Source: Deltaproteobacteria bacterium
Lineage (GTDB): Bacteria > Desulfobacterota > Binatia > UBA12015
Length of the DNA: 64,000 nucleotides
Reading direction: 5' to 3'
Assembly (NCBI GenBank): GCA_016874795.1
Contig: VGTG01000003.1
Span: forward strand, 1 to 64,000
Shown: piece after piece, positions 1 to 64,000 of the stretch
Layout: each line of letters opens with the position of its first letter
Position numbering within the stretch: the first letter of the stretch is position 1
Made by a program: the position numbers and the translations under genes
The notes under the pieces: model-generated
The model's input: the letters and a program-made list of their open reading frames with translations, nothing else
What the model was told of the DNA's origin: nothing
Databases searched by the model: none

Positions 1-57
1 TGTCCCTCGCAAGGAACGCCGACGAAGGAATATCTGGCATATTTCGAGGAGGTGTGA
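1..57 (+). CDS. Possible 3' end of an upstream gene
   Basis: Frame 1 is open from the first base to a TGA at 55-57 and would encode 18 residues ending ...EYLAYFEEV. The piece is too short to assign to a family. It lies upstream of purD on the same strand, so it could be the tail of the preceding gene. Being open over only 18 codons in GC-rich DNA is weak evidence. Confidence 0.3.
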   Translation, partial: CPSQGTPTKEYLAYFEEV

Positions 58-89
58 CGCCGCGAGGGGCGTCGAGGGGCGGTAAGATG

Positions 90-118
90 TTGACGCTATC
101 TCGAAGGCGGTGCACTAG
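90..118 (+). promoter_or_regulatory. Candidate purD promoter
   Basis: TTGACG at 90-95 is a good -35 hexamer. After 17 bases comes CACTAG (113-118), a poor -10; TAGCCT at 116-121 is an alternative but leaves a 20-base spacer. The purD ATG is only 7 bases after CACTAG and no Shine-Dalgarno sequence precedes it, so the transcript may be leaderless. Confidence 0.4.
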
Positions 119-125
119 CCTTCGC

Positions 126-1415
126 ATGTCGTCTCTCGACGTCCTCGTCGTCGGTGGTGGCGGGCGCGAGCACGCGCTCGCGTGGAAGCTCGCGCAGTCG
201 CCGCGCGTCCGGCGGATCGTCTGCGCGCCGGGGAACGCGGGCATCGCGCGCGAGACGGAGTGCGTCGCGGTCCCGGCGGAGGACGTCGCGGCGCTCGCCG
301 ACCTCGCGGTGCGCGAGCGATTCGGGCTCGTCGTCGTCGGCCCCGAGGCGCCGCTCACCGCGGGCCTCGTCGACGCGCTCGCCGCGCGCGGCATCCGCGC
401 TTTCGGTCCGACGCGCGACGGAGCGCAGCTCGAGGGAAGCAAGGCCTTCACGAAGGATCTCCTGCGCGACGCCGGCGTCGCGACCGCGGCGTACGAGACC
501 TTCGACGACCCGGAAGCGGCGCACGCCTACCTCGCCCGCGTCGGCGCGCCGATCGTCGTCAAGGCGGACGGGCTCGCCGCCGGAAAGGGCGTCGTCGTCG
601 CCGAGACGGTTGCCGAGGCGCGCGAGGCGATCGACTCGATCCTGCGCGACCGCCTCTTCGGCGAAGCGGGCGCGCGCGTCGTCCTCGAGGAGAAGCTCGT
701 CGGCGAGGAGGTCTCCTTCCTCGCGCTGACGGACGGCCGAAGCGTCCTGCCGCTCGCGACCTCGCAGGACCACAAGCGGATCGGCGACGGCGACACCGGC
801 CCGAACACCGGCGGGATGGGCGCCTACTCCCCTGCCCCGATCATGACGCCGGAGCTCGAGCGGGAGGTCGTCGCGCGCGTCCTCCAGCCGGTCGTCGCGA
901 AGCTCCGCGAGCGCGGCATCGTCTACAAGGGCGTGCTCTACGCGGGGCTGATGGTGTCGGAGGGACGGGCGAGCGTCCTCGAGTTCAACGTTCGCTTCGG
1001 CGACCCCGAGTGCCAGCCGCTGCTCATGCGGCTGCGGAGCGACCTGGTCGACGTGGTCGACGCAGTGATCGACGAGCGGCTCCACGAGATCACGCTCGAC
1101 TGGGATCCGCGCGCCGCCGCTTGCGTCGTCCTCGCCGCCGCGGGCTACCCGGGAACGCCGGCGAAGGGTGCGGTCATCCGCGGACTCGACGTCGCCGCGC
1201 GCGAGCCCGATACGGTCGTCTTCCACGCGGGCACCGCCGGCGGATCCGGCGGCAGCGTCGTCACGAGCGGCGGCCGCGTCCTCGGCGTCACCGCGCTCGG
1301 CGAGACGATCGCGGAAGCCGTCGCCGCAGCGTACCGCGCGACCGCGCACATCCACTTCGACGGGATGCAGTTCCGGCGCGACATCGGGCGTCGCGCGCTC
1401 TCGCGCTCGGCGTGA
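126..1415 (+). CDS. purD: Phosphoribosylamine-glycine ligase (GAR synthetase)
   Basis: The 429-residue protein has the family's usual length and ligates glycine to 5-phosphoribosylamine with ATP in cytosolic de novo purine synthesis. The N-terminus carries the VGGGGREHALAWK signature at about residues 8-20. The ATP-grasp core includes KADGLAAGKGVVVAE near residue 145 and the metal/ATP-binding EFNVRFGDPECQ near residue 287. I start at the ATG at 126 because the family begins directly before the SLDVLVVGGGG strand; the open frame to 54 adds only arginine-rich, unconserved sequence. The TGA overlaps the GTG start of tsaC by four bases, implying translational coupling. Confidence 0.95.
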   Translation: MSSLDVLVVGGGGREHALAWKLAQSPRVRRIVCAPGNAGIARETECVAVPAEDVAALADLAVRERFGLVVVGPEAPLTAGLVDALAARGIRAFGPTRDGAQLEGSKAFTKDLLRDAGVATAAYETFDDPEAAHAYLARVGAPIVVKADGLAAGKGVVVAETVAEAREAIDSILRDRLFGEAGARVVLEEKLVGEEVSFLALTDGRSVLPLATSQDHKRIGDGDTGPNTGGMGAYSPAPIMTPELEREVVARVLQPVVAKLRERGIVYKGVLYAGLMVSEGRASVLEFNVRFGDPECQPLLMRLRSDLVDVVDAVIDERLHEITLDWDPRAAACVVLAAAGYPGTPAKGAVIRGLDVAAREPDTVVFHAGTAGGSGGSVVTSGGRVLGVTALGETIAEAVAAAYRATAHIHFDGMQFRRDIGRRALSRSA

Positions 1416-2020
1416 GCGTCGCCGGTCTGAATCTCGATCGAGCGGTCGCCGCCTTCCGCGCGGGGAAGCTCGTCGTCTTCCCGACGGAGACTCTCTACGC
1501 GATCGGCTGCGACGCGCTCGACGCGGCCGCGCTCGAGCGACTCTGCCGCGCGAAGCAGCGTCCTGCCGAGAAGGGAATCGCGGTGATCCTCGGCGACCTC
1601 GCGATGCTCGAGCAGCTCACGGCGTCTGCGAGCGAAGCCGTGCGCGTGCTCGGTCGCGCGTTCTGGCCGGGGCCGCTGACGATCCTCGTCCCGGCGCGGG
1701 AGGAGCTTCCCTCTCCCATCGTCCGCGACGGCCTCGTCGGCTGCCGCGTGTCGAGCGATCCGACGGCGACGCGGCTCGCCCGGGCGCTCGGAAGGCCGCT
1801 CGCCGCACCAAGCGCGAATCCCGCGGATCTCGCACCGGCGCGCGACGCCGCGGCCGCGCTCGCGTACTTCGGCGACGCCGTCGACGTCTACCTCGACGAC
1901 GACGTTCGCGACGGCGCGCCGTCGACGCTCGTCGATCCCGGCCCGCCGCTCCGCGTCCTGCGGAGCGGCGCCGTTTCCACGGAAGCGCTCGAAGCGGCTC
2001 TCGCGACGCGGCCGGCGTGA
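1412..2020 (+). CDS. tsaC: L-threonylcarbamoyladenylate synthase (TsaC/Sua5/YrdC family)
   Basis: The 202-residue protein is the single-domain TsaC/YciO type, without the C-terminal Sua5 domain. It would make threonylcarbamoyl-AMP from threonine, bicarbonate and ATP for the t6A37 modification of ANN-decoding tRNAs. Supporting motifs are FPTETLYAIGCDA near the N-terminus, the K-x-R substrate-binding motif in CRAKQRPAEKG near residue 50, and the PSAN motif near residue 133. I chose the GTG at 1412, which overlaps the purD stop as GTGA; this gives the expected N-terminus. YciO-type paralogues of uncertain activity look similar, so the exact enzyme is slightly less sure than the family. Confidence 0.85.
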   Translation: MSVAGLNLDRAVAAFRAGKLVVFPTETLYAIGCDALDAAALERLCRAKQRPAEKGIAVILGDLAMLEQLTASASEAVRVLGRAFWPGPLTILVPAREELPSPIVRDGLVGCRVSSDPTATRLARALGRPLAAPSANPADLAPARDAAAALAYFGDAVDVYLDDDVRDGAPSTLVDPGPPLRVLRSGAVSTEALEAALATRPA

Positions 2021-2027
2021 ACGGGGC

Positions 2028-2059
2028 CCGACGATCCGCTAAGCCAACTCGATCGTCGG
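2028..2059. terminator. Stem-loop after purD-tsaC
   Basis: CCGACGATC (2028-2036) and GATCGTCGG (2051-2059) form a perfect 9-bp stem with a 14-base loop, 8 bases after the tsaC stop. No T-run follows, so it may attenuate or protect mRNA rather than act as a classical terminator. Confidence 0.4.
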
Positions 2060-2095
2060 CGGAACGTCGCCGTCGCATCCCGCGAGAGAGTCACC

Positions 2096-3340
2096 GTGGC
2101 AACGCTCCGTCCCCTTCGACCGCTTCGCTACACCGAGCGCGCCGGCCCGATGTCCGAGCTGGTCGCACCTCCCTACGACGTGATCGGCCCCGAGGAGGCG
2201 GCGCGCCTCCGCGCGCAGAACGAAGCGGGCGCCATCCACGTCGAGCTGCCCGAGAGCCGGGATGCCGCAGGACGCTACCGCGCGGCCGCTTGCCTCCTCG
2301 ACGACTGGATCTCGCGCAGCCTCCTCGCCCGCGACGGCGAGCCGGCGATGTTCCTCTACGCGCAGCGGTTCACGATCCACGGCGAGACGTCGGAGCGCTG
2401 GGGCGTCCTCACCGGGCTCCGGCTCGAGTCCTTCGACGACGGAATCGTCCTGCCGCACGAGAGGACCCTCGCGGGACCGAAGGCGGACCGGATGGAGCTC
2501 ATCCGCGCGTGCCGCACCAACCTGAGCCCGATCTTCACGCTGGTCGACGCCTCGCTCGGGCTCGCCGGCCTCGCTTCGAGCGCCCAGCCGATCGCCGACT
2601 TCACGGATCGAGCGGGCGTGCGGCAGCGCCTGTGGCGGCTCCCCGATCCGGCGGCGCTCGAGGGGCTCGTGCGAAAGGTCGCCGACGAGCCGGTCTACAT
2701 CGCCGATGGGCACCACCGCTACGAGATCGCCCTCGCGTACCGGAACGAGTGCCGCGAGCGCGACGGCAATCCGAAGGAGCCGCAGCCGTACGACTTCGTG
2801 CTGACGCACCTCTGCTCGACGCGCGATCCGGGGCTCGTCGTGCTGCCGACGCACCGTCTCCTCGCCGACCCGCCGCCGCAGGCGGCGCTCCACTCCGCGT
2901 GGGAGTCGAGCTGCCGCGTCACGGAGATCACGGACCCGGATCGCCTCTGGACGGAGCTTTCGAGCGCGGACGCGCGTCGCAACGGGCCGCGCGTCGGCGT
3001 CCTTCGTCGCGGCGGGCCCGGCGGTCTCCTCCTCGAGACCGGCGCCGGTGCCCGCGAGGAGCTCGGCCGGCTCGCGCCGGAGCTCGCGGCGCTCGACGTC
3101 ACGTTCCTGCACGGCGTCGTGCTGCCGGGGATCCCGGCCGATCGCTTCACCTACTCGCACGACGAGCGCGAGACGATCGCCGCGGTGCAGGCGGGCGCGA
3201 CCGAGCTCGCGGTGCTGCTGCCGCCGCCCCGGGTCGACGACGTGCTCGCGATCTCGCGCGCGCGGCTGACGATGCCGCAGAAGTCGACCTACTTCTATCC
3301 GAAGGTTCTCTCCGGCCTCGTCTACAACCCGCTGACGTAG
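2096..3340 (+). CDS. DUF1015 family protein
   Basis: This 414-residue cytosolic protein belongs to the DUF1015 family (typically 400-430 residues), whose biochemical function is unestablished. Recognition rests on the N-terminal PLRPLRYTER followed by VAPPYDVI, and on the invariant YIADGHHRYE block at residues 201-210, a His-rich stretch that could bind metal. The GTG at 2096 is the only start giving the family N-terminus. It follows tsaC after 75 bases and a stem-loop, and ends tail-to-tail with the small lipoprotein gene three bases away. I do not assign a reaction. Confidence 0.85.
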   Translation: MATLRPLRPLRYTERAGPMSELVAPPYDVIGPEEAARLRAQNEAGAIHVELPESRDAAGRYRAAACLLDDWISRSLLARDGEPAMFLYAQRFTIHGETSERWGVLTGLRLESFDDGIVLPHERTLAGPKADRMELIRACRTNLSPIFTLVDASLGLAGLASSAQPIADFTDRAGVRQRLWRLPDPAALEGLVRKVADEPVYIADGHHRYEIALAYRNECRERDGNPKEPQPYDFVLTHLCSTRDPGLVVLPTHRLLADPPPQAALHSAWESSCRVTEITDPDRLWTELSSADARRNGPRVGVLRRGGPGGLLLETGAGAREELGRLAPELAALDVTFLHGVVLPGIPADRFTYSHDERETIAAVQAGATELAVLLPPPRVDDVLAISRARLTMPQKSTYFYPKVLSGLVYNPLT

Positions 3341-3343
3341 GCT

Positions 3344-3676
3344 TCAGGTCGAGTTGCCGGACTTGTAGTCCGGGGGAGCCGTCCGGGTCCGGTCGAGCGT
3401 CTCGACCCAGGTGAGCTTGCCGTCGTCGTCGCGCAGACGCAGGCGGTACATGTAGCCGTCCTCGGCGGTGAAGCCGTCGACGCCGGGCGCCTGGGTCCAT
3501 TCCTCGGCGAACTCGTCGCGAAGACGCACGCACGGCGGGGTGCCGGTGCACTCGGAGCGCTCGATCTCGAGAAAGACCGCCCGCTCGCGGCCGCCGGAGT
3601 TGCAGCCCGCGAGCGCGGCGAAGCCGATCGCGATCGCCAGCGCGGCCGTCCGCCAGGTTCCGATGCCTCCCATCAT
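3344..3676 (-). CDS. Small lipoprotein, DUF4377-like
   Basis: The 110-residue product has a basic and hydrophobic N-terminus ending in the lipobox LAGC with Cys25, so it should be a lipoprotein anchored from the periplasmic side. The mature part contains the pattern W-T-x-A-P-G-V-D-G-F-T-A-E-D-G-Y-x-Y-R-L-R-L, which resembles DUF4377 proteins; I hold this only as a likeness. Two ATG codons stand at the start. Upstream, the Shine-Dalgarno-like GGGAG lies in an 8-bp tandem repeat. It is convergent with the DUF1015 gene and has no clear operon partner. Confidence 0.7.
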   Translation of the reverse strand: MMGGIGTWRTAALAIAIGFAALAGCNSGGRERAVFLEIERSECTGTPPCVRLRDEFAEEWTQAPGVDGFTAEDGYMYRLRLRDDDGKLTWVETLDRTRTAPPDYKSGNST

Positions 3677-3678
3677 TC

Positions 3679-3702
3679 CTCCCTGCCTCCCTGCCTCCCT
3701 GC
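3679..3702. repeat. 8-bp tandem repeat carrying Shine-Dalgarno sites
   Basis: Three perfect copies of CTCCCTGC on the plus strand read GCAGGGAG three times on the coding strand of the adjacent lipoprotein gene, followed by GA and ATGATG. Each unit therefore offers a GGGAG ribosome binding site. Unit gain or loss by slippage would not change the frame but could change translation. Confidence 0.75.
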
Positions 3703-3716
3703 CTCGCGACGCGCGC

Positions 3717-5210
3717 TCAACCGGCCTGCGGGCGGGCGAGCCGGTTCTCGAGCAGGTCGAGGCCCGAGAGAAGCACGTTCCGCAGCTCGCGCGGGTCGAT
3801 GACGTCGTCGTAGCCGAAGCGCTCCGCGATGCGCCAGGCGCCCGCGCTCTGCTCTCGCTCGACGCGCTCCTGCTCTGGCTCGTCGAGCCGAGCCGCGCGG
3901 CCTCCGCTCTCGGCCGGCATCGCGCCGAGAGTCACGGTCGGGAACGCCCAGCAGAGCGTCTGCCGGTCGAACGGGTTCTGCGCCATGATCGACGTGCCGA
4001 AGCCGAACGCCTTGCGGAAGGTGACGTGCAGCTTCGGCGAGCGCAAGCGGCGCTGCGCGCGGTACATCTTCCCCGCCCACTTGAGGATGCCGTCCTTCTC
4101 GGCGGCGGTCCCCGCCATCACGCCGGGATTGTCGGCGAGGAACACGAACGGCAGGCCGAACGCGCCGACGTGCTCGATGAAGTCGGCCGCCTTGATCGCG
4201 GCCGCGCTGTCGACGGCGCCGCCCCGGACGGACGGATCGTTCGCGACGATCGCGACGGCTCTCCCGCCGAGAAACGCGAGCGCGGTGATCAGGGACGTCC
4301 CGTAGCGCGGCTGCACCTCGAAGAGGCTCTCCGCGTCGACGAGGGACTCGAGCACGGGACGCATCGCGTACGGACGCCGCGGGTTGGGCGGGATCCGCTC
4401 GAGAAGGTCGGCGAGGAGACGCGGTCCCACATCCGGCCCCGAGCGCCGCGGCGGCGGCTCGCGCGAGCTCCCCGGGAGATGGGAGAGGTAGCGCCGGGCC
4501 ATCGCGATCGCGGCCTCGTCGTCCGGTGCGACGTTGTGCGCGACGCCGGCTCGATCGACGGCGACCTGGGGGCCGCCGAGCTCCTCCTTCGTCACCTCCT
4601 CGCCGGTCGCGGCCTGAACGAGCGGCGGCCCCGCGGTGAACATCGCGGCCGACTCGGTCATGATCGTGAAGTCGCTGAGCGGTGCCGTGAGAGCACCGTG
4701 TCCCGCGGAGGCGCCGAGGACGAGGCAGACCATCGGCACCTGTCCCGAGAGGTCGGCGAGCGCGAGCAGGTCGTTCGGGGTTCGACCAGGCGGGTGCCGC
4801 TCGGTCAGGCGATGTCCCGCGCCGTCGAGCAGGAAGACGAGCGGCACGCCCTCCTGGCCGGCGAGCTCGCAGATGCGAAAGCGCTTCGCCATCGCGGCCG
4901 AGCCGATCGAGCCGCCCAGCACCGTGAAGTCCTCGGCGCCCGCGAGAGCGGGCTTGCCGTGGATCCGCCCCATGCCCGCGACGAGCGCGTCCGCGGGCGC
5001 CGCGGCTCCGCCCGCGAGGCCGCCGATCTCTACGAACGTTCCTTCATCGAAGAGGAGCGCCAGGCGCTTCCGCGCATCGAGCTTGCCGCGCGCGGTCATC
5101 AGGCGCTCGACCCGCTCCGGTCCACCGAGCGCGCGCGCCGCGGCGCGGCGCTCTTCGAGCTCGGCGAGGATCGCCTCCCACTCCTTCGCGCTGTCGCGGC
5201 GTTGCGTCAC
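3717..5210 (-). CDS. Acyl-CoA carboxylase, carboxyltransferase (beta) subunit
   Basis: The 497-residue protein is a biotin-dependent acyl-CoA carboxyltransferase of the propionyl-/methylcrotonyl-CoA carboxylase type, moving CO2 from carboxybiotin to an acyl-CoA. It has both crotonase-like halves: GSIGSAAMAKR near residue 100, VTKEELGG at 206-213 (the methylcrotonyl/geranyl-type beta subunit hallmark), and a C-terminal half with FVFLADNPGVMAG and the AFGFGTS motif. No biotin carboxylase or biotin carrier gene is nearby, so the alpha subunit must be encoded elsewhere. The start is a GTG at 5210. Substrate choice cannot be settled from the sequence. Confidence 0.9.
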   Translation of the reverse strand: MTQRRDSAKEWEAILAELEERRAAARALGGPERVERLMTARGKLDARKRLALLFDEGTFVEIGGLAGGAAAPADALVAGMGRIHGKPALAGAEDFTVLGGSIGSAAMAKRFRICELAGQEGVPLVFLLDGAGHRLTERHPPGRTPNDLLALADLSGQVPMVCLVLGASAGHGALTAPLSDFTIMTESAAMFTAGPPLVQAATGEEVTKEELGGPQVAVDRAGVAHNVAPDDEAAIAMARRYLSHLPGSSREPPPRRSGPDVGPRLLADLLERIPPNPRRPYAMRPVLESLVDAESLFEVQPRYGTSLITALAFLGGRAVAIVANDPSVRGGAVDSAAAIKAADFIEHVGAFGLPFVFLADNPGVMAGTAAEKDGILKWAGKMYRAQRRLRSPKLHVTFRKAFGFGTSIMAQNPFDRQTLCWAFPTVTLGAMPAESGGRAARLDEPEQERVEREQSAGAWRIAERFGYDDVIDPRELRNVLLSGLDLLENRLARPQAG

Positions 5211-5232
5211 GTCGGTTGCGCGGAGCCCTCGT

Positions 5233-5394
5233 TCAGCTGGTGAAGCCGAGAGCCGCTTCCTCGTCGGCGCGGCGCGGCGCGTCTTGCTCGAGGAAGAACT
5301 CGTCGAGCTGCGGCGGCGGGACGCTCGTGCCCGCGAGCACCTGCCCGCGGTGATGCATCTGGTGCAGATCGTGGAGGGCGCTCGCCCCGCTCAC
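5233..5394 (-). pseudogene. C-terminal remnant of a DinB-family protein
   Basis: This 53-codon frame starts at a GTG overlapping the M23 peptidase stop as GTGA and ends at TGA (5235-5233). It reads LHDLHQMHHRGQVLAG followed by PPPQLDEFFLEQDAP, matching the last third of DinB-superfamily four-helix proteins, including the HHRGQ block that carries one of the metal ligands. The first two helices and their ligands are missing, and an in-frame TGA lies five codons upstream, so this is a truncated relic. Expression as a short coupled peptide cannot be excluded. Confidence 0.65.
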
Positions 5395-6803
5395 AGGTCG
5401 AGCGTATCAGGCATCCGCGTGAGCCGCACCGGCCCTTCGTGGTCGAGCGCGCCGAGCGCGTTCACGAGTGACGTCTTCCGGCGCTCGAAGCTCTTGCCGG
5501 CGACTCGCGTCGGGGCGACCAGGGCCGCCTGACCGAGCGCCTTCAAGGGGTCGACGTAGCGCTTCCCCGAGACGAGGGCGAAGTGCAGATGCGGTCCCGT
5601 CGAGAGCCCGGTGCTGCCGACGTACCCGATGACCTGGCCACGGCGCACCGCCGAGCCCGATCCGATCCCGGACGCGAACTTGGTCAGGTGACCGTAGATC
5701 GAGTCGTACGGGTAGCTCCCCAGGTGATCGATCCGGAGCGCGCGCCCGAGCTCGCCGTTCCAGCCGGCGAACGCGATCTTGCCGTCCGCGATCGCCCGGA
5801 CGGGAGTTCCGTGCGGTGCCGCGAAGTCGACGCCGTAATGCGGGCGACGGCGCCGCGTGATCGGGTGCACCCGCGAGGTGCTGAACCCGGAGCTGATGCG
5901 CGTGAAGGTGAGCGGGTAGCGCGCCGCCATCTCCTTCGCCGGCGCCATCGGCCGGCCGTCGAGATCGACGTACGCGGGGCCCTCGGTTCCCTCGGTGAGG
6001 ATCGCGGTGTGAGCCGTGCCGCGCGTCTCGACCTCGGCCGCGAGGACCTGGGCCACGGTGTCGAGCTCCTCGCCGTCCTCGGCGACCTTCACCTCGTAGA
6101 GGACGCGGAAGGCGTCGCCGTCGCGCAAGCGCTTCAGGTTCAGCTTGGGCGAGAAGATTCCGGTCATCTGACGGATGACGCGGTTCGGCACGCCCGCGGC
6201 GAGGCAGTCGGCGGTGATGTTCGAGGCGATCGTCCCGGCGACGCCGCGGACTTCGGTCGTCGTCGGCAGCTCCTCGCGTCGTGCGGTGATGCCGTCGCTC
6301 GTGCGCTCCGCACGCAGGACGTAGAGCCGGTCGATCTCGTACTCGACGGAGACGAGGTCCCCGCCGCTCTTGTCGAAGGACAGCGTGACCGCGTTGCCGG
6401 GACGGAGCCGGGCGAGGTCGAAGACCTTCTTCGCAGCCTGGTACCAGGGAAGGGCGTCGCCCTGCTTCACCCCGCCGCGCGCGACGAGCGCCAGGAAGGT
6501 GTCGCCGGCGGTGACGGTGAGCCGGCGCTCGAGGCCGGTCTTCGGACCGTCGAGGGTGACTCCGTTCAGCCAGATGAGATCCGGCACCGTGGCGGCCGTC
6601 GGGACTTCCGCGAGCAGGATGCCGCCCGCGAGCCGGGGACTGCAGGTGCTGTAGAGCGACGAAGTTGGATTCTGCGGGGCTCGCTCGTCCATGCCAGCGG
6701 GAGGGGAGCTGGCCGAGGCGAGCCGGGCGGCGCAGAGCCACGCGAAGACGACGGCCAAGCCCAGGATCCGATTCCCCCTCCTGGTCGGCGCGGCTTCGGG
6801 CAC
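5391..6803 (-). CDS. M23 family murein endopeptidase (LytM-type)
   Basis: The 470-residue exported protein should cleave peptidoglycan cross-links in the periplasm. An N-terminal hydrophobic segment (ILGLAVVFAWLCAARLASA) is a signal peptide or anchor. The middle, from about residue 90, holds an OapA/LysM-like region beginning TVTAGDTFLALVARGG. The C-terminal peptidase domain has HYGVDFAAPHGTP near residue 322 and GPHLHF near residue 404, giving the expected zinc ligands. The GTG start at 6803 has no close ribosome binding site; GGAGGA lies about 20 bases upstream, so the true start may be earlier at a rare codon. It is divergent from mltG. Confidence 0.85.
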   Translation of the reverse strand: MPEAAPTRRGNRILGLAVVFAWLCAARLASASSPPAGMDERAPQNPTSSLYSTCSPRLAGGILLAEVPTAATVPDLIWLNGVTLDGPKTGLERRLTVTAGDTFLALVARGGVKQGDALPWYQAAKKVFDLARLRPGNAVTLSFDKSGGDLVSVEYEIDRLYVLRAERTSDGITARREELPTTTEVRGVAGTIASNITADCLAAGVPNRVIRQMTGIFSPKLNLKRLRDGDAFRVLYEVKVAEDGEELDTVAQVLAAEVETRGTAHTAILTEGTEGPAYVDLDGRPMAPAKEMAARYPLTFTRISSGFSTSRVHPITRRRRPHYGVDFAAPHGTPVRAIADGKIAFAGWNGELGRALRIDHLGSYPYDSIYGHLTKFASGIGSGSAVRRGQVIGYVGSTGLSTGPHLHFALVSGKRYVDPLKALGQAALVAPTRVAGKSFERRKTSLVNALGALDHEGPVRLTRMPDTLDL

Positions 6804-6889
6804 ACGTGGATTCAGCAGCGTGGTTCCTCCTCTCCCCCGCGGACCCGCTGTTGCTGTCAGTTGGTTCCACGGATGTCAACCGCCCCTGC

Positions 6890-6905
6890 CGACGCCAGGG
6901 CGTCG
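6890..6905. other. Short stem-loop between M23 gene and mltG
   Basis: CGACGCC-AG-GGCGTCG forms a 7-bp stem with a 2-base loop in the 166-base divergent intergenic region. It is followed by a GGAGG/CCTCC self-complementary patch. Its role is unknown; it could be a regulator site or an mRNA structure. Confidence 0.35.
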
Positions 6906-6957
6906 GCTCGGAGGAGCCTCCGACCCCCCGGTTTCGCGGTTCGACCCCCTCATCCCG

Positions 6958-6969
6958 TAGACTCCAGGC
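6958..6969 (+). promoter_or_regulatory. Candidate -10 element giving a leaderless mltG mRNA
   Basis: TAGACT (6958-6963) stands six bases before the mltG ATG and no Shine-Dalgarno sequence is present. No convincing -35 hexamer sits 16-18 bases upstream. The arrangement matches lexA and metF in this window. Confidence 0.35.
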
Positions 6970-7965
6970 ATGCTCCGCCGGCTCCTCGGTGCGCTCGCGG
7001 TCGTGCTCGGCCTCGCCGCGGTCGCGGGCTTGGTGCTCGTCCGCACCGAGCTCGAGCGACGCAGCCCCGTCTTCGATCCGCCGCAGGTCGTCCGCGTCGC
7101 CGGCGGCGAGCCTCTCCCGATGCTCGCGAAGCGGCTCGGCGAGCAGGGTGTGCTCGCGAGCCCGCTCGCCTTCCGCGCGCTCGCGCGCCTTCGCGGCGAG
7201 GATCGCCGCGTCCGGAGCGGCCTCTACGAGTTCGCCGGCAACGCGACCGCGGCCGACGTGCTCGATGCGCTCGTCCGCGGACCGCAGAAGCTCGAGCTCG
7301 TCTCCTTCCCGGAGGGCTGGCCCGTCGAGCGCATCGCGCTCCGCCTCGAGGCGGCCGGTCTCGGCCCCGCGGAGCGCTACCGCGAGCTCGCGGAGAACCC
7401 GGCTTTCGCGGCTTCGGTCGGTGTCCCGGCGCCCCGCCTCGAGGGCTACCTCTTCCCCGACACGTACTCCTTCGGAGACGACCCGACGCCGGAGGAGGTC
7501 CTCGGCCGGATGACGGCGCGCTTCCACGAGGTGACGGGCGAGCGCTACCGGCGCGCCGCCGAGGAAGCCGGCTTGACGCTCCACGAGGCGGTCACGCTCG
7601 CCTCCCTCGTCGAGACGGAGGCCGCGGTGCCCGAGGAGCGACCGCTCATCTCGGCGGTGTTCCACAACCGCCTCGAGCGAGGGATGAAGCTCCAGACCGA
7701 TCCGACCGTGCTCTATGGCGTCCCCGGCCGGACGCCGCCGATCCGGCAGAGCGACCTCGCACGCGCGACGCCCTACAACACGTATGTCGTTCCCGGCCTG
7801 CCGCCGGGACCGATCGCGAACCCCGGGCTCTCGTCGCTCGACGCCGCGGTGCATCCGCTCGCGGGCACGCGCGCCCTCTACTTCGTCGCGCGCGCGGACC
7901 GGACGCACCAGTTCAGCGAGACGCTCGCAGCCCACGTCCGCGCCGTCCAGCAGCACCAGCGCTGA
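6970..7965 (+). CDS. mltG: Endolytic murein transglycosylase MltG (YceG)
   Basis: The 331-residue inner-membrane protein is predicted to cut nascent glycan strands and terminate peptidoglycan polymerisation. Residues 1-25 form a single membrane anchor. A LysM-like region follows, then the YceG catalytic domain with LEGYLFPDTYSF, the catalytic Glu of ASLVETEA near residue 215, and QTDPTVLYG plus the PYNTYVVPGLPPGPIANPG block, all family hallmarks. Length is normal. It begins a plus-strand group with lexA and hemW, but a 68-base gap with its own promoter signals separates it from lexA. Confidence 0.95.
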   Translation: MLRRLLGALAVVLGLAAVAGLVLVRTELERRSPVFDPPQVVRVAGGEPLPMLAKRLGEQGVLASPLAFRALARLRGEDRRVRSGLYEFAGNATAADVLDALVRGPQKLELVSFPEGWPVERIALRLEAAGLGPAERYRELAENPAFAASVGVPAPRLEGYLFPDTYSFGDDPTPEEVLGRMTARFHEVTGERYRRAAEEAGLTLHEAVTLASLVETEAAVPEERPLISAVFHNRLERGMKLQTDPTVLYGVPGRTPPIRQSDLARATPYNTYVVPGLPPGPIANPGLSSLDAAVHPLAGTRALYFVARADRTHQFSETLAAHVRAVQQHQR

Positions 7966-7997
7966 GCCGGCAACCGCCGGAAAAGGCTCGACTCGGC

Positions 7998-8033
7998 TTG
8001 CGGAGCGGTCGGTCTTCGCCTAGTCTTCGCCTC
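7998..8033 (+). promoter_or_regulatory. lexA promoter with overlapping 10-bp direct repeat
   Basis: TTGCGG (7998-8003), a 17-base spacer and TAGTCT (8021-8026) form a sigma70-like promoter ending seven bases before the lexA ATG, so the mRNA would be leaderless. GTCTTCGCCT occurs twice (8012-8021 and 8023-8032), a direct repeat with an 11-base period straddling the -10. This is a plausible autoregulatory operator, unlike the CTG-N10-CAG SOS box. Confidence 0.5.
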
Positions 8034-8660
8034 ATGAGCCAGGCCAGCGCCGGAGCCACTCTGACGAAGCGCCAGAAGGAGCTCCTCGACTTCCTCGAGG
8101 GCTACATCCGCGAGCACGGCTTCGCGCCCACCCTCGACGAGACCGGCAAGCACTTTGGCTTGACGTCGCTCGCCACGGTCCACAAGCACCTGACGAACCT
8201 CGAGCGAAAGGGCCTGATCCGCCGGCGGACGGGCTTGAGCCGCGCGCTCGAGGTCGTGCCGCAGGGGAAGCGGCTCGACGGCGTCGAGATCCCTCTCCTC
8301 GGCCTCGCCGCCGCCGGCACGCCGATGGAGGCCGTCCTCGACGACGAGACGATCGTCGTCCCGGAAGACCTCGTGCGACGCCCGCAGAGCTTCGCGCTGA
8401 AGGTCGCCGGCGACTCGATGCGGGACGACGGCATCCTCGACGGCGACATCGTGATCGTCGAGAGCCGCAGCACCGCGGAGAGCGGCGAGACGGTCGTCGC
8501 CGTCCTCGACAACGCGGCGACGATCAAGCGCTTCCACCGGGAGTCCGGCGGCCGCATCCGCCTCCAGCCCGCGAACGACCAGGTCGCCCCGATCGTGTGC
8601 AGCGAGAACGACCTCGAGATCCGCGGTGTGGTCGTCTCCCTGCTGCGCAAGTACTCGTAG
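8034..8660 (+). CDS. lexA: LexA repressor (SOS response, S24 autopeptidase)
   Basis: The 208-residue protein represses DNA-damage genes and self-cleaves with RecA. A winged helix-turn-helix covers residues 10-70 (LTKRQKELLDFLEGYI). The scissile Ala94-Gly95 bond is in LAAAGTPMEA, and the catalytic dyad is Ser128 in GDSM and Lys165 in AATIKRF, 37 residues apart as in E. coli LexA. I use the ATG at 8034 because it gives the canonical start; the open frame upstream overlaps mltG. hemW begins three bases after the stop, so hemW is probably cotranscribed. Confidence 0.95.
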   Translation: MSQASAGATLTKRQKELLDFLEGYIREHGFAPTLDETGKHFGLTSLATVHKHLTNLERKGLIRRRTGLSRALEVVPQGKRLDGVEIPLLGLAAAGTPMEAVLDDETIVVPEDLVRRPQSFALKVAGDSMRDDGILDGDIVIVESRSTAESGETVVAVLDNAATIKRFHRESGGRIRLQPANDQVAPIVCSENDLEIRGVVVSLLRKYS

Positions 8661-8663
8661 GGC

Positions 8664-9830
8664 GTGGCGAGCCTCTACGTCCACATCCCGTGGTGCCTGT
8701 CGCGCTGTCCGTACTGCGACTTCAACACCTACGCGGCGCGCTCCTGGCCGGAAGAAGCCTACGCGGAGTCGCTCCGGAAGGAGCTCGACTGGTTCGGTCG
8801 ACTGCCGCCGTTCGCCGGAGCGGGCCTCGAGACGATCTTCTTCGGAGGCGGAACGCCTTCCCTCTTCGAGCCGGCGACGATCGGCCGGCTCCTCGAGCAC
8901 GCAAACCGTCGGTTGCCGATCGCGGCCGACGCGGAGATCACGCTCGAGGCGAATCCCGGCACGGTCGACGAGGCGCGCCTCGCGGGGCTTCGCCGCGCCG
9001 GAGTGAACCGGCTGTCGCTCGGGGTGCAGACCTTCCAGCCGCGGCTTCTCGAGGCGCTCGGACGGCGGCACTCGGTCGACGAGTCCCGCGAGGCGCTGCG
9101 TGCGGCCCGCGCAGCGGGCTTCGGAAACCTCTCCCTCGACCTGATCTACGCGGTGCCCGGGCAGACGCTCGAGGACCTCGAGGCGGACCTCGCAGAGGCG
9201 GTGTCGTTCGCGCCCGACCACGTGTCGGCGTACGCGCTCACGTACGAGAGCGGCACGCCGCTCCACCGCGATCTCCAGGCGGGACGCGTCCGGCGCGCTC
9301 CCGAGGAGCTCGAGGTGACGATGTTCGAGCGCGTGCGCGAGCGCCTCGCCGAATCGGGCTACGCGGCCTACGAGATCTCGAACCACGCGCGGCCGGGCCG
9401 CGAAGCGCGTCACAACCAGGCGTACTGGCGGTACGTGCCCTACCTCGGGCTCGGTGCCGGAGCGCACTCGTTTGCGCCGGGCGAGAGTCCGTTCGGTCCG
9501 GGGACGGGCTTCGGCGTCCGCTGGCAGAACGAGCGCGACCCGAGCACCTACCGGTCGCGCGTCGCGACCTCGGGGAACGCGGCCGTCGAGCGCGAGGAGC
9601 TTCGTCGCGAGCAGGCGATGGGCGAGTTCTGCTGGCTCGGACTCCGCGAAAGCCGCGGCCTCGATCCGGCGGCGTTTGCGGCGCGCTTCGGCGCGCCGCT
9701 CTCGGACGTTTTCCCGCACGCCGCGGAGCTCGCGGCGGAGGACATGCTCGAATCGCGCGACGGACGGCTCGTCCTCGGTCCACGCGGCCTCCTCGTCGCC
9801 GACTCGGTCTTCGCGAGCTTCTTCGGCTGA
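8664..9830 (+). CDS. hemW: Radical SAM heme chaperone HemW (coproporphyrinogen oxidase-like)
   Basis: The 388-residue protein starts at a GTG and opens with YVHIPWCLSRCPYCDF, whose Cys11, Cys15 and Cys18 bind the radical-SAM 4Fe-4S cluster. The FFGGGTPS, EANPGT and GVQTFQPRLLEALGR blocks are typical of HemW. HemN/CPO proper has an additional N-terminal region that is absent here, so heme transfer to respiratory proteins is more likely than coproporphyrinogen oxidation. It follows lexA after three bases and converges on the HPr gene seven bases away. Confidence 0.85.
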   Translation: MASLYVHIPWCLSRCPYCDFNTYAARSWPEEAYAESLRKELDWFGRLPPFAGAGLETIFFGGGTPSLFEPATIGRLLEHANRRLPIAADAEITLEANPGTVDEARLAGLRRAGVNRLSLGVQTFQPRLLEALGRRHSVDESREALRAARAAGFGNLSLDLIYAVPGQTLEDLEADLAEAVSFAPDHVSAYALTYESGTPLHRDLQAGRVRRAPEELEVTMFERVRERLAESGYAAYEISNHARPGREARHNQAYWRYVPYLGLGAGAHSFAPGESPFGPGTGFGVRWQNERDPSTYRSRVATSGNAAVEREELRREQAMGEFCWLGLRESRGLDPAAFAARFGAPLSDVFPHAAELAAEDMLESRDGRLVLGPRGLLVADSVFASFFG

Positions 9831-9837
9831 CGAGCCG

Positions 9838-10104
9838 CTACTGCCCTTCGTGGAACTTGGCGGCGATCAGGGCGCCGATCGCGTCGAGCATCGCTTCGGC
9901 GTCGGGACCGTCCGCTTCGAGATCGATCACCGAGCCCTGCCCGGCGGCGAGCGTCATGATCCCCATGATGCTCTTGCCGTTCACCGACTGACCGTCCTTG
10001 CAGATCGTGACCTCGGCCTGAAAGCTCGCCGCGAGCTGCACGAGCTGCGCCGCGGCGCGCGCGTGCAGTCCGAGCTTGTTCAGGATCTCGAACGAGCGCT
10101 TCAC
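9838..10104 (-). CDS. ptsH: Phosphocarrier protein HPr
   Basis: This 88-residue HPr has the phosphoacceptor His14 in NKLGLHARAAA and the regulatory serine (Ser45) in GKSIMGIMTL, so it can be phosphorylated both by enzyme I and by the HprK encoded in the same operon. It is the last gene of the long minus-strand operon. Its GTG start overlaps the EIIA stop as GTGA. No enzyme I (ptsI) or sugar permease is in the window, which supports a signalling rather than sugar-import role. Confidence 0.93.
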   Translation of the reverse strand: MKRSFEILNKLGLHARAAAQLVQLAASFQAEVTICKDGQSVNGKSIMGIMTLAAGQGSVIDLEADGPDAEAMLDAIGALIAAKFHEGQ

Positions 10105-10553
10105 GACTTGGCGCCGTTCGCCCGGGCGCGAGTCGGCCAGCGGATGTGCTCCTGGCCGTAGCGTCGGATGAAGTCCGCGAGGTCCTTCGCGGTCGTCCCC
10201 CAGCGCGAGGTCGTGAGCTTCAGGAGCATCGGCATGTTGACGCCGGCGACGACCTCGACCCCGGGGTGCTCGTCGGCGACCCGCAGGCTCACGTTCGTCG
10301 CGGTGTCCCCGAGCATGTCGGTGAAGACGATCGCACCCGCACCGCGGTCGACGCGCTCGACCGCCTCCGTGATCGCGGCGCCGATCGTCTCGGGCTCGGC
10401 GTCCGGGCGGCAGGCCACCCCTTCGATCCCGTCGATGTCGCCGACCACGGAGAGGAGCGTGTCGACCATCTCGGCCGCGAAGCGGCCATGGCCCACGACC
10501 ACGACCCCTACCGGCGGCCCGGCGTCATCGCGTCGTGTCGCGTCGGTGCCCAT
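10101..10553 (-). CDS. PTS EIIA component, mannose type
   Basis: The 150-residue protein matches the EIIA-Man fold family. VVVGHGRFA contains the phosphorylatable His22, and GAIVFTDMLGDTATNVSLR plus the VAGVNMPMLLKL block are typical. It would receive phosphate from HPr. No EIIB, EIIC or EIID partners follow, an arrangement known from the regulatory PTS clusters of Deltaproteobacteria. It lies 20 bases downstream of rapZ and overlaps HPr by four bases. Confidence 0.88.
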   Translation of the reverse strand: MGTDATRRDDAGPPVGVVVVGHGRFAAEMVDTLLSVVGDIDGIEGVACRPDAEPETIGAAITEAVERVDRGAGAIVFTDMLGDTATNVSLRVADEHPGVEVVAGVNMPMLLKLTTSRWGTTAKDLADFIRRYGQEHIRWPTRARANGAKS

Positions 10554-10573
10554 CCACTTCGAGAGGCGAGGGC

Positions 10574-11437
10574 TCAGCGATCGACGTCACGATGCCGAAC
10601 GGAGACCTGCGCCTGCGCACCTTGTAGCATCCGGGCCAGGCTCTCGACCAGGACGACGGAGCGGTGGCGGCCGCCCGTACAGCCGACGGCGATCGTGAGA
10701 TAGCTCTTCCCCTCGTGCTCGTAGTGGGGCAGCGAGAAGCTCAGGTAGTCGCCCGCGATCTCGAGGAACCGCTGGGCGAGCGGGTTCTCGAGGACGTACT
10801 CCGCGACGGGCTGGTCGCGGCCCGTCTTCGGTCGCAGGTCGTCGACGTAGAACGGGTTCGGCAGGAAGCGCACGTCCCAGACGACGTCCGCGTCCGCGGG
10901 GAGCCCGTACTTGAAGCCGAAGGAGACGAGCGCGACGCGAAGACGGTGCTCTCCCTCGGTGCCGCTGAAGAGCGCGTGCACGGCGGCGCGCAGCTCGTGG
11001 CCGGTGTACGCGCTCGTGTCGAGGATCCGGTCCGCGTGCTCGCGGAGCCAGGCGAGGCGCTCGCGCTCGCGGCCGATCGCCGCGGCGACGTCGCTGCCGG
11101 CCGAGAGCGGGTGCGGACGCCGCGTCTCGCTGAAGCGGCGCACGAGCGCGTCGTCGCTCGCGTCGAGGAAGATCACCTCGACGCGGTGGCCGCTCTTGCG
11201 CACCTCCTCGAGCGCCCGCGGCAGCTCGTCGAGGAACTCGCGACCGCGGGAGTCGACGCCGAGGGCGGCGCGCGACATCTCCTCGCTACGCTCGCAGAGC
11301 TCGATGAAGCGCGGGATCAGCGCCGCGGGCAGGTTGTCGATGCAGTAGTAGCCGAGATCCTCGAGCGCGTGGATCGCGGTGCTCTTCCCGGATCCCGAAA
11401 GGCCGGTGACGATCGCGACGTGCAGGCGGGGCTTCAC
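10574..11437 (-). CDS. rapZ: RapZ/YvcJ family nucleotide-binding protein
   Basis: The 287-residue protein has Walker A GLSGSGKS at residues 12-19, YYCIDNLPAALIP, and the C-terminal VGCTGGRHRSVVLVE motif, all diagnostic. In E. coli RapZ is an RNA-binding adaptor that controls GlmS through small RNAs; the role in this lineage is not known, but a link between hexosamine supply and cell wall is plausible. I start at the GTG at 11437, which overlaps the hprK stop as GTGA and gives the family N-terminus; the frame upstream belongs to hprK in another phase. Confidence 0.92.
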   Translation of the reverse strand: MKPRLHVAIVTGLSGSGKSTAIHALEDLGYYCIDNLPAALIPRFIELCERSEEMSRAALGVDSRGREFLDELPRALEEVRKSGHRVEVIFLDASDDALVRRFSETRRPHPLSAGSDVAAAIGRERERLAWLREHADRILDTSAYTGHELRAAVHALFSGTEGEHRLRVALVSFGFKYGLPADADVVWDVRFLPNPFYVDDLRPKTGRDQPVAEYVLENPLAQRFLEIAGDYLSFSLPHYEHEGKSYLTIAVGCTGGRHRSVVLVESLARMLQGAQAQVSVRHRDVDR

Positions 11438-12378
11438 GAGGAGCCTCGCTGGCTCGCGCGGCGCAGGCTCCGGTCGGACCGCTGCACGAACCGGCGCGCC
11501 GAGTGGATGCCGCGCGCCTTGAGCTGCCGGCTCCGCGCCGCCACCTCGACGAGCGTCGCGACGTCGCGTCCGGGGCGAAGCTGGATCTGCAGGGTCGGGA
11601 TGTCGATCCCGAGGAGGTTGGTGTGCCTCTCCTCGAGGCCGAGGCGGTCGAGCGCGATGCGCGCATCTCCTTCGACGAGCTCGATCGCGAGGTCGATCTG
11701 CGTCTCGTCGAGGGTCGAGAGCGTCCCGAAGAGCTGCTCGACGTCGAGCACGCCGAGGCCGCGGATCTCGAGATGGTGACGCAGGTTCTCGGTGCAGCGG
11801 CCGCGCAGCTCGCCCGGCGGCGCCTCGCGCACCTTGACGACGTCGTCCGCGACGAGGAGATGGCCGCGGTTGAGAAGTGCCAAGGCCGCTTCGCTCTTGC
11901 CGATGCCGCTCTTGCCGAGGAGGAGGACGCCGAGCCCGATCACGCGCAGGAGGACGCCGTGGATCGTCGTCTCCGGCGCGAGCCGCTCCTCGAGCCAGCG
12001 CGTCAGCCCGCGGATCGCCGCGGCGGTCACCTGGTCGGTCGTGAAGAGCGGCACGCGGTGACGGCTGCACGCCCGCCGAAGGACGTCCGGGACGCGGTTC
12101 CCGTTCGTCACGACGAGGCACGCGACCGGCGACCGGCAGACGCCCTCGACCGCGCGCACCGCCTCGGGGGCGGAGAGCCGGCGGAGGTAGCCGATCTCGG
12201 CGTTGCCGAGGACCTGCACCCGCCCCGGATGGATCTGGTCGAGGTAGCCCGCGAGCGCCAGCGCCGGCTTCTGGACGCGCGGCGCCTCGATCTCCCGCCC
12301 GAGACCCCGCCCGCCCGCGATCAGCTTCAGCTTGAGCGAGCCGCGCAGCCCCACCACCTCGCGGACCGTCACGGTCAT
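11434..12378 (-). CDS. hprK: HPr kinase/phosphorylase
   Basis: The 314-residue bifunctional enzyme phosphorylates and dephosphorylates the regulatory serine of HPr. It has the N-terminal HprK domain, the His of TTIHGVLL near residue 140, Walker A GKSGIGKS at 155-162, and the signature LEIRGLGVLDV. Length is normal. It sits six bases after ptsN and overlaps rapZ by four bases. The C-terminal tail after about residue 290 is arginine/serine-rich and less conserved. Confidence 0.95.
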   Translation of the reverse strand: MTVTVREVVGLRGSLKLKLIAGGRGLGREIEAPRVQKPALALAGYLDQIHPGRVQVLGNAEIGYLRRLSAPEAVRAVEGVCRSPVACLVVTNGNRVPDVLRRACSRHRVPLFTTDQVTAAAIRGLTRWLEERLAPETTIHGVLLRVIGLGVLLLGKSGIGKSEAALALLNRGHLLVADDVVKVREAPPGELRGRCTENLRHHLEIRGLGVLDVEQLFGTLSTLDETQIDLAIELVEGDARIALDRLGLEERHTNLLGIDIPTLQIQLRPGRDVATLVEVAARSRQLKARGIHSARRFVQRSDRSLRRASQRGSS

Positions 12379-12384
12379 GAACGG

Positions 12385-12846
12385 CTAGAACTTCTGATCT
12401 TCGGCGACGATCGCATCGAACAGGGCGTCCTGCGTGTCCAGGCGCACGAGCCGATCGCGGAAATCGCGGTCTTTCAGGAGCCGCGAGATCCGCGCCAGCG
12501 CCTTCAGATGCAGGGCCGCGGCGTCGTCCGGCACGAGGAGAACGAAGAAGAGCTGCGTCGGCTTCCGGTCGATCGACTCGAAGTCGACGCCGCGCGAGCT
12601 CCGCGCGAAGCCGCCGAGGACCCGGGTCAGGCCCGGCATCCGGCCGTGCGGGATCGCGATGCCGTCGCCGATCGCGGTGCTGTTGAGACGCTCGCGATCG
12701 CGGAGGACCGGGAGGATCCGCGCCGAGTCGATCCCTGGCGCCGTCCCGCCGAGGAGCCGCGAAAGCTCCTCGAGGACCTCGGGCTTCGTCGATCCCGAGA
12801 GCTCGGGCAGAACTCGCTCGCGCGCCAGGATTTCCGTGATCGTCAT
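12385..12846 (-). CDS. ptsN: PTS EIIA-Ntr (nitrogen-related regulatory PTS)
   Basis: This 153-residue EIIA of the fructose/mannitol type has the phosphoacceptor His67 in IAIPHGR. In proteobacteria ptsN is found beside rpoN and hpf, as here, and its product regulates potassium transport, carbon-nitrogen balance and stress responses by protein contacts instead of sugar transport. The neighbourhood makes this assignment firm. Confidence 0.93.
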   Translation of the reverse strand: MTITEILARERVLPELSGSTKPEVLEELSRLLGGTAPGIDSARILPVLRDRERLNSTAIGDGIAIPHGRMPGLTRVLGGFARSSRGVDFESIDRKPTQLFFVLLVPDDAAALHLKALARISRLLKDRDFRDRLVRLDTQDALFDAIVAEDQKF

Positions 12847-12871
12847 GGAATCGTGCCGCGCGGCGAGAGCA

Positions 12872-13237
12872 TCACTCGCGGACGATAGCGTTCGGCGGCG
12901 CGTGGCGCAGCGCCGCCGAGCTCCGGCGTGGAGCTCCCACGACGCGGCCCCTGAGCTTGCGCACCTGGCTGTCGAGCTTGGCGGCGGCGAGGTCGATCGC
13001 GGCGTACAGGTCGTCGGTCTCCTCGTGCGCGGTCAAGTGCGAGCTCGCGGCGTGCACCACCACCTCGCAGCCCTGCCTGTGGCGGTGCGACGAAGCGGCC
13101 AGGATCACGTGCGCGTCCGTCGCTCCGGGGACGAGGCCCACGATGCCGCCGAGCTTCTTCTCCGCGTACTTCCGGAGCGGCTCGGTCGGGGCGATGTGCC
13201 GGAAAGTGACCGTGATCGGAACGGTGGGTTTCTTCAT
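12872..13237 (-). CDS. hpf: Ribosome hibernation-promoting factor, short form
   Basis: The 121-residue protein begins ITVTFRHIAPTEPLRKYAEKK and continues with the HPF/RaiA fold. It lacks the C-terminal dimerisation domain of long HPF, so it is the short type that acts on 70S ribosomes. The ATG at 13237 overlaps the rpoN TGA as ATGA; the apparent upstream frame is a shadow of rpoN. Its position between rpoN and ptsN is the common proteobacterial one. Confidence 0.92.
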   Translation of the reverse strand: MKKPTVPITVTFRHIAPTEPLRKYAEKKLGGIVGLVPGATDAHVILAASSHRHRQGCEVVVHAASSHLTAHEETDDLYAAIDLAAAKLDSQVRKLRGRVVGAPRRSSAALRHAPPNAIVRE

Positions 13238-14757
13238 GCCATCTGCCTCCGTCTCGACGAGGGCAAGATACCCATGATCTCGCGATACTTCGCGACCGTC
13301 CTGCGAGCGATCTCGATGTTCTCGGCGGCGAGGGTCTCGGCGATGTGCTGGTCGCTGTACGGACGGCGCGCGTCCTCGGACTCGATGATCTTCTTGATCT
13401 TCTCCTTCACCGACTCGGCGGACACACCTTCGCCGTCGCTCGAGCGGATGCTCGAAGTGAAGAAGTACTTGAGCTCGAGAGTTCCCTGCGGCGTGTGAAC
13501 GTACTTGTTCGCGGTCGCGCGGCTGACCGTCGACTCGTGCATGCCGATGTCGCCCGCGACGTCCTTCAGGACGAGCGGGCGAAGCGCCTTCACGCCGTGA
13601 TCGAAGAACGAGCGCTGGAAGCGGACGATCGAGCTCGTCACCTTGAAGAGCGTACTCTGCCTCTGATGGATGCTCCGGATGAGCCACTGCGCGGCGGAGA
13701 GCTTCTCGCGGATGTAGATCTTCGCTTCGGAGCCGCCGTTCTCGTCGGAGAGGAGACGGCGATAGCTGTTGCTGACGCGGAGCTTCGGCAGCCCGTCGTC
13801 GTTGAGCGACACGACGTACTCGCCGTCCATCTTGTTCACGAAGACGTCCGGCGTGACGTAGCGCACCTCTTCGGTGACGAAGTTGCGACCCGGCTTGGGC
13901 TCGAGCGACGAGATGACCTTCACGGCCGCCGTCGTCTCGTCGCGCGTCGCGCGCAGCTCCTTCGAGAGCTTGTCGAACCTCTTCGCCTCGACGAGCGAGA
14001 GATGGCTCTCGACGATCTCGCGCGCCATCCGCTTCAGGGGCTCCTCCAGCTCGAGCTGGTCGAGCTGGATGAGCAGGCATTCCCGCAGGTCGCGCGCGAA
14101 GACGCCGGGCGGGTCGAACCGCTGCATGCGCCGCAGGACGACGAGCGCGGTCTCCGCGTCGACGCCGGCCTCGAACGCCGCGTCCTCGACGGAGATCTGC
14201 AGGTAGCCGTTCTCGTCGACGTTGCCGATGAAGACGTCGCCGATCTCGCGATCGTCCGAGCTGAAGTCGCCGCCCATGCGGAGCTGCCACGTGAGGTGAT
14301 CCGCGAGCGACGAAGCGCGCGTCAGCGTGTTCTCGAGCGTCGGCCGCTTGTCCTCGTCGAAGTCGCCGCCGCTGCCGGCCGAGAGCGAGCCGTGCGAGGT
14401 GTTGGCGGCGTAGTCCGAGAGATACTCCTCCCAGTTGATGTCGCCGAGGTTCGACTCGCCCGGGTCGATCTCCGCGGCCTGCTCCTCGTGCGCCGGCGCC
14501 TCGGTCGCCTGCTCCGTCGGGTCGACGAGCTCGGGCATGCGATCGTCCGGAGTCGCCGAATCCATCTCGACCTCGGCGTCTTCCTGGCCGAGCGAAAGCT
14601 CTTCGAGCGTGGGGTTCTGCTCCATCTCCTCGGTGACGAGCTGCTCGAGGTCCGCACGCGAGAGCTGCAGGATCTTGATGGCGTGCTTGAGCTGCGGCGT
14701 GATGACCAGCGTCTGCTGGAGGCGCCGCGAAAGTCCAATTTTTTGCTCGAATGCCAT
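13234..14757 (-). CDS. rpoN: RNA polymerase sigma-54 factor
   Basis: The 507-residue sigma factor has the glutamine/leucine-rich activator-binding region I (residues 1-50, including LQQTLVITPQLKHAIKIL), an acidic region II of about 90 residues, the core-binding domain, a helix-turn-helix, and the C-terminal RpoN box in ARRTVAKYREIMGI. Activator-dependent sigma-54 transcription therefore exists in this organism, although I found no convincing -24/-12 promoter in the window. It starts six bases after lptB. Confidence 0.96.
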   Translation of the reverse strand: MAFEQKIGLSRRLQQTLVITPQLKHAIKILQLSRADLEQLVTEEMEQNPTLEELSLGQEDAEVEMDSATPDDRMPELVDPTEQATEAPAHEEQAAEIDPGESNLGDINWEEYLSDYAANTSHGSLSAGSGGDFDEDKRPTLENTLTRASSLADHLTWQLRMGGDFSSDDREIGDVFIGNVDENGYLQISVEDAAFEAGVDAETALVVLRRMQRFDPPGVFARDLRECLLIQLDQLELEEPLKRMAREIVESHLSLVEAKRFDKLSKELRATRDETTAAVKVISSLEPKPGRNFVTEEVRYVTPDVFVNKMDGEYVVSLNDDGLPKLRVSNSYRRLLSDENGGSEAKIYIREKLSAAQWLIRSIHQRQSTLFKVTSSIVRFQRSFFDHGVKALRPLVLKDVAGDIGMHESTVSRATANKYVHTPQGTLELKYFFTSSIRSSDGEGVSAESVKEKIKKIIESEDARRPYSDQHIAETLAAENIEIARRTVAKYREIMGILPSSRRRQMA

Positions 14758-14763
14758 CTCTCT

Positions 14764-15597
14764 CTACAGCCGAAACCGCTCGCCGAGGTAGATCTCCCGG
14801 GCACGCGGACTCGCCGCGATCGTTTCCGGACTCCCCTCCTCGAGGATCACGCCCTCGTTCAGGATATACGCTCGGTCACAGATACCCAACGTTTCTCGCA
14901 CGTTGTGATCGGTCAGCAAAACGCCGATCCCCCGTTCCTTTAGCTGAACGATTATGTTCTGAATATCGATCACCGCGATCGGATCAATCCCCGCGAACGG
15001 CTCGTCCAGAAGGATGAACGAAGGGGAGATCACGAGAGCGCGCGTGATCTCGAGACGCCGGCGCTCTCCACCCGAGAGCGCGCTCGCCTTCGCGCTCGCG
15101 AGATGAGCGATCGAGAGCTCGTCGAGCAGCGTATCGAGTCGCGCGCGACGCACCTCGCGCGTCAGCGGCAACGTCTCGAGGATCGCCTTGATGTTCTCCT
15201 CGACCGTCAGGCCCCGGAAAACCGACGGCTCCTGCGGGAGGTAGCTGATTCCATGGCGGGCCCGCTGGAACATCGGGAGCTGCGTCAGGTCCTCGTCGCC
15301 GAGGAGCACGGTTCCCTTGTCGGGGCGCGTGAGGCCCACGACGCAGTAGAAGGTTGTGGTCTTGCCGGCGCCGTTCGGCCCGAGAAGACCGACGACCTCG
15401 CCGGCGCGGACTTCGATCGAGACGTCCCGGAGGACCTCCCGGCGCCCGTAGGACTTGCTGAGCCCAGCCGTGCGCAGTGAGACCCGCTCGACGCGTGCCT
15501 TCGGACCGGGCGCCTGCTTCGCGGGCGCGCTCGGCTGCGCGCGCGACTTCTCGCGAGATTTCTTCGGCTTCTCGCGGAGCTCGCTCGCCGCGCTCAC
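14764..15597 (-). CDS. lptB: LPS export ABC transporter ATPase LptB
   Basis: The 277-residue cytoplasmic ATPase powers LPS extraction from the inner membrane with LptF/LptG, which are not in the window. Walker [10 protein letters not shown] starts at residue 73, the signature is [11 protein letters not shown], and [14 protein letters not shown] covers Walker B. The first 38 residues are an unusual Lys/Pro/Ala-rich extension absent from most LptB proteins; an internal start near [12 protein letters not shown] would remove it, but no start codon there is clearly better. The gene overlaps lptA by four bases. Confidence 0.93.
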
Positions 15598-16283
15598 TGC
15601 GCCGCCGCCTTTCCGCCCGCCGACGGTCCCGGAGCGGGCTTCGCGCCCGCGGGTGCACCCTTGGCGCCCGCGCCGTCGATCTGGCCGGGATAGAGGATGG
15701 CCGAGACGCGCTTCTTCGGGCTCGCCTCGATCACGCTCCGTCCCTCGTCGAGGTAGACCGTCAAGCGATCGCCCTGGACCTCGTTCGGCCCCTCGCGCAG
15801 AACGGGGTTCCCGATCAGAACGATCTGCCGGGTCGTCTGGTCGAACACGCCTCGGTCGCCCGAAGCGCGCCTGTCGCCTTGCGTGATCACGACGTTCCCC
15901 TCAGCGACGACCTCGCGAAGCTGGGCCTTCTCCAGCTCATCGGCACGATCGTACGTGACGGTGAGCGTCTTGCATTCGAGCTCGAGATCGCCCTGCTTGA
16001 CGCGAACGGCTCCTCTATAGACGAGCCGATTGCGATCGTAGTCGAACTCGAGCTGATCCGCGTCGACGACGATCGGCTCGTCCTTCGACGTGAAGGAGAG
16101 GCTGCCGAGCATGCCGCCCGGGCCCGCGTCCGAGCTCCCACGCGCGGGCTTGCTCGCGGCGCCGCTCGCCGGCTTCGGCTTGCCCTGCGCGCCCGCGCTC
16201 GGCGAGACGGCGAGCACGACGACGCTCGCGAGCAGCACGAAGCTCTGCACGCGAGAGAGCGCGCGCTCACTGCGCAGCGGCAT
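15594..16283 (-). CDS. lptA: LptA, periplasmic LPS bridge protein
   Basis: The 229-residue protein has a signal peptide ([22 protein letters not shown]) and an OstA/LptA beta-jellyroll starting near residue 60 at [16 protein letters not shown]. Repeating strands such as [37 protein letters not shown] and [15 protein letters not shown] are typical. Monomers stack to carry LPS across the periplasm. The C-terminus is Ala/Pro/Gly-rich low complexity. I use the ATG at 16283, directly before the signal peptide; it overlaps the end of lptC by 17 bases. Confidence 0.9.
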
Positions 16284-16899
16284 CGCTCTTCTCGCTCGCG
16301 GTCGCGGTCGCCGAGGGACCCGCCGGCGCCGCCGCCTCGGTCGTCTCGTTCCGGAGCTCGTGCGCGCGGAGCGTGGTCTGCACGCCGCCCACCACACGCA
16401 CGCGGCGCGAGCCGACCTCGACGATCATCACCTTGCCCTTGACCGAGATCGCGCCACCGGAGATGTCGACTCCCGACGACGCGACGATCGAGTCCATCTC
16501 GTCGATCCACGACGCTTCCGGCGTGTGCAGCATGTACTGGCCGACTTGCACCTCGATGCCGCCCGTCAAGTCGATTCGACCGACCTCGCTTCCGTTCACC
16601 GTGACGTCGCCACGCTTGCCCGAGACGACGACGGACTGACCGTCGGACGCGAAGAAGGACACCTCGGGTTGCTCGACCACGATGCGACCGTTGGCCTCGA
16701 GGAAGTCCGCCTTTTCCGCACGGAGCTCCCACACGGTTCGGCCATCCTCGACCTTCACGCGATGGAACTTCTCGATTCGCTGCGCGATGTCCGGCTCGAG
16801 CGCCTCATCGGGAATCTCGGTGCGGCGTTGCTCGACGAGCAGCCGTCCGACGAGAAACCCGATCCCCAGAAGGACGACAAGGACCGAGGTGATCAACAC
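16267..16899 (-). CDS. lptC: LptC, inner-membrane LPS bridge protein
   Basis: The protein (210 residues from the GTG at 16899) has one N-terminal transmembrane helix (LITSVLVVLLGIGFLVGRLL) and a periplasmic LptC/YrbK jellyroll with VWELRAEKADFLEANGRIVV. The frame stays open upstream and adds the basic, tryptophan-containing RARLKW just before the helix, as in other LptC proteins, so the real start may lie 8 or more codons upstream at a non-ATG codon. The tail is Ala/Thr-rich. kdsC, often found just before lptC, is absent here. Confidence 0.85.
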   Translation of the reverse strand: MLITSVLVVLLGIGFLVGRLLVEQRRTEIPDEALEPDIAQRIEKFHRVKVEDGRTVWELRAEKADFLEANGRIVVEQPEVSFFASDGQSVVVSGKRGDVTVNGSEVGRIDLTGGIEVQVGQYMLHTPEASWIDEMDSIVASSGVDISGGAISVKGKVMIVEVGSRRVRVVGGVQTTLRAHELRNETTEAAAPAGPSATATASEKSDAAAQ

Positions 16900-16989
16900 C
16901 CATTTCAGCCGAGCGCGCTGCAGCCTCGCCTCCCCGCACGAGAGTTCGATACCACGCGCCGCCGCGAGCGCGCCAGCGTCACGGCCTCT

Positions 16990-17979
16990 TCACACGACTC
17001 CCGCGCGCAGCAGATCGTGGAGGTGAAGGATGCCGCACGGCCGCCCCTCTGCGTCGACGATGAAGAGGGACGTGATCGAATGCTTTTCCATCTCGCCGAG
17101 AGCGCGCTCGGCGAGCGCGCCGGCGGGAACCGTCTTCGGGGAGCGGGTCATGAGCTCCGAGGCGACGAGGGCGCGGAAGTCGCCGCGTGCCTGCACGGCC
17201 CGGCGAAGATCGCCGTCCGTGATCGCGCCGCGGAGGACGCCGCCCTCATCGACGACCGCGGTCACGCCGAGACGCTTCTCGCTCATCTCGCGGAGCACCG
17301 CGTCCATCGACGTGCTCTCTCGCACGACCGGTACGCCGTCGCCCGCGTGCATCAGCTCGTCGACCCGGCGCAAGCGCCGTCCGAGCGATCCGGCGGGATG
17401 CAGCGCGCCGAAGTCGTTCGAGTCGAAGCCGCGCCGCTCGAGGAGTGCGATCGCGAGCGCGTCGCCGAGGGCGAGTGCTGCGGTCGTGCTCGCGGTCGGC
17501 GTCAAGCCGAGCGGGCACGCTTCCTCGGCGACGCTCGCGTCGAGAGCGACGTCGGCCGCGCGCGCGAGCGGCGAATCGGGATCGCCCGTCACCGCGACGA
17601 CGGCTATGTCGAAGCGTCGAGCCGGCGCGAGAAGCGCGAGGAGCTCCGACGTGACCCCGCTGTTCGAGACCGCGAGCAGACAGTCGCCGCGCGCCAGCAT
17701 CCCCACGTCGCCGTGGAGCCCCTCGGCTGCGTGCAGGAAGAGCGCGGGAGTCCCCGTCGAAGCGAGCGTCGCCGCGATCTTGCGGCTGATGAGGCCGGAC
17801 TTTCCGAGCCCCGCGACGACGACCTTTCCCTCGCACGAGGCGAGCATCTCGACCGCGCGCACGAAATCCGGACCGAGGCGCCCGGTGAGCGCAGCGACCG
17901 CGCGCGCCTCGATGTCGAGCACGCGGCGCGCCGAAGCGAGATCGTCGAAGACCGGACCCGAACGCGCCGGACGGCTCAT
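16990..17979 (-). CDS. kdsD: Arabinose-5-phosphate isomerase (SIS + CBS pair)
   Basis: The 329-residue enzyme interconverts ribulose-5-phosphate and arabinose-5-phosphate, the first step of Kdo synthesis. The SIS domain (about residues 35-180) has VAGLGKSGLISRKIAATLAS and AVSNSGVTSELL. Two CBS motifs follow (about 205-329), with GAITDGDLRRAVQ. I start at the ATG at 17979, which overlaps the kdsA stop as ATGA; the longer frame upstream is kdsA shadow. It is followed by lptC with no kdsC between. Confidence 0.94.
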   Translation of the reverse strand: MSRPARSGPVFDDLASARRVLDIEARAVAALTGRLGPDFVRAVEMLASCEGKVVVAGLGKSGLISRKIAATLASTGTPALFLHAAEGLHGDVGMLARGDCLLAVSNSGVTSELLALLAPARRFDIAVVAVTGDPDSPLARAADVALDASVAEEACPLGLTPTASTTAALALGDALAIALLERRGFDSNDFGALHPAGSLGRRLRRVDELMHAGDGVPVVRESTSMDAVLREMSEKRLGVTAVVDEGGVLRGAITDGDLRRAVQARGDFRALVASELMTRSPKTVPAGALAERALGEMEKHSITSLFIVDAEGRPCGILHLHDLLRAGVV

Positions 17980-18863
17980 CGACCGCCCTCCCCGCTTCCT
18001 TCCGCGAGCGAAGCGCGCCGCGCTTCGTCGAGACCGCGCACCGCGCGGAGCAGGGCCCGAAGCCGCTCGATCGGCCACGACGTCGCTCCGTCGGAGAGCG
18101 CCCGTGACGGATCCTCGTGCACTTCGAGGAAGAGTGCGTCGACGCCGACCGCGACCGCCGCGCGCGCGAGCGCGGGAACGAACTCGCGCTGTCCGCCCGA
18201 CGCGCCGCCGGCGGCGCCCGGGAGCTGCACGCTGTGGGTCGCGTCGAACACCACGGGGCAGCCCGTCTCCGCGAGCACGACGAGCGAGCGCATGTCGGAG
18301 ACGAGGTTCTGGTACCCGAAGCTCGCACCCCGCTCCGTCACGAGGAGGCGATCGTTCCCCGTCGCGCGGGCCTTGTCCACGACGTGGTGCATCTCCCACG
18401 GCGAGAGGAACTGACCCTTCTTCAGGTTGACGGGACGCCCCGTCGCTGCGACCGCCTCGATGAAATCCGTCTGCCGGCAGAGGAACGCGGGCGTCTGCAG
18501 CACGTCGACGACGGCGGCGACCGCGGCGGCGTCCTCCTTCTCGTGGACGTCGGTCAAGACCGGAAGCCCGGTCTCCCGGCGGACCTCCTCGAGGATCGCG
18601 AGCCCGGCGTCGCGGCCGATCCCGCGAAACGAGCCGCCGGAGGTCCGGTTCGCCTTGTCGTAGGACGACTTGTAGACGAGGCCGACCCGCTCATCGCGCG
18701 CGATCCGCGCGAGCTGCTCGCCGTGACGGAGCGCAGACTCGCGGCTCTCGATCACGCACGGCCCCGCGATCACCACGAGGGGCGCGCCGCCGCCGATCCG
18801 GAAGGCGCCGACGTCGATCCCCGCGCGAGATGGAGCCGCCCTCTCTTGCCCGCCCGCCATCAC
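17976..18863 (-). CDS. kdsA: Kdo-8-phosphate synthase
   Basis: The enzyme condenses phosphoenolpyruvate with arabinose-5-phosphate. Hallmarks are VIAGPCVIESRESALRH, the KSSYDKANRTSGGSFRG loop, and the HSVQLPGAAGG and FLEVHEDP blocks. The predicted start is GTG-ATG (MM); I favour the ATG at 18860, which has AAGGAG four bases upstream. That ribosome binding site lies in the 3' arm of the hairpin at 18867-18899, so initiation may be controlled by mRNA folding. The C-terminal extension after about residue 270 is typical. Confidence 0.93.
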   Translation of the reverse strand: MMAGGQERAAPSRAGIDVGAFRIGGGAPLVVIAGPCVIESRESALRHGEQLARIARDERVGLVYKSSYDKANRTSGGSFRGIGRDAGLAILEEVRRETGLPVLTDVHEKEDAAAVAAVVDVLQTPAFLCRQTDFIEAVAATGRPVNLKKGQFLSPWEMHHVVDKARATGNDRLLVTERGASFGYQNLVSDMRSLVVLAETGCPVVFDATHSVQLPGAAGGASGGQREFVPALARAAVAVGVDALFLEVHEDPSRALSDGATSWPIERLRALLRAVRGLDEARRASLAEGSGEGGR

Positions 18864-18866
18864 TCT

Positions 18867-18899
18867 CCTTCGAAAGGGACGCTCGGTCCCCTTCGAAGG
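18867..18899 (-). promoter_or_regulatory. Intercistronic hairpin covering the kdsA ribosome binding site
   Basis: Arms 18867-18880 and 18886-18899 pair over 14 positions around a 5-base loop. In the minus-strand transcript all 14 pair (13 Watson-Crick and one G-U), while the opposite strand would have an A-C mismatch, so the structure favours the coding transcript. It fills the 36-base gap between the pyrG TAA and kdsA and overlaps the kdsA AAGGAG. Confidence 0.65.
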
Positions 18900-21369
<2,470 letters not shown>

Positions 21370-21464
21370 CGGGCTCCGGAAGGCGACGGCAGGACCAGCT
21401 CGAGACCTTCCGTAAGCTCGGTGCGAGACCGGACCACGGAACGCTCTTTTAGGCGCCGCATGGG
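21370..21464 (-). other. Leader region of the kdsB operon
   Basis: These 95 bases precede the 14-gene operon and should contain its promoter. I see no convincing -35/-10 pair. A short open frame crosses it in another phase, with no recognisable protein. It joins the hairpin-repeat array at 21465. Confidence 0.35.
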
Positions 21465-21566
21465 TAGCCTGTCAATTCTCGAGGGGGACCTCGTCCCCCT
21501 CCTTCACGCGGCGAAGCCGCGTGAAGCTTCCTCCCCCTGCGCTCGCCTTTGGCTCGCTGGCTCCAG
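21465..21566. repeat. Two-hairpin repeat, tandem copy 1
   Basis: This unit of about 102 bp starts TAGCCTGTCAATTC. Hairpin H1 (GAGGGGGAC-CTC-GTCCCCCTC, 21481-21501) has a 9-bp stem and 3-base loop. Hairpin H2 (CTTCACGCGGC-GAA-GCCGCGTGAAG, 21502-21526) has an 11-bp stem and a GAA loop. The unit ends with CTCCCCCTGCGCTCGCC and TTTGGCTCGCTGGCTCCA. There is no coding potential. Confidence 0.9.
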
Positions 21567-21667
21567 TAGCCTGTCAATTCCAGAGGGGGACCCGTCCCCC
21601 TCCTTCACGCGGCAAAGCCGCGTGAAGCTTTCTCCCCCTGCGCTCGCCTTTGGCTCGCTGGCTCCAG
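21567..21667. repeat. Two-hairpin repeat, tandem copy 2
   Basis: This copy is nearly identical to copy 1. The H1 loop is shortened to two bases, the H2 loop is AAA instead of GAA, and one C in the tail is T. Both stems remain perfectly paired. Confidence 0.9.
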
Positions 21668-21768
21668 TAGCCTGTCAATTCCAGAGGGGGACCTCGTCCC
21701 CCTCCTTCACGCGGCGAAGCCGCGTGAAGCTTCCTCCCCCTGCGCTCGCCTTTGGCTCGCTGGCTCCA
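21668..21768. repeat. Two-hairpin repeat, tandem copy 3
   Basis: This is the third copy, with the full H1 and the GAA-loop H2 of copy 1. It ends at GGCTCCA, 57 bases before the isomerase gene. The intervening GGTTTAAAC...GATTAAG patch is the most AT-rich part of the region and may hold the promoter of that gene. Confidence 0.9.
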
Positions 21769-21825
21769 TCTGCGTCGGGCGATGGTTTAAACTTCTTGCG
21801 GCTCGATTAAGCTGGAGTCATCTCG

Positions 21826-22995
21826 ATGGCGCCGCACGTGCTCCCGATCCCGTTCGCCGACATCCGGGCGTGGATGTTCGACGAAGCGCTGCCGTTCTGG
21901 GGCACGGCCGGACTCGATCGCGAGCACGGCGGGTTTCTCGAAGAGCTGACGCTCGACGGCGCGGAGACGAACGTCGCGTTCAAGCGCACGCGCGTCACCT
22001 GCAGGCAGATCTACGTGTTCTCGCACGCGGCGCTCCTCGGCTGGAAGCCCGGCGAGGACCTCTCGGCACGCGGCTACGAGGCGCTGACGCGGAAGGCATG
22101 GCTCGGTCCCGACCGCGGCTGGGCGAGGCGGCTCACGCGCGACGGAGGGCTGCTCGACGCGACGCCCGACCTCTACGACCTCGCCTTCGTTCTCTTCGCG
22201 CTCGCGTGGCGCTACAGGCTCTCGGCCGACCCCGACGCGCTCACGCGCTTGCACGCGACGCTCGACTTCATCGAGAAGCACATGCGCCCTGCGGGCGGCG
22301 AGGGCTTCTGGCACGTCCTGCCGTCGCACGGGCCGCGTCTCCAGAACCCGCACATGCATCTCCTCGAGGCGGCGCTCGTCGCGTTCGAGGCGGCCTCCGA
22401 GCAGCGTTTCCTCGATCTGGCGAGCGAGATCGTCGCGCTGTTCCGCCGCCGCTTCTTCGACGGGAGGACTCTCGCCGAGTTCTTCACGGACGACTGGGAC
22501 CGCGTCGCGGGCGCGCATCCGGGGCACCTGATCGAGCCGGGACACCACTTCGAGTGGGCTTGGATCCTCGCGCAGTACCAGCGCCTGACCGGCGCGGACG
22601 TCGCGGCGGAGGCGACGGCGCTCGTCGAGTTCGCCGAGCGCCACGGCGTCGACGCGACGACGCAGCTCGCCTACGACGAGGTGCTCGACGACGGCACGCC
22701 GCTTCGCTCGACCTCGCGCACCTGGCCGAACACGGAGCGCATCAAGGGGCACCTCGCCCTCTTCGAGATCGCCGGGCGTGATCCGCGCGCACCCGTCGCG
22801 AGCGCGACGCACGCGCTCCTCGACTTCCACCTCGCCGTGAAGCCGCGCGGCTCGTGGATCGACCAGTTCGACCCGGGCGGGAAGCCGCTGTCGAAGGTCG
22901 TTCCGACGTCGACGCTCTATCACCTGTTCCTCGCGTTCGCGGAGACGCTCCGCCTGCAGCCGGGCCTCGAGGCTCTCGAAGCGCGCGAGCGCTGA
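21826..22995 (+). CDS. AGE-family sugar isomerase/epimerase (mannose isomerase-like)
   Basis: The 389-residue cytosolic protein is an (alpha/alpha)6-barrel of the N-acylglucosamine 2-epimerase/mannose isomerase superfamily. Seen motifs are the N-terminal RTRVTCRQIYVFSHAALLGW, MHLLEAALVAFEA, PGHHFEWAWILAQY with catalytic-type His, and the C-terminal PTSTLYHLFLAF. Substrate (mannose, mannose-6-phosphate, cellobiose or N-acyl sugars) cannot be read from sequence. The gene stands alone between the repeat array and a 247-base gap. Confidence 0.85.
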   Translation: MAPHVLPIPFADIRAWMFDEALPFWGTAGLDREHGGFLEELTLDGAETNVAFKRTRVTCRQIYVFSHAALLGWKPGEDLSARGYEALTRKAWLGPDRGWARRLTRDGGLLDATPDLYDLAFVLFALAWRYRLSADPDALTRLHATLDFIEKHMRPAGGEGFWHVLPSHGPRLQNPHMHLLEAALVAFEAASEQRFLDLASEIVALFRRRFFDGRTLAEFFTDDWDRVAGAHPGHLIEPGHHFEWAWILAQYQRLTGADVAAEATALVEFAERHGVDATTQLAYDEVLDDGTPLRSTSRTWPNTERIKGHLALFEIAGRDPRAPVASATHALLDFHLAVKPRGSWIDQFDPGGKPLSKVVPTSTLYHLFLAFAETLRLQPGLEALEARER

Positions 22996-23242
22996 AGCAC
23001 CGAAGCGGCGCGACGCCGCGTTACCCGCCCCACCGCACGGCGAAGCACTTCGTCGCCGCCCTTCGCGACGCTTGCCCGCGGATGCTCGACCGGCGTGACG
23101 ACACGTCCGGCATGCGACCTGCAACGAAGGCTCTCGACGGCTCCCTCCCCCGAGAGCCGCCGAAATAGTCGCGCTCCCTCGCGCGGCTCGGAGCTCGCGG
23201 CCCGCTCGGTCGTCGCAGCCGGCCGCGAAGCAGGAGAAGTCC
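22996..23242. other. Intergenic region with two stem-loops
   Basis: GCGGCG-CGA-CGCCGC (about 23006-23020) lies just after the isomerase stop and may act as its terminator. GGCTCTCG (23129-23136) pairs with CGAGAGCC (23151-23158), a perfect 8-bp stem upstream of the secreted-protein operon. GGAGAAG at about 23231 is the ribosome binding site of the next gene. Confidence 0.45.
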
Positions 23243-24283
23243 ATGCGCCATCGCTTCACACGCGGCACCGCTCCGCCCGAACGTCGCGGCGCGACGTCGC
23301 TCGCCGGCATCGCGCTCCGCTTCCTCGCGCCGCGGCTCCTCGCGCTCGCGCTCGTCTCGGGCCTGCTCGAGAGCGCTCCCGCGAGCGCCGCGGATTCGCC
23401 CGATCTGCAGATGCGCCGCGCGCGCTCGGCGCTCGACCGCGGAGCGGAAGCCGCGGCGGCCGCGGATCTCGAGGCGGTGCGGCGCGCCGAGCCCGCTTCG
23501 AGCCGCGGTCTCGAAGCCGCCGTGCTGCTCGCGGACCTGCGCGCTTCGTCCGGAGATGCCGCGGCGGCGGACGCGATCCTCGCGAGCTCCCTCGCGGCTC
23601 TCCCCGAAGGCAGTGCCGCCGCCGCGCCGCTCCTTCTCGCGCGCGGCTGGCTCGCGGTCGGAACGCACCGCTCTGCGGCCGCGCGAGCGCACTTCGAGGC
23701 GGCGGACGTGCCGGCCTCGGGAACGTTCGCGCGCGAGATCGCCCGCCTCGGAACGGCTTGGTCGAGCCTCGCGAGCGCTGAAGGCGGGATCGATGTCACG
23801 GGCCTCCGTGCGCTCGCTTCTCGCGGCTCGCACCCGGCGCTCCGATTCGCTTCCGGGTGGACGCTCGCCCGCGCGTACGCCCGGAGCGGAGAGCACCGGC
23901 TCGCGCTGCACGCGCTTCGCGACGTGCGGCGGCAGGTCCGCGCGACGCCATACGAGGACGACCTCGAGCTGGCGCTCGGTCTGGCTCAGCTCGAAGCGGG
24001 CAAGGCCGGAGACGCGCGCCGCACGCTCCAGAGGCTCCAGCGACGCTTCGGCACCGCCCCGGCGGAGCCCGAGGTGCACGACGGGCTTCGTCTCGACGAT
24101 CTTCGGCTTTCTCCCGAGGACTTCTCCGCGCGCGTCGCGGACCTCTACGCGGAGCGCACGCCGCGCACGACGGACCTCGTCCGCTTCGTCGCACGCCTCC
24201 TCGACCGGCCCGCCGCACGCGACGTGAAGGCCGCGCTGGCGCTCGTCGAGGCGAGCGCCGGGGCAGAGGGAGGTGCTTCGTGA
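23243..24283 (+). CDS. Secreted alpha-helical repeat protein, function unknown
   Basis: The 346-residue product has a long signal peptide (LLALALVSGLLESAPASAA, cleavage near residue 50) and then Ala/Arg/Leu-rich helical repeats spaced like TPR or Sel1 units (for example ALDRGAEAAAAADLEAVRRA and LARAYARSGEHRLALHALRD). It is probably periplasmic. It overlaps the next gene by four bases (GTGA), and that gene overlaps an Lgt-like gene, so all three are one operon. No family name can be given. Confidence 0.7.
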   Translation: MRHRFTRGTAPPERRGATSLAGIALRFLAPRLLALALVSGLLESAPASAADSPDLQMRRARSALDRGAEAAAAADLEAVRRAEPASSRGLEAAVLLADLRASSGDAAAADAILASSLAALPEGSAAAAPLLLARGWLAVGTHRSAAARAHFEAADVPASGTFAREIARLGTAWSSLASAEGGIDVTGLRALASRGSHPALRFASGWTLARAYARSGEHRLALHALRDVRRQVRATPYEDDLELALGLAQLEAGKAGDARRTLQRLQRRFGTAPAEPEVHDGLRLDDLRLSPEDFSARVADLYAERTPRTTDLVRFVARLLDRPAARDVKAALALVEASAGAEGGAS

Positions 24284-25269
24284 AGACGGCGATTCTCGCT
24301 GGCCCCGGCGCGCGACGTCTCCTCTTCGGGCTCGCCGTCGCCGCGGCGTGCCTCGCAACGCCGATCGAGGCGCTCGCGGCGTGCGGCTGTCCGTACGGCG
24401 GCGTCCCGCGCATCCTCGGGTCGCGCATGCGCGGCAACGACTTGAACGAGATTCGCGGCGACTGCGCCTTCAAGGGAAAGCCCGTCGAGCTGCAGGTCCG
24501 CCAGCGACACTTCTATCAGCGCTCGTCCCTGCCGCCGGCGACGCCGCAGCCCTTCGAGTCGACCTGCATCAACGGCTGCCAGTGGATCACAATCGGCAGC
24601 ACGACCGCGGATCCGATCACGGGACACTTCAAGTTCTTGAACCTCGACCAGTCGCACTCCGTGCAGCTCATCTCGAGCCTGTCCAGCGTGGCCGGGCTCG
24701 ACAGCGTCCGCACCGACCTGCGCGTACGCGCCTGGGATTCCGCGAAGAATCGCTGGACGAGCTGGACGGCGCCGCCGACGCTCGAAGCGTTCGCGCTCCT
24801 CTGGACGGGCCACGAGGACTCGATGGCACAAGCCGAAGCGCGCGTCACCGGAGCCGACAAGATGTTCATCACCGTCGCCGACGGGCCGGACGACGGCGAT
24901 CAGCCGACGATTCCCCTCGACGTCGACACCGACACGCCGAACTACTGGCTGGGATACCAGAGCGGGGATCCGACCGTCGTCTACCACTTCACCGGCACCT
25001 GCGATCCGCCGTTCTACGCCTGCCCGTCGAGCTGGCTCGTGCAGCTCGCGCCGACGATCACGGTCGGTAGTCCCGCGTTCGGACGGCAGGGCGAGTACCC
25101 GTTCGTCATGGGCATGGCGTCGGCGACGCGCGCCGGCGCGATGATGATCGCGACGAGCGTCGAGGGACCGCGCGACATCTCCGACTTCAGCATCGAGGTC
25201 GAGGTGGACGTGGACGTCGACGTGTCGATCGATCTCGACCTAGGCATCGACTTCTTCTCGATCTTCTGA
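24280..25269 (+). CDS. Exported protein with lipobox and Val/Asp tail, function unknown
   Basis: The GTG at 24280 gives 329 residues starting with a basic, hydrophobic signal ending PIEALAAC; L32-A33-A34-C35 fits a lipobox, although signal peptidase I cleavage after ALA is also possible. The mature part has a CGCPYGGVPR start, paired cysteines (STCINGCQW) and beta-rich stretches. The last 27 residues alternate acidic and hydrophobic residues (EVEVDVDVDV, then IDLDLGIDFFSIF). The adjacent downstream gene encodes an Lgt paralogue, so dedicated lipidation is an inference worth testing. I recognise no family. Confidence 0.7.
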   Translation: MKTAILAGPGARRLLFGLAVAAACLATPIEALAACGCPYGGVPRILGSRMRGNDLNEIRGDCAFKGKPVELQVRQRHFYQRSSLPPATPQPFESTCINGCQWITIGSTTADPITGHFKFLNLDQSHSVQLISSLSSVAGLDSVRTDLRVRAWDSAKNRWTSWTAPPTLEAFALLWTGHEDSMAQAEARVTGADKMFITVADGPDDGDQPTIPLDVDTDTPNYWLGYQSGDPTVVYHFTGTCDPPFYACPSSWLVQLAPTITVGSPAFGRQGEYPFVMGMASATRAGAMMIATSVEGPRDISDFSIEVEVDVDVDVSIDLDLGIDFFSIF

Positions 25270-26237
25270 TGGGGCCGGGGCTGCCTCTCTACGAGGCCGC
25301 CTGGGGCGCCGCCGGGCTCGTGTTCGGGCTCGGCGGCGCCCGCATCCTCGGCGGCGAAGCACGACATCTCGGTGGATGGGCGGGAGCGTGGCTGCGCTGC
25401 GCACCACTCGTCGCCGTTCTCCTCGCGTACGCGGGAGCGCGCGCGCATCCGATCGTGCACGCGCTCGTGCTGAATCTCGTTCGCTCCCCGGAAGACGGGT
25501 TCGCCGCCTTCGCGGGCGGAGGTCTCGGCGAAGCGGCGACGAGCGGCGGGCTCCGGATCGGCGGTGGGCTCGTCCTCGCCGTCGCGTTTCTCGGCTTCGT
25601 CGTGCCGCGTGTCGCGGGCGGTGCGCTCTCGGGCGCGCATCTCCTCGATGCGCTCGTTCCTCTCGCGGGTGTCGCGATCGCGCTCGGACGGCTCGGCTGC
25701 TTCGCGGCGGGCTGCTGCTTCGGCGTGCCGACCGGCGTCGTCTGGAGCGTTCGACATCCTCCGGGGAGCGAGGCGTACTGGAACCACGTCGCGCAGGGGC
25801 TGATCCCCGAAGACGGCGGAGCGAGCCTCGCCGTTCATCCCCTCCCGCTCTACCTGGGCGGAGCCGCCCTCGTCGCGAGCGCCGCGAGCCTTGCGGCACG
25901 CCGCTTCGGGAGTCGCCCGGGAACGCCCGCTCTCGTCTTCGCCGCGACGCTCTCGGCGCTGCGTCTCGCGGTCGAGCCACTCCGCGAGACGCACTTCGTC
26001 GGTGCGGTGCCGGGACAGGCCCTTCTCGGCTCGGCGGTCCTCGCCGTCTGCGTGCTCGCTCTCGCGGCTCGCGCCGCTCGCGGGTTGCGAGCTCAGCGCG
26101 AGGCTGCGACGCCCTCGACCGCCTCGCCGAACGGCGCCGGTCCGTCGAGACCCGGGACGCCGAGACGCTGGATGCGCCGTGCGCTGTCGCCCTCTTCGTA
26201 CCGCGGAAGCCGGCCGAGCTCGCGCCAGAGCCGGTAG
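25269..26237 (+). CDS. Lgt-like prolipoprotein diacylglyceryl transferase paralogue
   Basis: The 322-residue membrane protein has about seven hydrophobic helices and Lgt-family blocks: GRLGCFAAGCCFG, AVHPLPLYLGG and the C-terminal LRLAVEPLRE. It belongs to the divergent GCC-type branch: the Asn of GR.GNF is replaced by Cys and HP.QLYE is HPLPLYL, so activity is not assured. Its ATG overlaps the previous TGA by one base. The final 48 codons lie antisense to the 3' end of the transglycosylase gene; the conserved part stops near AARAARGL, so the tail looks like run-on sequence. Confidence 0.75.
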   Translation: MGPGLPLYEAAWGAAGLVFGLGGARILGGEARHLGGWAGAWLRCAPLVAVLLAYAGARAHPIVHALVLNLVRSPEDGFAAFAGGGLGEAATSGGLRIGGGLVLAVAFLGFVVPRVAGGALSGAHLLDALVPLAGVAIALGRLGCFAAGCCFGVPTGVVWSVRHPPGSEAYWNHVAQGLIPEDGGASLAVHPLPLYLGGAALVASAASLAARRFGSRPGTPALVFAATLSALRLAVEPLRETHFVGAVPGQALLGSAVLAVCVLALAARAARGLRAQREAATPSTASPNGAGPSRPGTPRRWMRRALSPSSYRGSRPSSRQSR

Positions 26238-27175
26238 GCGAGCGCCGCGGAGAGGACGCGGATCGGATAGTCGCGCGGCAGCTCCTGCAGGTAGGGCTGC
26301 GCCTGCGCGAAGTTCTGCGCGCCGTACTTCTCGAGGATGAAGTTCAAGCCGCCGTTCTGCGGTCCGATGTTGTACGCGAGAAGCGTAAGGAGCAGATCCC
26401 CGTCCATCTGCCGCGCGTAGACCCGCAGCGTCGCGGCCGCGACGAACGCGTTGTGACGCTGGTTCAGCGGATCGAGAGAGTCCGTCCCGAGCGCCTTCTT
26501 CGCCGCGGCCTCCGCTTCGGCGGGGACCGCGGTGATCTGGAAGAGGCCGCGGCCGCCGTCGCGGCTCGGGCGCGGGTTGAAGCTCGACTCGGTCGCGGCG
26601 ATCCCGACCATCAGCTCGCGATCGACGCCGAACGCCTTGGCCGCCTCCGCGATCGTCGGCTCGAACACGCGCGCGCGCTCGAGGATCGTGTTCTGCCCCT
26701 TCAGGTCCATGCGGCGGTACGCGGCGTAGATCTGGTGGCGTACGACCCCGAGCTGCGTCGCGCGCTCGTCCGCGAGAAGGTCCTGCAGCGAGTGCAGCAT
26801 CTCGAGCGGCGGCGCGAGCCAGACGACGCCGCCGAAGACCGCGATGCAGGCGAAGTCGACGAAGTGCCGCCAGAAGCCCGTCGCGGAGCGCCGAGCGCGC
26901 TCGATCGCGACGACCGCGACGACGCTTCCGATCGTCGCCACGACGAAGCCCGCGACGAGGAACGCGGGACTCGCGATCTGCCCGAAGCGTCCGAGGACCG
27001 CGAGGCACGTCACCGCGACGACGCCGCCCTCGAGGAGCAGCTCGCCGGAGCGCCGGAGCCAGCGCGCGCGAGCGCGACGTGCCGCGGCGGTGCGCCGGCT
27101 CGAACGCGAAGCGGACGACGCGGGACGAGCCCGCGGCCTCACTCCGGGCGCGATTGCGCGCTTCGCCGTCGCCAC
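26093..27175 (-). CDS. Membrane-anchored lytic transglycosylase (SLT domain)
   Basis: I start at the GTG at 27175, preceded by GGGAGGTGGA, giving 360 residues. An Arg-rich N-terminus is followed by two or three hydrophobic helices (about residues 50-130). The C-terminal SLT domain (about 200-340) has GIAATESSFNPRPSRDGG with the catalytic Glu, GRGLFQI, and LLAYNIGPQNGG. It should cleave glycan strands with 1,6-anhydro formation. Its last 145 bases overlap convergently with the Lgt-like gene. Confidence 0.85.
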   Translation of the reverse strand: MATAKRAIAPGVRPRARPASSASRSSRRTAAARRARARWLRRSGELLLEGGVVAVTCLAVLGRFGQIASPAFLVAGFVVATIGSVVAVVAIERARRSATGFWRHFVDFACIAVFGGVVWLAPPLEMLHSLQDLLADERATQLGVVRHQIYAAYRRMDLKGQNTILERARVFEPTIAEAAKAFGVDRELMVGIAATESSFNPRPSRDGGRGLFQITAVPAEAEAAAKKALGTDSLDPLNQRHNAFVAAATLRVYARQMDGDLLLTLLAYNIGPQNGGLNFILEKYGAQNFAQAQPYLQELPRDYPIRVLSAALAYRLWRELGRLPRYEEGDSARRIQRLGVPGLDGPAPFGEAVEGVAASR

Positions 27176-27317
27176 TCCACCTCCCACCGACTCCGAGGCC
27201 ACGACGCCGAGGCCTCGCTGCACACGTACTCCGATGCCGGAGGGCCGGCAACCGCGGTGAATCCGCGTTGCCGCAGCGGCGGCTCCGCGATAGGGAAGAC
27301 CGGTCGAGGAGGTCACC

Positions 27318-27794
27318 TTGGGCAAGTATCCACGCGAAGAGATCCTCGCCGCGTTCGAGCGCTACAAGGAAGCTCGCGACGCGGCGTCCCGCACGGGCAA
27401 CTGGTCGATCTGGGCGGACGTCTTCACCGAGGACGCGCACTACGTCGAGCACGCGTACGGTGAGCTGCACGGCCGCGAGGCGATCCGCGAGTGGATCACC
27501 AAGGTCATGTCGCCGTTCCCGCACATGACGTTCCCGCAAGACTGGTGGGTGCTCGACGAGGAGCGCGGCGCGATCGTGTTCCAGTGCCAGAACCGCCTCG
27601 CGCATCCGACCGATCCGAACGGCGAGCCGTTCCAGTTCCCGAACTGGACGCGCCTCGTCTACGGCGGGAACGGGCTGTGGAAGTCCGAGGAGGACATCTA
27701 CAACCCGCAGCGCGACGCTCCGCGCGTCATCAAGGCGTGGCGCGAGGCGGGCGGGAAGTTCCGCACGCCCGAGCTCGTCAAGATGCAGCATTGA
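27318..27794 (+). CDS. NTF2/SnoaL-like protein
   Basis: The 158-residue single-domain protein has the cone-shaped NTF2-like fold signature (WADVFTEDAHYVEHAYGELHGREAIREW). It starts at TTG with a strong GAGGAGG six bases upstream; no ATG offers a better start. Close relatives are annotated only as nuclear transport factor 2 family proteins and often lie near acyl-CoA or steroid catabolic genes. The active-site chemistry cannot be inferred. Confidence 0.8.
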   Translation: MGKYPREEILAAFERYKEARDAASRTGNWSIWADVFTEDAHYVEHAYGELHGREAIREWITKVMSPFPHMTFPQDWWVLDEERGAIVFQCQNRLAHPTDPNGEPFQFPNWTRLVYGGNGLWKSEEDIYNPQRDAPRVIKAWREAGGKFRTPELVKMQH

Positions 27795-27800
27795 TTGAAC

Positions 27801-27880
27801 GCGAGGGGGCGCCGCCCCCTCGCCGAGGCAGCGGCAAAGCCGCTACCTCTCCACTCCCCCGCTCGCCCTCCGCTCGGCCG
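27801..27880. repeat. Diverged copy of the two-hairpin repeat
   Basis: H1 is GCGAGGGGGC-GCC-GCCCCCTCGC (27801-27823, 10-bp stem, 3-base loop). H2 is AGGCAGCGGC-AAA-GCCGCTACCT (27826-27848, one mismatch, AAA loop). The tail CTCCCCCGCTCGCCCTCCG parallels the tail of the copies at 21.5 kb. The stem sequences differ from those copies, yet pairing, loop size and order are kept. It lies between the stop of the NTF2-like gene and the stop of tatD, so it could also terminate both. Confidence 0.75.
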
Positions 27881-27896
27881 CGCGCTGCCCGCGCGG

Positions 27897-28700
27897 TCAC
27901 GGATGGAAGAGCCTCGCGAAGTTCGCACCAATTTGCGCCGCGACTTCCGCGGACGTGACACCCCAGATCTCCGCTGCGTAGGCGGCCGTGCCGGCGACGT
28001 CGGCGGGCTCGCTCGGGCGGTCGCGGTCCGGCCCCAGGTACGGACAGTCGGTCTCGAGGAGGAGCTGATCGCGCGGCAGCGTCTCGAGCATCCGCGTGAA
28101 GCTCTCGGAGCGACGCACGTTCGCCGGGATCGAGAAGTAGTGTCCTTCCTCGGCGATCTGGCGAGCGAGCTTCACCTTGCCGCCGAAGCAGTGCCAGTTG
28201 ACGCGCTTCGCGCCCATGTCGACGAGGATCTCGAACGCACGGCGCTCGCGACGGCGCGAGTGCACGATCACCGGCTTCCCGGCTTCGAGCGCGATCGCGA
28301 CGAGCTCGCGAAACACGCGCTCCTGCGCTTCCCAGAGGGACTCGGGAACCCAGTGGCCGTCGAGCCCGATCTCACCGACGGCGATCGCGTCCGCGACATG
28401 CTCGCGCACCCACGCGATGCCCTCCGCCGACGTGAACTCCTCGCCGTCGCGCGGGTAGTCGACGCCGAGCGCGCGCATCTCGGTGATCACCGCGTCCACG
28501 GGATAGAAACCGAAGGCCGGCTTCACGAGCGGATCACGCGCGGCGAGCGCGCGCACCGCTTCGTTGTCGCGCGGGTTCAGCCCGTTCGCGACGATCGCGT
28601 CGACACCGGCCGCGCGCGCGCGCGCGAGCACGTCGTCTTCCCGCGCGGCGAGACGCGGGTGCGTCAGGTGCGCGTGCACGTCGACGAGGCCCACGACCAC
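27897..28700 (-). CDS. TatD-family metal-dependent hydrolase
   Basis: The 267-residue TIM-barrel protein has the metal ligands HAH in LVDVHAHLTHPR, AVGEIGLDGHW with the Glu, PVIVHSRR, the NWHCFGG histidine, and LLETDCPYL with the Asp. Members are 3'-5' exonucleases or deoxyribonucleases in other bacteria. It starts at GTG. It is convergent with the NTF2-like gene across the repeat element and divergent from the hydratase gene. Confidence 0.88.
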   Translation of the reverse strand: MVVGLVDVHAHLTHPRLAAREDDVLARARAAGVDAIVANGLNPRDNEAVRALAARDPLVKPAFGFYPVDAVITEMRALGVDYPRDGEEFTSAEGIAWVREHVADAIAVGEIGLDGHWVPESLWEAQERVFRELVAIALEAGKPVIVHSRRRERRAFEILVDMGAKRVNWHCFGGKVKLARQIAEEGHYFSIPANVRRSESFTRMLETLPRDQLLLETDCPYLGPDRDRPSEPADVAGTAAYAAEIWGVTSAEVAAQIGANFARLFHP

Positions 28701-28770
28701 GATCTAGCGCAAGCGAGCGGGCGCCGCCCGCGCTTGACACGTCATCAGCGCGTCGCGATGCTCCCGCCTC

Positions 28771-29613
28771 ATGGCGATCCACTACGAGAAAGACGGACAC
28801 GTCGTCACCATCACCATCGACCGTCCCGAGGCGCGGAACTCCCTCGACCTCGAGCACTTCGGCCAGCTCGCCGACTCGTGGATCCGCTATCGCGACGATC
28901 CCGAAGCGTTCGTCGCGATCCTGACCGGCGTCGGCGACGTCTACTGCGTCGGCGCCGACCTGAAGAAGTTCATCACACAGGTGACCGAGCGCGCCGCAGC
29001 ACTCCGCGCGGGCGACTCGAAGAAGATCGAGCCCGGTGAGAACTACAGCTTCTCCGACAGCCTCGTCGCGGTGCTTCGCGACGGCGCCGAGACCCGCGAC
29101 GGCAAGAAGTTCGAGCTCTACAAGCCCGTGATCGCGGCGGTGAACGGCCTCTGCGCGGCGGGCGGCCTCGAGATGATGTGGAGCACGGACCTGCGCGTGA
29201 TCTCCGAGGAGGCGTGGATCCAGCTCTCGGAGCCGCGCCGCGGTCTCTTCCCCGGCGGCGGCTCGACGGTGCACAGCGTCAGGCAGCTCTCGTGGTGCAA
29301 CGCGATGGAGGTGCTCCTCCTCGCCGAGCGCATCCTGCCGCAGCGCGCGCTCGAGATGGGGCTCGTGAACGCGGTCGTGCCGCGTGACCAGGTGATGGCG
29401 AAGGCGCGCGAGTGGGCCGCGACGATCTGCCTGAACGGACCGCTCGCGGTGCGCGCGTGCAAGGAGTCGGCGAAGAAGAGCACCTTCCTCGACCTGAAGT
29501 CCGCGCTCGACACCGAGATGAGCTACTCGTCCGGCGTCTTCGGGAGCGAGGACGCGAAGGAAGGCGTCGCCGCGTTCCGCGAGAAGCGTCCGCCGGTCTG
29601 GAAAGGTCGCTGA
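28771..29613 (+). CDS. Enoyl-CoA hydratase/isomerase family protein
   Basis: The 280-residue crotonase-fold protein has the oxyanion-hole regions GADLKKF and NGLCAAGGLEMMWSTDLRV, and both catalytic acids: Glu in GGLEMM and Glu in LSEPRRGLFPGGG. It should hydrate or isomerise an enoyl-CoA in fatty- or aromatic-acid breakdown. A charged insertion of about 25 residues (GDSKKIEPGENYSF region) lies between the two. The gene stands alone. Confidence 0.88.
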   Translation: MAIHYEKDGHVVTITIDRPEARNSLDLEHFGQLADSWIRYRDDPEAFVAILTGVGDVYCVGADLKKFITQVTERAAALRAGDSKKIEPGENYSFSDSLVAVLRDGAETRDGKKFELYKPVIAAVNGLCAAGGLEMMWSTDLRVISEEAWIQLSEPRRGLFPGGGSTVHSVRQLSWCNAMEVLLLAERILPQRALEMGLVNAVVPRDQVMAKAREWAATICLNGPLAVRACKESAKKSTFLDLKSALDTEMSYSSGVFGSEDAKEGVAAFREKRPPVWKGR

Positions 29614-29647
29614 GGCCGCTAGAGATCGCGGACGACGTTCGCGCGAC

Positions 29648-29686
29648 CGAGCGTGGCGGGGCCCGGTAGAGTCCCCGCCACGCTCG
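29648..29686. terminator. Strong bidirectional stem-loop
   Basis: CGAGCGTGGCGGGG (29648-29661) and CCCCGCCACGCTCG (29673-29686) form a perfect 14-bp stem with an 11-base loop. It lies between the convergent hydratase gene and the ELWxxDGT gene and is the clearest terminator-like hairpin in the window, though without a T-run. Confidence 0.75.
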
Positions 29687-29698
29687 ACCGCGAAGCCG

Positions 29699-32668
29699 CT
29701 AACGCTGCGGCAAGCGGATCGGACGGCCGTTTCGCGACGGCGGCGATCCACCCGGCCCGTCGCGCAAGCCGGCGAGCCAGCCGGAGCCACGTCCGCCCGA
29801 GCTCTCGCAGATCTCGGCGCACGAACCGGAGCCGTTGCTCGCTCCCGCGTCGCACTGCTCGTCGTGCTCGACGACGCCGTTGCCGCAGGAGACGGCCCAG
29901 AGCTCGTTCCCGTGCACGCGGTCGTTCGCGATCAGGAAGAGGCGGCCGTCTGCGGAGGCGAGCGTGTTCCCCTGGATCGCCCCGAAGATCCCCTGGAGAG
30001 TCGCCACGGGCCGTGTCCCGTCCGCGCTGCCATCGCTGACGTACAGCGCATCGCCTTCGGACGTAACTGCGGTGAAGTAGAGCCGCCCGTCGAGAGCGGT
30101 GAGGCCGGAAGTCCGCTGCACGTCGGGATCGAAGACGCGGCGCGTGCCGGCGTCGGTCCCATCCGAGCGCCAGAGAACGTCCTTCGTCGTGAAGCCGTTC
30201 GGGAAGATCTGGTCGGGCTCCTCGACGAAGAAGTAGACCACACCGTGGAGCGAGACGAAGCCGGGGTCGAAGGTGAGGGGCTGCACGAAGGACTCGATCC
30301 GACGAGTTCCGGCGGACGTGCCGTCGCTCACTCAGAGCTCGTCGGTATCGTGGGATTCAGCCCCCGCGCTCGAGAAGAGCACGCGATCCCGCGAGAGCGG
30401 AGCGATCCGGATGGCATCACCGAACGGGATCCCGTCCCCTGGGCCGAGGTCGACCACCATGAAGGTGCCCGCCTCGGTCCCGTCGCTTCGCCAGAGCTCG
30501 CGGCCGTTCACGCCGTCATCGGCGGTGAAGAAGAGCAACGAGCCCGACGCCGTCTGATGCGACTCGTACAGATCGAGCGACTCCCCTCGGCCGGGGCGGA
30601 TGTCGCGCACGAGGTGAGTTCCCGCGGCGGTCCCGTCGGTTGCCCAGAGCTCGTAGCCGTGATCGGGGTCGGCCGCGGCGAAGAAGAGGGTGTTGCCGAC
30701 GGACCCGATGATCCGCGGGTTGGAGGACGCGCCGCCCGGCACGATGTCCGCGACGAGCGTCGTCGTCGTGCCGTCGGTCTTCCAGAGCTCGGAGCCGACG
30801 CTCGTGGTCGTCCCCGGGACGACGTACACCGTGTCTCCGACGGCGGCGATCTGCGCATAGCCGTGCGTGGTCGAGCCGAAGTCGTGCACGAGCACGACTC
30901 CGGTGGCGTTTCCGTTCGTCCGCCAGAGCTCCGAGTCGCTCGAAAGGAAGAAGACGCTGCCCCGCGCCGCGGCGAGTCGCTGCTGCCCGAGAGGGTCGAA
31001 ATTGAGGGGGTCGACCTCGACGGCATCGAGACCCGGCACGATTCCCGTCCCGGCCGCCGTGCCGTCGCTCCGGTAGAGGCGCGTCGCTTCACCGAGGTCC
31101 GGATCGCCGAAGTAGAAGACCTGGTCGCCGAGAGGAACGAGCGGGCCATAGGTGTCGTAGTAGTTGAAGAAGTCGGCCGTCCCCCGGAACAGGTCGGCGA
31201 GCATCGCCGTCCCGGCGGCAGTACCGTCGGTCGCCCAGAGCTCCTGGCCGTGCTGTCGATCGTTGGCCGTGAAGAGCAGACGATTGCCGAGAGCGGTGAG
31301 ATGCTGCGGGCTGCTGCCGTGGCCGGGCACGATGTCGGCGACACGGCGCGTCCCCGCGACCGTCCCGTCGGTGACCCAGACCTCCTCGTCGTGCCCCGGC
31401 TCGCGCGCGACGAAGAACACGCGGTTGCCGACGACCGTGAGCTGACCGACGACGTGGCCGGGCGCGCAGGCCTCGATGTGGGTGTCGCGCAGCATCACCG
31501 TCCCGGCAGGCGTCCCATCCGTCACCCAAAGCTCGTGGTTCTTGTCGTAGTTCGAAGCGGAGGAGGCGACGAAGTAGAGCCGTCCGCCCACTTCGACGAG
31601 CGGATCGTGCCGGCGGGTGCCGCTCTCGGTGAGGCGGAACGTACCGGCATCGGTTCCGTCCGTCGTCCAGAGCTCCGGTGCGGCCGGCGCGAGCACGTCG
31701 AGATTCGAGACGGCGAAGACGACGCGGCCGTTGAAGACCGTGCGGGGATAGACGCCGCCGCTTCCCGGGCCGGGGAGATGATCGCGCACGAGGACGGTTC
31801 CGGCCGCCGTGCCGTCGCTCCGCCAGAGCTCGGCTCCGTGCACGCCGTCGTCCGCTTCGAAGTACACGCGACCGTCGAGCTCCACGAACGGCATCCGGGG
31901 AAATCTTCCTTGACCGGGAAGCCGCTCGGAATCGAGCGCTCCGTCGGGACCCGGGAGGATGTCGAGGGCGAGACGCGTTCCCGCGGCGGTGCCGTCGGAG
32001 ACCCAGAGCTCCGGACCGTGTGCGCCGTCGTCGGCGCGGAAGAAGATCCGATCGTCCGAAGCGGTGAGCTGGCTCGGTTCGGAGGGTTCGAGGCCGGGCC
32101 GGATGTCCGCGACGCGCCTCGTTCCGCCGCGCGTGCCGTCGGTCCGCCAGAGCTCGCGACCGTGCTCCGCATCGCCCGCGGCGAAGTAGAGGACTCCGCC
32201 CGCGACGGCGAAGTTGCGCGGATTCGACCCGATCTCGCCGCGGCGGAGGTCGCCGACGAGCCAGGTGCCTCCTGTGGTGCCGTCGCTCCGCCAGAGCTCC
32301 TCTCCGTGCCCGCCGTCGTCCGCCGAGAAGTAGAGGATGCCGTTCACGTCGAATGGCTTGGACGGGAACGAGCTCCCCGCGCCGGGGTGGATGTCCTTCA
32401 CCAGCCGCGTCCCCGCGGAGGTACCGTCGCTCGCCCAGAGCTCCTGTCCGAGCTCGGCCGTGCGGCCGACGAAGTAGACGAGGTTGCCCGAGCGCGCGAG
32501 CCGGGAAGCACCCGGCCGGTAGTCGACGTCGAGCGGCGTCGTGTTCTGGTCGGCGACGAGCTCGATCGAGCCTCGTGCGGAGGCTTCATGCGGAAGGAGA
32601 GCGCCGAGGGCGCTCGCGACGACGAGGGTGCACGCAAGGCGGGCGCTCCTCCGATGAGCGAAGGACAT
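29699..32668 (-). pseudogene. ELWxxDGT-repeat secreted protein, interrupted by one in-frame TGA
   Basis: From the ATG at 32668 (GGAG seven bases upstream) a signal peptide (residues 1-32) leads into about 14 repeats of the form ELWxxDGTxAGTxLVxDIxPG. At 30334-30332 the repeat reads EL-stop-VSDGT, and the same frame then stays open for 209 codons to 29699 with three more repeats. The stop therefore replaces a conserved TGG by TGA. The C-terminus has CGNGVVEHDEQCDAG and two further Cys, resembling the myxobacterial disulfide-rich repeat. The 778-residue upstream part alone could still be exported. Function is unknown; such propeller-like repeats are usually surface proteins. Confidence 0.8.
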
Positions 32669-33122
32669 CTTCTTTCTCCGGTCTTTCGTTTGTTGATTCG
32701 TACTGCGGTGGGACCGGCTCACGGCCGGTCGAAGAGACGGTCTACGGCGACGACCCCACACGGCCCGCCCGCGCCGGGTCGGCTCGAAAGCCCCCCGTGC
32801 GCGAGCGGGACCGTGCTTGACCCCACAGCCCCTCCTCCAACCCGCGAAATGGATGCATCCGGAGTCGGAGGGTGCGGTCGCTCGATGCTCGGCCGGCTGT
32901 CGGCGCCACGTGGCTCGCACGGGTGTGCGGAGCGTGTCGGAGCCGATCTCGCAAGGTGTTCGCGGCGATCCCGCCGCGAGCATCGAAAGGGCGCATCCTC
33001 GTCCTCGTGGTCGTCGTTGCCGTTCGAGCCGAGGGGAGCGGGAGAGAATCCGTGAAGGCGAGGCGGAGGCTCCGAGTAAGAATTTCAATAAGCTACGGGA
33101 AAATGGTGCACAAGCAACTTTC
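32669..33122. other. Non-coding region upstream of the ELWxxDGT gene
   Basis: I see no supported gene in these 454 bases. GACCGGC (32712-32718) and GCCGGTC (32724-32730) form a 7-bp stem in the leader of the ELWxxDGT transcript. An AT-richer patch at about 33075-33125 (TAAGAATTTCAATAAGCTAC) is unusual for the window and is a candidate promoter or terminator, being just after the stop of the alpha/beta hydrolase gene. Confidence 0.45.
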
Positions 33123-33806
33123 TCATTCGACGAACCTCGCCACCGCATCCGCCAGCTCGTCCAGCACCGCGTCGTCGGTGCGCCCCGACCTCTTCCGCAC
33201 GTGGAACGAGTGATCGGCGTCGTCGACGACATGGAGAGTCGCGAGCGGGCCGAGCCTGCCGCACACGTCTCCGACCAACCCGAGGTCGGCGAGCGGATCG
33301 CGCGTCCCCTGGAGGAAGAGCATCGGCACGCGCACCGAAGCGAGATGGTCGGCGCGCTCGGTCGAGGGCTTTCCTGCCGGGTGGAGAGGAAAGCCGAGGA
33401 AGACGAGGCCCGCCACGTCTTCGGGCGGCGTCGCGGCGAGGAGATGCGACGTCATGCGTCCCCCCATCGACTTCCCGCCCGCCACGAGCTTCAGGCCCGG
33501 TGCACGCTCGCGCGCGAGCTCGATCGCGGCCGCGACCGTCGCGAGGAGGACCGGGCGCGGATCGGGGCGACGCGAGCCCTGCTCGATGTACGGGAACTGG
33601 TAGCGGAGCGTCGCGATGCTCCGCTCCGCGAGCCGCTCCACGACCGCGTCGAGGAACGGCTGCCGCATGCCCGCGCCGGCGCCGTGCGCGAGGACGTACA
33701 TCGTCTTGCTGCCCGGCGGCAGCCGAAGGAGCGCGCTCACCTCGCCCGCGCGCTCGCCGATGCGAAGGCGGAGCTCCTCGTCGGAGCCGCGATCCTCTCC
33801 GGCCAC
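33123..33806 (-). CDS. Alpha/beta hydrolase, KANL3/Tex30 (dienelactone hydrolase-like) type
   Basis: The 227-residue protein starts at the GTG at 33806 with GGAGG seven bases upstream. It has YVLAHGAGAGMRQPFLDAV near residue 35, the LRYQFPYIEQGSRRPD block, nucleophile Ser in GGKSMGGRM, Asp in LQGTRDPLAD and His in DADHSFHV, so the catalytic triad is complete. The physiological substrate is not known for this family. It follows the diheme-type cytochrome gene by 17 bases and is probably cotranscribed. Confidence 0.85.
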   Translation of the reverse strand: MAGEDRGSDEELRLRIGERAGEVSALLRLPPGSKTMYVLAHGAGAGMRQPFLDAVVERLAERSIATLRYQFPYIEQGSRRPDPRPVLLATVAAAIELARERAPGLKLVAGGKSMGGRMTSHLLAATPPEDVAGLVFLGFPLHPAGKPSTERADHLASVRVPMLFLQGTRDPLADLGLVGDVCGRLGPLATLHVVDDADHSFHVRKRSGRTDDAVLDELADAVARFVE

Positions 33807-33823
33807 GATCTGACCTCCAGGGC

Positions 33824-34714
33824 CTACTCGATCTCGTGCACGATCGGGGGGACCGTGCGGATGTACGCGGCGATCGCCTTCAGGTCCTCGGGATTCGCGT
33901 TCCCATAGCCCGGTCCGCCGGCGACGCCGTCGACGACGTCGCCCATCAGGCCCTGGACGTTGTCCATGTCCGGCAGCATGCCCATCTCGAGTACGCTCAC
34001 GATGTCGGACTCGTCCCACTTGCCGATGCCGGTCTTCGGGTCGCTCGTGATGTTGGGCACGGTCTCGCCGAGCGGTCCGTCCTCGATGCCCGCGAGGTGC
34101 ATGTCGTCGTCCGGTGCGCCGAAGCGATCGCGCGGCGTGTGGCAGTCGCCGCAGATCGCGACGTGATCCGAGAGGTAGCGCCCGCGCTCGATCCCGTCCT
34201 TGGGTGCGACGCGCGGCGTCTCCACCGAAGGAGCGAAGAGGAGACGCCAGGCGCGGAACGCGAGACGCGGAAACGGCAGGCTCACCTCGTGCGGCCGGTT
34301 CTCGCGCGCGACGGGCTTCAGCGTGCGAAGCCAGGCGATCAGGTCGCTCGCGTCCACGTCGGACATGCCGGCATAGCGATAGTAGGGCATGACCGGTGAC
34401 TCGATCGCGCCATCCGGGAGCACGCCGCGGCGGAGCGCCGCGTCGATCTCGTCGTCGCTCCACGTCCCGATGCCGGTGTCCCGATCGCCCGTGATGTTCG
34501 TCGAGTAGAAGGTGCCGAACGGGGTCGGGATCTTCTTTCCGCCTGCGCCGACGGGACCGTCGGCGATCGTGTGGCACCCGCAGCCGCCGGCGAGCGCCGC
34601 GACCTGCGCCCCGCGCGCCGGATCGCCTGCGCCGCCGAGGCGCCGCTCCGTCTGGCACCCCGCCGCGACGACCGCGGCGACGGCGGCGAGGACTCCGAAT
34701 CTCGCACCTGTCAA
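33824..34714 (-). CDS. Lipoprotein c-type cytochrome with one CXCH and one CXXCH site
   Basis: I choose the TTG at 34714, preceded by GGAGG, because it gives a 20-residue lipoprotein signal ending VVAAGC; the frame extends to 34795. Two cytochrome c modules follow. The second site is CGDCH in AICGDCHTPRD. The first is C-G-C-H (34571-34582), with only one residue between the cysteines, in a context (ALAGGCGCHT) otherwise typical of CXXCH. Axial ligand candidates are MPYYRYAGM and MLPDM. It may transfer electrons outside the inner membrane. It is divergent from the membrane protein gene. Confidence 0.82.
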   Translation of the reverse strand: MTGARFGVLAAVAAVVAAGCQTERRLGGAGDPARGAQVAALAGGCGCHTIADGPVGAGGKKIPTPFGTFYSTNITGDRDTGIGTWSDDEIDAALRRGVLPDGAIESPVMPYYRYAGMSDVDASDLIAWLRTLKPVARENRPHEVSLPFPRLAFRAWRLLFAPSVETPRVAPKDGIERGRYLSDHVAICGDCHTPRDRFGAPDDDMHLAGIEDGPLGETVPNITSDPKTGIGKWDESDIVSVLEMGMLPDMDNVQGLMGDVVDGVAGGPGYGNANPEDLKAIAAYIRTVPPIVHEIE

Positions 34715-34803
34715 AGCTACCCTCCGGACCCGGCGTGTGAGATCACGTCTCGCGGGGCCGAGCCCGGCCATAGTCTCTCGAGCGAGACGACTCAACGAGC
34801 CCG

Positions 34804-35556
34804 ATGACCTTTCACGACATCTACCGGAGCGAATGGCAGGGGACGTGGGCGCTGTGGGTCGTCCCGCTCGCGTTCCTCGGCTGGCTGCGCCTCTCGGCGA
34901 CGGCCCGGGAGCGCGCCGGGAGCGCCGCTCCGGACGTGCGCTTCGTGCACCTCTACTCGGCCGTCTTCGCGCTCGAGTCGCTCGCCGACTCGTTCGCGAC
35001 CGGCCCTCTGTCGCGCTGGCTCGGCATCTCCGGGACCGCCGCGGGAACCGCGACGATGGTCTTCTTCGTCCTCGTCGGCGACTTCCGCGTCCTTCTGCTC
35101 CTTTTCCGGCTCGGGCGCCCGGAGCGGACTGTCACTTCGGTCTCGCGCTCCGCCGCGCTATGGACGCTCCTCGTCCCGCTCACGGCGCTCTGGATGGACT
35201 TCGGGCTTCGCGCGATCTTCGGCGAGCTGCCGGGACAGACGATCTGGGTCCTGTACGAGCTGGCGTTCTTCGGGCTCGCGATGTTCCTGCGGAACGGCTG
35301 GATCCCCGCCTACGCGGCGTCGAATCCGCCCGCGCGGATCGCCTACCTGCGGGCGATCATGAGCTACGTCGCGCTCTACTACGCGCTCTGGGCGACCGCC
35401 GACGTCCTCATCCTGATCTTCGGACGCGACGAGGGATGGGGGCTCCGCATCCTGCCGAACCAGCTCTACTACGCCTTCTGGGTGCCCTTCGCGTACTTCC
35501 TCTTCTTCTCGCGAAGGTACGCCTCGCCGATCGCGTCGACCCAGACCTCGAGGTAG
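34804..35556 (+). CDS. Multi-pass membrane protein, function unknown
   Basis: The 250-residue protein has about six or seven hydrophobic helices (for example WALWVVPLAFLGWLRL, MVFFVLVGDFRVLLLLF, IWVLYELAFFGLAMFL, YYAFWVPFAYFLFF). I recognise no family motif. It is divergent from the lipoprotein cytochrome gene (90-base gap), and its last 88 bases overlap convergently with the creatininase fusion gene. A role in electron transfer is only a guess from context. Confidence 0.7.
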   Translation: MTFHDIYRSEWQGTWALWVVPLAFLGWLRLSATARERAGSAAPDVRFVHLYSAVFALESLADSFATGPLSRWLGISGTAAGTATMVFFVLVGDFRVLLLLFRLGRPERTVTSVSRSAALWTLLVPLTALWMDFGLRAIFGELPGQTIWVLYELAFFGLAMFLRNGWIPAYAASNPPARIAYLRAIMSYVALYYALWATADVLILIFGRDEGWGLRILPNQLYYAFWVPFAYFLFFSRRYASPIASTQTSR

Positions 35557-37355
35557 CGCTCCGCGCGCGCCGCTTCCGCGCCGCGGGGATCGCCGACGGT
35601 CCCGTCGGCCGCGTTCGCGCGCAAGCTTGGATAGAAGAGATCGCCCGGCGCGAGCGCCGGGTCGACGACACCCGCCGCGAAGCGCTCCGCGCGCACGCTC
35701 TCCGGCGCGAGCGCCAGCAGGATCGAGGCCTCGATCTCGCCCGCGTGCAGGCCGCCCGCGCTCGCGGCGACTCCGTGACGCTCGCCCTCGGCCTGCAGAA
35801 GCGGCAAGAGCACGCCGGGACCGGGCGCCACGATCACCTCGATCTCGCGCTTCTCGCCGTGCTTCTCGCGAAGCTTCGGCAGGATTGCGGCGAGTGCCAC
35901 GTCGTTCCCGCCGTGCGCGGAGAGAAGGAGGAGCCGCGAAACGCCGTGCGTCGCGAGCGAGCCGGTGAGATCGTCGAGGACGGCCGCGAGCGTCTCCTCC
36001 TCGAGCGAGAGCGTACCCGGAAACGCGAGATGCTCGCGCGCGCATCCGAACGGCAGCACGGGAAGCCGGATCGCCTCGGGAAAGCGCGCGCAGAACCGCT
36101 CGGCGAGCGACTCCGCGATCCACGCGTCGGTCGCGAACGGCAGATGCGGCCCGTGCTGCTCGATCGAGCCGAGCGGCAAGACGGCGGTGTCGACGGCGCC
36201 CGCGAAAAGCCGCTCGACGTCCGGCCACGCGAGCGCTTCGAGCGCGTGCCCGCTCGCCCGGAGCGCGGGGATCCTGGGCTCGCTTCGCCCGACCTCGTAG
36301 ATCGGCCCGTCCTTTCCGCGTCCCGGCCAGTCGTCCGGGTCGATGCTCCGCTCCTCGAGGAAGCGCATCACGAGCGCGTTCAGCATCGCCTCGTGCTCGA
36401 ACGTCGCCAGCGCTCCCGGGAGCTCGGCGTGAAGACGGTATAGGCGGGACTTCGTGGGCAAGATGCGCGCGAGTCGATCGAGGAGCTCCGCTTCGCTCCA
36501 CGCGTCCGGTCGCCCGAGCGCGAGGAACGTCGTCGGCTCCGCGCACGCCTGCTGGAACGCGCCGTGTGCGACCTCGATCGGATCCCACACCGGCGGCAGC
36601 GGGCGCAGCATCCCCTCGAGGACCTTGAAGCGGAGGTTCCAGACGCACTCCGCGTAGCCGCCGGTCGCGAGGAACGAGAGCGGACCGTCGAAGGCGGCGG
36701 CGTCGAGGCCCGCGCACTCGCGCCGGAGACGCTCGGGCGCTTCCGCGACGGCGCGCACGACGCGGTCCGCGATCGAGTCGAGCGCTCGCAGCGTGTCCGC
36801 ATGGCCGAGCGACGCGGCGATGCGAAGCGCCGCCGCGAGCCCGAGCATCGGACCGGTGACGCGGAGGAGAGAGCCGTACTCCTCGGCGCCGGCGAACGGG
36901 ACGATCGCGACTCCGCGCTGCTCGAGGACGCCGACGAGATCGCGCTTCTCCTGCGGGATCGCCACGGGATCGTCGGGAGCCGAAGCGGTGACGAGGACCG
37001 CGTGCGAGAAGCGATCGAGCGCGCCGAAGGCGAGGCGCGCGTTCGGCGAGAGCCCCTGCGAGAAGACGACGAGCACGTCGCCCGCGCGCACGTCGCCCGC
37101 GCGCGGGTCGCGCGGCGGCTCGCGGAGAGCGCCGAGCGGCGCGAATCGTGCCGCGATCCCGCCGTCGTCGAGGACCTGCGCGAGAAAGCGCGCATGTGCG
37201 GCCGAGCTGCCGAGTCCGGTCGTCACCACGCGAGCGCCGCGCTTCGCGCGGAAGCCGAGCTCGGGAGGCTTCGCCGCGAGGGCTTCGCGGAGGAGCTCCG
37301 GCAGAGCGGCGATGCGCTCGGCCAGCCGCCCGCGGCCGCCCTCGCCCACGCTCAC
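35469..37355 (-). CDS. SIS domain-creatininase fusion protein
   Basis: The 628-residue protein fuses two families. Residues 40-350 form a double SIS (sugar-phosphate isomerase/binding) region with VVTTGLGSSAAHARFLAQ, VVFSQGLSPNAR and a second half around FLATGGYAECVWNLRFKV. Residues 378-620 form a creatininase/formamide-hydrolase domain with metal ligands Glu399, His401 and Asp410 in GSIEQHGPHLPFATD, SAHGGN (His491) and HAGEIEAS (His537, Glu540). Its GTG start overlaps the stop of the GTP cyclohydrolase-like gene as GTGA. In that context a formamide hydrolase acting on a ribosyl-phosphate pyrimidine, as archaeal ArfB does, is my leading hypothesis. Creatinine hydrolysis or MftE-like peptidase activity are alternatives. 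Confidence 0.85.
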   Translation of the reverse strand: MSVGEGGRGRLAERIAALPELLREALAAKPPELGFRAKRGARVVTTGLGSSAAHARFLAQVLDDGGIAARFAPLGALREPPRDPRAGDVRAGDVLVVFSQGLSPNARLAFGALDRFSHAVLVTASAPDDPVAIPQEKRDLVGVLEQRGVAIVPFAGAEEYGSLLRVTGPMLGLAAALRIAASLGHADTLRALDSIADRVVRAVAEAPERLRRECAGLDAAAFDGPLSFLATGGYAECVWNLRFKVLEGMLRPLPPVWDPIEVAHGAFQQACAEPTTFLALGRPDAWSEAELLDRLARILPTKSRLYRLHAELPGALATFEHEAMLNALVMRFLEERSIDPDDWPGRGKDGPIYEVGRSEPRIPALRASGHALEALAWPDVERLFAGAVDTAVLPLGSIEQHGPHLPFATDAWIAESLAERFCARFPEAIRLPVLPFGCAREHLAFPGTLSLEEETLAAVLDDLTGSLATHGVSRLLLLSAHGGNDVALAAILPKLREKHGEKREIEVIVAPGPGVLLPLLQAEGERHGVAASAGGLHAGEIEASILLALAPESVRAERFAAGVVDPALAPGDLFYPSLRANAADGTVGDPRGAEAARAERYLEVWVDAIGEAYLREKKRKYAKGTQKA

Positions 37356-38548
37356 GCCGCCCGGTCGAGCGAAACCGGCGGAAGCACGCGCACGCCTCGC
37401 CGGGAGAGCGCGGCGCCGAGACGCCCGTCGTCCGCTTCCGACGCGAGAGGCCGCGCGGCGCGCCCACGGAGGTGCAAGCCGAGGAGCGCGATCGTCCGCT
37501 CGTCTTCACCGGGGAGCTCGCTCAGGTCCTCGCGGAATCCCGCCGGCGGAACGAACGCCGCATAGCCCGCGCCGTGCGCGACGAAGCGGCGCACCGTCTC
37601 GTCCCAGACGCGACGGCGAATCGGATCCGCGAGCGGAAAGCGCTCGAGCAACGACTCGTGCTGCACGCGCACGAGCGGCTCCGCGCCGTCGGCGGGTCCG
37701 TACGCGAGCACGACGCGGTCGACGCCGTCCTTCAGATCGAAGTACGCGTGCAGACGGAACCAGTGCGGTGCCGCGCCGCGGCCGCACTCCGGCGCGCGGC
37801 GGAGCGGCAGCAGATACGTCGCGACGTGGAGGAACGTCGGGTCCTCCGCGAGGACGTAGGGATCGAAGTACGAGACGTCCTCCGGCAGCTCCGCGACCGA
37901 GGCCGCACCGGGATCGGCGATCGCATGACCCGAGCGTGCCTTCGCGGCGATGTAGTGGCGGTTCCACGGCGAAGCGGCCGGGTGCAGCGCCGCCGTCGAG
38001 GCGATCTCGATCCCCGTCTCCTGGAGCGAGGCGAGCTTGTCCGGATTGTTCGTCAGGAGACGAAGCGGCGCGGAGACGCCGAGGTGACGGCAAAGCGGCG
38101 GAACCTCCGCGTAGCTCCGATGATCGTGGCCGAGCCCCATCCGCTCGTACGCCTCGAACGTCGTCGTCCGGTGGCCGCTCGACTGGACGATCATCCGGTC
38201 GCGCACCTTCGCGGAGAAGCCCGCGCCGCGCCCTTCCTGCATCAAGTAGAAGACCGCGCCGCGGTCCTCGCGCGAGATCGCCTCGAGCGCCGCGTCGAGC
38301 TGGTCGACGCAGTCGCAGTCGCAGCCGCCGAAGGTCTCGCTCGTGACGCACGAGGAATGGATGCGCGCGAGGAGCGGCTCGCCGCCGCGCAGATCGCCGC
38401 GGGCGAGTGCCAGGCTGTAGGTTCCCGTCGAGAGGCTCTGGCAGACGTGCAGCTGGAATCGGCCGCGCACGGTCTCGAGCGGACGCGAGCCGCGGTGAAG
38501 GAGCTGCGCGCGGACCGGAAGAGCGCCGGGCTCTTGCTCGAGCTTCAC
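37352..38548 (-). CDS. GTP cyclohydrolase II-like protein with C-terminal extension
   Basis: The GTG at 38548 (GGAAGG upstream, GTGA overlap with the cytochrome stop) gives 398 residues. The RibA-like domain (15-220) keeps the zinc cysteines Cys67, Cys78 and Cys80, with an extra Cys76, plus YLMQEGRGAGF, Asp142, Arg144 and LLTNNPDKL. The catalytic Tyr of E. coli RibA (Tyr105, in IRAYALQ) is not present: the segment reads AKVRDRMIVQ, placing Met119, or Arg118 without a gap, at that site. The C-terminal domain (250-360) resembles a degenerate second copy of the RibA N-terminal half (LVRVQHESLLERF). It may release the formylated intermediate instead of the normal product. Confidence 0.8.
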   Translation of the reverse strand: MKLEQEPGALPVRAQLLHRGSRPLETVRGRFQLHVCQSLSTGTYSLALARGDLRGGEPLLARIHSSCVTSETFGGCDCDCVDQLDAALEAISREDRGAVFYLMQEGRGAGFSAKVRDRMIVQSSGHRTTTFEAYERMGLGHDHRSYAEVPPLCRHLGVSAPLRLLTNNPDKLASLQETGIEIASTAALHPAASPWNRHYIAAKARSGHAIADPGAASVAELPEDVSYFDPYVLAEDPTFLHVATYLLPLRRAPECGRGAAPHWFRLHAYFDLKDGVDRVVLAYGPADGAEPLVRVQHESLLERFPLADPIRRRVWDETVRRFVAHGAGYAAFVPPAGFREDLSELPGEDERTIALLGLHLRGRAARPLASEADDGRLGAALSRRGVRVLPPVSLDRAA

Positions 38549-39417
38549 GACGCCTTCCCGGGATCGTGCTTCAACGCGCTCATCGCGCGGAAGTACGCCA
38601 CGAGCTGATCGAGCTGCGCATCCGAGAGGTGTGGATGCGCGGGCATCGTCGTGTAGCGGAAGCTCTGCGGGTTCCGGACGTACTCCCGGATCTGCGCCGC
38701 GGGGCGATACTCGACGATGCTCTGCGGCACGTTCAGATCCGGCCCGACCTTGCCGCCCTCGCCGTTGACGGCGTGACACGCGATGCACTCGTTCTTGAAG
38801 ATGTCGAAGCCCTTCCGTGCCGCAGAATCCGGTGCGGCGCCCGTCGGTGCGATGTGCGGGTACTGGCTCTCGAGCGCGGCGATCTCGATCGTCACGAGCT
38901 GATACGGCCAGGGATGCTCGTGCGGATCTCGCTGATCCTCCTCGCTCCACACCATGTAGTACGGGCCCGGATCGACCTGACGCCGGTCGATCGGCGGGAA
39001 GCCGGGATCGTCGCCGTGCGCGCGGTCGGCATCGGCGAGCGCGAGATACCCGCCGGGCTCGAGGAGCGCCGCGCCCGTCGAAGGCCGCACGTAGCCGTCG
39101 CGCGCGCGCAGCAGGAAGTCCTCCTTCCGGAGCTCGTCGTCCGATTCGTCGAAGCCGATCTCGAGGACGCGCGCGAGCGGGCACGCGCGATAGCGCATCG
39201 TCTTTCCGTAGTACGGGTCTTCGATCGCGACGTCGCGCGCGTCGCACGCCGTCGCGAGCTCGGCACGGTCCATCGAGCGGACGACGTTCCCGCCGCGGAC
39301 GAACTGCAGCGTCGAGTCCGCCTTGGTGGACGGGGCGGGCTCTGCCCTTGCTGCGGGCATCGAGACGCTCCCGATCACCGCCGCCTGCAGAGCGGCAGCG
39401 AGCCAGATCACCCGCAT
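38545..39417 (-). CDS. Periplasmic c-type cytochrome with N-terminal extra domain
   Basis: The 290-residue exported protein has a signal peptide ending MPAARA near residue 25. The N-terminal 160 residues hold a domain with VRGGNVVRSMDRAELATACD that resembles redox-enzyme maturation or molybdopterin-linked domains only vaguely. The C-terminal monoheme domain (about 195-285) has NECIACHAVNGEGGKVGPDL and the Met ligand in TTMPAHPHLSDAQL. It is the first gene of an operon with the GTP cyclohydrolase-like and SIS-creatininase genes, and divergent from the CbiX-like gene. Confidence 0.82.
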   Translation of the reverse strand: MRVIWLAAALQAAVIGSVSMPAARAEPAPSTKADSTLQFVRGGNVVRSMDRAELATACDARDVAIEDPYYGKTMRYRACPLARVLEIGFDESDDELRKEDFLLRARDGYVRPSTGAALLEPGGYLALADADRAHGDDPGFPPIDRRQVDPGPYYMVWSEEDQRDPHEHPWPYQLVTIEIAALESQYPHIAPTGAAPDSAARKGFDIFKNECIACHAVNGEGGKVGPDLNVPQSIVEYRPAAQIREYVRNPQSFRYTTMPAHPHLSDAQLDQLVAYFRAMSALKHDPGKAS

Positions 39418-39505
39418 GCAGCCTCGAGCTTAGCGCGAAACGCCGTTTCGGCGAAGCCTCCGGCGCCGTTGCGCTCCGCGCCGCCTCGGGTACGATCCGT
39501 GGTCG

Positions 39506-40018
39506 ATGGTGCTCGAAGCGGTGATCCTCGTCGGCCATGGCGGCATTCCCTCCGACGCCCCCGGAGCGCTCGTCTCCGAGCTGAAGCGCCTCGAGGGCGA
39601 GCGCAGGGCGCGCCGCGAGCCCGAGATGAGCGCGCGCGAGGCCGAGGTCGACCGCCAGCTTCGCGAGTGGCCGCGCACGCCCACGACCGATCCGTACAAG
39701 TTCGGGCTCGAGGCGGTCGCCACCGAGCTCGGCACGCGGCTCGACGGCCGACGGCTCGTCACGGCCTACAACGAGTTCTGCGCACCGAGCGTCGAGGACG
39801 CGATCGCGGCGCTCGTCGACGAGGGCGCGACCCGGATCACGCTCTTGACGACGATGTTCACGCGCGGCGGCTCGCACGCGGAGTTCGAGATCCCCGAGAT
39901 CGTCGAATTGGCGCGCAAGCAGTACCCCGGCGTGACGCTCGAGTACGTGTGGCCGTTCGACCTCGAGCGCGTCGCAGGCTTCCTCGCGGCGCACGTTCCC
40001 CCGCCCGCGCGGCGCTGA
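39506..40018 (+). CDS. CbiX-like (sirohydrochlorin chelatase family) protein
   Basis: The 170-residue single-domain protein starts with ILVGHGGIPSDAPG, whose His is the usual metal-chelatase residue, and ends with TTMFTRGGSHAEFEIPEIV, the second conserved block. Small CbiX proteins insert Co or Fe into sirohydrochlorin or other tetrapyrroles. TACGAT nine bases before the ATG may be a -10 element. No other tetrapyrrole genes adjoin it, so the metal and substrate are unknown. Confidence 0.75.
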   Translation: MVLEAVILVGHGGIPSDAPGALVSELKRLEGERRARREPEMSAREAEVDRQLREWPRTPTTDPYKFGLEAVATELGTRLDGRRLVTAYNEFCAPSVEDAIAALVDEGATRITLLTTMFTRGGSHAEFEIPEIVELARKQYPGVTLEYVWPFDLERVAGFLAAHVPPPARR

Positions 40019-40074
40019 GCGGGCTCTCTTCTCCCTCCGCGAGCGCATGATAAGGGCCCTCGCAGGAGGACCCC

Positions 40075-41477
40075 ATGAAGGAGCTGCTCTACCGTCCGCT
40101 GACCGAAGTGACCACGCGCTTCGCCCGGAAGGAGATCTCGCCCGTCGAGCTCATGCGCACGACGCTCGAGCGCATCCGCGAGACGCAGCCGACGCTGAAC
40201 GCGTTCTGCCAGATCGGCAACGACGACGATCTCCTCGAGGCGGCGCGCGCCGCGGAGAAGAGGATCGGCGCCGGCGCAGGGCGTCCTCTCGAGGGCATCC
40301 CGCTCGGCGTGAAGGAGCTCGAGGACGCGCACGGCTTCCGCTCGACGCACGCTTCGGTCCCGTTCAAGGACGACTGGGCGGAGCACGACTCGGCGCAGGT
40401 CGAGCGCTTGAAGGCCGCGGGCGCGATCGTCGTCGGCAAGACGAACGCCCCGGAGTTCGGCTACACCGCGCTCAGCAAGAACCTCCTCTTCGGCGTGAGC
40501 CGGAGCCCGTGGAACGTCGAACGCACGCCCGGCGGGTCGAGCGGCGGCTCCTCCGCGGCGATCTCGGGCGGCGTCGTCACGCTCGCGACCGCGAGCGACG
40601 GCGGCGGGTCGTGCGCATCCCCGCTTCGTTCACGGGCTGCTTCGGGCTGAAGGTGAGCTACGGACGGATCCCGCACGGTCCCGATCCGCTCTGGATCATG
40701 GACGACACCGCGGTGCACGGTCCGCTGACGCGCACGGTCGAGGACGCGGCGCTGCACATGGACATGGTCGTCGGACCGCATCCGCTCGATCCGAACTCGC
40801 TGCCGCATCCCGGCATCTCCTACCGCGACACGCTGCGCGATCTGCCGCGCGGCCTTCGGATCGGGTACTCCCCGGATCTCGGCTACGCCGTCGTGCAGTC
40901 GGACGTCGCGACGGTGGCCGCGAAGGCGGCGCAGGCGTTCGCCGAGATGGGGCATTCCGTCGACGAGATCTCCGATGGCCCGCCCGAGCCCGGCCTCGAC
41001 TGGGGGCTCCTCGGCGCCTTCGAGATGCTCTCGCGGCTCGATCCGCTCCTGCCCGAGCGCGAAGCGGACTTCGGACGCGGCTTCATCCAGGGCGTCAAGG
41101 CGGGCGCGCGCATGACGCCGGGATTCTGGGGCGAAATGCGAAAGCGGCGCGAGGAGCTCAACCGATGGTGCGGCCGCGTGTTCTCGCAGTTCGACTTGCT
41201 CTTGACGCCGACGGTGCCCTTCGACGCGCCGCCGGCGCGCGGGCCGTTCCCGCCGGAGACCGAGGGGCGGAAGCAGCCGCGCGCGACGGTCGGGAGCTTC
41301 ACGATGCCCTTCAACATGTCGTGGCATCCCGCGGGGACGGTTCGAGCGGGGCTGTCGAAGGCCGGGCTGCCGGTGGGGCTGCAGATCGTGGCGCCGCGGC
41401 ATCGGGATGATTTGGTGCTGCAGGCGGCGTGGGCGTTCGAGCAGGCGCGGCCGTGGGGGGAGTGGCCGCGGGTGTGA
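40075..41477 (+). pseudogene. Amidase (amidase signature family), one-base frameshift
   Basis: The gene starts at ATG 40075 with GGAGG upstream. The first 179 codons contain the catalytic Lys (GIPLGVKELEDAHG) and cis-Ser region (GGSSGGSSAA). At 40611 the frame ends in nonsense (stop 40648-40650), while the frame beginning with VRIPASFTGCFGLKVSYGRI continues the family sequence to 41477. Restoring one G (TCG-GTG) joins them exactly within the nucleophile motif D-G-G-G-S-V-R-I-P. The loss falls at the catalytic serine, so the protein is inactive unless this is a sequencing error. Full length would be about 467 residues, normal for an amidase. Confidence 0.88.
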
Positions 41478-41493
41478 GCGCGGGGACGCAGGC

Positions 41494-41747
41494 GAGCGCG
41501 GAACGCACCTCGCGCGGCGTGCGAAGGACGCGCAGGTGATGGCGGCCGTCGAGTACCGCACCACGGAGTCGGAAGACACGGTTCACCGCGCGAGCGAGCC
41601 TCGCACCGATCGACTTCATGCCCCGGGCGAGAGCGCTCCTGCTCTCCGCTTCGACGAGCAGGTGCACGTGGTCGCGCTGCAGGGAGTAGTGCAAAACGCG
41701 AAAGTCGCCGCGCTCGCACGCAACCACGCACTCGCAGAAGCGTCAAG
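41494..41747 (-). pseudogene. REP-associated tyrosine transposase (Y1/RAYT) remnant
   Basis: The minus-strand frame reads FRVLHYSLQRDHVHLLVEAE, then RGMKSIGARLARAVNRVF and LRTPREVRSAL, the core of IS200-like Y1 transposases of the RAYT group, with the His-x-His in HVHLLVE. The N-terminal strand is missing (a TGA lies upstream) and the C-terminal helix with the catalytic Tyr is lost into the 3' end of the amidase gene, so it is inactive. Confidence 0.8.
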
Positions 41748-42098
41748 CTTAATTTAAAATCTTTCGGATTGAATGGGCGGTGTTCATCCACATCGACGAG
41801 AAGACGCGCGATCGATTACGACACGGCCCCGATTCGAAGCAGAGCATCCGCACCCGACCAAAATAACTCCGATCGACGACCCCCTCTCGGTCAAAGGGCA
41901 CTGCGCCACCGCTGGCAAACACGCCCAAGCCCACCCGCAGACGCCTCCACGCGAAGTCTCCAAAGGGCAGAACACCCCAACACCGCGCACCGCGTCGAAA
42001 GCAACGCCACACCGGGGTTGACGCGGGCTGGATCAAGCGATTGAACGGAGGCGTCTTCTCCTTGCCGATGTTCCGGCGTTCCCGCTAGGAGTGAATCC
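41748..42098. other. Non-coding, compositionally distinct spacer
   Basis: These 351 bases carry more A and T than the neighbourhood and are A/C-rich on the plus strand between about 41900 and 42000. Short open frames exist on both strands but none resembles a protein. TAGGAG at about 42085 is the ribosome binding site of the next gene. With the transposase remnant beside it, this is probably leftover mobile DNA. Confidence 0.5.
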
Positions 42099-43955
42099 AT
42101 GGTCATGACGCGTCGAAAGCTCGCTCGGGGCAAGGCCCGCGCCCGTCGCGACGGCGCGATCACGCGCCCTGCCAGCGCCGCGAAGCGGTGGAAGCCGATC
42201 TGCGATCCCGTCACCGCGGAGATCGTCCGCGGCGCGATGGAGACCGTCGCTTTCGAGATGGCGACGCACGTCTCGCTCACCGCGACGACGCCGATCCTGA
42301 ACCAGTCGAACGAGCGGAACGCGACGATCCTCGACGGCCGCGGCTGCCTCGCCGCCCTCTCCGTCGGCATCCCGCAGTTCATGCTCTCGAGCACGCTGCC
42401 CGTCCGCTTCGCGATCGACTTCTTCGGCGAGGACGGCCTCTTCGACGGCGACGTCCTCCTGAGCAACGACCCGTACCACGGCGGCGGGCACCTGCCCGAC
42501 TACAACGTCTACGCGCCCGTGTTCCACGACGGCGAGATGGTCCTGATCGCCTCGATCCAGTGCCATCACGCCGACACCGGCGGCGGCGCCCCGGGCGGCT
42601 ACAACGTCGACGCGCCCGACATCTGGGCGGAGGGCGTGCGCTTCCCGGCGATCAAGATCTTCGAGCGCGGCGTCGAGCGGAAGGACGTCACCTACATGCT
42701 CGCGACGAACAACCGCACGCCGACGTTCCTCGGCGACCTCCGCGCGCAGATCGGCGCGGCGCAGCTCGGCGCGAAGCGGTTGAAGGAGATGTGCGACCGC
42801 CACGGCAATGCGACCGTGCGCGCCGCCGTCGACTACACGGTCGAGTACGCGAAGCGGCGCTTCCGCGCCGAGGTCGCGAAATGGCCGGACGGCGTCTACG
42901 AGTCGGACACCTACGTCGACCACGACCCGAAGGGCAACAAGGACATCCACGTCCACTGCAAGGTCACGATCAAGGGCTCGTCGATCACGATCGACTTCAC
43001 CGGCTCCGACGACCGGCCCGAGATCGAAGCCTACTCGACGTTCGGCAACACGCGCGGCTACGTCGTCGCGCAGCTCGCCGCGATGATGCCGGACGACATC
43101 CCGAAGAACGAAGGCTTCTTCGACTCGATCGACCTGATCGTCCCGGAAGGCTGCTGCCTCAATCCGCCCGAGGGACGCTCCGTCGCCGCCGGCACGCATC
43201 ATCCCGGCACCGAGGTCGGCGAGGCGATCGCCAAGGCGCTCGCGCAGGTCGTTCCCGGGAAGTGCTGCCCGCAGGTCTACAAGATGGGCATGCCAACGGT
43301 GATCTTCGGCACGAACCCGCGCACCGGGAAGGCATTCATCGACCACTCCGTCGACACCTTCGCGGCGTACTGCGGAGCGGTGCAGGGACAGGACGGCTGG
43401 GGCGCGATGAACGTGAGCTTCGGCAACCTGATCCGCGCGACCGCCGAGATCAACGAGTCGATCTTCCCCGTGCGCCAACTCTGGCGCGACTACGAGACGG
43501 ACAGCGGCGGCGCCGGAGCGTTCCGTGGCGGCTGCGGCAGCCTCTACCGGAAGCAGGTGCTGACACCCGCGACCGTCTACACGTACGTCGTCGGCAAGAA
43601 GTATCCGATGCCGGGCATCGCCGGCGGCCGCGACGGCGTGGCGAACCGCTTGATGGTTCGCGCCGGCGGCGAGAGCACGCGCGAGGTCGGCGACCTTTCC
43701 GAGCGCATCCCGCACCAGGCGGGCGAGTGCTACGAGTACTACTACGGCGGCGGCGGCGGCTGGGGCGACCCGTTCGACCGGCCCGCCGAGAAGGTGCTCG
43801 ACGACGTCCTCGACGAGTACGTCTCCGTCGAGGGCGCGCGACGGGACTACGGCGTCGTTCTCACCGGTTCGCTCGAGAACCTCACCCTCGCGATCGATCA
43901 CGCGGCGACAGAGCGGCTCCGCAGCCGACTCCGGGCCGAACGCCCCTCCGCGTAG
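42099..43955 (+). CDS. Hydantoinase B/oxoprolinase-type subunit
   Basis: The 618-residue protein belongs to the HyuB family (N-methylhydantoinase, acetone and acetophenone carboxylase subunits). It shows DPVTAEIVRGAMETVAFEM, the metal-site region LLSNDPYHGGGHLPDY, and IPKNEGFFDSIDLIVPEG. A basic leader of about 30 residues precedes the domain; a downstream start is possible. The partner HyuA-type gene follows 10 bases later. Together they would hydrolyse a cyclic amide or carboxylate a ketone with ATP; the substrate cannot be told. Confidence 0.88.
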   Translation: MVMTRRKLARGKARARRDGAITRPASAAKRWKPICDPVTAEIVRGAMETVAFEMATHVSLTATTPILNQSNERNATILDGRGCLAALSVGIPQFMLSSTLPVRFAIDFFGEDGLFDGDVLLSNDPYHGGGHLPDYNVYAPVFHDGEMVLIASIQCHHADTGGGAPGGYNVDAPDIWAEGVRFPAIKIFERGVERKDVTYMLATNNRTPTFLGDLRAQIGAAQLGAKRLKEMCDRHGNATVRAAVDYTVEYAKRRFRAEVAKWPDGVYESDTYVDHDPKGNKDIHVHCKVTIKGSSITIDFTGSDDRPEIEAYSTFGNTRGYVVAQLAAMMPDDIPKNEGFFDSIDLIVPEGCCLNPPEGRSVAAGTHHPGTEVGEAIAKALAQVVPGKCCPQVYKMGMPTVIFGTNPRTGKAFIDHSVDTFAAYCGAVQGQDGWGAMNVSFGNLIRATAEINESIFPVRQLWRDYETDSGGAGAFRGGCGSLYRKQVLTPATVYTYVVGKKYPMPGIAGGRDGVANRLMVRAGGESTREVGDLSERIPHQAGECYEYYYGGGGGWGDPFDRPAEKVLDDVLDEYVSVEGARRDYGVVLTGSLENLTLAIDHAATERLRSRLRAERPSA

Positions 43956-43965
43956 GAACGGCACG

Positions 43966-46068
43966 TTGAGCGTCCGGAGGGTCGTGGCGCCCGAGCGCGG
44001 GCCGCGTGGAGGCTACCGCATCGGGATCGACGTCGGCGGAACGTTCACCGACCTGGTGCTCGCTCGTCCCGATCGCACCATCCATCTCGACAAGACGGCG
44101 ACGACGCCGCACGACCAGAGCGAAGGCGTGATGGTCGGGCTCGAGCGCCTCGCGAAGAGCGAAGGCAAGTCGCTCGGCGAGCTCCTCGCCGCGACCGAGC
44201 GCATCGTCCACGGCACGACGACCGCCGACAACACGATGATCCAGATGAACGGCGCCGTGACCGGGCTCATCACGAGCGACGGCCACCGCGACGAGATCGA
44301 GCTCCGCCGCGGCTACAAGGAGAACATCTGGGACCCGTCGTACCCGCCGCCGCCCGCGATCGCGCCGCGCCGGCGCCGCTACGGCGTGCCCGAGCGGCTC
44401 GACTACGAGGGAAAGGTCGTCGTCCCGCTGGACGAGGACGCCGTGCGCCGCGCGATGCGGCGCTTGAAGCTGCAGGACGTCGAGTCGCTCGCGGTCGCGT
44501 TCCTCTTCTCCTTCATCAACCCGACGCACGAGCAGCGCGTGCGCGAGATCGCCGCGAAGGAGCTTCCCGGCGTCGACGTCTCGCTGTCGTGCGAGGTAAT
44601 GCCGCGCGCGCCGGAGTTCGAGCGCACCTCGACGACGCTCGTGAACGCGTACGTCGCGCCGAAGATCAAGCGCTACCTCGGACGCCTCCAGAAGGAGCTG
44701 CGCGAGAACGGCTACGCGCACGAGCTGCTCCTGATCCAGTCGAACGGCGGCCTGATGACCGCCTCGTACGTCGCGAGCAAGGCGGTCACCGTTCTCGGCT
44801 CCGGCCCCGCCGGCGGCGTGATCGGCGCGTGCCGCGTCAGCTCCGCCGCCGGGATCGAGAACTTCATCTCCGTCGACATGGGCGGGACGAGCTACGACGT
44901 GTGCCTCGTGCGGAGTGGCAAGCCCGAGGTCAGCTCCTCCTGGAACTGGCACCACCGCTACCTGATCGGTCTCCCGATGGTCGACGTGCAGTCCGTCGGC
45001 GCGGGCGGCGGCTCGATTGCCGGCGTCGTCGAGGGAGCGCTGCACGTCGGACCGGACAGCGCCGGCGCGCAGCCGGGACCGATCTGCTACGGCCGCGGCG
45101 GCAAGCGGCCGACCGTCACCGACGCGAACCTCGTACTCGGCTACCTCGATCCGGAGTACTTCTACGGCGGCGAGCTCGAGCTGCAGGTCGACGCCGCGAC
45201 GGCGGCGATCGACGAGCAGATCCGCCGTCCGCTCGGTCTCGCGACCGTCGAGGAAGCCGCACACGGCATCTTCCGGATGGTGAACGCGAACATGGCGAAC
45301 GCGATCCGCCGCGTCTCCGCGATGCGCGGCATCGATCCGCGCGAGCTGCCGCTGGTCGCGTTCGGAGGAAACGGGGCCGTCCACGCGGGCATGCAGGCGG
45401 CGGAGCTCGGCATCCGTCTCGTGCTCGTACCGAAGACCGCGCCGACGTTCTCCGCGCTCGGTCTCCTCTTGACGGACCCGACCGTCTTCGAGACGCGCTC
45501 CTACATCATCAACGCGACGGACTCCGACCTCGCGCGGATGAGCGAGCTCTTCGCGGACATGCGCGAGTCGGCTTCCGGCTCGTTCACGCGCGCCGGCTTC
45601 AAGACCCGCGACGTCCAGTTCCAGCGGCTCGCGTACCTCTGCTACCCGGGCCAGACCTTCGACATGCCCATCGCGATCCCCGGCGACGGCACCTTCTCGC
45701 GGCGCGATCGCGAGCGGATGATCGAGACGTTCCATCACGCGCACGAGGAGCTCCACACCTACGCCTCGCGGGACCAGATGCCGATCCTGCGCGCTCTCGG
45801 GCTGCAGGCGACGGCCGTGACCGACAAGCCGGAGCTGCCGCGCATCCCGTCCTCCTCGCGCGACCTGCGCGCGGCGCTCCGGAAGCACCGGCGCGCCTAC
45901 TTCGAGGGCCGCTGGATGAACACGCCGATCTACGACGGAACGAAGCTCCGCGCGCGGCAGACGGTGACGGGACCTGCGATCATCGAGGAGCCGCTGACGA
46001 CGCTCGTGATCTACCCGCGCCAGAAGGCGCAGCTCGATCCGCTCGGGAACTACCACCTGAGCGTGTAG
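43966..46068 (+). CDS. Hydantoinase A/oxoprolinase-type ATPase subunit
   Basis: The 700-residue protein has the ASKHA-type ATP-binding signatures GIDVGGTFTDLVL near residue 25, HGTTTADNT, and FISVDMGGTSYDVCL, followed by GGGSIAGV and AFGGNGAVHA. It matches the HyuA/acetone carboxylase beta type. A TTG at 43966 is the annotated start; a GTG two codons later is an alternative, and the ribosome binding site is weak. It forms an operon with the HyuB-type gene just upstream. Confidence 0.88.
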   Translation: MSVRRVVAPERGPRGGYRIGIDVGGTFTDLVLARPDRTIHLDKTATTPHDQSEGVMVGLERLAKSEGKSLGELLAATERIVHGTTTADNTMIQMNGAVTGLITSDGHRDEIELRRGYKENIWDPSYPPPPAIAPRRRRYGVPERLDYEGKVVVPLDEDAVRRAMRRLKLQDVESLAVAFLFSFINPTHEQRVREIAAKELPGVDVSLSCEVMPRAPEFERTSTTLVNAYVAPKIKRYLGRLQKELRENGYAHELLLIQSNGGLMTASYVASKAVTVLGSGPAGGVIGACRVSSAAGIENFISVDMGGTSYDVCLVRSGKPEVSSSWNWHHRYLIGLPMVDVQSVGAGGGSIAGVVEGALHVGPDSAGAQPGPICYGRGGKRPTVTDANLVLGYLDPEYFYGGELELQVDAATAAIDEQIRRPLGLATVEEAAHGIFRMVNANMANAIRRVSAMRGIDPRELPLVAFGGNGAVHAGMQAAELGIRLVLVPKTAPTFSALGLLLTDPTVFETRSYIINATDSDLARMSELFADMRESASGSFTRAGFKTRDVQFQRLAYLCYPGQTFDMPIAIPGDGTFSRRDRERMIETFHHAHEELHTYASRDQMPILRALGLQATAVTDKPELPRIPSSSRDLRAALRKHRRAYFEGRWMNTPIYDGTKLRARQTVTGPAIIEEPLTTLVIYPRQKAQLDPLGNYHLSV

Positions 46069-46101
46069 GGGCCCCGCTCCCGCGGCTCGACTCCAAGCCG
46101 G

Positions 46102-46707
46102 CTACACGTCGCGGAAGTCGCCGTACTGCGTGATGACCTCGAGCACGTCCTGCGCGAGGTCGGCGTCGAGATCCTTGACGGTGCGATAGGCAGCGAACGC
46201 GCCGTCCTGGTCGCCCATCTTCGCGCACACGATCGCGACGGCGGCGTGCGCCCAGACGGACTTCGGCTCGAGACGCGCGGTGGCCTGGTACGACGCGAGC
46301 GCCTCGTCGAAGCGACGCACCGACTGGAACGCGAGGCCGAGCTTGAAGTGGCGGACGGCATCGTCGGGATGCGCGTCGAGCTCGCGCTGGTACTCGACGA
46401 TCGCTTCCGAGATCATTCCGGCGCGCGCGTAGAGATCGCCGCGCTTTCCGGGGCCGGGTTCTACGACGTCTCCGGAGCGGACGTCCCCGACCTCGCCGTC
46501 CGCGGCTGCGGCCATCGAAGCGTCGGCCGCGGACTCGGACCGCGAGCTCGCCTGCGTCTCCGCGACGACCGGCTCTTCGCGGATCACTCGGATCGCGACG
46601 ACGACACGGCGGTCGTCGAGCGCCGCCGGCTCCGGCGAGACGGCCCCGCACGCGCTCGCGAGGAGCGAGAGCACCAACGGTGCAATCAGCCAGCGCGTCG
46701 CAGACAT
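46102..46707 (-). CDS. TPR-containing lipoprotein
   Basis: The 201-residue protein has a signal with lipobox LASAC (Cys20), an Ala/Ser/Glu-rich linker to about residue 85, and three TPR units (RAGMISEAIVEYQRELDAHP, VRHFKLGLAFQSVRRFDEAL, and VWAHAAVAIVCAKMGDQDGA). Such lipoproteins scaffold envelope complexes, but no partner is indicated. It is convergent with the HyuA-type gene and divergent from the GST-like gene. Confidence 0.8.
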   Translation of the reverse strand: MSATRWLIAPLVLSLLASACGAVSPEPAALDDRRVVVAIRVIREEPVVAETQASSRSESAADASMAAAADGEVGDVRSGDVVEPGPGKRGDLYARAGMISEAIVEYQRELDAHPDDAVRHFKLGLAFQSVRRFDEALASYQATARLEPKSVWAHAAVAIVCAKMGDQDGAFAAYRTVKDLDADLAQDVLEVITQYGDFRDV

Positions 46708-46817
46708 GACCGGAAAGTCGGCCGATTTCGCTTGCGGGATGAGGCCGATCGACGCTTGCCTTCGTTCGACGAGCGGATCCGCTGGCGGAACCGATGCCGT
46801 TCGCTAGCCTCGCGCCG

Positions 46818-48092
46818 ATGCGTGGGCCGTGGATCGTCTGGGGATCGGAGCTCTCACCGTTCACGCTGAAGCTCTTGCTGCTCTGCCGCGCTTCCGGCCT
46901 GCCGCATCGCTTCCTGCCGACCGAGGGGAGCTTCGCGGAGGTGATCCGCACGCAGATCCGGCGTGCTCGTCTCGTCCGCGGAGCGCTGCCGCTCACCTGG
47001 CCGCGCTTGACCGAGCTGGACGAACTCCCGCTCGTCCCGTTCCTGTTCGGGCCGGACGGCGAGAACCTCTACGACTCGTCCGCGATCGGCGCGTGGCTGC
47101 AGGAGCAGGCGCTCTTGCCCGGCCGGCGCCCGATCTTCCTTCCCCCGGATCCGGCGACCGCCTTCGTCGTGCGCCTCCTCGACGAGTACGCCGACGAGCT
47201 CGGGCTCTACATGGCGCACCACAACCGCTGGAAGGTCTCGGCGGCGGACAACGACGCCGGCGCGCGCCTCGCGCAAGAGTTCCGCGCCCAGGGTGGGCCG
47301 CTCCATCCGCTGACCGGGCCGCTCCTCGCGGAGTGGTTCAGCCGGCGCCAGGTCTCCCGCCTGCCGTACCTCTTCAGCGTCGCGCCCGCCGGGTTCCGCG
47401 TTCCCGGCGTCGCCCCGGCGCGACAGCCGCCGTCACGTGAAGGATTCCCGCCGACGCACGCGCTCCTCGAGGAAAGCTTCGCCCGCCTCCTCGGCTGTCT
47501 CGAGCCGCTCTTGCGAGAAAGGCCCTACCTGCTCGGCGGCGGCCCGACGCTCGCGGACGCGAGCCTGCACGGGGAGCTCGCGATGAACCTCGCGGATCCG
47601 TCCGCGGCACGCTGGATCGAGCGCGATGCGCCGGCCGTGTACGCGTGGCTCCGCCGGCACTACGCCCCGCGCGGCAACGTCGACGAGGGACGCGCAGCAG
47701 CGAGCGAGCTCGAGGGATGGCCGTCGTTTGCGAGTGGCCGCTACGGCAAGAAGAGCGACGGCGCGACGCCGGCGACGAGGCTCGACGAAGCCATCGCGCC
47801 GCTCCTCGCGGAGGTCTGCCGCGTCTTCGTGCCTCTCATGCAGCAGAACCTCGCCGCCTACCGCGCCGCGCGCGAGCGGCGCGAGGTCGTCTTCAACGAG
47901 ACGGCGTTCGACCGCGGCCGCGCGCTTTACGATGGACGCCTCGACGGGCATCCGTTTCGCGCCGTCGTGAAGGCATTCCAAGCGAAAGTGTGGCTCGCGC
48001 TTCGCGCCGAGTGGGATGCGCTCGCACTCTCGGAGCGAGACCGCGTGTCCGCGCTGCTGCCGTCGCAGCACGGGCTCGCACACGACACCTGA
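46818..48092 (+). CDS. Glutathione S-transferase-like protein
   Basis: From the ATG at 46818 the protein has 424 residues. The N-terminal thioredoxin-like domain reads IVWGSELSPFTLKLLLLCRA and then LPLVPFLFGPDGENLYDSSAI, typical of GSTs; the helical domain follows, with LLGGGPTLADASLHGEL. It is about twice the usual GST length because of an insert (residues 150-230) and a 130-residue C-terminal helical tail. I prefer 46818 over 46794 because TAGCCT lies seven bases before it, as in other leaderless genes here. A remnant of the tail recurs at 51.4 kb. Confidence 0.8.
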   Translation: MRGPWIVWGSELSPFTLKLLLLCRASGLPHRFLPTEGSFAEVIRTQIRRARLVRGALPLTWPRLTELDELPLVPFLFGPDGENLYDSSAIGAWLQEQALLPGRRPIFLPPDPATAFVVRLLDEYADELGLYMAHHNRWKVSAADNDAGARLAQEFRAQGGPLHPLTGPLLAEWFSRRQVSRLPYLFSVAPAGFRVPGVAPARQPPSREGFPPTHALLEESFARLLGCLEPLLRERPYLLGGGPTLADASLHGELAMNLADPSAARWIERDAPAVYAWLRRHYAPRGNVDEGRAAASELEGWPSFASGRYGKKSDGATPATRLDEAIAPLLAEVCRVFVPLMQQNLAAYRAARERREVVFNETAFDRGRALYDGRLDGHPFRAVVKAFQAKVWLALRAEWDALALSERDRVSALLPSQHGLAHDT

Positions 48093-48110
48093 ATCGACCG
48101 GGATGGTGAA

Positions 48111-48147
48111 TCCTCCGAGCCATCCGCGTGGCTCAACTGCCGGAGGA
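48111..48147. terminator. Stem-loop between the GST-like gene and the sensor kinase
   Basis: TCCTCCG (48111-48117) pairs with CGGAGGA (48141-48147), and inside it AGCCA pairs with TGGCT (48118-48122 and 48129-48133), leaving a one-sided 7-base bulge. The structure overlaps the last codons of the kinase gene and lies 19 bases after the GST stop, so it may terminate both. Confidence 0.6.
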
Positions 48148-49800
48148 CGAATTCAGGTCGTGATCGCGGGAAAGAAGGAACCTTTCGCATGCGCCGTCCT
48201 GCCCTCCCCCGGCAGTCCGCGCAGCGCCACCGATGGGAAGCTCGCAGATCACGACGGCTCCTCCGTCGGACGCCGTCTTCGCGTGAATGCGGCCGCCGTG
48301 GAGACTCACGATCTCTCGGGAGATCGCGAGACCGAGACCGGTCCCGCCCGCGGTGCTGCGCGTCTTGCTCGACTGGACGAACTTCTCGAACACCGCGTCC
48401 TGCTCGATCTCGGGGATACCGATGCCGTGGTCGCGCACCGCGATGCAGACCCAGTCTCCTCGCAAGGAGAGTCCCACTTCGACCGGCTGGCCGTCGTGCT
48501 TCGAGAACTTGATCGCGTTGCTGAGGATGTTCCGAAGCACTTGCAGGATGCGGGCTCGATCCGCTTGGATCTCCAGGCTCGCCATCCCCGGCTCCGAAAG
48601 CTCGATCGGCGTGGAGTTCTCCAGGCCGAACGGCTGAAACTCGTCGACGACGGCAGCGACCAGCAGAATCGCGTCCACGGGCGCGAGATCGAGCCGCATC
48701 CGACCGGCCTCCAGCTTGGCGAGATCCAGGAGGTCGTTCAGCAGCACGAGAAGACTCTTGCCGCTCGTCTCGATCGTTCGGAAGTAGTCCTGCAGATCCT
48801 CACGCGGCACGTCGCGACTTCGGAGGCCGAAACGGGCGAAGCTCAGGATGGCGTGAAGAGGGGTCCTGAGCTCGTGTGACATGTTCGCGAGGAACTCGCT
48901 CTTGGCTCGGTTTGCGGCTTCGGCCGCGAACCGGGCCTCCTCCAGCTCGCGGTTGCTGCGCTTGAGCTCGACGGCCTGCGTCTCGAGGTCGGTCTTGGCT
49001 CGGATGAGCTCGTCGGAACGACCCCGGAGCTCTCTCTCCGCGTCGCGTCGAACGATGAGGGCCGCATGCAGCGCCTCGCTCAGCGCACCTCCGACAGCCA
49101 AGGCAAGGACGAGGACGGAGAGCCAGACGAGGATCTCGAGCCGGCTCCGTCGGATCTGTCGCGCCCAGGCGGCCGCGTCGAAGTCGACCCCGAGAACCGC
49201 CTCTACGCGTCCGTCCTCGCCGTACATCGGATGGTACGCGCTGACCCAGAAGCCCCAGCGATCCGTGGAAGGCTCCCCATCGAACACCGACTCCCCGAGG
49301 AACGCTCGTTCTAGGGTAGGAAGCGCTTCGTACTCCTCTCCGGGGACCGTCCGCGACTCTCGCTCGCCCTCGTATTCGCCGTCTCGGTCGTAGTCCGTCT
49401 CGGAGTCGACGAAGAGGACGATCCTCCCGTCGTCACGTCGGCGAAAGGTGTAGATGTCGGCGATCGACGGGTTCGCCGAGAGCCAGCGCTTCTGCGCGGC
49501 GACCATCGCGAGATAGCGCGGATCGTCGAGCCGTATTTTGCTCGGCAGCTCCGCATGGCCCATCGACTCGAGCTCCTGCGCATACGTCGGTGCGGCGTTC
49601 TCGACCACCCTCGCCAGACCTTCGCGCGCTTGCTTCTCCGCGTTCGTCACGAACCACCAGCCTCCAGCGAGGACGGCCAGGACGAGAACCCCGGGCACGA
49701 GCATCCGCGCCCCAGGGACGAACCGGCGCAAGAGCAGCAGGAGGAGGAGCGACGCCGCGACGAGGACCACGTGGTCGGCATTGTCGTTCAGGAAAGCCAT
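48133..49800 (-). CDS. Membrane sensor histidine kinase
   Basis: The 555-residue kinase has two N-terminal helices (residues 10-55), an extracytoplasmic sensor of about 150 residues resembling a Cache domain (FVDSETDYDRDGEYEGE; WGFWVSAYHPMYGEDGRVEAVLGVDFD), a third helix near residue 225, and a coiled coil. The HisKA H-box FLANMSHELRTPLHA and the HATPase N, G1 and G2 boxes (NILSNAIKFS, DHGIGI, GGTGLGLAIS) are intact. The start could also be the GTG at 49812. It lies downstream of a truncated kinase and a response-regulator kinase on the same strand, which are likely signalling partners. Confidence 0.9.
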   Translation of the reverse strand: MAFLNDNADHVVLVAASLLLLLLLRRFVPGARMLVPGVLVLAVLAGGWWFVTNAEKQAREGLARVVENAAPTYAQELESMGHAELPSKIRLDDPRYLAMVAAQKRWLSANPSIADIYTFRRRDDGRIVLFVDSETDYDRDGEYEGERESRTVPGEEYEALPTLERAFLGESVFDGEPSTDRWGFWVSAYHPMYGEDGRVEAVLGVDFDAAAWARQIRRSRLEILVWLSVLVLALAVGGALSEALHAALIVRRDAERELRGRSDELIRAKTDLETQAVELKRSNRELEEARFAAEAANRAKSEFLANMSHELRTPLHAILSFARFGLRSRDVPREDLQDYFRTIETSGKSLLVLLNDLLDLAKLEAGRMRLDLAPVDAILLVAAVVDEFQPFGLENSTPIELSEPGMASLEIQADRARILQVLRNILSNAIKFSKHDGQPVEVGLSLRGDWVCIAVRDHGIGIPEIEQDAVFEKFVQSSKTRSTAGGTGLGLAISREIVSLHGGRIHAKTASDGGAVVICELPIGGAARTAGGGQDGACERFLLSRDHDLNSSSGS

Positions 49801-49879
49801 GCGGGGGGGCACCGTCGCTGCATCTCAGCGGAGAGGAAGCGAGACGACGGTCTCGCGAGCGCGGCCGCAGAGGAGCACA

Positions 49880-50209
49880 CTACTCGATCCAGAGGCGATG
49901 ACGGCGGACTCCAGCGACCACTACGGCCCGCAGCGGCGTCCGCAGCTCGTGAGACATGTTGGCGAGGAAGGTGCTCCTCGCGAGCGCCGCCGCTCTCGCC
50001 TTCGCCGCGTAGCTCCGCGCCAGCTCGAGGCTCTCGTGGAGCTGCGCGGTCCGCTCCGCGACGCGCAGCTCGAGCTCACGATGGAACGAGAGAGCCTCGT
50101 TCCGAAGGGCGACGAGCTCCGCCGACTTCTGCCGGGCTAGGACCTCCGCGTCCATGCGTGCCTGGCGCCCGGTCGCGAGCCGGCGCTCGAGCGAGCTCAG
50201 GTCGGGCAC
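49880..50209 (-). pseudogene. Histidine kinase fragment ending just after the H-box
   Basis: A GTG at 50209, overlapping the end of the response-regulator kinase by 13 bases, opens 109 codons. They encode a coiled coil (LERRLATGRQARMDAEVLAR and ELELRVAERTAQLHES) and the H-box FLANMSHELRTPLRA, then 14 unrelated residues to a stop. The dimerisation second helix and the whole ATPase domain are absent. It is most likely a deletion remnant, although a phospho-accepting peptide is conceivable. Confidence 0.75.
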
Positions 50210-51294
50210 GTCTCCGCCGCCTCGAGAGCATCCGCCGTCACACACGGCAACGAAACCTCGAAGGTGCTGCCGCCCTCCGGTCGAGCGGCTGCGGTGAGCT
50301 CGCCGCCATGCGCTCGTACGATCCTGCGGGCGATGGCGAGGCTCAGACCCACGCCACTGCCGTGGTGGCTCACATCGGGGCACGAGAACTCGTCGAAGAG
50401 CCGGGGAAGGTGGTCCGCCGCGATCCCCGGTCCCGAGTCCGCGACCCGAAGGAACACCCACTCCGCGTCGGATCCCACCGAGACCTCGATGACTCCCTCC
50501 GGCGGGCTGAAGCGGACGGCGTTCTCGAGCAGCGCAGTGACGGCGATGCCCAGACGCTCGGCGTCGCCCCAGATCGGCGCCTCTTCGACGAGGTTCAGCT
50601 CGAACCGTACGGCGCGCTCCGCGGCACTCGGTTCCATCCCGAAGACCGCGTCGCGAGCCACTTGCGCGAGGTCCGCCGGTCCTCGTTCGAACCGCAGCGA
50701 ACCGCCCTTGAGCGAGCTCAGCAGAAGGATCTTCTCGTGCATCCGGTGGATGCGCCGCGCTCCACGCAGGAGGAGGTCCGCCCACATCCTCCGATCCTCC
50801 GCGCTCATGTCCTCTTCTCCCGCGAGCACCTCTGCCGGGGTGAGGACGTGTGCGAGCGGAGTACGAGTCTCGTGGCACATGAGGCCGATGAAGTCGCTCT
50901 TCATCTCGTCGAGCTCCTCGGCCGTCTTCAGCCGCAAGTGCACGCGGACCTTCGCCTTGAGCTCGTCGGGATCAAAGGGCTTCGTCACGTAGTCGTCCGC
51001 GCCGGCCCCGTAGCCCTCGATTCGCTCTTCGACCATCGCCTTGGCGGAGACCATCACGATCTTCGTCAAGCGCAGTTTTGGGTCCATGCGCATCCGGCGG
51101 CAGGCTTCGTACCCGTCCATCTCCGGCATCATGACGTCCAGCAGCACGAGGTCTGGCTCGAAGCGACGGGCCTGCTCGAGCGCCTCTACTCCCGACCGAG
51201 CGCTGTTCAGCTCGTACGGCGAGAGGATGGCGCGGAGGATGCGCTCGTTGGTCGGATTGTCGTCGACGATCAGGATCTTGCTCTTCTGGCGCAT
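50197..51294 (-). CDS. Response regulator-histidine kinase hybrid (REC-HisKA-HATPase)
   Basis: The ATG at 51294 has GGAGGTG upstream and gives 365 residues. The REC domain (5-120) has ILIVDDNPTNERIL, the phospho-acceptor Asp in LVLLDVMMPEMDG, VSAKA and the Lys of YVTKPFD. A HisKA-type helix follows with the variant H-box IGLMCHETRTPLAHV, then HATPase boxes (TALLENAVRFS, DSGPGI, GSGVGLSLAI). With no membrane segment, it is a soluble kinase controlled by its own receiver, probably fed by a membrane kinase such as the neighbouring one. Confidence 0.9.
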   Translation of the reverse strand: MRQKSKILIVDDNPTNERILRAILSPYELNSARSGVEALEQARRFEPDLVLLDVMMPEMDGYEACRRMRMDPKLRLTKIVMVSAKAMVEERIEGYGAGADDYVTKPFDPDELKAKVRVHLRLKTAEELDEMKSDFIGLMCHETRTPLAHVLTPAEVLAGEEDMSAEDRRMWADLLLRGARRIHRMHEKILLLSSLKGGSLRFERGPADLAQVARDAVFGMEPSAAERAVRFELNLVEEAPIWGDAERLGIAVTALLENAVRFSPPEGVIEVSVGSDAEWVFLRVADSGPGIAADHLPRLFDEFSCPDVSHHGSGVGLSLAIARRIVRAHGGELTAAARPEGGSTFEVSLPCVTADALEAAETCPT

Positions 51295-51343
51295 CGCGCA
51301 CCTCCGGCGCTCCGACTGGTATTCTCGGATCATCGGCGCATTC

Positions 51344-51529
51344 ATGCCTCGCCTTGAGCCCGCGTCTCGCCCCCCGGCACCGCACGAGCGCGCCTTCGGC
51401 CGCGACCGCGCCCTGTGCGACGGCGTCCTCGATGGCCATCCCTATCGCGCGATCTTGACGACGCTCCAGGTGAAGACCCGGCTCGACCTGCGTGCTACTC
51501 GGAAGCTCTCGAACCCGGAGACCCCATGA
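51344..51529 (+). pseudogene. Duplicated tail of the GST-like protein (remnant)
   Basis: This 61-codon frame reads AFGRDRALCDGVLDGHPYRA, then ILTTLQVKTRLDLRA. It aligns with AFDRGRALYDGRLDGHPFRA, then VVKAFQAKVWLALRA near the C-terminus of the GST-like protein at 46818-48092. No GST domain precedes it. It is therefore a leftover of a second copy, now between the response-regulator kinase and a sulfatase stub. Confidence 0.65.
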
Positions 51530-51765
51530 GAGCCCGACTCCTGATCCTCGCCACCCTGCTCGCGACGCTCTTCGCTTCCATGGCATTCGCGGACGAGCAG
51601 AAGCCGAACCTCGTCCTCATCCTCGCCGACGACATGGGCTACAGCGACGTCGGCGTGCTCGGAGGCGAGATCCCGACGCCGAGCATCGACGCGCTCGCCT
51701 CCTCCGGCGTCCTGTTCACGAACGCCGCGCGCGGCTCCTCCGGATCGGCGGATCCGGACCCGTGA
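51526..51765 (+). pseudogene. Sulfatase N-terminal fragment
   Basis: The 79-residue frame has a signal peptide (LLILATLLATLFASMAFA) and then PNLVLILADDMGYSDVGVLG and IPTPSIDALASSGVLFTNA, the first strand, metal-binding Asp pair and helix of type I sulfatases. It stops about 20 residues later, before the C-x-P-S-R formylglycine motif, so no enzyme can be formed. The start overlaps the end of the GST remnant by four bases. Confidence 0.85.
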
Positions 51766-51785
51766 GCCGCGCGCTCGTGTAGCGC

Positions 51786-52652
51786 TCAGAGCTCCGCGCG
51801 AAGAGCGCTCAGGATCCGACGCGTCGCCGGGCTCCGGTTCAAGGTGTAGAAGTGCACGCCCGGCGCGCCGCGCGCGAGCAGCTCGCGGCACTGCGCGACC
51901 GCGTGGTCGACGCCGAGCGAGAGCACCGCCTCGGCGTCGCCGTCCGCGGCCTCGAGACGGGCGAGAAGATCCGCCGGGATCTTCGCGCCGCACATCGCCG
52001 TGAAACGCTTCACTTGTCCGACGTCCGTGATCGGCATGATCCCCGGGACGATCGGAACGCCGATCCCGGCGGCACGCGCGCGAGAGACGAAGGCGAAGTA
52101 GTCGGCGTTCGAGAAGAAGAGCTGCGTGATCAGGAAGTCGGCTCCCGCCCGCACCTTCGTGACGAGGTTCGTCAGGTCCGTCTCCTCGTCCGGCGCGTCC
52201 GGGTGCTTCTCCGGGTACGCCGCGCCGCCGATGCAGAAGGGCCAGCGCCCGCGGATCATCTTCGCGAGATCGGAAGCGTACGCGAAGCCACCTGAAACCG
52301 CTCGGAACTCCTCTCCCTTCGGTGGGTCGCCGCGCAACGCGAGCACGTTGTCGATCGCGGCGGCGCGAAGCTCGTCGAGGATCGACGCCAGCTCGTCGCG
52401 CGTGTGGCCCGTGCAGCTCAGATGGGCCATCGCCTCGATGCCGACGTCGTTCTTGATGGTCGAGACGAGCTCGAGGACCTGGCCCCGATTCGACCCCATC
52501 GCACCGTACGTCACGGAGATGAACGACGGCTCCAGAGGTCGAAGCTCGTCGATCGTGCGGAGGAGACCCTCGGTCCCCGCGGCCGTCTTCGGCGGAAAGA
52601 ACTCGAACGAGAACACGTGCCGGCCGGTGCCAAAAAGTTGGTCGATGCGCAC
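51786..52652 (-). CDS. metF: Methylenetetrahydrofolate reductase
   Basis: The 288-residue bacterial-type MetF reduces 5,10-methylene-THF to 5-methyl-THF for methionine synthesis using FAD. Motifs are FSFEFFPPKTAAG with the catalytic Glu near residue 16, FISVTYGAMGSNRG, HLSCTGHT, LALRGDPPKG and FLITQLFFSNADYF. I use the GTG at 52652, six bases after a -10-like TATGCT; the longer frame is unconserved. Length and motifs are normal, and it is monocistronic. Confidence 0.94.
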   Translation of the reverse strand: MRIDQLFGTGRHVFSFEFFPPKTAAGTEGLLRTIDELRPLEPSFISVTYGAMGSNRGQVLELVSTIKNDVGIEAMAHLSCTGHTRDELASILDELRAAAIDNVLALRGDPPKGEEFRAVSGGFAYASDLAKMIRGRWPFCIGGAAYPEKHPDAPDEETDLTNLVTKVRAGADFLITQLFFSNADYFAFVSRARAAGIGVPIVPGIMPITDVGQVKRFTAMCGAKIPADLLARLEAADGDAEAVLSLGVDHAVAQCRELLARGAPGVHFYTLNRSPATRRILSALRAEL

Positions 52653-52658
52653 GCGCGA

Positions 52659-52688
52659 AGCATACGGGAACGTGCTCCGCTCAGGCAA
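52659..52688 (-). promoter_or_regulatory. Candidate metF promoter (leaderless)
   Basis: On the minus strand TTGCCT (52688-52683), an 18-base spacer and TATGCT (52664-52659) end six bases before the metF GTG. There is no Shine-Dalgarno sequence between them, so transcription probably begins at or next to the start codon. Confidence 0.5.
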
Positions 52689-52741
52689 CGCGCGCGACGT
52701 CCCGTGTGGACCTCGGCCGCGAAATCGCGGCATAACCGAGC

Positions 52742-53314
52742 ATGCGGCGCGGGTCCGTGTGGGGGATCGCTCTCGGCGCCGCGGTCGCGCTCGGTCTGGG
52801 CGTCGCCATCGCGCTCCTCCCGACGACGCCGACGTGGGCCCTGTGGCGGCTCACCGTCGCCCTCGACGACGGCGACGTCGACGAGCTGACCCGGCTCGTC
52901 GACGTTCCCGCGGTGACCCTCCGCGCCGTACACGATCTGCAAAACCAGGATTCGGGCGGTCCCAAGATCGACCTCGGCCGGCTGGCGAAGGCGGTCCTCT
53001 CCGGAGAGCGCGTCGGAACGATCTTCGACGACCCGGATCACCCGCTCGAGGTGACGCCGAGCGACTTCCTCGCCGCCTGGTGGGGCATGCGACGCGAGGA
53101 GGGAACCGCGACGCTGACGCTCGAAGCGGGCGGGAAGAAGCTCGACCTGATCCTCGAGCAGCGAAGCGACCTCGACTGGAAGGTCGTCGGCGTGAGCCCG
53201 ATCGGCGCTCTGCTGCGGATCGAGCCGCCGTCGGACCGCGCTTCGCTCAGCGACGACGCCCGGCAGGCGAAGCGGCGAGCAGATCCTTCGAAGCCACCGC
53301 ACCGTCCGGCGTGA
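52742..53314 (+). CDS. DUF2939-like membrane-anchored protein
   Basis: The 190-residue protein has one N-terminal helix (GIALGAAVALGLGVAIALL) and then TPTWALWRLTVALDDGDVDELTRLVDVPAV, the pattern of DUF2939 proteins, of unknown function. It ends with a charged tail that lies antisense to the last 68 bases of the enoyl-CoA hydratase gene. CATAAC five bases before the ATG may be its -10. It is divergent from metF. Confidence 0.65.
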   Translation: MRRGSVWGIALGAAVALGLGVAIALLPTTPTWALWRLTVALDDGDVDELTRLVDVPAVTLRAVHDLQNQDSGGPKIDLGRLAKAVLSGERVGTIFDDPDHPLEVTPSDFLAAWWGMRREEGTATLTLEAGGKKLDLILEQRSDLDWKVVGVSPIGALLRIEPPSDRASLSDDARQAKRRADPSKPPHRPA

Positions 53315-54038
53315 TCCACGAAGCGAGGACGGGATCTCCGTCGGTCGCCGCGATCCGCTCGAGCTCCTCGATCGTCTTCGCCCGGAACTGCTGCTTGACG
53401 CGGCCGTAGACGGAGATCGGCGCCTCGGCGAGATCGCGAGCGACCTCGCGGGCGCGCTCGCCGACACGCTCCGGATCGCACAGCTCGTCGAGGACGTCGG
53501 CCGCGAGCGCCTCCTTCGCATCGAGGTTTCGCGCCCCGAGGACGAGGCGCCGCACGACGGCCGGCGCGAGCTCGGCTTGCACGACCGCGCGGGGTGCGGC
53601 GGGAAACGGGACGCCGGCGCGTGCCTCCGTCAGGCCGATGCGACAGGGGCCGGTCGTTCCGACGCGGTGGTCGCACGCGAGCGCGATCACGAGACCTCCC
53701 GCGATCGCGTGGCCGTTCACTGCGGCGACCGTCGGCATCGGGAGGCGATAGAGCCGAAGCACCATCGCGTTCAGCGCGCGGATCATGTCGCGCTGCCTCT
53801 CCGCGGAGTACGTGGGCACGACGCGAAGATCGAGACCGGCGGAGAAGCAGCGCCCTGCTCCCGTGACGACGAGCGCGCGGACGTCCGGGGCCTGCTCGAT
53901 CTCCTGCAGCAGCCGCTCCGCCTCGAGAAGGAGAGCGAGGTCGATCGCGTTCACGGGCGGGCGGTCGAGCGTGAGCCGCGCGACATCGAAGTCGCGCTCG
54001 AGGCGCACCGACGAGGAAGCCTGCACGGCGCCGCCCAT
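53247..54038 (-). CDS. Enoyl-CoA hydratase/isomerase family protein lacking one catalytic Glu
   Basis: The 263-residue crotonase-fold protein has the oxyanion-hole blocks FSAGLDLRVV and NGHAIAGGLVIALACDHRV, and the second acid in LTEARAGVPFP. The first catalytic Glu of classical hydratases (GG-x-E) is Val here (GGLVIAL), so an isomerase or other crotonase reaction with a single acid is more likely than hydration. It is the last gene of the acyl-CoA operon that begins with the CoA-transferase, after the MaoC gene. Confidence 0.85.
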   Translation of the reverse strand: MGGAVQASSSVRLERDFDVARLTLDRPPVNAIDLALLLEAERLLQEIEQAPDVRALVVTGAGRCFSAGLDLRVVPTYSAERQRDMIRALNAMVLRLYRLPMPTVAAVNGHAIAGGLVIALACDHRVGTTGPCRIGLTEARAGVPFPAAPRAVVQAELAPAVVRRLVLGARNLDAKEALAADVLDELCDPERVGERAREVARDLAEAPISVYGRVKQQFRAKTIEELERIAATDGDPVLASWITPDGAVASKDLLAASPAGRRR

Positions 54039-54053
54039 GACTCTCGCCGGGCC

Positions 54054-55097
54054 TCAGCGCGGCCGCCGCGGCATCAGCTCCCAGAAGTCCATGTCGAGGA
54101 GCACGCGCGGGTTGTAGCGCTCGCGTCCCTTGTCGTCCTTCAGGCGAAGCGGGAAGTCGGGCTCGTCGGCGGGGTTCGCCTCGCTGACCGCGACCATGCG
54201 GAGGCGGAGCGCGCCCGCCTTCTTGCCCGGACGGTCGTGCTTCTCGAGGACGTCGGTGTACGCGTAGATCGTCATGCCCGCGTAGCACGGGTTCGCGTGC
54301 GCGCCGCTGTTCATCGCGACGATGCCGGAGCGGTTCTCGAGCCCGCTGAAGGCCTCGGCGTACGCGACGGAGAGCGGGAAGCCGCCGACGACGAGGCGGC
54401 GCCCGCCCGTCAGTACGTCGTCGAAGTGGACCTTCGCCGAGTTCTGGAAGAGCCGCGTGTACGACGTGTGGTCGCTCGCGTTCACGGTCATACCGTCGTA
54501 GTGGTAGATCCGCTCGCCGACCTCGTAGTCCTCGAAGAAGAAGCGGCCGCCGGTCTTCTCGGTCGTCGCGAGCGCACCGTCCCAGTCCGGAACGTCGGCG
54601 AGCTCGACCTGCGAGGGCAGCTCCGGCACGACCGGCGCTTCGAGATACTTCGTCGGACGGTCCGGCTGGCTCTTGTTCACCATCGCCCAGCGCGTGTAGT
54701 GCAGCACCGTCTCACCGCGCTGGTTCCGCGCGGTCGTCTCCACGTAGACGTTGCCGTTCTTGCCGCTCGAGTTCTCCTTCAAGCCGACGATCTTGATGCG
54801 CGTCGAGACCTCGTCGCCGTGGAACACCGGCGTGTGCCAGATCATGCCCGCGTAGCCGAGGTTCGCGCTCGCGTTGAGCGACACCTGCCGCACCGTCTGC
54901 CCGATCACCGTGTGGTAGACGATCAGCGGGTGGACGCGGCCCTCCGCGTTGCAGAAGCGCGGCGTGCGGTCGTTCGTCGTCGCGATGTGCCAGGCGGTCT
55001 CGGCGGAGGTGAGGACGCGCGGCGTCGCGCAGGAGAGCTCGCGCCCGATCTCGAAGTTCTCGAAGAAGTTGCCGAGGTCGCCCTTGTTGCCCTTCAT
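54054..55097 (-). CDS. Tandem hot-dog MaoC-type dehydratase
   Basis: The 347-residue protein has two hot-dog halves: residues 5-160 (FFENFEIGRELSCATPRVLT, HPLIVYHTVIGQTV) and 185-340 (FFEDYEVGERIYHYDGMTV, NASDHTSYTRLFQNSAKVHF). It resembles mesaconyl-/methylmalyl-CoA dehydratase-type MaoC proteins. It would hydrate an enoyl-CoA formed by the adjacent dehydrogenase. The start lies 19 bases after the dehydrogenase stop, in the same operon. Confidence 0.85.
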   Translation of the reverse strand: MKGNKGDLGNFFENFEIGRELSCATPRVLTSAETAWHIATTNDRTPRFCNAEGRVHPLIVYHTVIGQTVRQVSLNASANLGYAGMIWHTPVFHGDEVSTRIKIVGLKENSSGKNGNVYVETTARNQRGETVLHYTRWAMVNKSQPDRPTKYLEAPVVPELPSQVELADVPDWDGALATTEKTGGRFFFEDYEVGERIYHYDGMTVNASDHTSYTRLFQNSAKVHFDDVLTGGRRLVVGGFPLSVAYAEAFSGLENRSGIVAMNSGAHANPCYAGMTIYAYTDVLEKHDRPGKKAGALRLRMVAVSEANPADEPDFPLRLKDDKGRERYNPRVLLDMDFWELMPRRPR

Positions 55098-55116
55098 TGC
55101 GGAAGCTCCTTCGTGA

Positions 55117-56280
55117 TCACGATCTCGGCAGGCCGAGGATGCGTTGTGCGATGATGTTGCGCTGGACCTCGGCCGTTCCCCCGGCGATCGTCGCCGCGCG
55201 CGAGAACAGCATGCGCTGCAGGAACTTCCCGCCCGTCCGCACGTGCGGCGAGCCGCGCAGAAGGAGCCCGTGCGGCCCGAGCGCGCGGATCGACGTCTCG
55301 CCGATCGCCTGCGAGAGATCCGACCAGAACTGCTTGACGAGGGACGTCTCGGCCCCCGGCACGATGCCCTTTCCGAGACGGCTCAGCATCTGCAGGTTCA
55401 TGAAGCGCATGATCTCCGTCTCGACGTAGAGACGCGCGGCGTCCTGCCGGAGGCACGGATCGCTCGCGAGGCCGCCGGCGCGCAGCTCCTCGAGGAGCTC
55501 CTCGACGGCGATGCGCGCGAGGACCTGCTCCTTGATCGCGTAGTTCGTGCCGCGCTCGTGCGCGAGCGTGACCTGGGCGATCTGCCAGCCCTCGTTCTCC
55601 ACGCCGATCCGGTTCGCTCTCGGCACGCGAACGCGATCGAGAAAGACCTCGTTGAACTCGGAGGCACCCGTGAGCTGGCGGAGAGGACGGATGTCGATGC
55701 CGTCCGCCTGCATGTCGACGATCAGGTAGGAGATGCCGCGGTGCTTCTTCGCGTTCGCGTCGGTCCGCGCGAGGAGGATCGCCCAGCGCGCCTGCGTCGC
55801 GTAGCTCGTCCAGACCTTCTGCCCCGTGACGACGTAGTCGTCGCCGTCGAGCTCCGCGCGCGTGCGCAGGGCCGCGAGGTCGGAGCCCGCGTCCGGCTCC
55901 GAGTAGAGCTGGCACCAGATCTCGTCGGCGGAGAGGATGCCGGGAAGGAAGCGCCGCTTCTGCTCGTCCGTCCCGAAGTGGATCAACGTCGGTCCGACGT
56001 TGTTGATGCCGACGCGGTTCACGAGCTGCGGTGCTCGCGCGCGCGCCATCTCCTCCGCGAAGATCGCCTGCTGCACGGGCGTCGCATCGCGGCCGCCGAA
56101 GGCGCTCGGCCAGTGGATGCCGACCCAGCCGCCGCGATGCATCACGCGCTGAAAATCGCGCAGGTAGTCGAACTCGCCGTCGAGGTCTTCCGGCGGCTCG
56201 CCGCGCGGAACGGCTTCGACGAGGAAGGAGCGCAGGCCGGCGCGGAAGCGCTCCTCCTCCTCGGTGAAGGAGAGATCCAT
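55117..56280 (-). CDS. Acyl-CoA dehydrogenase
   Basis: The 387-residue flavoprotein oxidises an acyl-CoA to the 2-enoyl-CoA. It has the FAD/substrate loop YSEPDAGSDLAALRTRAELD, then GQKVWTSYA, the YLIVDMQADGIDI beta domain, and the C-terminal helical domain with AGGTAEVQRNIIAQRILGLP. Length is typical. It lies between the cyclase and the MaoC genes, giving consecutive dehydrogenation and hydration steps. Substrate chain type cannot be told. Confidence 0.92.
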   Translation of the reverse strand: MDLSFTEEEERFRAGLRSFLVEAVPRGEPPEDLDGEFDYLRDFQRVMHRGGWVGIHWPSAFGGRDATPVQQAIFAEEMARARAPQLVNRVGINNVGPTLIHFGTDEQKRRFLPGILSADEIWCQLYSEPDAGSDLAALRTRAELDGDDYVVTGQKVWTSYATQARWAILLARTDANAKKHRGISYLIVDMQADGIDIRPLRQLTGASEFNEVFLDRVRVPRANRIGVENEGWQIAQVTLAHERGTNYAIKEQVLARIAVEELLEELRAGGLASDPCLRQDAARLYVETEIMRFMNLQMLSRLGKGIVPGAETSLVKQFWSDLSQAIGETSIRALGPHGLLLRGSPHVRTGGKFLQRMLFSRAATIAGGTAEVQRNIIAQRILGLPRS

Positions 56281-56287
56281 CGACGCG

Positions 56288-57217
56288 CTACTTCGTCGCG
56301 ACCGGATTCACCGGGCTTCCGGTGCCCCCCAGAATCGGCTCCGGCGAAGCGCTCAGCAGGAACTCGTATACGCCGTCCTTCGCGCAGTCGTCCGCGAGGG
56401 CATCGAGGAACCAGTTCTGTCCCTGCATCATCCCGACCTCGACGAGGTCGAGGAGATGCACGGGAAGGAGCACCTCCTCCGACTCGCCGGGCCAGACCTC
56501 GAACGGCATCGTGTCGGTCGCGACCGCGGCGACGTCTCGCTCGCGGAACCACGGCACGGTCCGCGCGGAGAGGCCGGGGCTCGGGAGGCGGTAGGTCTCC
56601 TTGTCGCCGGCGGTCAGGTGCCGCATGTGCCCGGTGCGGACGAGCAGGATGTCGCCCGGCTCGACGAAGACTCCGGTCCGCGCGAGCGCCTCGTCCAGAT
56701 CCTCGGGACCGATGGGAGTCCCCGGCGCGACGCTCTCGATCCCCTTCGCGCGCGCGACGTCGAGCAGGATTCCGCGCGTGACGATCGTCTTCACCTTGTC
56801 GATCCCACAGCGCATCGCGCCCATCTCGGCCCGGACGGTCGCCGCCGGATGCCCGTTGTACAGGCGGCCCTCGTAGCTCGCGTGCGCGAGCGCGTCCCAG
56901 TGCGTCGCCGCCTGGACGCCCATCGTGATCATGTCGTCGGACAGGCACGTCTTGTCCGGGTCGCCCATGAACGGCGTGTTGATCGACGTCATCGTGTGCA
57001 CGGGGTTGATGCGGTTCGGGATGCGCCCCGTCTGCGGCCCATCGAAGTGCAGCGGCAACGCGAGCGAGAAGGATTCGCCGCGGCGCACCGCGCGGACGCC
57101 GCGCAGAGTCGCCTCGGGCGTGATCAGATTCATCGTTCCGAGCTCGTCCTGGTCGCCCCAGCGGCCTCGGTTCGAGACCTGACGAGCGAGAGCGTGAAAC
57201 CACTCTGGAAAAGGCAT
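56288..57217 (-). CDS. Cyclase family protein (kynurenine formamidase-like fold)
   Basis: The 309-residue protein belongs to the cyclase/KynB superfamily of metal-dependent hydrolases. ATHWDALAHASYEGRLYNG carries the His-x-Asp-x-x-x-His metal motif, and GDILLVRTGHM and DTMPFEVWPG follow the family pattern. Members hydrolyse formamides or lactones. In this operon a lactone- or amide-opening step before CoA activation is a reasonable inference. It ends seven bases before the dehydrogenase gene. Confidence 0.85.
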   Translation of the reverse strand: MPFPEWFHALARQVSNRGRWGDQDELGTMNLITPEATLRGVRAVRRGESFSLALPLHFDGPQTGRIPNRINPVHTMTSINTPFMGDPDKTCLSDDMITMGVQAATHWDALAHASYEGRLYNGHPAATVRAEMGAMRCGIDKVKTIVTRGILLDVARAKGIESVAPGTPIGPEDLDEALARTGVFVEPGDILLVRTGHMRHLTAGDKETYRLPSPGLSARTVPWFRERDVAAVATDTMPFEVWPGESEEVLLPVHLLDLVEVGMMQGQNWFLDALADDCAKDGVYEFLLSASPEPILGGTGSPVNPVATK

Positions 57218-57276
57218 GCGATCGTTTCCCTTCGGCTCGCCCTGTGGGTAGTCGGGCGCCCCACGAGGGTCAAGTT

Positions 57277-57669
57277 TCAGGCTTCGGTGAGGTCCACCTG
57301 GCGCTTCAGCGCGGCGAGATCGAAGAACTCGAGCCAGCGCGCGATGCGACCGTCACGCGTGCCGACCGAGGCGACGGCGGGCACGACGATGCGCTTCCCG
57401 CCCGGCAGCCAGAAGTGCTCGAGACGCTCGCACAGCACGGTCTCGTCCGCTTCGGCGATCGCCTTGATCTCCGTGTCGATCTGCTCGAAACGCGCGCGAA
57501 AGACCTCGATCGCGCCCGCGAGCGCGGCCGCGCCGACGATCGGTCGATCGAGAGCGACGTGGCGGTACGTGAAGTCGGGGGTGAAGAACTCGCCCATCGC
57601 CGCCGGCGCGAGACCCGGCCACTGAACGCAGAAGCGCCGCACCATCTCCCGCGCGCTCGTCTCGTTCAT
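57277..57669 (-). CDS. Limonene epoxide hydrolase/SnoaL-like small protein
   Basis: The 130-residue NTF2-fold protein starts at the ATG at 57669, overlapping the CoA-transferase stop as ATGA. It contains FFTPDFTYRHVALDRPIVG and ends with RIARWLEFFDLAALKRQ, typical of the LEH/SnoaL group. It could isomerise or hydrolyse a ring intermediate of the pathway. The gap to the cyclase is 59 bases. Confidence 0.8.
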   Translation of the reverse strand: MNETSAREMVRRFCVQWPGLAPAAMGEFFTPDFTYRHVALDRPIVGAAALAGAIEVFRARFEQIDTEIKAIAEADETVLCERLEHFWLPGGKRIVVPAVASVGTRDGRIARWLEFFDLAALKRQVDLTEA

Positions 57670-58862
57670 ACGACTCCCCGCGAGCGAAGCTCGGCGATCT
57701 CGTCCGCACCGTAGCCGCCGAGCGCGGTCAGAACCTCGTCCGTGTGCTCGCCGAGCCGCGCGGCGTGCACGTGGATCGGCTGCACGCCCGCGAAGCGCAT
57801 CGGCGTTCCCGTCTGACGAAGCGTCCCGAAGACGGGATGATCGACCTCGACGATCATCTCGCGCGCCGCGGTGTGCTCGTCCGCGAGCGCCTCGGCGACG
57901 TCGTGGACGGGGCCGCAGGGGACGATCCCGCGCAGCTGCCGTAGCCACTCCTCCGTCGAGCGACGACGGAACTCCGCCGAGAGGTCGGCGAGGAGCGCCT
58001 CGCGATGCTCGTAGCGGTCCGCGAACGTCCCGTAGCGCGGATCGGCGCGGAGGTCGGGACGCTCGAGCCGCTCGCAGAGCCGCTCCCAGAACTTCTCCTT
58101 CATGCACATCACGACGACGAATCCGTCCGCGGTGCGAAACGTCTGCGCCGGCACGACGGACTGATGCGCGGACGAGCGGGTGCGCGCCGGCTCCCACCCG
58201 CGGTTCAGGTTCCAGCACGCGAGGTAGTTCAGCATCGCGATCGCGGTGTCGAAGAGGCTGACGTCGATCTCGGCGCCGACGCCCGTTCGGGAAGCGCGCT
58301 GGATCCCGATCATCATCGCGAGCATCGACAGGATCCCCGCGGCGAAATCGACGACCGAGACCCCCGATCGCACCGGCGGCCCGTCCGGCTCGCCCGTCAA
58401 GGACATGAATCCCGTGTAGGCCTGCACGAGGAAGTCGTATCCCGGCTCGAGCGCACGTGGACCGCTCTGGCCGAATCCGGAGAGGGAGCAGCAGACGATG
58501 CCGGGATGGACGTCGGCGAGCGCCGCGTAGGTCAGCCCGAGACGCTCCGGCTCGCCTCCGCGCAGGTTGTTGTAGACCGCGGCGCACGAGGGAACGAGAC
58601 GGCGCAGCACCGCGCGCCCCTCCGGCTGCCGCAAGTCGAGCGTGATCGCACGGCAGCCGCGGTTCAGAGCCTGATAGTAGAGCGAATCCCCGTCCTCGGC
58701 GTACGGCGGAACGTTGCGCGCTTCGTCGCCTCGCCCCGGCGGCTCGATCTTGATCACGTCCGCGCCGAGGTCGGAGAGCAGGCTCAGCGCCCACGGTCCG
58801 GCGCCGAGCTGGCTCGCCGCGAAAATGCGCGTGCCGGCGAGTGGCCGATCGCTTCCGGTCAC
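57666..58862 (-). CDS. Family III CoA-transferase (CaiB/BaiF)
   Basis: The GTG at 58862 gives 398 residues, the normal length. Motifs are LAGTRIFAASQLGAGPWALS, DLGADVIKIEPPGRGDEAR, NRGCRAITLDLRQPEGR and the catalytic Asp in LEPGYDFLVQAYTG. It would activate the pathway acid by CoA transfer. It is the first structural gene after the IclR regulator, and an inverted repeat lies 16 bases upstream of its start. Confidence 0.9.
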   Translation of the reverse strand: MTGSDRPLAGTRIFAASQLGAGPWALSLLSDLGADVIKIEPPGRGDEARNVPPYAEDGDSLYYQALNRGCRAITLDLRQPEGRAVLRRLVPSCAAVYNNLRGGEPERLGLTYAALADVHPGIVCCSLSGFGQSGPRALEPGYDFLVQAYTGFMSLTGEPDGPPVRSGVSVVDFAAGILSMLAMMIGIQRASRTGVGAEIDVSLFDTAIAMLNYLACWNLNRGWEPARTRSSAHQSVVPAQTFRTADGFVVVMCMKEKFWERLCERLERPDLRADPRYGTFADRYEHREALLADLSAEFRRRSTEEWLRQLRGIVPCGPVHDVAEALADEHTAAREMIVEVDHPVFGTLRQTGTPMRFAGVQPIHVHAARLGEHTDEVLTALGGYGADEIAELRSRGVV

Positions 58863-58877
58863 GACGCCAGGGTTACA

Positions 58878-58896
58878 GGCGTTCGCGAGGAACGCC
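58878..58896. promoter_or_regulatory. Candidate IclR operator
   Basis: GGCGTTC-GCGAG-GAACGCC is a perfect 7-bp inverted repeat with a 5-base centre between the IclR gene stop and the CoA-transferase start. Size and position fit an operator for the adjacent IclR regulator, but an mRNA hairpin is also possible. Confidence 0.5.
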
Positions 58897-58960
58897 AACC
58901 TCTCTTCGCTCCGCGAGTCGCATGGTGCCGCGAGCCGCAAACGAAGCGAAGCCCAGCCCC

Positions 58961-59722
58961 TCAGGCGATCTGCTTGTCGCGCCCGATGCCGTCCGGCGGC
59001 GGGACCATCTCGGGCGTTCGCAGGAAGCCCATGTGCCGCGAGAGATCGGCGGCCGCACGACGGACCTGCGAGATCAGCGCCGGAGAAGCCGCTCGCGCGA
59101 GCCGCTCGGAGGTCGTCGCGACGCCGAGCGCGCCGACGACGGTTCCCGTGCGGTCGAAGACGGCACCTGCGACGAAGCTCACGCCCCGCAGCAGCTCGCC
59201 GTGATCGACGAGCACGTCGGACTCGCGTCGGACGAGCTTCGGCGCGCGATCGCCTTCCGGAACCGGCGGGGACGCCATCGTGAAGAGCCGGCCGACGGCG
59301 CCGCGTCCCGGATAGCGCCGTCCGATCACGAGCGGCGGCGGAACGCGCGGACCGTTCACGCCGGAGACGAAGACGATCTCGTCGTCGACGGCGGTCGCGA
59401 GCCACGCGCTGTCGCGCGACTGCTCGGAGAGCCTGTGCAAGATGGGCTCCGCCTCGGAAACGAGCGGACGGTTGCGCGCGGCGCGCATCCCGAGCTCGAA
59501 GAGACGCAAGGAGAGCCGCACTTTGCGGCCGCCTTCCGCGCGCTCGAGAAGCCCGAGCTGCGTGAGCGTCGAGACGAAGCGACTCGCCGTGCTCTTGTTC
59601 AAGCCGACGCGCCGAGCGAGGTCCATGACCCCGAGCTCGGGCGTTTCCTCGCTGAATGCAGCGAGCACGCGGCTCGCCTTCTCGAGCGAAGCATTGCGAT
59701 TTGCGGGTGGGTGAAGTTTCAT
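58961..59722 (-). CDS. IclR-family transcriptional regulator
   Basis: The 253-residue regulator has an N-terminal winged helix-turn-helix (residues 13-75, LEKASRVLAAFSEE, VGLNKSTASRFVSTL) and a C-terminal effector-binding domain. IclR proteins commonly sense an aromatic or aliphatic acid of the pathway they control. It lies directly upstream of the acyl-CoA operon on the same strand and is divergent from the TPR gene with only 30 bases between starts. Confidence 0.9.
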   Translation of the reverse strand: MKLHPPANRNASLEKASRVLAAFSEETPELGVMDLARRVGLNKSTASRFVSTLTQLGLLERAEGGRKVRLSLRLFELGMRAARNRPLVSEAEPILHRLSEQSRDSAWLATAVDDEIVFVSGVNGPRVPPPLVIGRRYPGRGAVGRLFTMASPPVPEGDRAPKLVRRESDVLVDHGELLRGVSFVAGAVFDRTGTVVGALGVATTSERLARAASPALISQVRRAAADLSRHMGFLRTPEMVPPPDGIGRDKQIA

Positions 59723-59752
59723 GTTCGGAGGTGCTGGCGGGCGGACCCGGTA

Positions 59753-60541
59753 ATGGTTTCCGCTGAAGGTATGCGAGTGGTTCGATTCCAGTCAACGACG
59801 AATTCCTGTCGATGCGCGACTGGTATCCGTAGCTCCGTCCGAGCAGTCGTCGTCGCCATAGCTCTTGCCGGGTCTGTCCCAGCGAGCCACGCGCAAGAGC
59901 CCTCGGCAGCCGCCTCGCCCGGGTCCGCGAACGAAGAGGAAGCAGCGCGTGAGAGGGCCGGGCTCGAAGCACTCGAGCGCGCTTCCCATTTTCTCGACGA
60001 AGGCGAGAAGGCACAGAATGACGCGGACCGTCGCCGCACGTACGAGGTGGCTGCGGAGCACGCTGATCGTGCGGTCGAGCTTCTCCCCGACAATCCCGAA
60101 GCACACTTCGTCCGCTTCGGAGCGCGTGGACGTCTCGCTCAGCTCGACGGGATCGCGGGCGCCGCGCTGCATCTGCGGTCGCTGAATCGCGAGCTCGACG
60201 AGGTCTTGCGGCTCGACCCGAACCACGCGGACGCGCTCGCGGCACGCGGCGGAATGCTGGTGAAGCTGCCGCGCCTCCTCGGCGGCGATTCGAACGAGGG
60301 CATTCGCTACCTCGAGAAGGCCGTCTCGCTCGATCCAGGTGGCCCGGGGAAGCGGCTCGAGCTGGCCGAGGCATACAAGAGCGTCGACCGGGACAACGAT
60401 GCCATGCGCTCTGCCCGTCAGGCCCTGGCCCTCGCCCGCAAGGAAGGCGACCAGTCCAAAGCCTCGGAGTGCCAGGAGTTCATCTCCGAGCTGCAGAAGT
60501 CCTGCGCCAACTGCCCCACCAAATCAGCCGACGAAGGCTGA
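59753..60541 (+). CDS. Periplasmic TPR protein
   Basis: From the ATG at 59753 (59771 is an alternative) the product has 262 residues. A signal peptide with core VRAVVVAIALAGSVPASHA is followed by helical repeats (AEHADRAVELLPDNPEAHFV, then IRYLEKAVSLDPGG with LELAEAYKSVDRDNDA) of the TPR type, and the tail carries SCANCP. It resembles export-linked TPR adaptors. No operon partner exists; the next DNA downstream is an IS110 remnant. Confidence 0.75.
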   Translation: MVSAEGMRVVRFQSTTNSCRCATGIRSSVRAVVVAIALAGSVPASHAQEPSAAASPGSANEEEAARERAGLEALERASHFLDEGEKAQNDADRRRTYEVAAEHADRAVELLPDNPEAHFVRFGARGRLAQLDGIAGAALHLRSLNRELDEVLRLDPNHADALAARGGMLVKLPRLLGGDSNEGIRYLEKAVSLDPGGPGKRLELAEAYKSVDRDNDAMRSARQALALARKEGDQSKASECQEFISELQKSCANCPTKSADEG

Positions 60542-60595
60542 CGCACCGCACCACCCCGGACATCCGCGCGAAGCGCGGCCGCGATGGGATGAGAG

Positions 60596-60673
60596 GGCCG
60601 GCCTCCCTCCACGGAGTACCCTGGGGTCTCCAATCGTCAACGGGCTCGAAGCCCAAAGGAAGGGAGACCGGCC
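60596..60673. repeat. Imperfect inverted repeat with nested hairpin
   Basis: GGCCGGCCTCCCTCC (60596-60610) and GGAAGGGAGACCGGCC (60658-60673) are inverted copies with one substitution and one extra base. The loop contains GGGCT-CGA-AGCCC (60642-60654). It lies just 5' of the IS110 transposase remnant and may be part of the decayed element. Confidence 0.55.
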
Positions 60674-60687
60674 GTGGCGAAAGATAG

Positions 60688-60864
60688 CAGGATGAGGCAC
60701 TGCGCCGGTTCGGCGAGCGTGTGATGGCACGCGGGGGGAAGTCGCCGCGCAAGAGGGCGGCGGTGGCGGTGGCGCGCAAGCTTGCCGTCGTGATGCACCG
60801 GCTTTGGGTCACAGGAAAGCGCTATGAGGCGATGCACGGCGTGACCCTGGCAACTGCAGCATGA
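60688..60864 (+). mobile_element. IS110-family transposase C-terminal remnant
   Basis: The 58-codon frame, closed upstream by a TAG and ending at TGA 60862-60864, reads RRFGERVMARGGKSPRKRAA, VAVARKLAVVMHRLW and VTGKRYEAM. This is the basic C-terminal end of IS110/IS116 (DEDD) transposases. The catalytic RuvC-like and serine domains are gone, so the element is dead. Confidence 0.75.
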
Positions 60865-61392
60865 GCATCAAGTATAGAAAGGAGTGTTCGGAGGAGAGAA
60901 ACGACCTCCACGATCGCTCTCAGAGGGCCGATCTCGAACGGACCCATACCTCGGGTACCCCGGAGAGGTTTCCGCGGCACACTCGGCGTCGATCGATGGC
61001 GACGAAGTAACGAGAGACGATCCCTGTGAGAAAGCCAGAACAGAACCGCCCCGTCCGGGTGACTGCGTGCTGCGCTCGTGTCCACCCTGGAGTTTGCGCT
61101 CCTGGGCAAGCCCGCGGCCGAGACGGGGTGGTGAGGAGGCGCAGCTCAGGCTTTGCCGCGTGGAGGAGAGGGGCGGCGCCCCTCTCTACGAATGGGCCGG
61201 GCGGGGGGGCCGGCAGGGGAGAGGAGGAACCCCACCGGCCACACCCGCCGACCCTGGACGGCCCGCCGTGAAATGCGGCCAGATACGGTCACGGCGATCG
61301 GAGGGGGTGGCGTTCGCCCATCCACTACCGGGATTTCCGTACCCGTCCAATTCGACGGGTCGCCCATCCCTAATATTCGATCACCGCACGGC
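60865..61392. other. Non-coding region after the IS110 remnant
   Basis: I see no supported gene in these 528 bases. GAGAGGGGC-GGC-GCCCCTCTC (61166-61186) is a perfect 9-bp stem with a 3-base loop, like H1 of the two-hairpin repeat, but no H2 follows. A G-run rich patch lies at about 61197-61215. Part may be the old 3' flank of the IS element, and the end may hold the terminator of the pilY1 operon. Confidence 0.5.
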
Positions 61393-61704
61393 TTATTCAA
61401 CCACTCCTTTTACTTCCAGGTGCAGCAGGCGCCCGGACGAGTCGAACTCCACTTCCGCCAGAGTACCCGGTGGGATCGACGTCGGCGATACCGTTCTTCC
61501 GTCGCTGACCGCCGTCGAGGCGGGAGTAATCAGGAGCCGGTGTCCGGCGACGGAAACCACGTCCGTGGATATGGACGAGATCGGACCCACCGCGATTCGA
61601 GGCGCGTCCTCGCCCGCTCCCGCCGGCGCCGCGGCCGCGACCGAGACGGAAGCGACGCCGACCGCCGCGATCCGCCGCCATTCACGCCACGCGCTCTTCG
61701 CCAT
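61393..61704 (-). CDS. Small exported protein next to pilY1, function unknown
   Basis: The 103-residue product starts at the ATG at 61704 with GGAGGAGG upstream, has a signal peptide (IAAVGVASVSVAAAAPAGAG), and a mature part of about 70 residues with alternating strands (GPISSISTDVVSVAGHRLLI, PPGTLAEVEFDSSGRLLHLE). It looks like a small beta-barrel or OB-like fold. It follows pilY1 by 35 bases and is probably cotranscribed, suggesting a role with type IV pili. Confidence 0.75.
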   Translation of the reverse strand: MAKSAWREWRRIAAVGVASVSVAAAAPAGAGEDAPRIAVGPISSISTDVVSVAGHRLLITPASTAVSDGRTVSPTSIPPGTLAEVEFDSSGRLLHLEVKGVVE

Positions 61705-61739
61705 CTCGTCCTCCTCCACGGAACCCGGGCGGCGACGGT

Positions 61740-64000
61740 TCACCAGACCTGTCGCCAGCTCACCGGGATCAAGTTGTTCGTCATCTGCGGCAGGGTGAGG
61801 GGCTGCAGCCCGATCCCGCCTCCCTTGGTGACGCCGAAGAAGGCCTTGGTCTCGTCGTCTCCGAAGGTCACCTTGAGAGAGGTCGGGATGCTCTGCCCGA
61901 CGATGACGAACCGGTCGCCCGCCGTCAGCGCCCCGCCGACACCCGATCCCGATCCCGAGCCGTTGCCGAGATTCCCGCCGCTCGTGCCGGCGAGGTCGAA
62001 GCTCGGGCTCCCGGTCAGGGGGTTCACGACGTAGACCCGCGCTTCTCCGCCCGCGTCGCAGAGCTCCGTCGACGGGATGAACGTCGTGAAGGCGACGTTG
62101 AAGAAGGCCGTCGGAGGCGCCAGCACCTTCTCGCCGGGGCCGTCGAGCTCGATGAACCATCCCTGCGCGTCGGCGATCTGCTCGATCAGGCTCACCTCGC
62201 CGTCGGAGCCGGGTTGCGCGACGGTGCCGGTGACGTCGACGAGGCCGCTCTCCTCGATGTTGTCCGTGCCGTCGTCGCGCACCGCGTAGAAGCGGTCTTC
62301 GTACTCGTTCGAGAGCGGGCTCGAGCGGTCGCCAGTCCCGAAGTACACCATCACCGATCCGGCGTTGATGACCGCGTCCGGCTGGTAGTAGATGCGGCGG
62401 CCCGGAGGCCCGTCGAACAGGCGCTGGACCGTGAAGTCGTCGAGGATGCGCCACATGTTGCCGCCCATGTCGCCGACGTAGCCGCGGTCGAACAACTTGT
62501 CGCCGTTCACGTCGAAGACCAGCGGGTCGCTCGGGATCGCGAAGGACATGCCAGGCGGGCTCGCCTGCGCGACCTTGCCGCCGGTCAAGCTGTTGATCAC
62601 GTAGATCGTCCGACCCATCGCGCCCGACGCGTTGGCGGTCGTGACTTTCGGATCGTCGAAGTACACGTCGTAGCCGCCGCCGACGATCGCGACCGGGCTC
62701 GGCGTGAGGCTCGTCTTCGCGAGCGCCGGCGTCGACATCGTGAGACCGAGCTCGCCATACCCCGAAGTCGTCTCGTTGATGCGCCAGAGGAGCGTCGGCG
62801 ACGTCTTCGAGGTGATGTCGAGGCCATAATAGGCACGACCGCCGCGGCCGAGACCGAAGACGAGAATCTTCTGGCTCCCATTGAGGTAGATCTTGGCGGA
62901 CGCGTCGACGAAGAACGGATGCGTCGAGCTCTCACCCGGCCGAAGCTCGTTCAGGTTGTCGAGCACGTCGGGCGGCACGAATGCCCAGAGCTCGGCTCCG
63001 CTCGCGTCGTCGAAGGCGTGCAGCATGCCGTCGTTCGCGCCCACGATGATCGCCGCGTCCGTGCCGGCGTCGTTGTAGTTCACGATCAGCGGCACCGAGT
63101 GGATGATGTCGCCGAGGATCCAGTTGCGGACCTCGGTGAGGACGCCGTCGTTGTCGGCGTCGTACGAGTCGTAACCGTAGACGTAGTCGATCAGGAGATC
63201 GCGCTCGGCCGTCGTGTTGTCGGGCGCTTGCAGCCCGAGCATGGCCGGCGTGATCGCCGCATTGCTCTTCTGGAAGGCCTGCGCCGTCGCGGCCAGGCTC
63301 ACGCCGAGGCTGCCGGTCGCCGTGCCTGTGTAGGTGTAGATCTTCCGCTGCGCGATGTTGCTCGCCTTCAGCACGGCACCGACGCCGCCCTGCGTCACGG
63401 CGCTTCCCGAAGGACCACCGGTCGACGCGTCCCAGTACGATTCCGCGGTCTGCAGGATCGTCCCGTCCGGGAGCGTCGCGGCACCGGCTCCGCCGGGGGT
63501 GCACGTGGTCTGGCCGGCGCTGCAGATCGCCCCGTTGTCCCGGTCGAGAGCGTACTTCTTGATGTTCCCGGGCCACTCCTGCTGACCTTCGCGCGGGCTG
63601 AACAGGGCGACGTAGAGACGGTCGCCCGACTGCGTTCGGTTCGTCTGGCTGACCGGCACCACCGGCGCGACGAACGACTGCGCGTCGTTCTTGATCAGGT
63701 TGATCGCTTCGCGGAGCGCCTCGTCGAGGTCGTCGGGGTTCGCCGCGGAGAGGCAGTCGCCGCCGCCGTACTTCTTCGCCGCGCGCCACAGCAGCGACCC
63801 GTCACCGGAGTAAGTGCTTCCCTCCGGTGCGGCCTCGCAGAAATCGAAACCGAACGAGATCGCGTAGAGGACGAGCGGCTGGTTCTCGGTGTTGCCGAGC
63901 GGGAAGAGGCCGCGGATCTTGAACATGGCGTCGTCGAGGTAGTCCGATCCGCAGTTGATCATGTCGCCCGTCGTGGCGAGGTAGTTGGGGTTGCCCGGGA
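61740..64000 (-). CDS. pilY1: PilY1-like type IV pilus protein, C-terminal part (runs off window)
   Basis: The frame is open through the window end, giving at least 752 residues of the C-terminal side. It contains the beta-propeller of PilY1: AIIVGANDGMLHAFDDASGA, ELWAFVPPDVLDNL, GRGGRAYYGLDIT, and DPLVFDVNGDKLFDRGYVGD followed by MGGNMWRI. The calcium-binding EF-hand-like loop is DADNDGVLTE. PilY1 is a pilus-tip adhesin and retraction regulator. The N-terminal vWA-type part lies beyond the window. A Gly/Ser/Asn-rich patch near the C-terminus is unusual. Confidence 0.92.
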   Translation of the reverse strand, partial: PGNPNYLATTGDMINCGSDYLDDAMFKIRGLFPLGNTENQPLVLYAISFGFDFCEAAPEGSTYSGDGSLLWRAAKKYGGGDCLSAANPDDLDEALREAINLIKNDAQSFVAPVVPVSQTNRTQSGDRLYVALFSPREGQQEWPGNIKKYALDRDNGAICSAGQTTCTPGGAGAATLPDGTILQTAESYWDASTGGPSGSAVTQGGVGAVLKASNIAQRKIYTYTGTATGSLGVSLAATAQAFQKSNAAITPAMLGLQAPDNTTAERDLLIDYVYGYDSYDADNDGVLTEVRNWILGDIIHSVPLIVNYNDAGTDAAIIVGANDGMLHAFDDASGAELWAFVPPDVLDNLNELRPGESSTHPFFVDASAKIYLNGSQKILVFGLGRGGRAYYGLDITSKTSPTLLWRINETTSGYGELGLTMSTPALAKTSLTPSPVAIVGGGYDVYFDDPKVTTANASGAMGRTIYVINSLTGGKVAQASPPGMSFAIPSDPLVFDVNGDKLFDRGYVGDMGGNMWRILDDFTVQRLFDGPPGRRIYYQPDAVINAGSVMVYFGTGDRSSPLSNEYEDRFYAVRDDGTDNIEESGLVDVTGTVAQPGSDGEVSLIEQIADAQGWFIELDGPGEKVLAPPTAFFNVAFTTFIPSTELCDAGGEARVYVVNPLTGSPSFDLAGTSGGNLGNGSGSGSGVGGALTAGDRFVIVGQSIPTSLKVTFGDDETKAFFGVTKGGGIGLQPLTLPQMTNNLIPVSWRQVW

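Follow-up and report, generated by a model that had tools for sequence, protein, structure and literature searches.

The window (the whole stretch of 64,000 nucleotides analysed) carries a tandem array on the plus strand at positions 21464 to 21768, in which three copies of one element follow each other, each with hairpin H1 first. TRF reported it as a single array (period 101, 3.0 copies, 96% matches), and matches to the covariance model described below lie at 21480, 21582, and 21683. To the left of the array, the minus strand carries a kdsB-type gene (longest open reading frame starting at 21369; TIGR00466 above cut-off), after which pyrG, kdsA, and KpsF/GutQ-family genes come leftwards. To the right, a GlcNAc_2-epim gene (PF07221) runs on the plus strand from 21826. 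The earlier note had described three tandem two-hairpin units of about 101 bp between divergent genes, and both parts of this description hold: TRF gives three units of 101 to 102 bp, and the minus-strand kdsB-type gene and the plus-strand GlcNAc_2-epim gene point away from each other.

Unit 1 begins with the flank GTAGCCTGTCAATT (21464 to 21477), which recurs at 21566 to 21579 and 21667 to 21680. Folding and sequence place H1, a 9-bp stem with a 3-nt loop, at 21481 to 21501 and H2, an 11-bp stem with a GAA loop, at 21502 to 21526. Next come the linker CTTCCTCCCCCT (21527 to 21538), which is the mirror of 21494 to 21505 and a putative third strand with 12/12 facing letters, and the 3′ part GCGCTCGCCTTTGGCTCGCTGGCTCCA (21539 to 21565), standing where a third hairpin, H3, is usual. 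By sequence, unit 2 has H1 with a 2-nt loop at 21583 to 21602, H2 with an AAA loop at 21603 to 21627, and a linker with 11/12 facing letters at 21628 to 21639. In unit 3, H1, H2, and the linker (12/12 facing letters) are at 21684 to 21704, 21705 to 21729, and 21730 to 21741, respectively. All of these features are given on the plus strand.

H1 had been described as a G5/C5 hairpin; the hairpin is there, but it is longer than that, with 9 bp (GAGGGGGAC/GTCCCCCTC) around a loop of 2 to 3 nt. The 11-bp hairpin with a GAA or AAA loop was recovered as H2 by both folding and sequence. The pyrimidine tail was also recovered, as CTT[C/T]CTCCCCCT, in which one letter varies. The stems are the same in all units, in agreement with the description of perfect stems with variable loops and tail; besides the loops and one linker letter, the units also differ in the flank left of H1. 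GTAG stands 13 nt 5′ of H1 in the array units, and their 3′ part is unlike the general family plan. RNA folding of single units gave z scores of -3.9 to -5.1 against 200 dinucleotide shuffles (three units on the plus strand and two on the minus strand), and unit 1 folded as DNA gave -5.4 on the plus strand and -4.0 on the minus strand. The single Rfam match at an E value of ≤1 between 20900 and 22300 was below the gathering score and outside the array.

A dispersed family of elements

The earlier note had taken a lack of other copies in the genome, together with a lack of transcription or conservation, as grounds for rejecting the unit; a genome-wide search found many copies, and related ones occur in other genomes. 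BLAST with the array as the query returned 31 matches in its own genome (G000), the array counted. The core pattern occurs there 33 times exactly and 69 times with at most one mismatch, compared to 25 times for the reversed pattern. A covariance model built from 19 copies gave at least 127 matches at an E value of ≤0.01 among the 150 candidates scored. Within the window, a further copy lies between convergent SnoaL-like and TatD genes at 27801 to 27904 (plus strand; 50.2 bits), and a degenerate copy with an altered H2 3′ arm lies at 61093 to 61187 (minus strand; 43 bits). A weak match at 32529 to 32618 (minus strand; 25 bits; E value, 0.0019) is possibly a decayed copy. It is near certain that the element is a dispersed family and that the array is one tandem cluster of it.

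Six of the 39 genomes searched with the model, its own included, carry matches. Scoring covered no more than 103 candidates in any one genome. There were at least 98, 81, and 6 matches in G006, G010, and G005, which belong to the same family, and at least 24 and 33 in G025 and G032, which belong to a different family within the class, whereas three congeners had 0. Across the class, 7 of 148 genomes (again including its own) match at an E value of ≤1e-4, the seventh carrier being G091. When the collection of named genomes was scanned with a pattern, 22 stretches were obtained, 21 of them in MAGs titled Candidatus Binatia or Deltaproteobacteria. The remaining one, on the "Chloroflexi" contig L259, is probably misbinned, because most of this contig has 97 to 100% identity to contigs from G025. 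No description of the family was found in the titles and abstract openings of the literature on Binatia, on REP/RAYT systems, and on mirror and triplex repeats.

On the plus strand, the family plan consists of a short A/T-rich flank, H1, an abutting H2, a 12-nt pyrimidine linker, GCTCGCT..CGCTCGG, and usually H3. Family examples are GAGAGGGGC gcc GCCCCTCTC for H1, CTCCACGCGGC AAA GCCGCGCGGAG for H2, and CCGCGCGC..GCGCGCGG for H3. All three stems covary. In alignment A3, the one used here, which was fitted to the model and therefore favors pairing (115 distinct copies of 116), two-sided changes were present in 26 of the 28 stem pairs, and 93.6% of stem cells were paired, compared to 33 to 65% with the partners slid. 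Non-Watson-Crick stem pairs on the plus strand comprised 48 A·C, 4 G·T, and 32 others, and the mismatches fell into 13 distinct A·C contexts versus 3 for G·T when counted by eye. This excess of A·C means that the minus strand keeps wobble pairs and is the better folder.

The H2 3′ arm is changed in at least 21 of the 78 copies inspected in its own genome. In one subgroup (L117, L118, L121, L127, L084, and others), this arm is GCCTGAGCTGCGCC, GCCTAAGCTGCGCC, or similar; the H2 foot is broken, and the linker is retained. Other tandem arrays, with units of 121 to 148 bp, were seen at L009 (G000 C54 1-260), L173, L182, and L081. The unit of L009 takes in host DNA around a start codon, indicating that arrays arise repeatedly.

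Mobility and a candidate mobilizer

In the congener G002, the SnoaL-like and TatD genes are adjacent without the copy found at 27801, giving an empty syntenic site. The search for such sites covered four genomes, and G002 provided the single filled/empty pair, with both flanks on one contig. G001 has the flanks on two contigs, whose ends lie within or close to a different inverted repeat. Beside TatD in G003, the SnoaL-like gene was without a match, and the G005 pieces are at different places. The epimerase protein had no matches in G001 to G003, so the array's own site gave no empty-site comparison. From the empty site in G002 and the zero matches in three congeners, we infer that the element probably spreads as non-autonomous mobile DNA. 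Insertions would settle beside stop codons, where they do the least harm, and tandem arrays such as that at 21464 to 21768 would result from recombination or slippage. Neither terminal inverted repeats nor a target site duplication was noticed by eye in the inspected copies and the one empty site. At the G001 site orthologous to 27801 (the end of L270, and L267), a different inverted repeat, GTTGGTTAGTCTCGCCCTTTTT..., stands at the same gene pair. This gives the impression that repeats of unrelated kinds have gene 3′ ends in common as a place to land.

One known counterpart is the REP/BIME/REPIN elements with their RAYT (TnpA_REP) enzymes. The element could be an ordinary REP-like repeat, moved by a RAYT-type Y1 transposase that recognizes its hairpins, with the mirror relation described below having no structural role. 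Its high copy number, its hairpins, and its location after genes are as for REPs in the available text of PMC3733652, and the family is mostly extragenic (11 of 133 loci overlap a called gene). Y1 relatives, fragments included, number 18 in G000, 24 in G025, 13 in G032, and 12 in G091, which are four of the seven carriers, compared to at most 8 in 21 noncarriers. The Y1 protein that was tested is RAYT-like, with a match to REP_Tyr_transpos below the NCBIfam cut-off. However, G005 has 2 Y1 relatives, and G006 and G010 have none despite their at least 98 and 81 element matches. Of 30 Y1 hits, 20 loci were examined, each about 3 kb long or shorter; they came from 6 genomes, 16 being from carriers, and none held an element copy. 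The REP tag is not a general feature either: within 12 nt on the 5′ side of H1, the side examined, GTAG occurred in 4 of 140 rows against 4 in the control, and CGTC occurred in 11 against 17, the array units having their GTAG at 13 nt. Membership in REP/RAYT was rejected, as both the tag test and the flanking test failed. The element further differs in having three hairpins and a mirror-coupled linker, and a REP-like origin would leave that coupling unexplained. We therefore consider this explanation unlikely.

For non-autonomous mobile DNA of the kind we prefer, the fold would mark the element for an HUH/Y1-type enzyme working on single strands, which is a weaker step in the argument. Y1-driven mobility is a tentative proposal, and the link between element and enzyme is suggestive only. 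A truncated Y1 gene (IS200-like, RAYT-type) lies in the window at 41311 to 41727 on the minus strand; full-length relatives of it are scattered over this genome as single-gene copies. Diverged Y1 paralogues have an upstream block in common (L224, L228, L231, L234, and L237), which contains ATTCA as a motif together with a promoter-like stretch of the TTGAC type; no element stands beside these paralogues.

Placement at gene 3′ ends

Genes around the elements were called with a simple home-made caller. Of 133 loci, a few of which overlap each other, 12 have no gene on one side and 11 overlap a called gene. The 110 loci flanked by called genes comprise 50 between convergent genes, 58 between co-directional genes (29 in each orientation), and 2 between divergent genes, one of which is the array. 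Element-free gene pairs in the window comprise 7 convergent, 40 co-directional, and 7 divergent pairs, and the convergent-versus-divergent comparison between the two sets gives a Fisher P value of 1.3e-4. At 79 loci a gene ends at H1; the gap there has a median of 4 nt and is 0 to 5 nt in 41 cases. CTAG and TTGA precede H1 in 18 and 19 of 140 rows, respectively, compared to 0 and 0 in the controls, and many of these instances overlap stop codons in the inspected copies. The family is thus placed at the 3′ ends of genes and is indifferent to the direction of transcription, as the two co-directional orientations are equally frequent.

This placement would also suit a 3′-end RNA element, such as a bidirectional terminator or an mRNA stabilizer between convergent genes, and the stem mismatches that favor wobble pairs on one strand fit it as well. 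Several observations argue otherwise. A search for intrinsic terminators (a GC stem and then a T tract), confined to the array region at 21300 to 21900, gave 0 sites, so that a T tract after the hairpins is absent there. The co-directional orientations are equal, and a mirror-coupled linker is needless for an RNA hairpin, although a pyrimidine-motif RNA triplex would need one. An RNA element of this kind is decidedly unlikely. A leader RNA regulating the Kdo operon, in whose leader region the earlier note placed the array and which the position of the array about 95 bp upstream of the kdsB-type open reading frame might suggest, is scarcely credible and was dropped, because numerous copies adjoin other genes and divergent placement is very rare.

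Mirror coupling and the putative triplex

The linker mirrors the 3′ arm of H1 together with the four letters that open H2, which makes a 12-bp polypyrimidine mirror repeat; the earlier note does not mention this relation between tail and stems. Equivalently, it is parallel-complementary to the H2 3′ foot plus the H1 5′ arm, at 12/12, 11/12, and 12/12 letters in the array units. The mirror halves in the array are separated by a 21-bp spacer that is mostly hairpin, and the left half doubles as an arm of a perfect hairpin.

The arm/linker set was drawn from 194 aligned matches, which gave 164 distinct sequences, 12 of them not parsed. Over 13 shifts, the 93 distinct arm/linker pairs had a z score of 4.8 for parallel complementarity, which 0 of 1,000 shuffles reached, compared to 0.9 for antiparallel pairing (reached by 230 of 1,000) and -2.1 for direct identity. 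With 4 parallel registers, the z score was 7.0. Reducing the set to one pair per arm (41 pairs) gave 4.4 with 13 shifts and 6.0 with 4 registers, against -0.25 for antiparallel pairing. Antiparallel pairing of the linker and H1, giving no signal against shuffles, was rejected. The odds ratio was 14.8 for parallel and 1.18 for antiparallel pairing, with registers taken from our own subtype rules and pairs that are non-independent, so that the case relies instead on the diagonal, column, and tree analyses that follow. Without any choice of register, the four strongest arm/linker column pairs fell on one parallel diagonal, i with i+50, in both alignments. The mean excess on this diagonal was 0.177 and 0.166, compared to 0.046 and 0.033 on the next parallel diagonal and 0.098 and 0.088 on the best antiparallel one.

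In 151 elements, 8 of the 12 mirror columns beat all 2,000 shuffles; the remaining four, in which both sides are mostly C, were reached by 4, 15, 228, and 594 of them. Just outside the mirror, the adjoining column pair 27/47 was uncoupled, and the pair beyond it, 28/46, was weakly coupled (33 of 2,000). Changes were also placed on a tree of 143 elements, built without H1, the H2 5′ foot, and the linker but with the H2 3′ foot left in. In the mirror register, 53 of 89 double-change branches on this tree went to identical letters, a count to be read with the poor resolution of element trees and the chance that several columns change on one branch. The 16 other mirror sums, which have 4 to 11 column pairs against 12, gave 0 to 8 same-letter co-changes. 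Direct offsets gave at most 27 (offset 34), and 5,000 permuted pairings of the mirror columns gave a mean of 9.3 and a maximum of 40. Variant pairs include GGAAAGGGG/CCTTTCCCC, GAGGAGA/CTCCTCT, and GAGGGA/CTCCCT, and the pair AAGGGGG/TTCCCCC in L168, missed by the automatic fit, was read from the sequence. Linkers are often imperfect, with CTCACCCC facing GAGAGGGG being common.

Since C and T alone alternate across much of the mirror, four of its columns are matched by some shuffles, and one direct offset yields 27 co-changes, the relation might be thought a by-product of low-complexity pyrimidines and a few old subtypes. This is very improbable given the 53 co-changes against the few in other mirror registers (those with fewer column pairs), the flat antiparallel control, and the choice of the same diagonal by both alignments. 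The comparison of sequences argues strongly that the mirror halves evolve together letter by letter.

We are aware of neither a copying process nor a dimeric protein by which symmetry of the mirror kind, as opposed to the inverted or direct kind, would arise. The known reason for mirror symmetry is the formation of triple helices, for which PMC4666352 gives the background. As the known cause, it is what the mirror coupling points to, and it is probably why the mirror repeat is kept. In one form, the linker would be the third strand and would occupy the major groove of the duplex of H1 and the H2 foot, making an intrastrand triplex with H2 as its loop. The order would be purine, pyrimidine, Hoogsteen on the plus strand (class III) and reverse-Hoogsteen, purine, pyrimidine on the minus strand (class I). 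In a second form, the double strand would form H-DNA with H2 extruded from the spacer.

Linker position 50 follows the 5′ letter of H2 (0.919) better than the complement of the 3′ letter (0.769), because the linker is retained in copies whose H2 3′ arm is altered. This retention despite a changed H2 3′ foot leans towards H-DNA, or else towards simple inheritance. From geometry, the four foot triplets would be hard to build in one strand, because there are zero nucleotides between H2 and the linker. The A/T tolerance of the purine motif was absent, with A facing A in 11.6% of cases compared to 17.6% in shuffles, and A/T equivalence facing A was discarded as a sign of that motif. The fold may act in DNA rather than in RNA, a weaker point, and the wobble pairs of the minus strand would be expected of an RNA too.

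Among known repeats, the family resembles BoxC/PIT (TM_ECO) of Escherichia coli and other bacteria, which in PMC4666352 is a dispersed, GC-rich intergenic repeat in which a single strand carries purine, pyrimidine, and (reverse-)Hoogsteen blocks. The array units likewise have three triplet-capable blocks on one strand, with the facing letters given above. In contrast, BoxC is described there as 34 to 37 nt long and of class II with short loops, whereas the element is about 100 bp long, of putative class III on the plus strand and class I on the minus strand. Its second loop is a whole hairpin, H2, of 25 nt, outside the 1 to 6 nt given for ITxF loops in the same text, and a third hairpin follows. 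The element stands next to stop codons, while TM_ECO is described as having no set distance to genes. The same text reports that BoxC folds into a triplex in vitro, that footprinting in cells suggests little or brief formation, and that earlier tests for effects in vivo were negative; a connection of the motif with genome rearrangement is drawn by its authors. Neither "covari" nor "compensatory" occurs as a word in PMC4666352. With H-DNA, the element shares the 12-bp pyrimidine mirror repeat, here coupled letter by letter; it differs in its mostly hairpin 21-bp spacer and in the double use of the left half as a perfect-hairpin arm.

On balance, we favor the account of a short, noncoding, non-autonomous mobile Binatia element with a putative triplex-forming core, amplified in tandem to give the array. 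More doubtful is that the mobile family is recognized via the predicted triple helix, with base triples under compensatory selection and a coaxial or H-DNA fold of about 12 triplets (H1, H2, and linker) read by a single-strand transposase. What appears new here is the mirror-coupled linker in a bacterial repeat, which would make the family a repeat of the intrastrand-triplex/H-DNA kind. Intrastrand triplex repeats in bacteria are presented in the available text of PMC4666352 as an open puzzle, on which the family bears. The family has many diverged subtypes, across which the putative third strand follows the duplex letter by letter; this would be evolutionary evidence that the triplex itself matters and, if true, would support the existence of a DNA triplex in living bacteria by comparison (covariation). 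The family also offers matched natural mutants, namely, GAGAGGGG/CTCTCCCC, GAGGAGA/CTCCTCT, and GGAAAGGGG/CCTTTCCCC.

Follow-up and report, generated by a model that had tools for sequence, protein, structure and literature searches.

Within the window, by which we mean the whole stretch of 64,000 nucleotides that was analysed, lies an operon that belongs to a conserved bacterial set of genes, whose predicted products are a modified enzyme for opening the ring of GTP, an isomerase of sugar phosphates and a hydrolase that takes off formyl groups. Together with the purine-scavenging company that it keeps in other genomes, this set points to an undescribed route of purine breakdown (or of pterin making) in which the five-membered ring is opened first. 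Our preferred interpretation, for which we judge the chances to be about even, is that the trio performs the opening steps of an imidazole-first pathway for purine nucleotides and has a purine-catabolic role. The logic of such a route would be a different one, and it could account for purine use by Opitutaceae and their relatives. The operon and the genes that flank it downstream are:

38545..39417, minus strand: CYT, an exported c-type cytochrome of 290 aa with an ATG start (ORF)
CYT residues ~33-180: N-terminal SUOX/PruR-like domain (model and Foldseek match to PruR)
CYT residues 211-215: the one CxxCH of a C-terminal class I cytochrome c (Pfam Cytochrom_C)
37352..38548, minus strand: RIBA, a GTP cyclohydrolase II-like protein of 398 aa with a GTG start (ORF, Pfam/NCBIfam)
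37913-38488, minus strand: RIBA N domain, ~residues 21-212, catalytic type with Met119 for Tyr (Pfam/NCBIfam, alignment of 86)
37355-37912, minus strand: RIBA C domain, ~residues 213-398, degenerate and zinc-less (domain-against-domain hhalign)
35469..37355, minus strand: SIS-creatininase fusion of 628 aa with a GTG start (ORF)
36282..37355, minus strand: SIS part, residues 1-358, a predicted double-SIS GlmS/NagB-II-like sugar-phosphate isomerase (model, Foldseek, conserved K244/E247/H264)
35469..36236, minus strand: creatininase-family part, residues 374-628, an MftE/creatininase-like amidohydrolase (Pfam, NCBIfam, PDB alignment)
34804..35556, plus strand: MEM, a membrane protein without a known family, convergent with the fusion gene and overlapping its 3' end (hydropathy, synteny)
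33824..34795, minus strand: CYT2, a probable periplasmic lipoprotein cytochrome with CGCH and CGDCH motifs (motifs, synteny)

The initial annotation had described a coupled three-gene operon with overlaps of four bases, and had expected the genes to be neighbours in related genomes as well. Both points stand. The CYT/RIBA and RIBA/fusion junctions each consist of a four-base GTGA overlap, and CYT, RIBA and SIS-creatininase recur together in at least 12 other genomes of Binatia and Myxococcota/deltaproteobacteria, mostly with the same overlaps, so that the trio is more than a chance arrangement. The single fusion protein gave no match as query in a first contig scan, but the RIBA alignment did work: run against one genome per species, it yielded at least 80 loci. 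The matches listed include about 65 Verrucomicrobiota loci, and also Myxococcota, deltaproteobacteria and a Candidatus Binatia record; most of those outside Verrucomicrobiota have the trio and MEM. In Verrucomicrobiota, RIBA has ~530 aa and is often followed by a separate SIS gene of ~350 aa. Closer to the window, the SIS part was found in 8 of 14 genomes of the same order, including the window's own, and in these eight the order CYT-RIBA-SIS/creatininase with overlapping ends holds wherever the contigs permit; most of the same-order trio loci also have the convergent MEM gene and a second cytochrome. MEM, which has no Pfam match, is syntenic in nearly all trio loci, and CYT2 is syntenic in the window's family. 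In this search of 14 genomes the trio was absent from three that belong to the window's own genus, and its distribution is therefore patchy. The genomes are mostly metagenome-assembled and some species names look wrong; a simple ORF caller took some antisense frames on GC-rich loci, and gene calls rest on tblastn and Pfam.

For RIBA, the initial annotation had claimed that Cys67, Cys78, Cys80, Asp142 and Arg144 are kept and that the catalytic Tyr of RibA is replaced by Met119 or Arg118. All of these residues were found, and the alignment with E. coli RibA puts the pair Arg118/Met119 at the position of Tyr105, the replacement being conserved throughout the family (Met invariant, no Tyr, 86 of 86 members). 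The Met also occurs in all 13 members that came from a profile search and not from the patterns, and its invariance was not fixed by the search patterns; that of RIBA Ser66, Ser70 and Asp77 was partly built into them and is no evidence by itself. In E. coli RibA numbering, the zinc cysteines, Asp126, Arg128, Glu92, Arg94 and Lys154 are kept in all 86, and Thr149 nearly always. The C-terminal half of RIBA is a second, degenerate cyclohydrolase domain that has lost the zinc cysteines (profile versus profile 97.9%, E 3e-13). In the tree, a fully supported branch sets the RIBA family apart from canonical RibA; many of the inner branches are long and unsure. Since the same genome encodes a canonical, Tyr-bearing RibA-like protein (L002, with RAYALQ), the Tyr-less RIBA is an extra copy.

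The alignment of 86 also has E. coli RibA Glu53 changed to Ser, Gly57 to Ser, Asp58 to Glu and Arg64 to Asp. These invariant changes could alter the choice of substrate and, like the second degenerate domain, would suit a reaction of the UTP-cyclohydrolase (URC) type or the removal of damaged or modified nucleotides, e.g. formamidopyrimidines. We consider such an unusual substrate improbable, given that the search patterns fix part of the invariance, that RIBA is closer to RibA (PDB 2bz0, E 1e-31) than to UTP cyclohydrolase (7eev, E 3e-6), and that the Verrucomicrobiota neighbours are purine and not pyrimidine genes. The NCBIfam scores of RIBA are 146 bits for the RibA model NF001591 versus 22 bits for NF005536 (the URC1/PRK07198 side). 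An assignment of RIBA to URC1 and uracil catabolism was rejected because the similarity to URC1 and UTP cyclohydrolase is weak. One Verrucomicrobiota RIBA (L031) exceeds the cut-off of the NCBI RibA model, and for this reason members from this phylum may carry a riboflavin-enzyme annotation.

The N-terminal part of the fusion has no Pfam match, and a sequence search against the PDB gave nothing beyond E 0.2-0.4 to SIS proteins, so its structure is a predicted one. The model (pLDDT 89.6) contains two SIS folds that span the full SIS part, and Foldseek matches it over its whole length to GlmS isomerase domains and NagB-II enzymes (E 2e-12, TM ~0.67). Among 35 SIS sequences Glu247, His264 and Gly265 are invariant and Lys244 nearly so. 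These residues form a motif LK..E...HG in which K244, E247 and H264 are spaced by 3 and 17, where GlmS has 3 and 16; we take them to be the probable counterparts of GlmS Lys485, Glu488 and His504, three of the four catalytic residues of GlmS, the match to the fourth, Lys603, being uncertain. The SIS part is thus predicted to be a complete double-SIS isomerase of the GlmS/NagB-II type, and the motif and conserved residues argue for a working sugar-phosphate enzyme rather than a mere binding domain.

Fusions, neighbourhood and co-occurrence couple the cyclohydrolase, SIS and creatininase genes to one another. The cytochrome branch, to which the window belongs, has SIS and creatininase in one protein, and at two other loci (L050 and L073) SIS is joined to RIBA itself. 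In an evenly drawn sample of 289 Verrucomicrobiota genomes, RIBA was present in 14 and SIS in 13, and all 13 SIS genomes carry RIBA; SIS thus accompanies RIBA in 13 of 14 genomes with it and in 0 of 275 without it (chance ~1e-21, with phylogeny ignored). In one of these 13 genomes the two genes lie 3.7 kb from each other; in the other 12 the distance is at most ~160 bases. Eight other RIBA carriers without an adjacent SIS gene were searched genome-wide, and SIS was located elsewhere in five and not found in three. The neighbours of the unlinked SIS genes at L107-L110 were uninformative.

The creatininase part matches Pfam PF02633 (E 1.7e-60) and NCBIfam TIGR03964, the latter below that model's cut-off. 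The initial annotation had all creatininase-type metal ligands kept in the fusion. By PDB alignment this is correct for Glu399, His401, Asp410 and His481, but not for the position of creatininase Glu122, which is Gly483. Creatininase-family genes occur in all 11 genomes tested, often as tandem pairs, and in most of the Verrucomicrobiota loci they are located elsewhere in the genome. A precedent for the deformylation is BrbF, a bacterial (Rhizobiales) member of the creatininase family that deformylates exactly such a ring-opened intermediate for riboflavin (PMC9478397). RIBA and the fusion might by the same token be an alternative first step to riboflavin, with SIS incidental, and one locus (L115) does have a RibD_C protein. 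This we think very unlikely, as the window genome has its Tyr-bearing RibA-like gene, none of the riboflavin genes was seen near the trio, and an isomerase with apparently intact catalytic residues has no role in that pathway.

In the RibA reaction the ring of GTP is opened at C8 and formate is set free. The Tyr-less SCO2687 of Streptomyces coelicolor, studied by Spoonamore, Bandarian and co-workers, reportedly gives a formylated pyrimidine. RIBA may likewise open GTP, or a close purine nucleotide, and leave the formyl group on, and the creatininase domain would take it off; the initial annotation had proposed such a split of the RibA reaction, and it is plausible. Through acid-base chemistry like that of GlmS and NagB, the double-SIS part would act on the 5-phosphoribosylamine moiety, with either release of ribose or ribulose 5-phosphate (deglycation) or an Amadori ketose as the outcome. 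The free aminopyrimidine could then be dismantled by deaminase-, amidase-, hydantoinase- and RidA-type enzymes encoded nearby. In Binatia and Myxococcota, the periplasmic cytochrome with its pterin-protein-like domain would probably accept electrons from a strongly reducing aminopyrimidine or pterin. The substrate assignment in this scheme is a prediction from residue conservation and neighbours. In its full form, that of a purine counterpart of URC made up of a Tyr-less tandem GTP cyclohydrolase II, a creatininase deformylase and a GlmS-like deglycase, with a cytochrome variant in Binatia and Myxococcota, the proposal is tentative, its chances falling a little below even.

The case for breakdown comes from the neighbours. 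At 68 loci of the non-cytochrome branch, among the RIBA matches listed, we counted NCS2 permease (20 loci), RidA (17), TonB receptor (17), adenosine deaminase-like (12), amidase (11), DUF3891 (7) and adenine deaminase (5) genes. The permease, which matches 'NCS2 family permease' records, lies mostly directly upstream and on the same strand at the Verrucomicrobiota loci, and in 13 regions from the even Verrucomicrobiota draw NCS2 is upstream of RIBA in seven. Three of these 13 regions hold a cluster of creatininase, FmdA formamidase, FAH hydrolase, amidase, deaminase-like amidohydrolase, RidA and DUF3891 genes. Clusters of this kind, from creatininase through RidA, occur at L034 (Cerasicoccus maritimus), L094, L115, L118 and L121, with much of the set at L034 and L094. 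About half of the Verrucomicrobiota loci have none of the purine genes within ~7 kb, and no purine riboswitch was matched by Rfam upstream of 10 loci. A search of 11 genomes for two genes of the known urate route gave uricase in none and no full xdhB (xanthine dehydrogenase) above the cut-off. The larger branch lacks the cytochrome, and its surroundings of purine transport, deaminase, amidase and formamidase genes suggest purine breakdown. In the cytochrome branch, neither a purine permease nor a purine deaminase adjoins the trio; amidase and/or hydantoinase genes do so in several genomes, and in the window these are:

40075..41477, plus strand: amidase, its reading frame broken near 40650 (ORF); the same amidase family stands beside RIBA at L016 and in several Verrucomicrobiota
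42099..43955, plus strand: hydantoinase B/caprolactamase-beta-like (Pfam); also near the trio at L013, L016, L017 and L025
43966..46068, plus strand: hydantoinase A/caprolactamase-alpha-like (Pfam); also near the trio at L016

The cytochrome, conserved in at least 12 other genomes, leads in a different direction. Its N-terminal domain is recognised by no Pfam model, but Foldseek places the model of this half (pLDDT 77, a middling confidence) closest to the periplasmic pterin-binding protein PruR (E 8e-4), followed by YedY and sulfite oxidase (E ~1e-3). We looked for the marks of pterin binding in PruR/SUOX proteins, namely a SUOX-type fold with (N/D)-x-Y and Trp and without the Moco cysteine. 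CYT has an invariant D107-G-Y109 and two invariant Trp residues, and the motif is spaced as the residues Asn/Asp102 and Tyr104 of PruR (PMC13259868), which is suggestive of a PruR-like domain for a pterin-type ligand.

The trio might therefore serve the synthesis of a pterin-type redox cofactor. Ring opening, deformylation and an Amadori step by SIS are the steps of GTP cyclohydrolase I, and a dihydropterin monophosphate could be processed and then bound as redox group by the PruR-like domain of CYT. The match to the PruR and SUOX fold, the PruR-like spacing of the motif, the apparently kept isomerase residues and the overlap of the CYT and RIBA genes in most trio genomes are all consistent with this. 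We nevertheless hold it to be unlikely. The Foldseek E is only ~1e-3, and the underlying model is middling in confidence; the Verrucomicrobiota branch, surrounded by genes for taking up and degrading purines, lacks a cytochrome of this kind; and FolE or FolE2 is present in the genomes tested for both, which leaves no gap in the ordinary pterin supply. A bypass of FolE for folate in Verrucomicrobiota was rejected, as FolE is absent there but FolE2 is present. If true, the pterin reading would mean a further way of making pterins and, to go with it, a periplasmic pterin cytochrome. We favour breakdown because of the neighbours, and a pterin-like or aminopyrimidine ligand because of the PruR-like cytochrome. 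The new GTP-derived redox cofactor of the initial annotation, used with the cytochrome, fares less well on account of the larger cytochrome-less branch among purine-breakdown genes, although the PruR-like fold keeps a pterin-type ligand possible; a dedicated redox cofactor is a possible, secondary reading.

New in this analysis are the invariance of Met119, the second, zinc-less domain of RIBA, the predicted double-SIS identity, the co-occurrence of RIBA and SIS, the purine neighbourhoods and the PruR-like half of CYT. In open papers, we found none on GTP cyclohydrolase II with creatininase and SIS, and only the BrbF paper on GTP cyclohydrolase II with creatininase alone. The trio can nonetheless be compared with several known systems. 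SCO2687 resembles RIBA in having Met for the catalytic Tyr and the rest of the RibA site kept, whereas RIBA, its activity only predicted, has a degenerate cyclohydrolase domain in addition and is coupled to SIS and creatininase. The BrbF of Sinorhizobium and Brucella and the archaeal ArfB formamide hydrolases belong to the creatininase family like the fusion part, and their deformylation is the reaction predicted for it (PMC9478397); unlike them, it is fused to a double-SIS part and lies beside a Tyr-less GTP cyclohydrolase II. The GlmS isomerase domain (3tbf) and NagB-II (8fdb) have the double-SIS fold and Lys/Glu/His motif in common with the SIS part, which shares only 10-19% identity with them in the matches and is linked to nucleotide ring-opening genes, where GlmS and NagB-II are linked to amino sugars. 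With PruR (7kou, 7rkb; PMC13259868), CYT appears to have the SUOX-type fold and the (N/D)-x-Y motif in common, and it is likewise exported, but the sequence similarity is not detectable and in CYT the domain is joined to a cytochrome c. The URC pathway with its UTP cyclohydrolase (7eev, 7ej3) shares the idea that a GTP cyclohydrolase II homologue opens a nucleotide ring for catabolism; the trio differs from it in the cyclohydrolase subfamily, in its purine rather than pyrimidine neighbours, and in the presence of SIS and creatininase.

On its downstream side, the SIS-creatininase fusion gene is convergent with the membrane protein gene MEM, and the 3' ends of the two overlap by 88 bases (window 35469-35556); comparable overlaps were found again in most of the genomes that carry the trio. 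Further genes near the trio in the window are:

39506-40018, plus strand, CbiX-like gene (sirohydrochlorin chelatase family)
40075-41477, plus strand, amidase, reading frame broken near 40650 (frames 40075-40650 and 40047-41477)
33824-34795, minus strand, CYT2, a probable periplasmic lipoprotein cytochrome
29699-33232, minus strand, long protein with many copies of an ELWxxDGTxxGT repeat, reading frame divided into two near 30332

The CbiX-like gene and the cytochrome gene CYT are divergent and separated by 88 bases. The broken amidase frame represents either a pseudogene or an assembly error. Within CYT2, the sequence LAGGCGCH is an unusual candidate heme motif, CxCH rather than CxxCH. It is conserved in all of the orthologues seen (window, L012, L013, L016, L017, L018 and L026), and in the complete ones it adjoins a normal CGDCH motif.

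Some of the metagenome records with RIBA-family genes bear the species name Klebsiella pneumoniae (L024) or Akkermansia muciniphila (L051, L074, L075, L083 and L089). Since the L024 contig is identical with one from G004, which belongs to the same family as the window, the species names of these records look wrong.

Among the Verrucomicrobiota, many genomes have tandem creatininase genes, one copy standard and the other shrunken or divergent, which could possibly form a heteromer. One cluster of RIBA, SIS, creatininase and formamidase genes, that of L115, has a gene of the RibD C-terminal family at its end. The loci concerned are:

L094:1531-3113, tandem creatininase pair
L115:11433-12820, tandem creatininase pair
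L118:14555-15912, tandem creatininase pair
L115:16491-17183, RibD C-terminal (reductase) family gene
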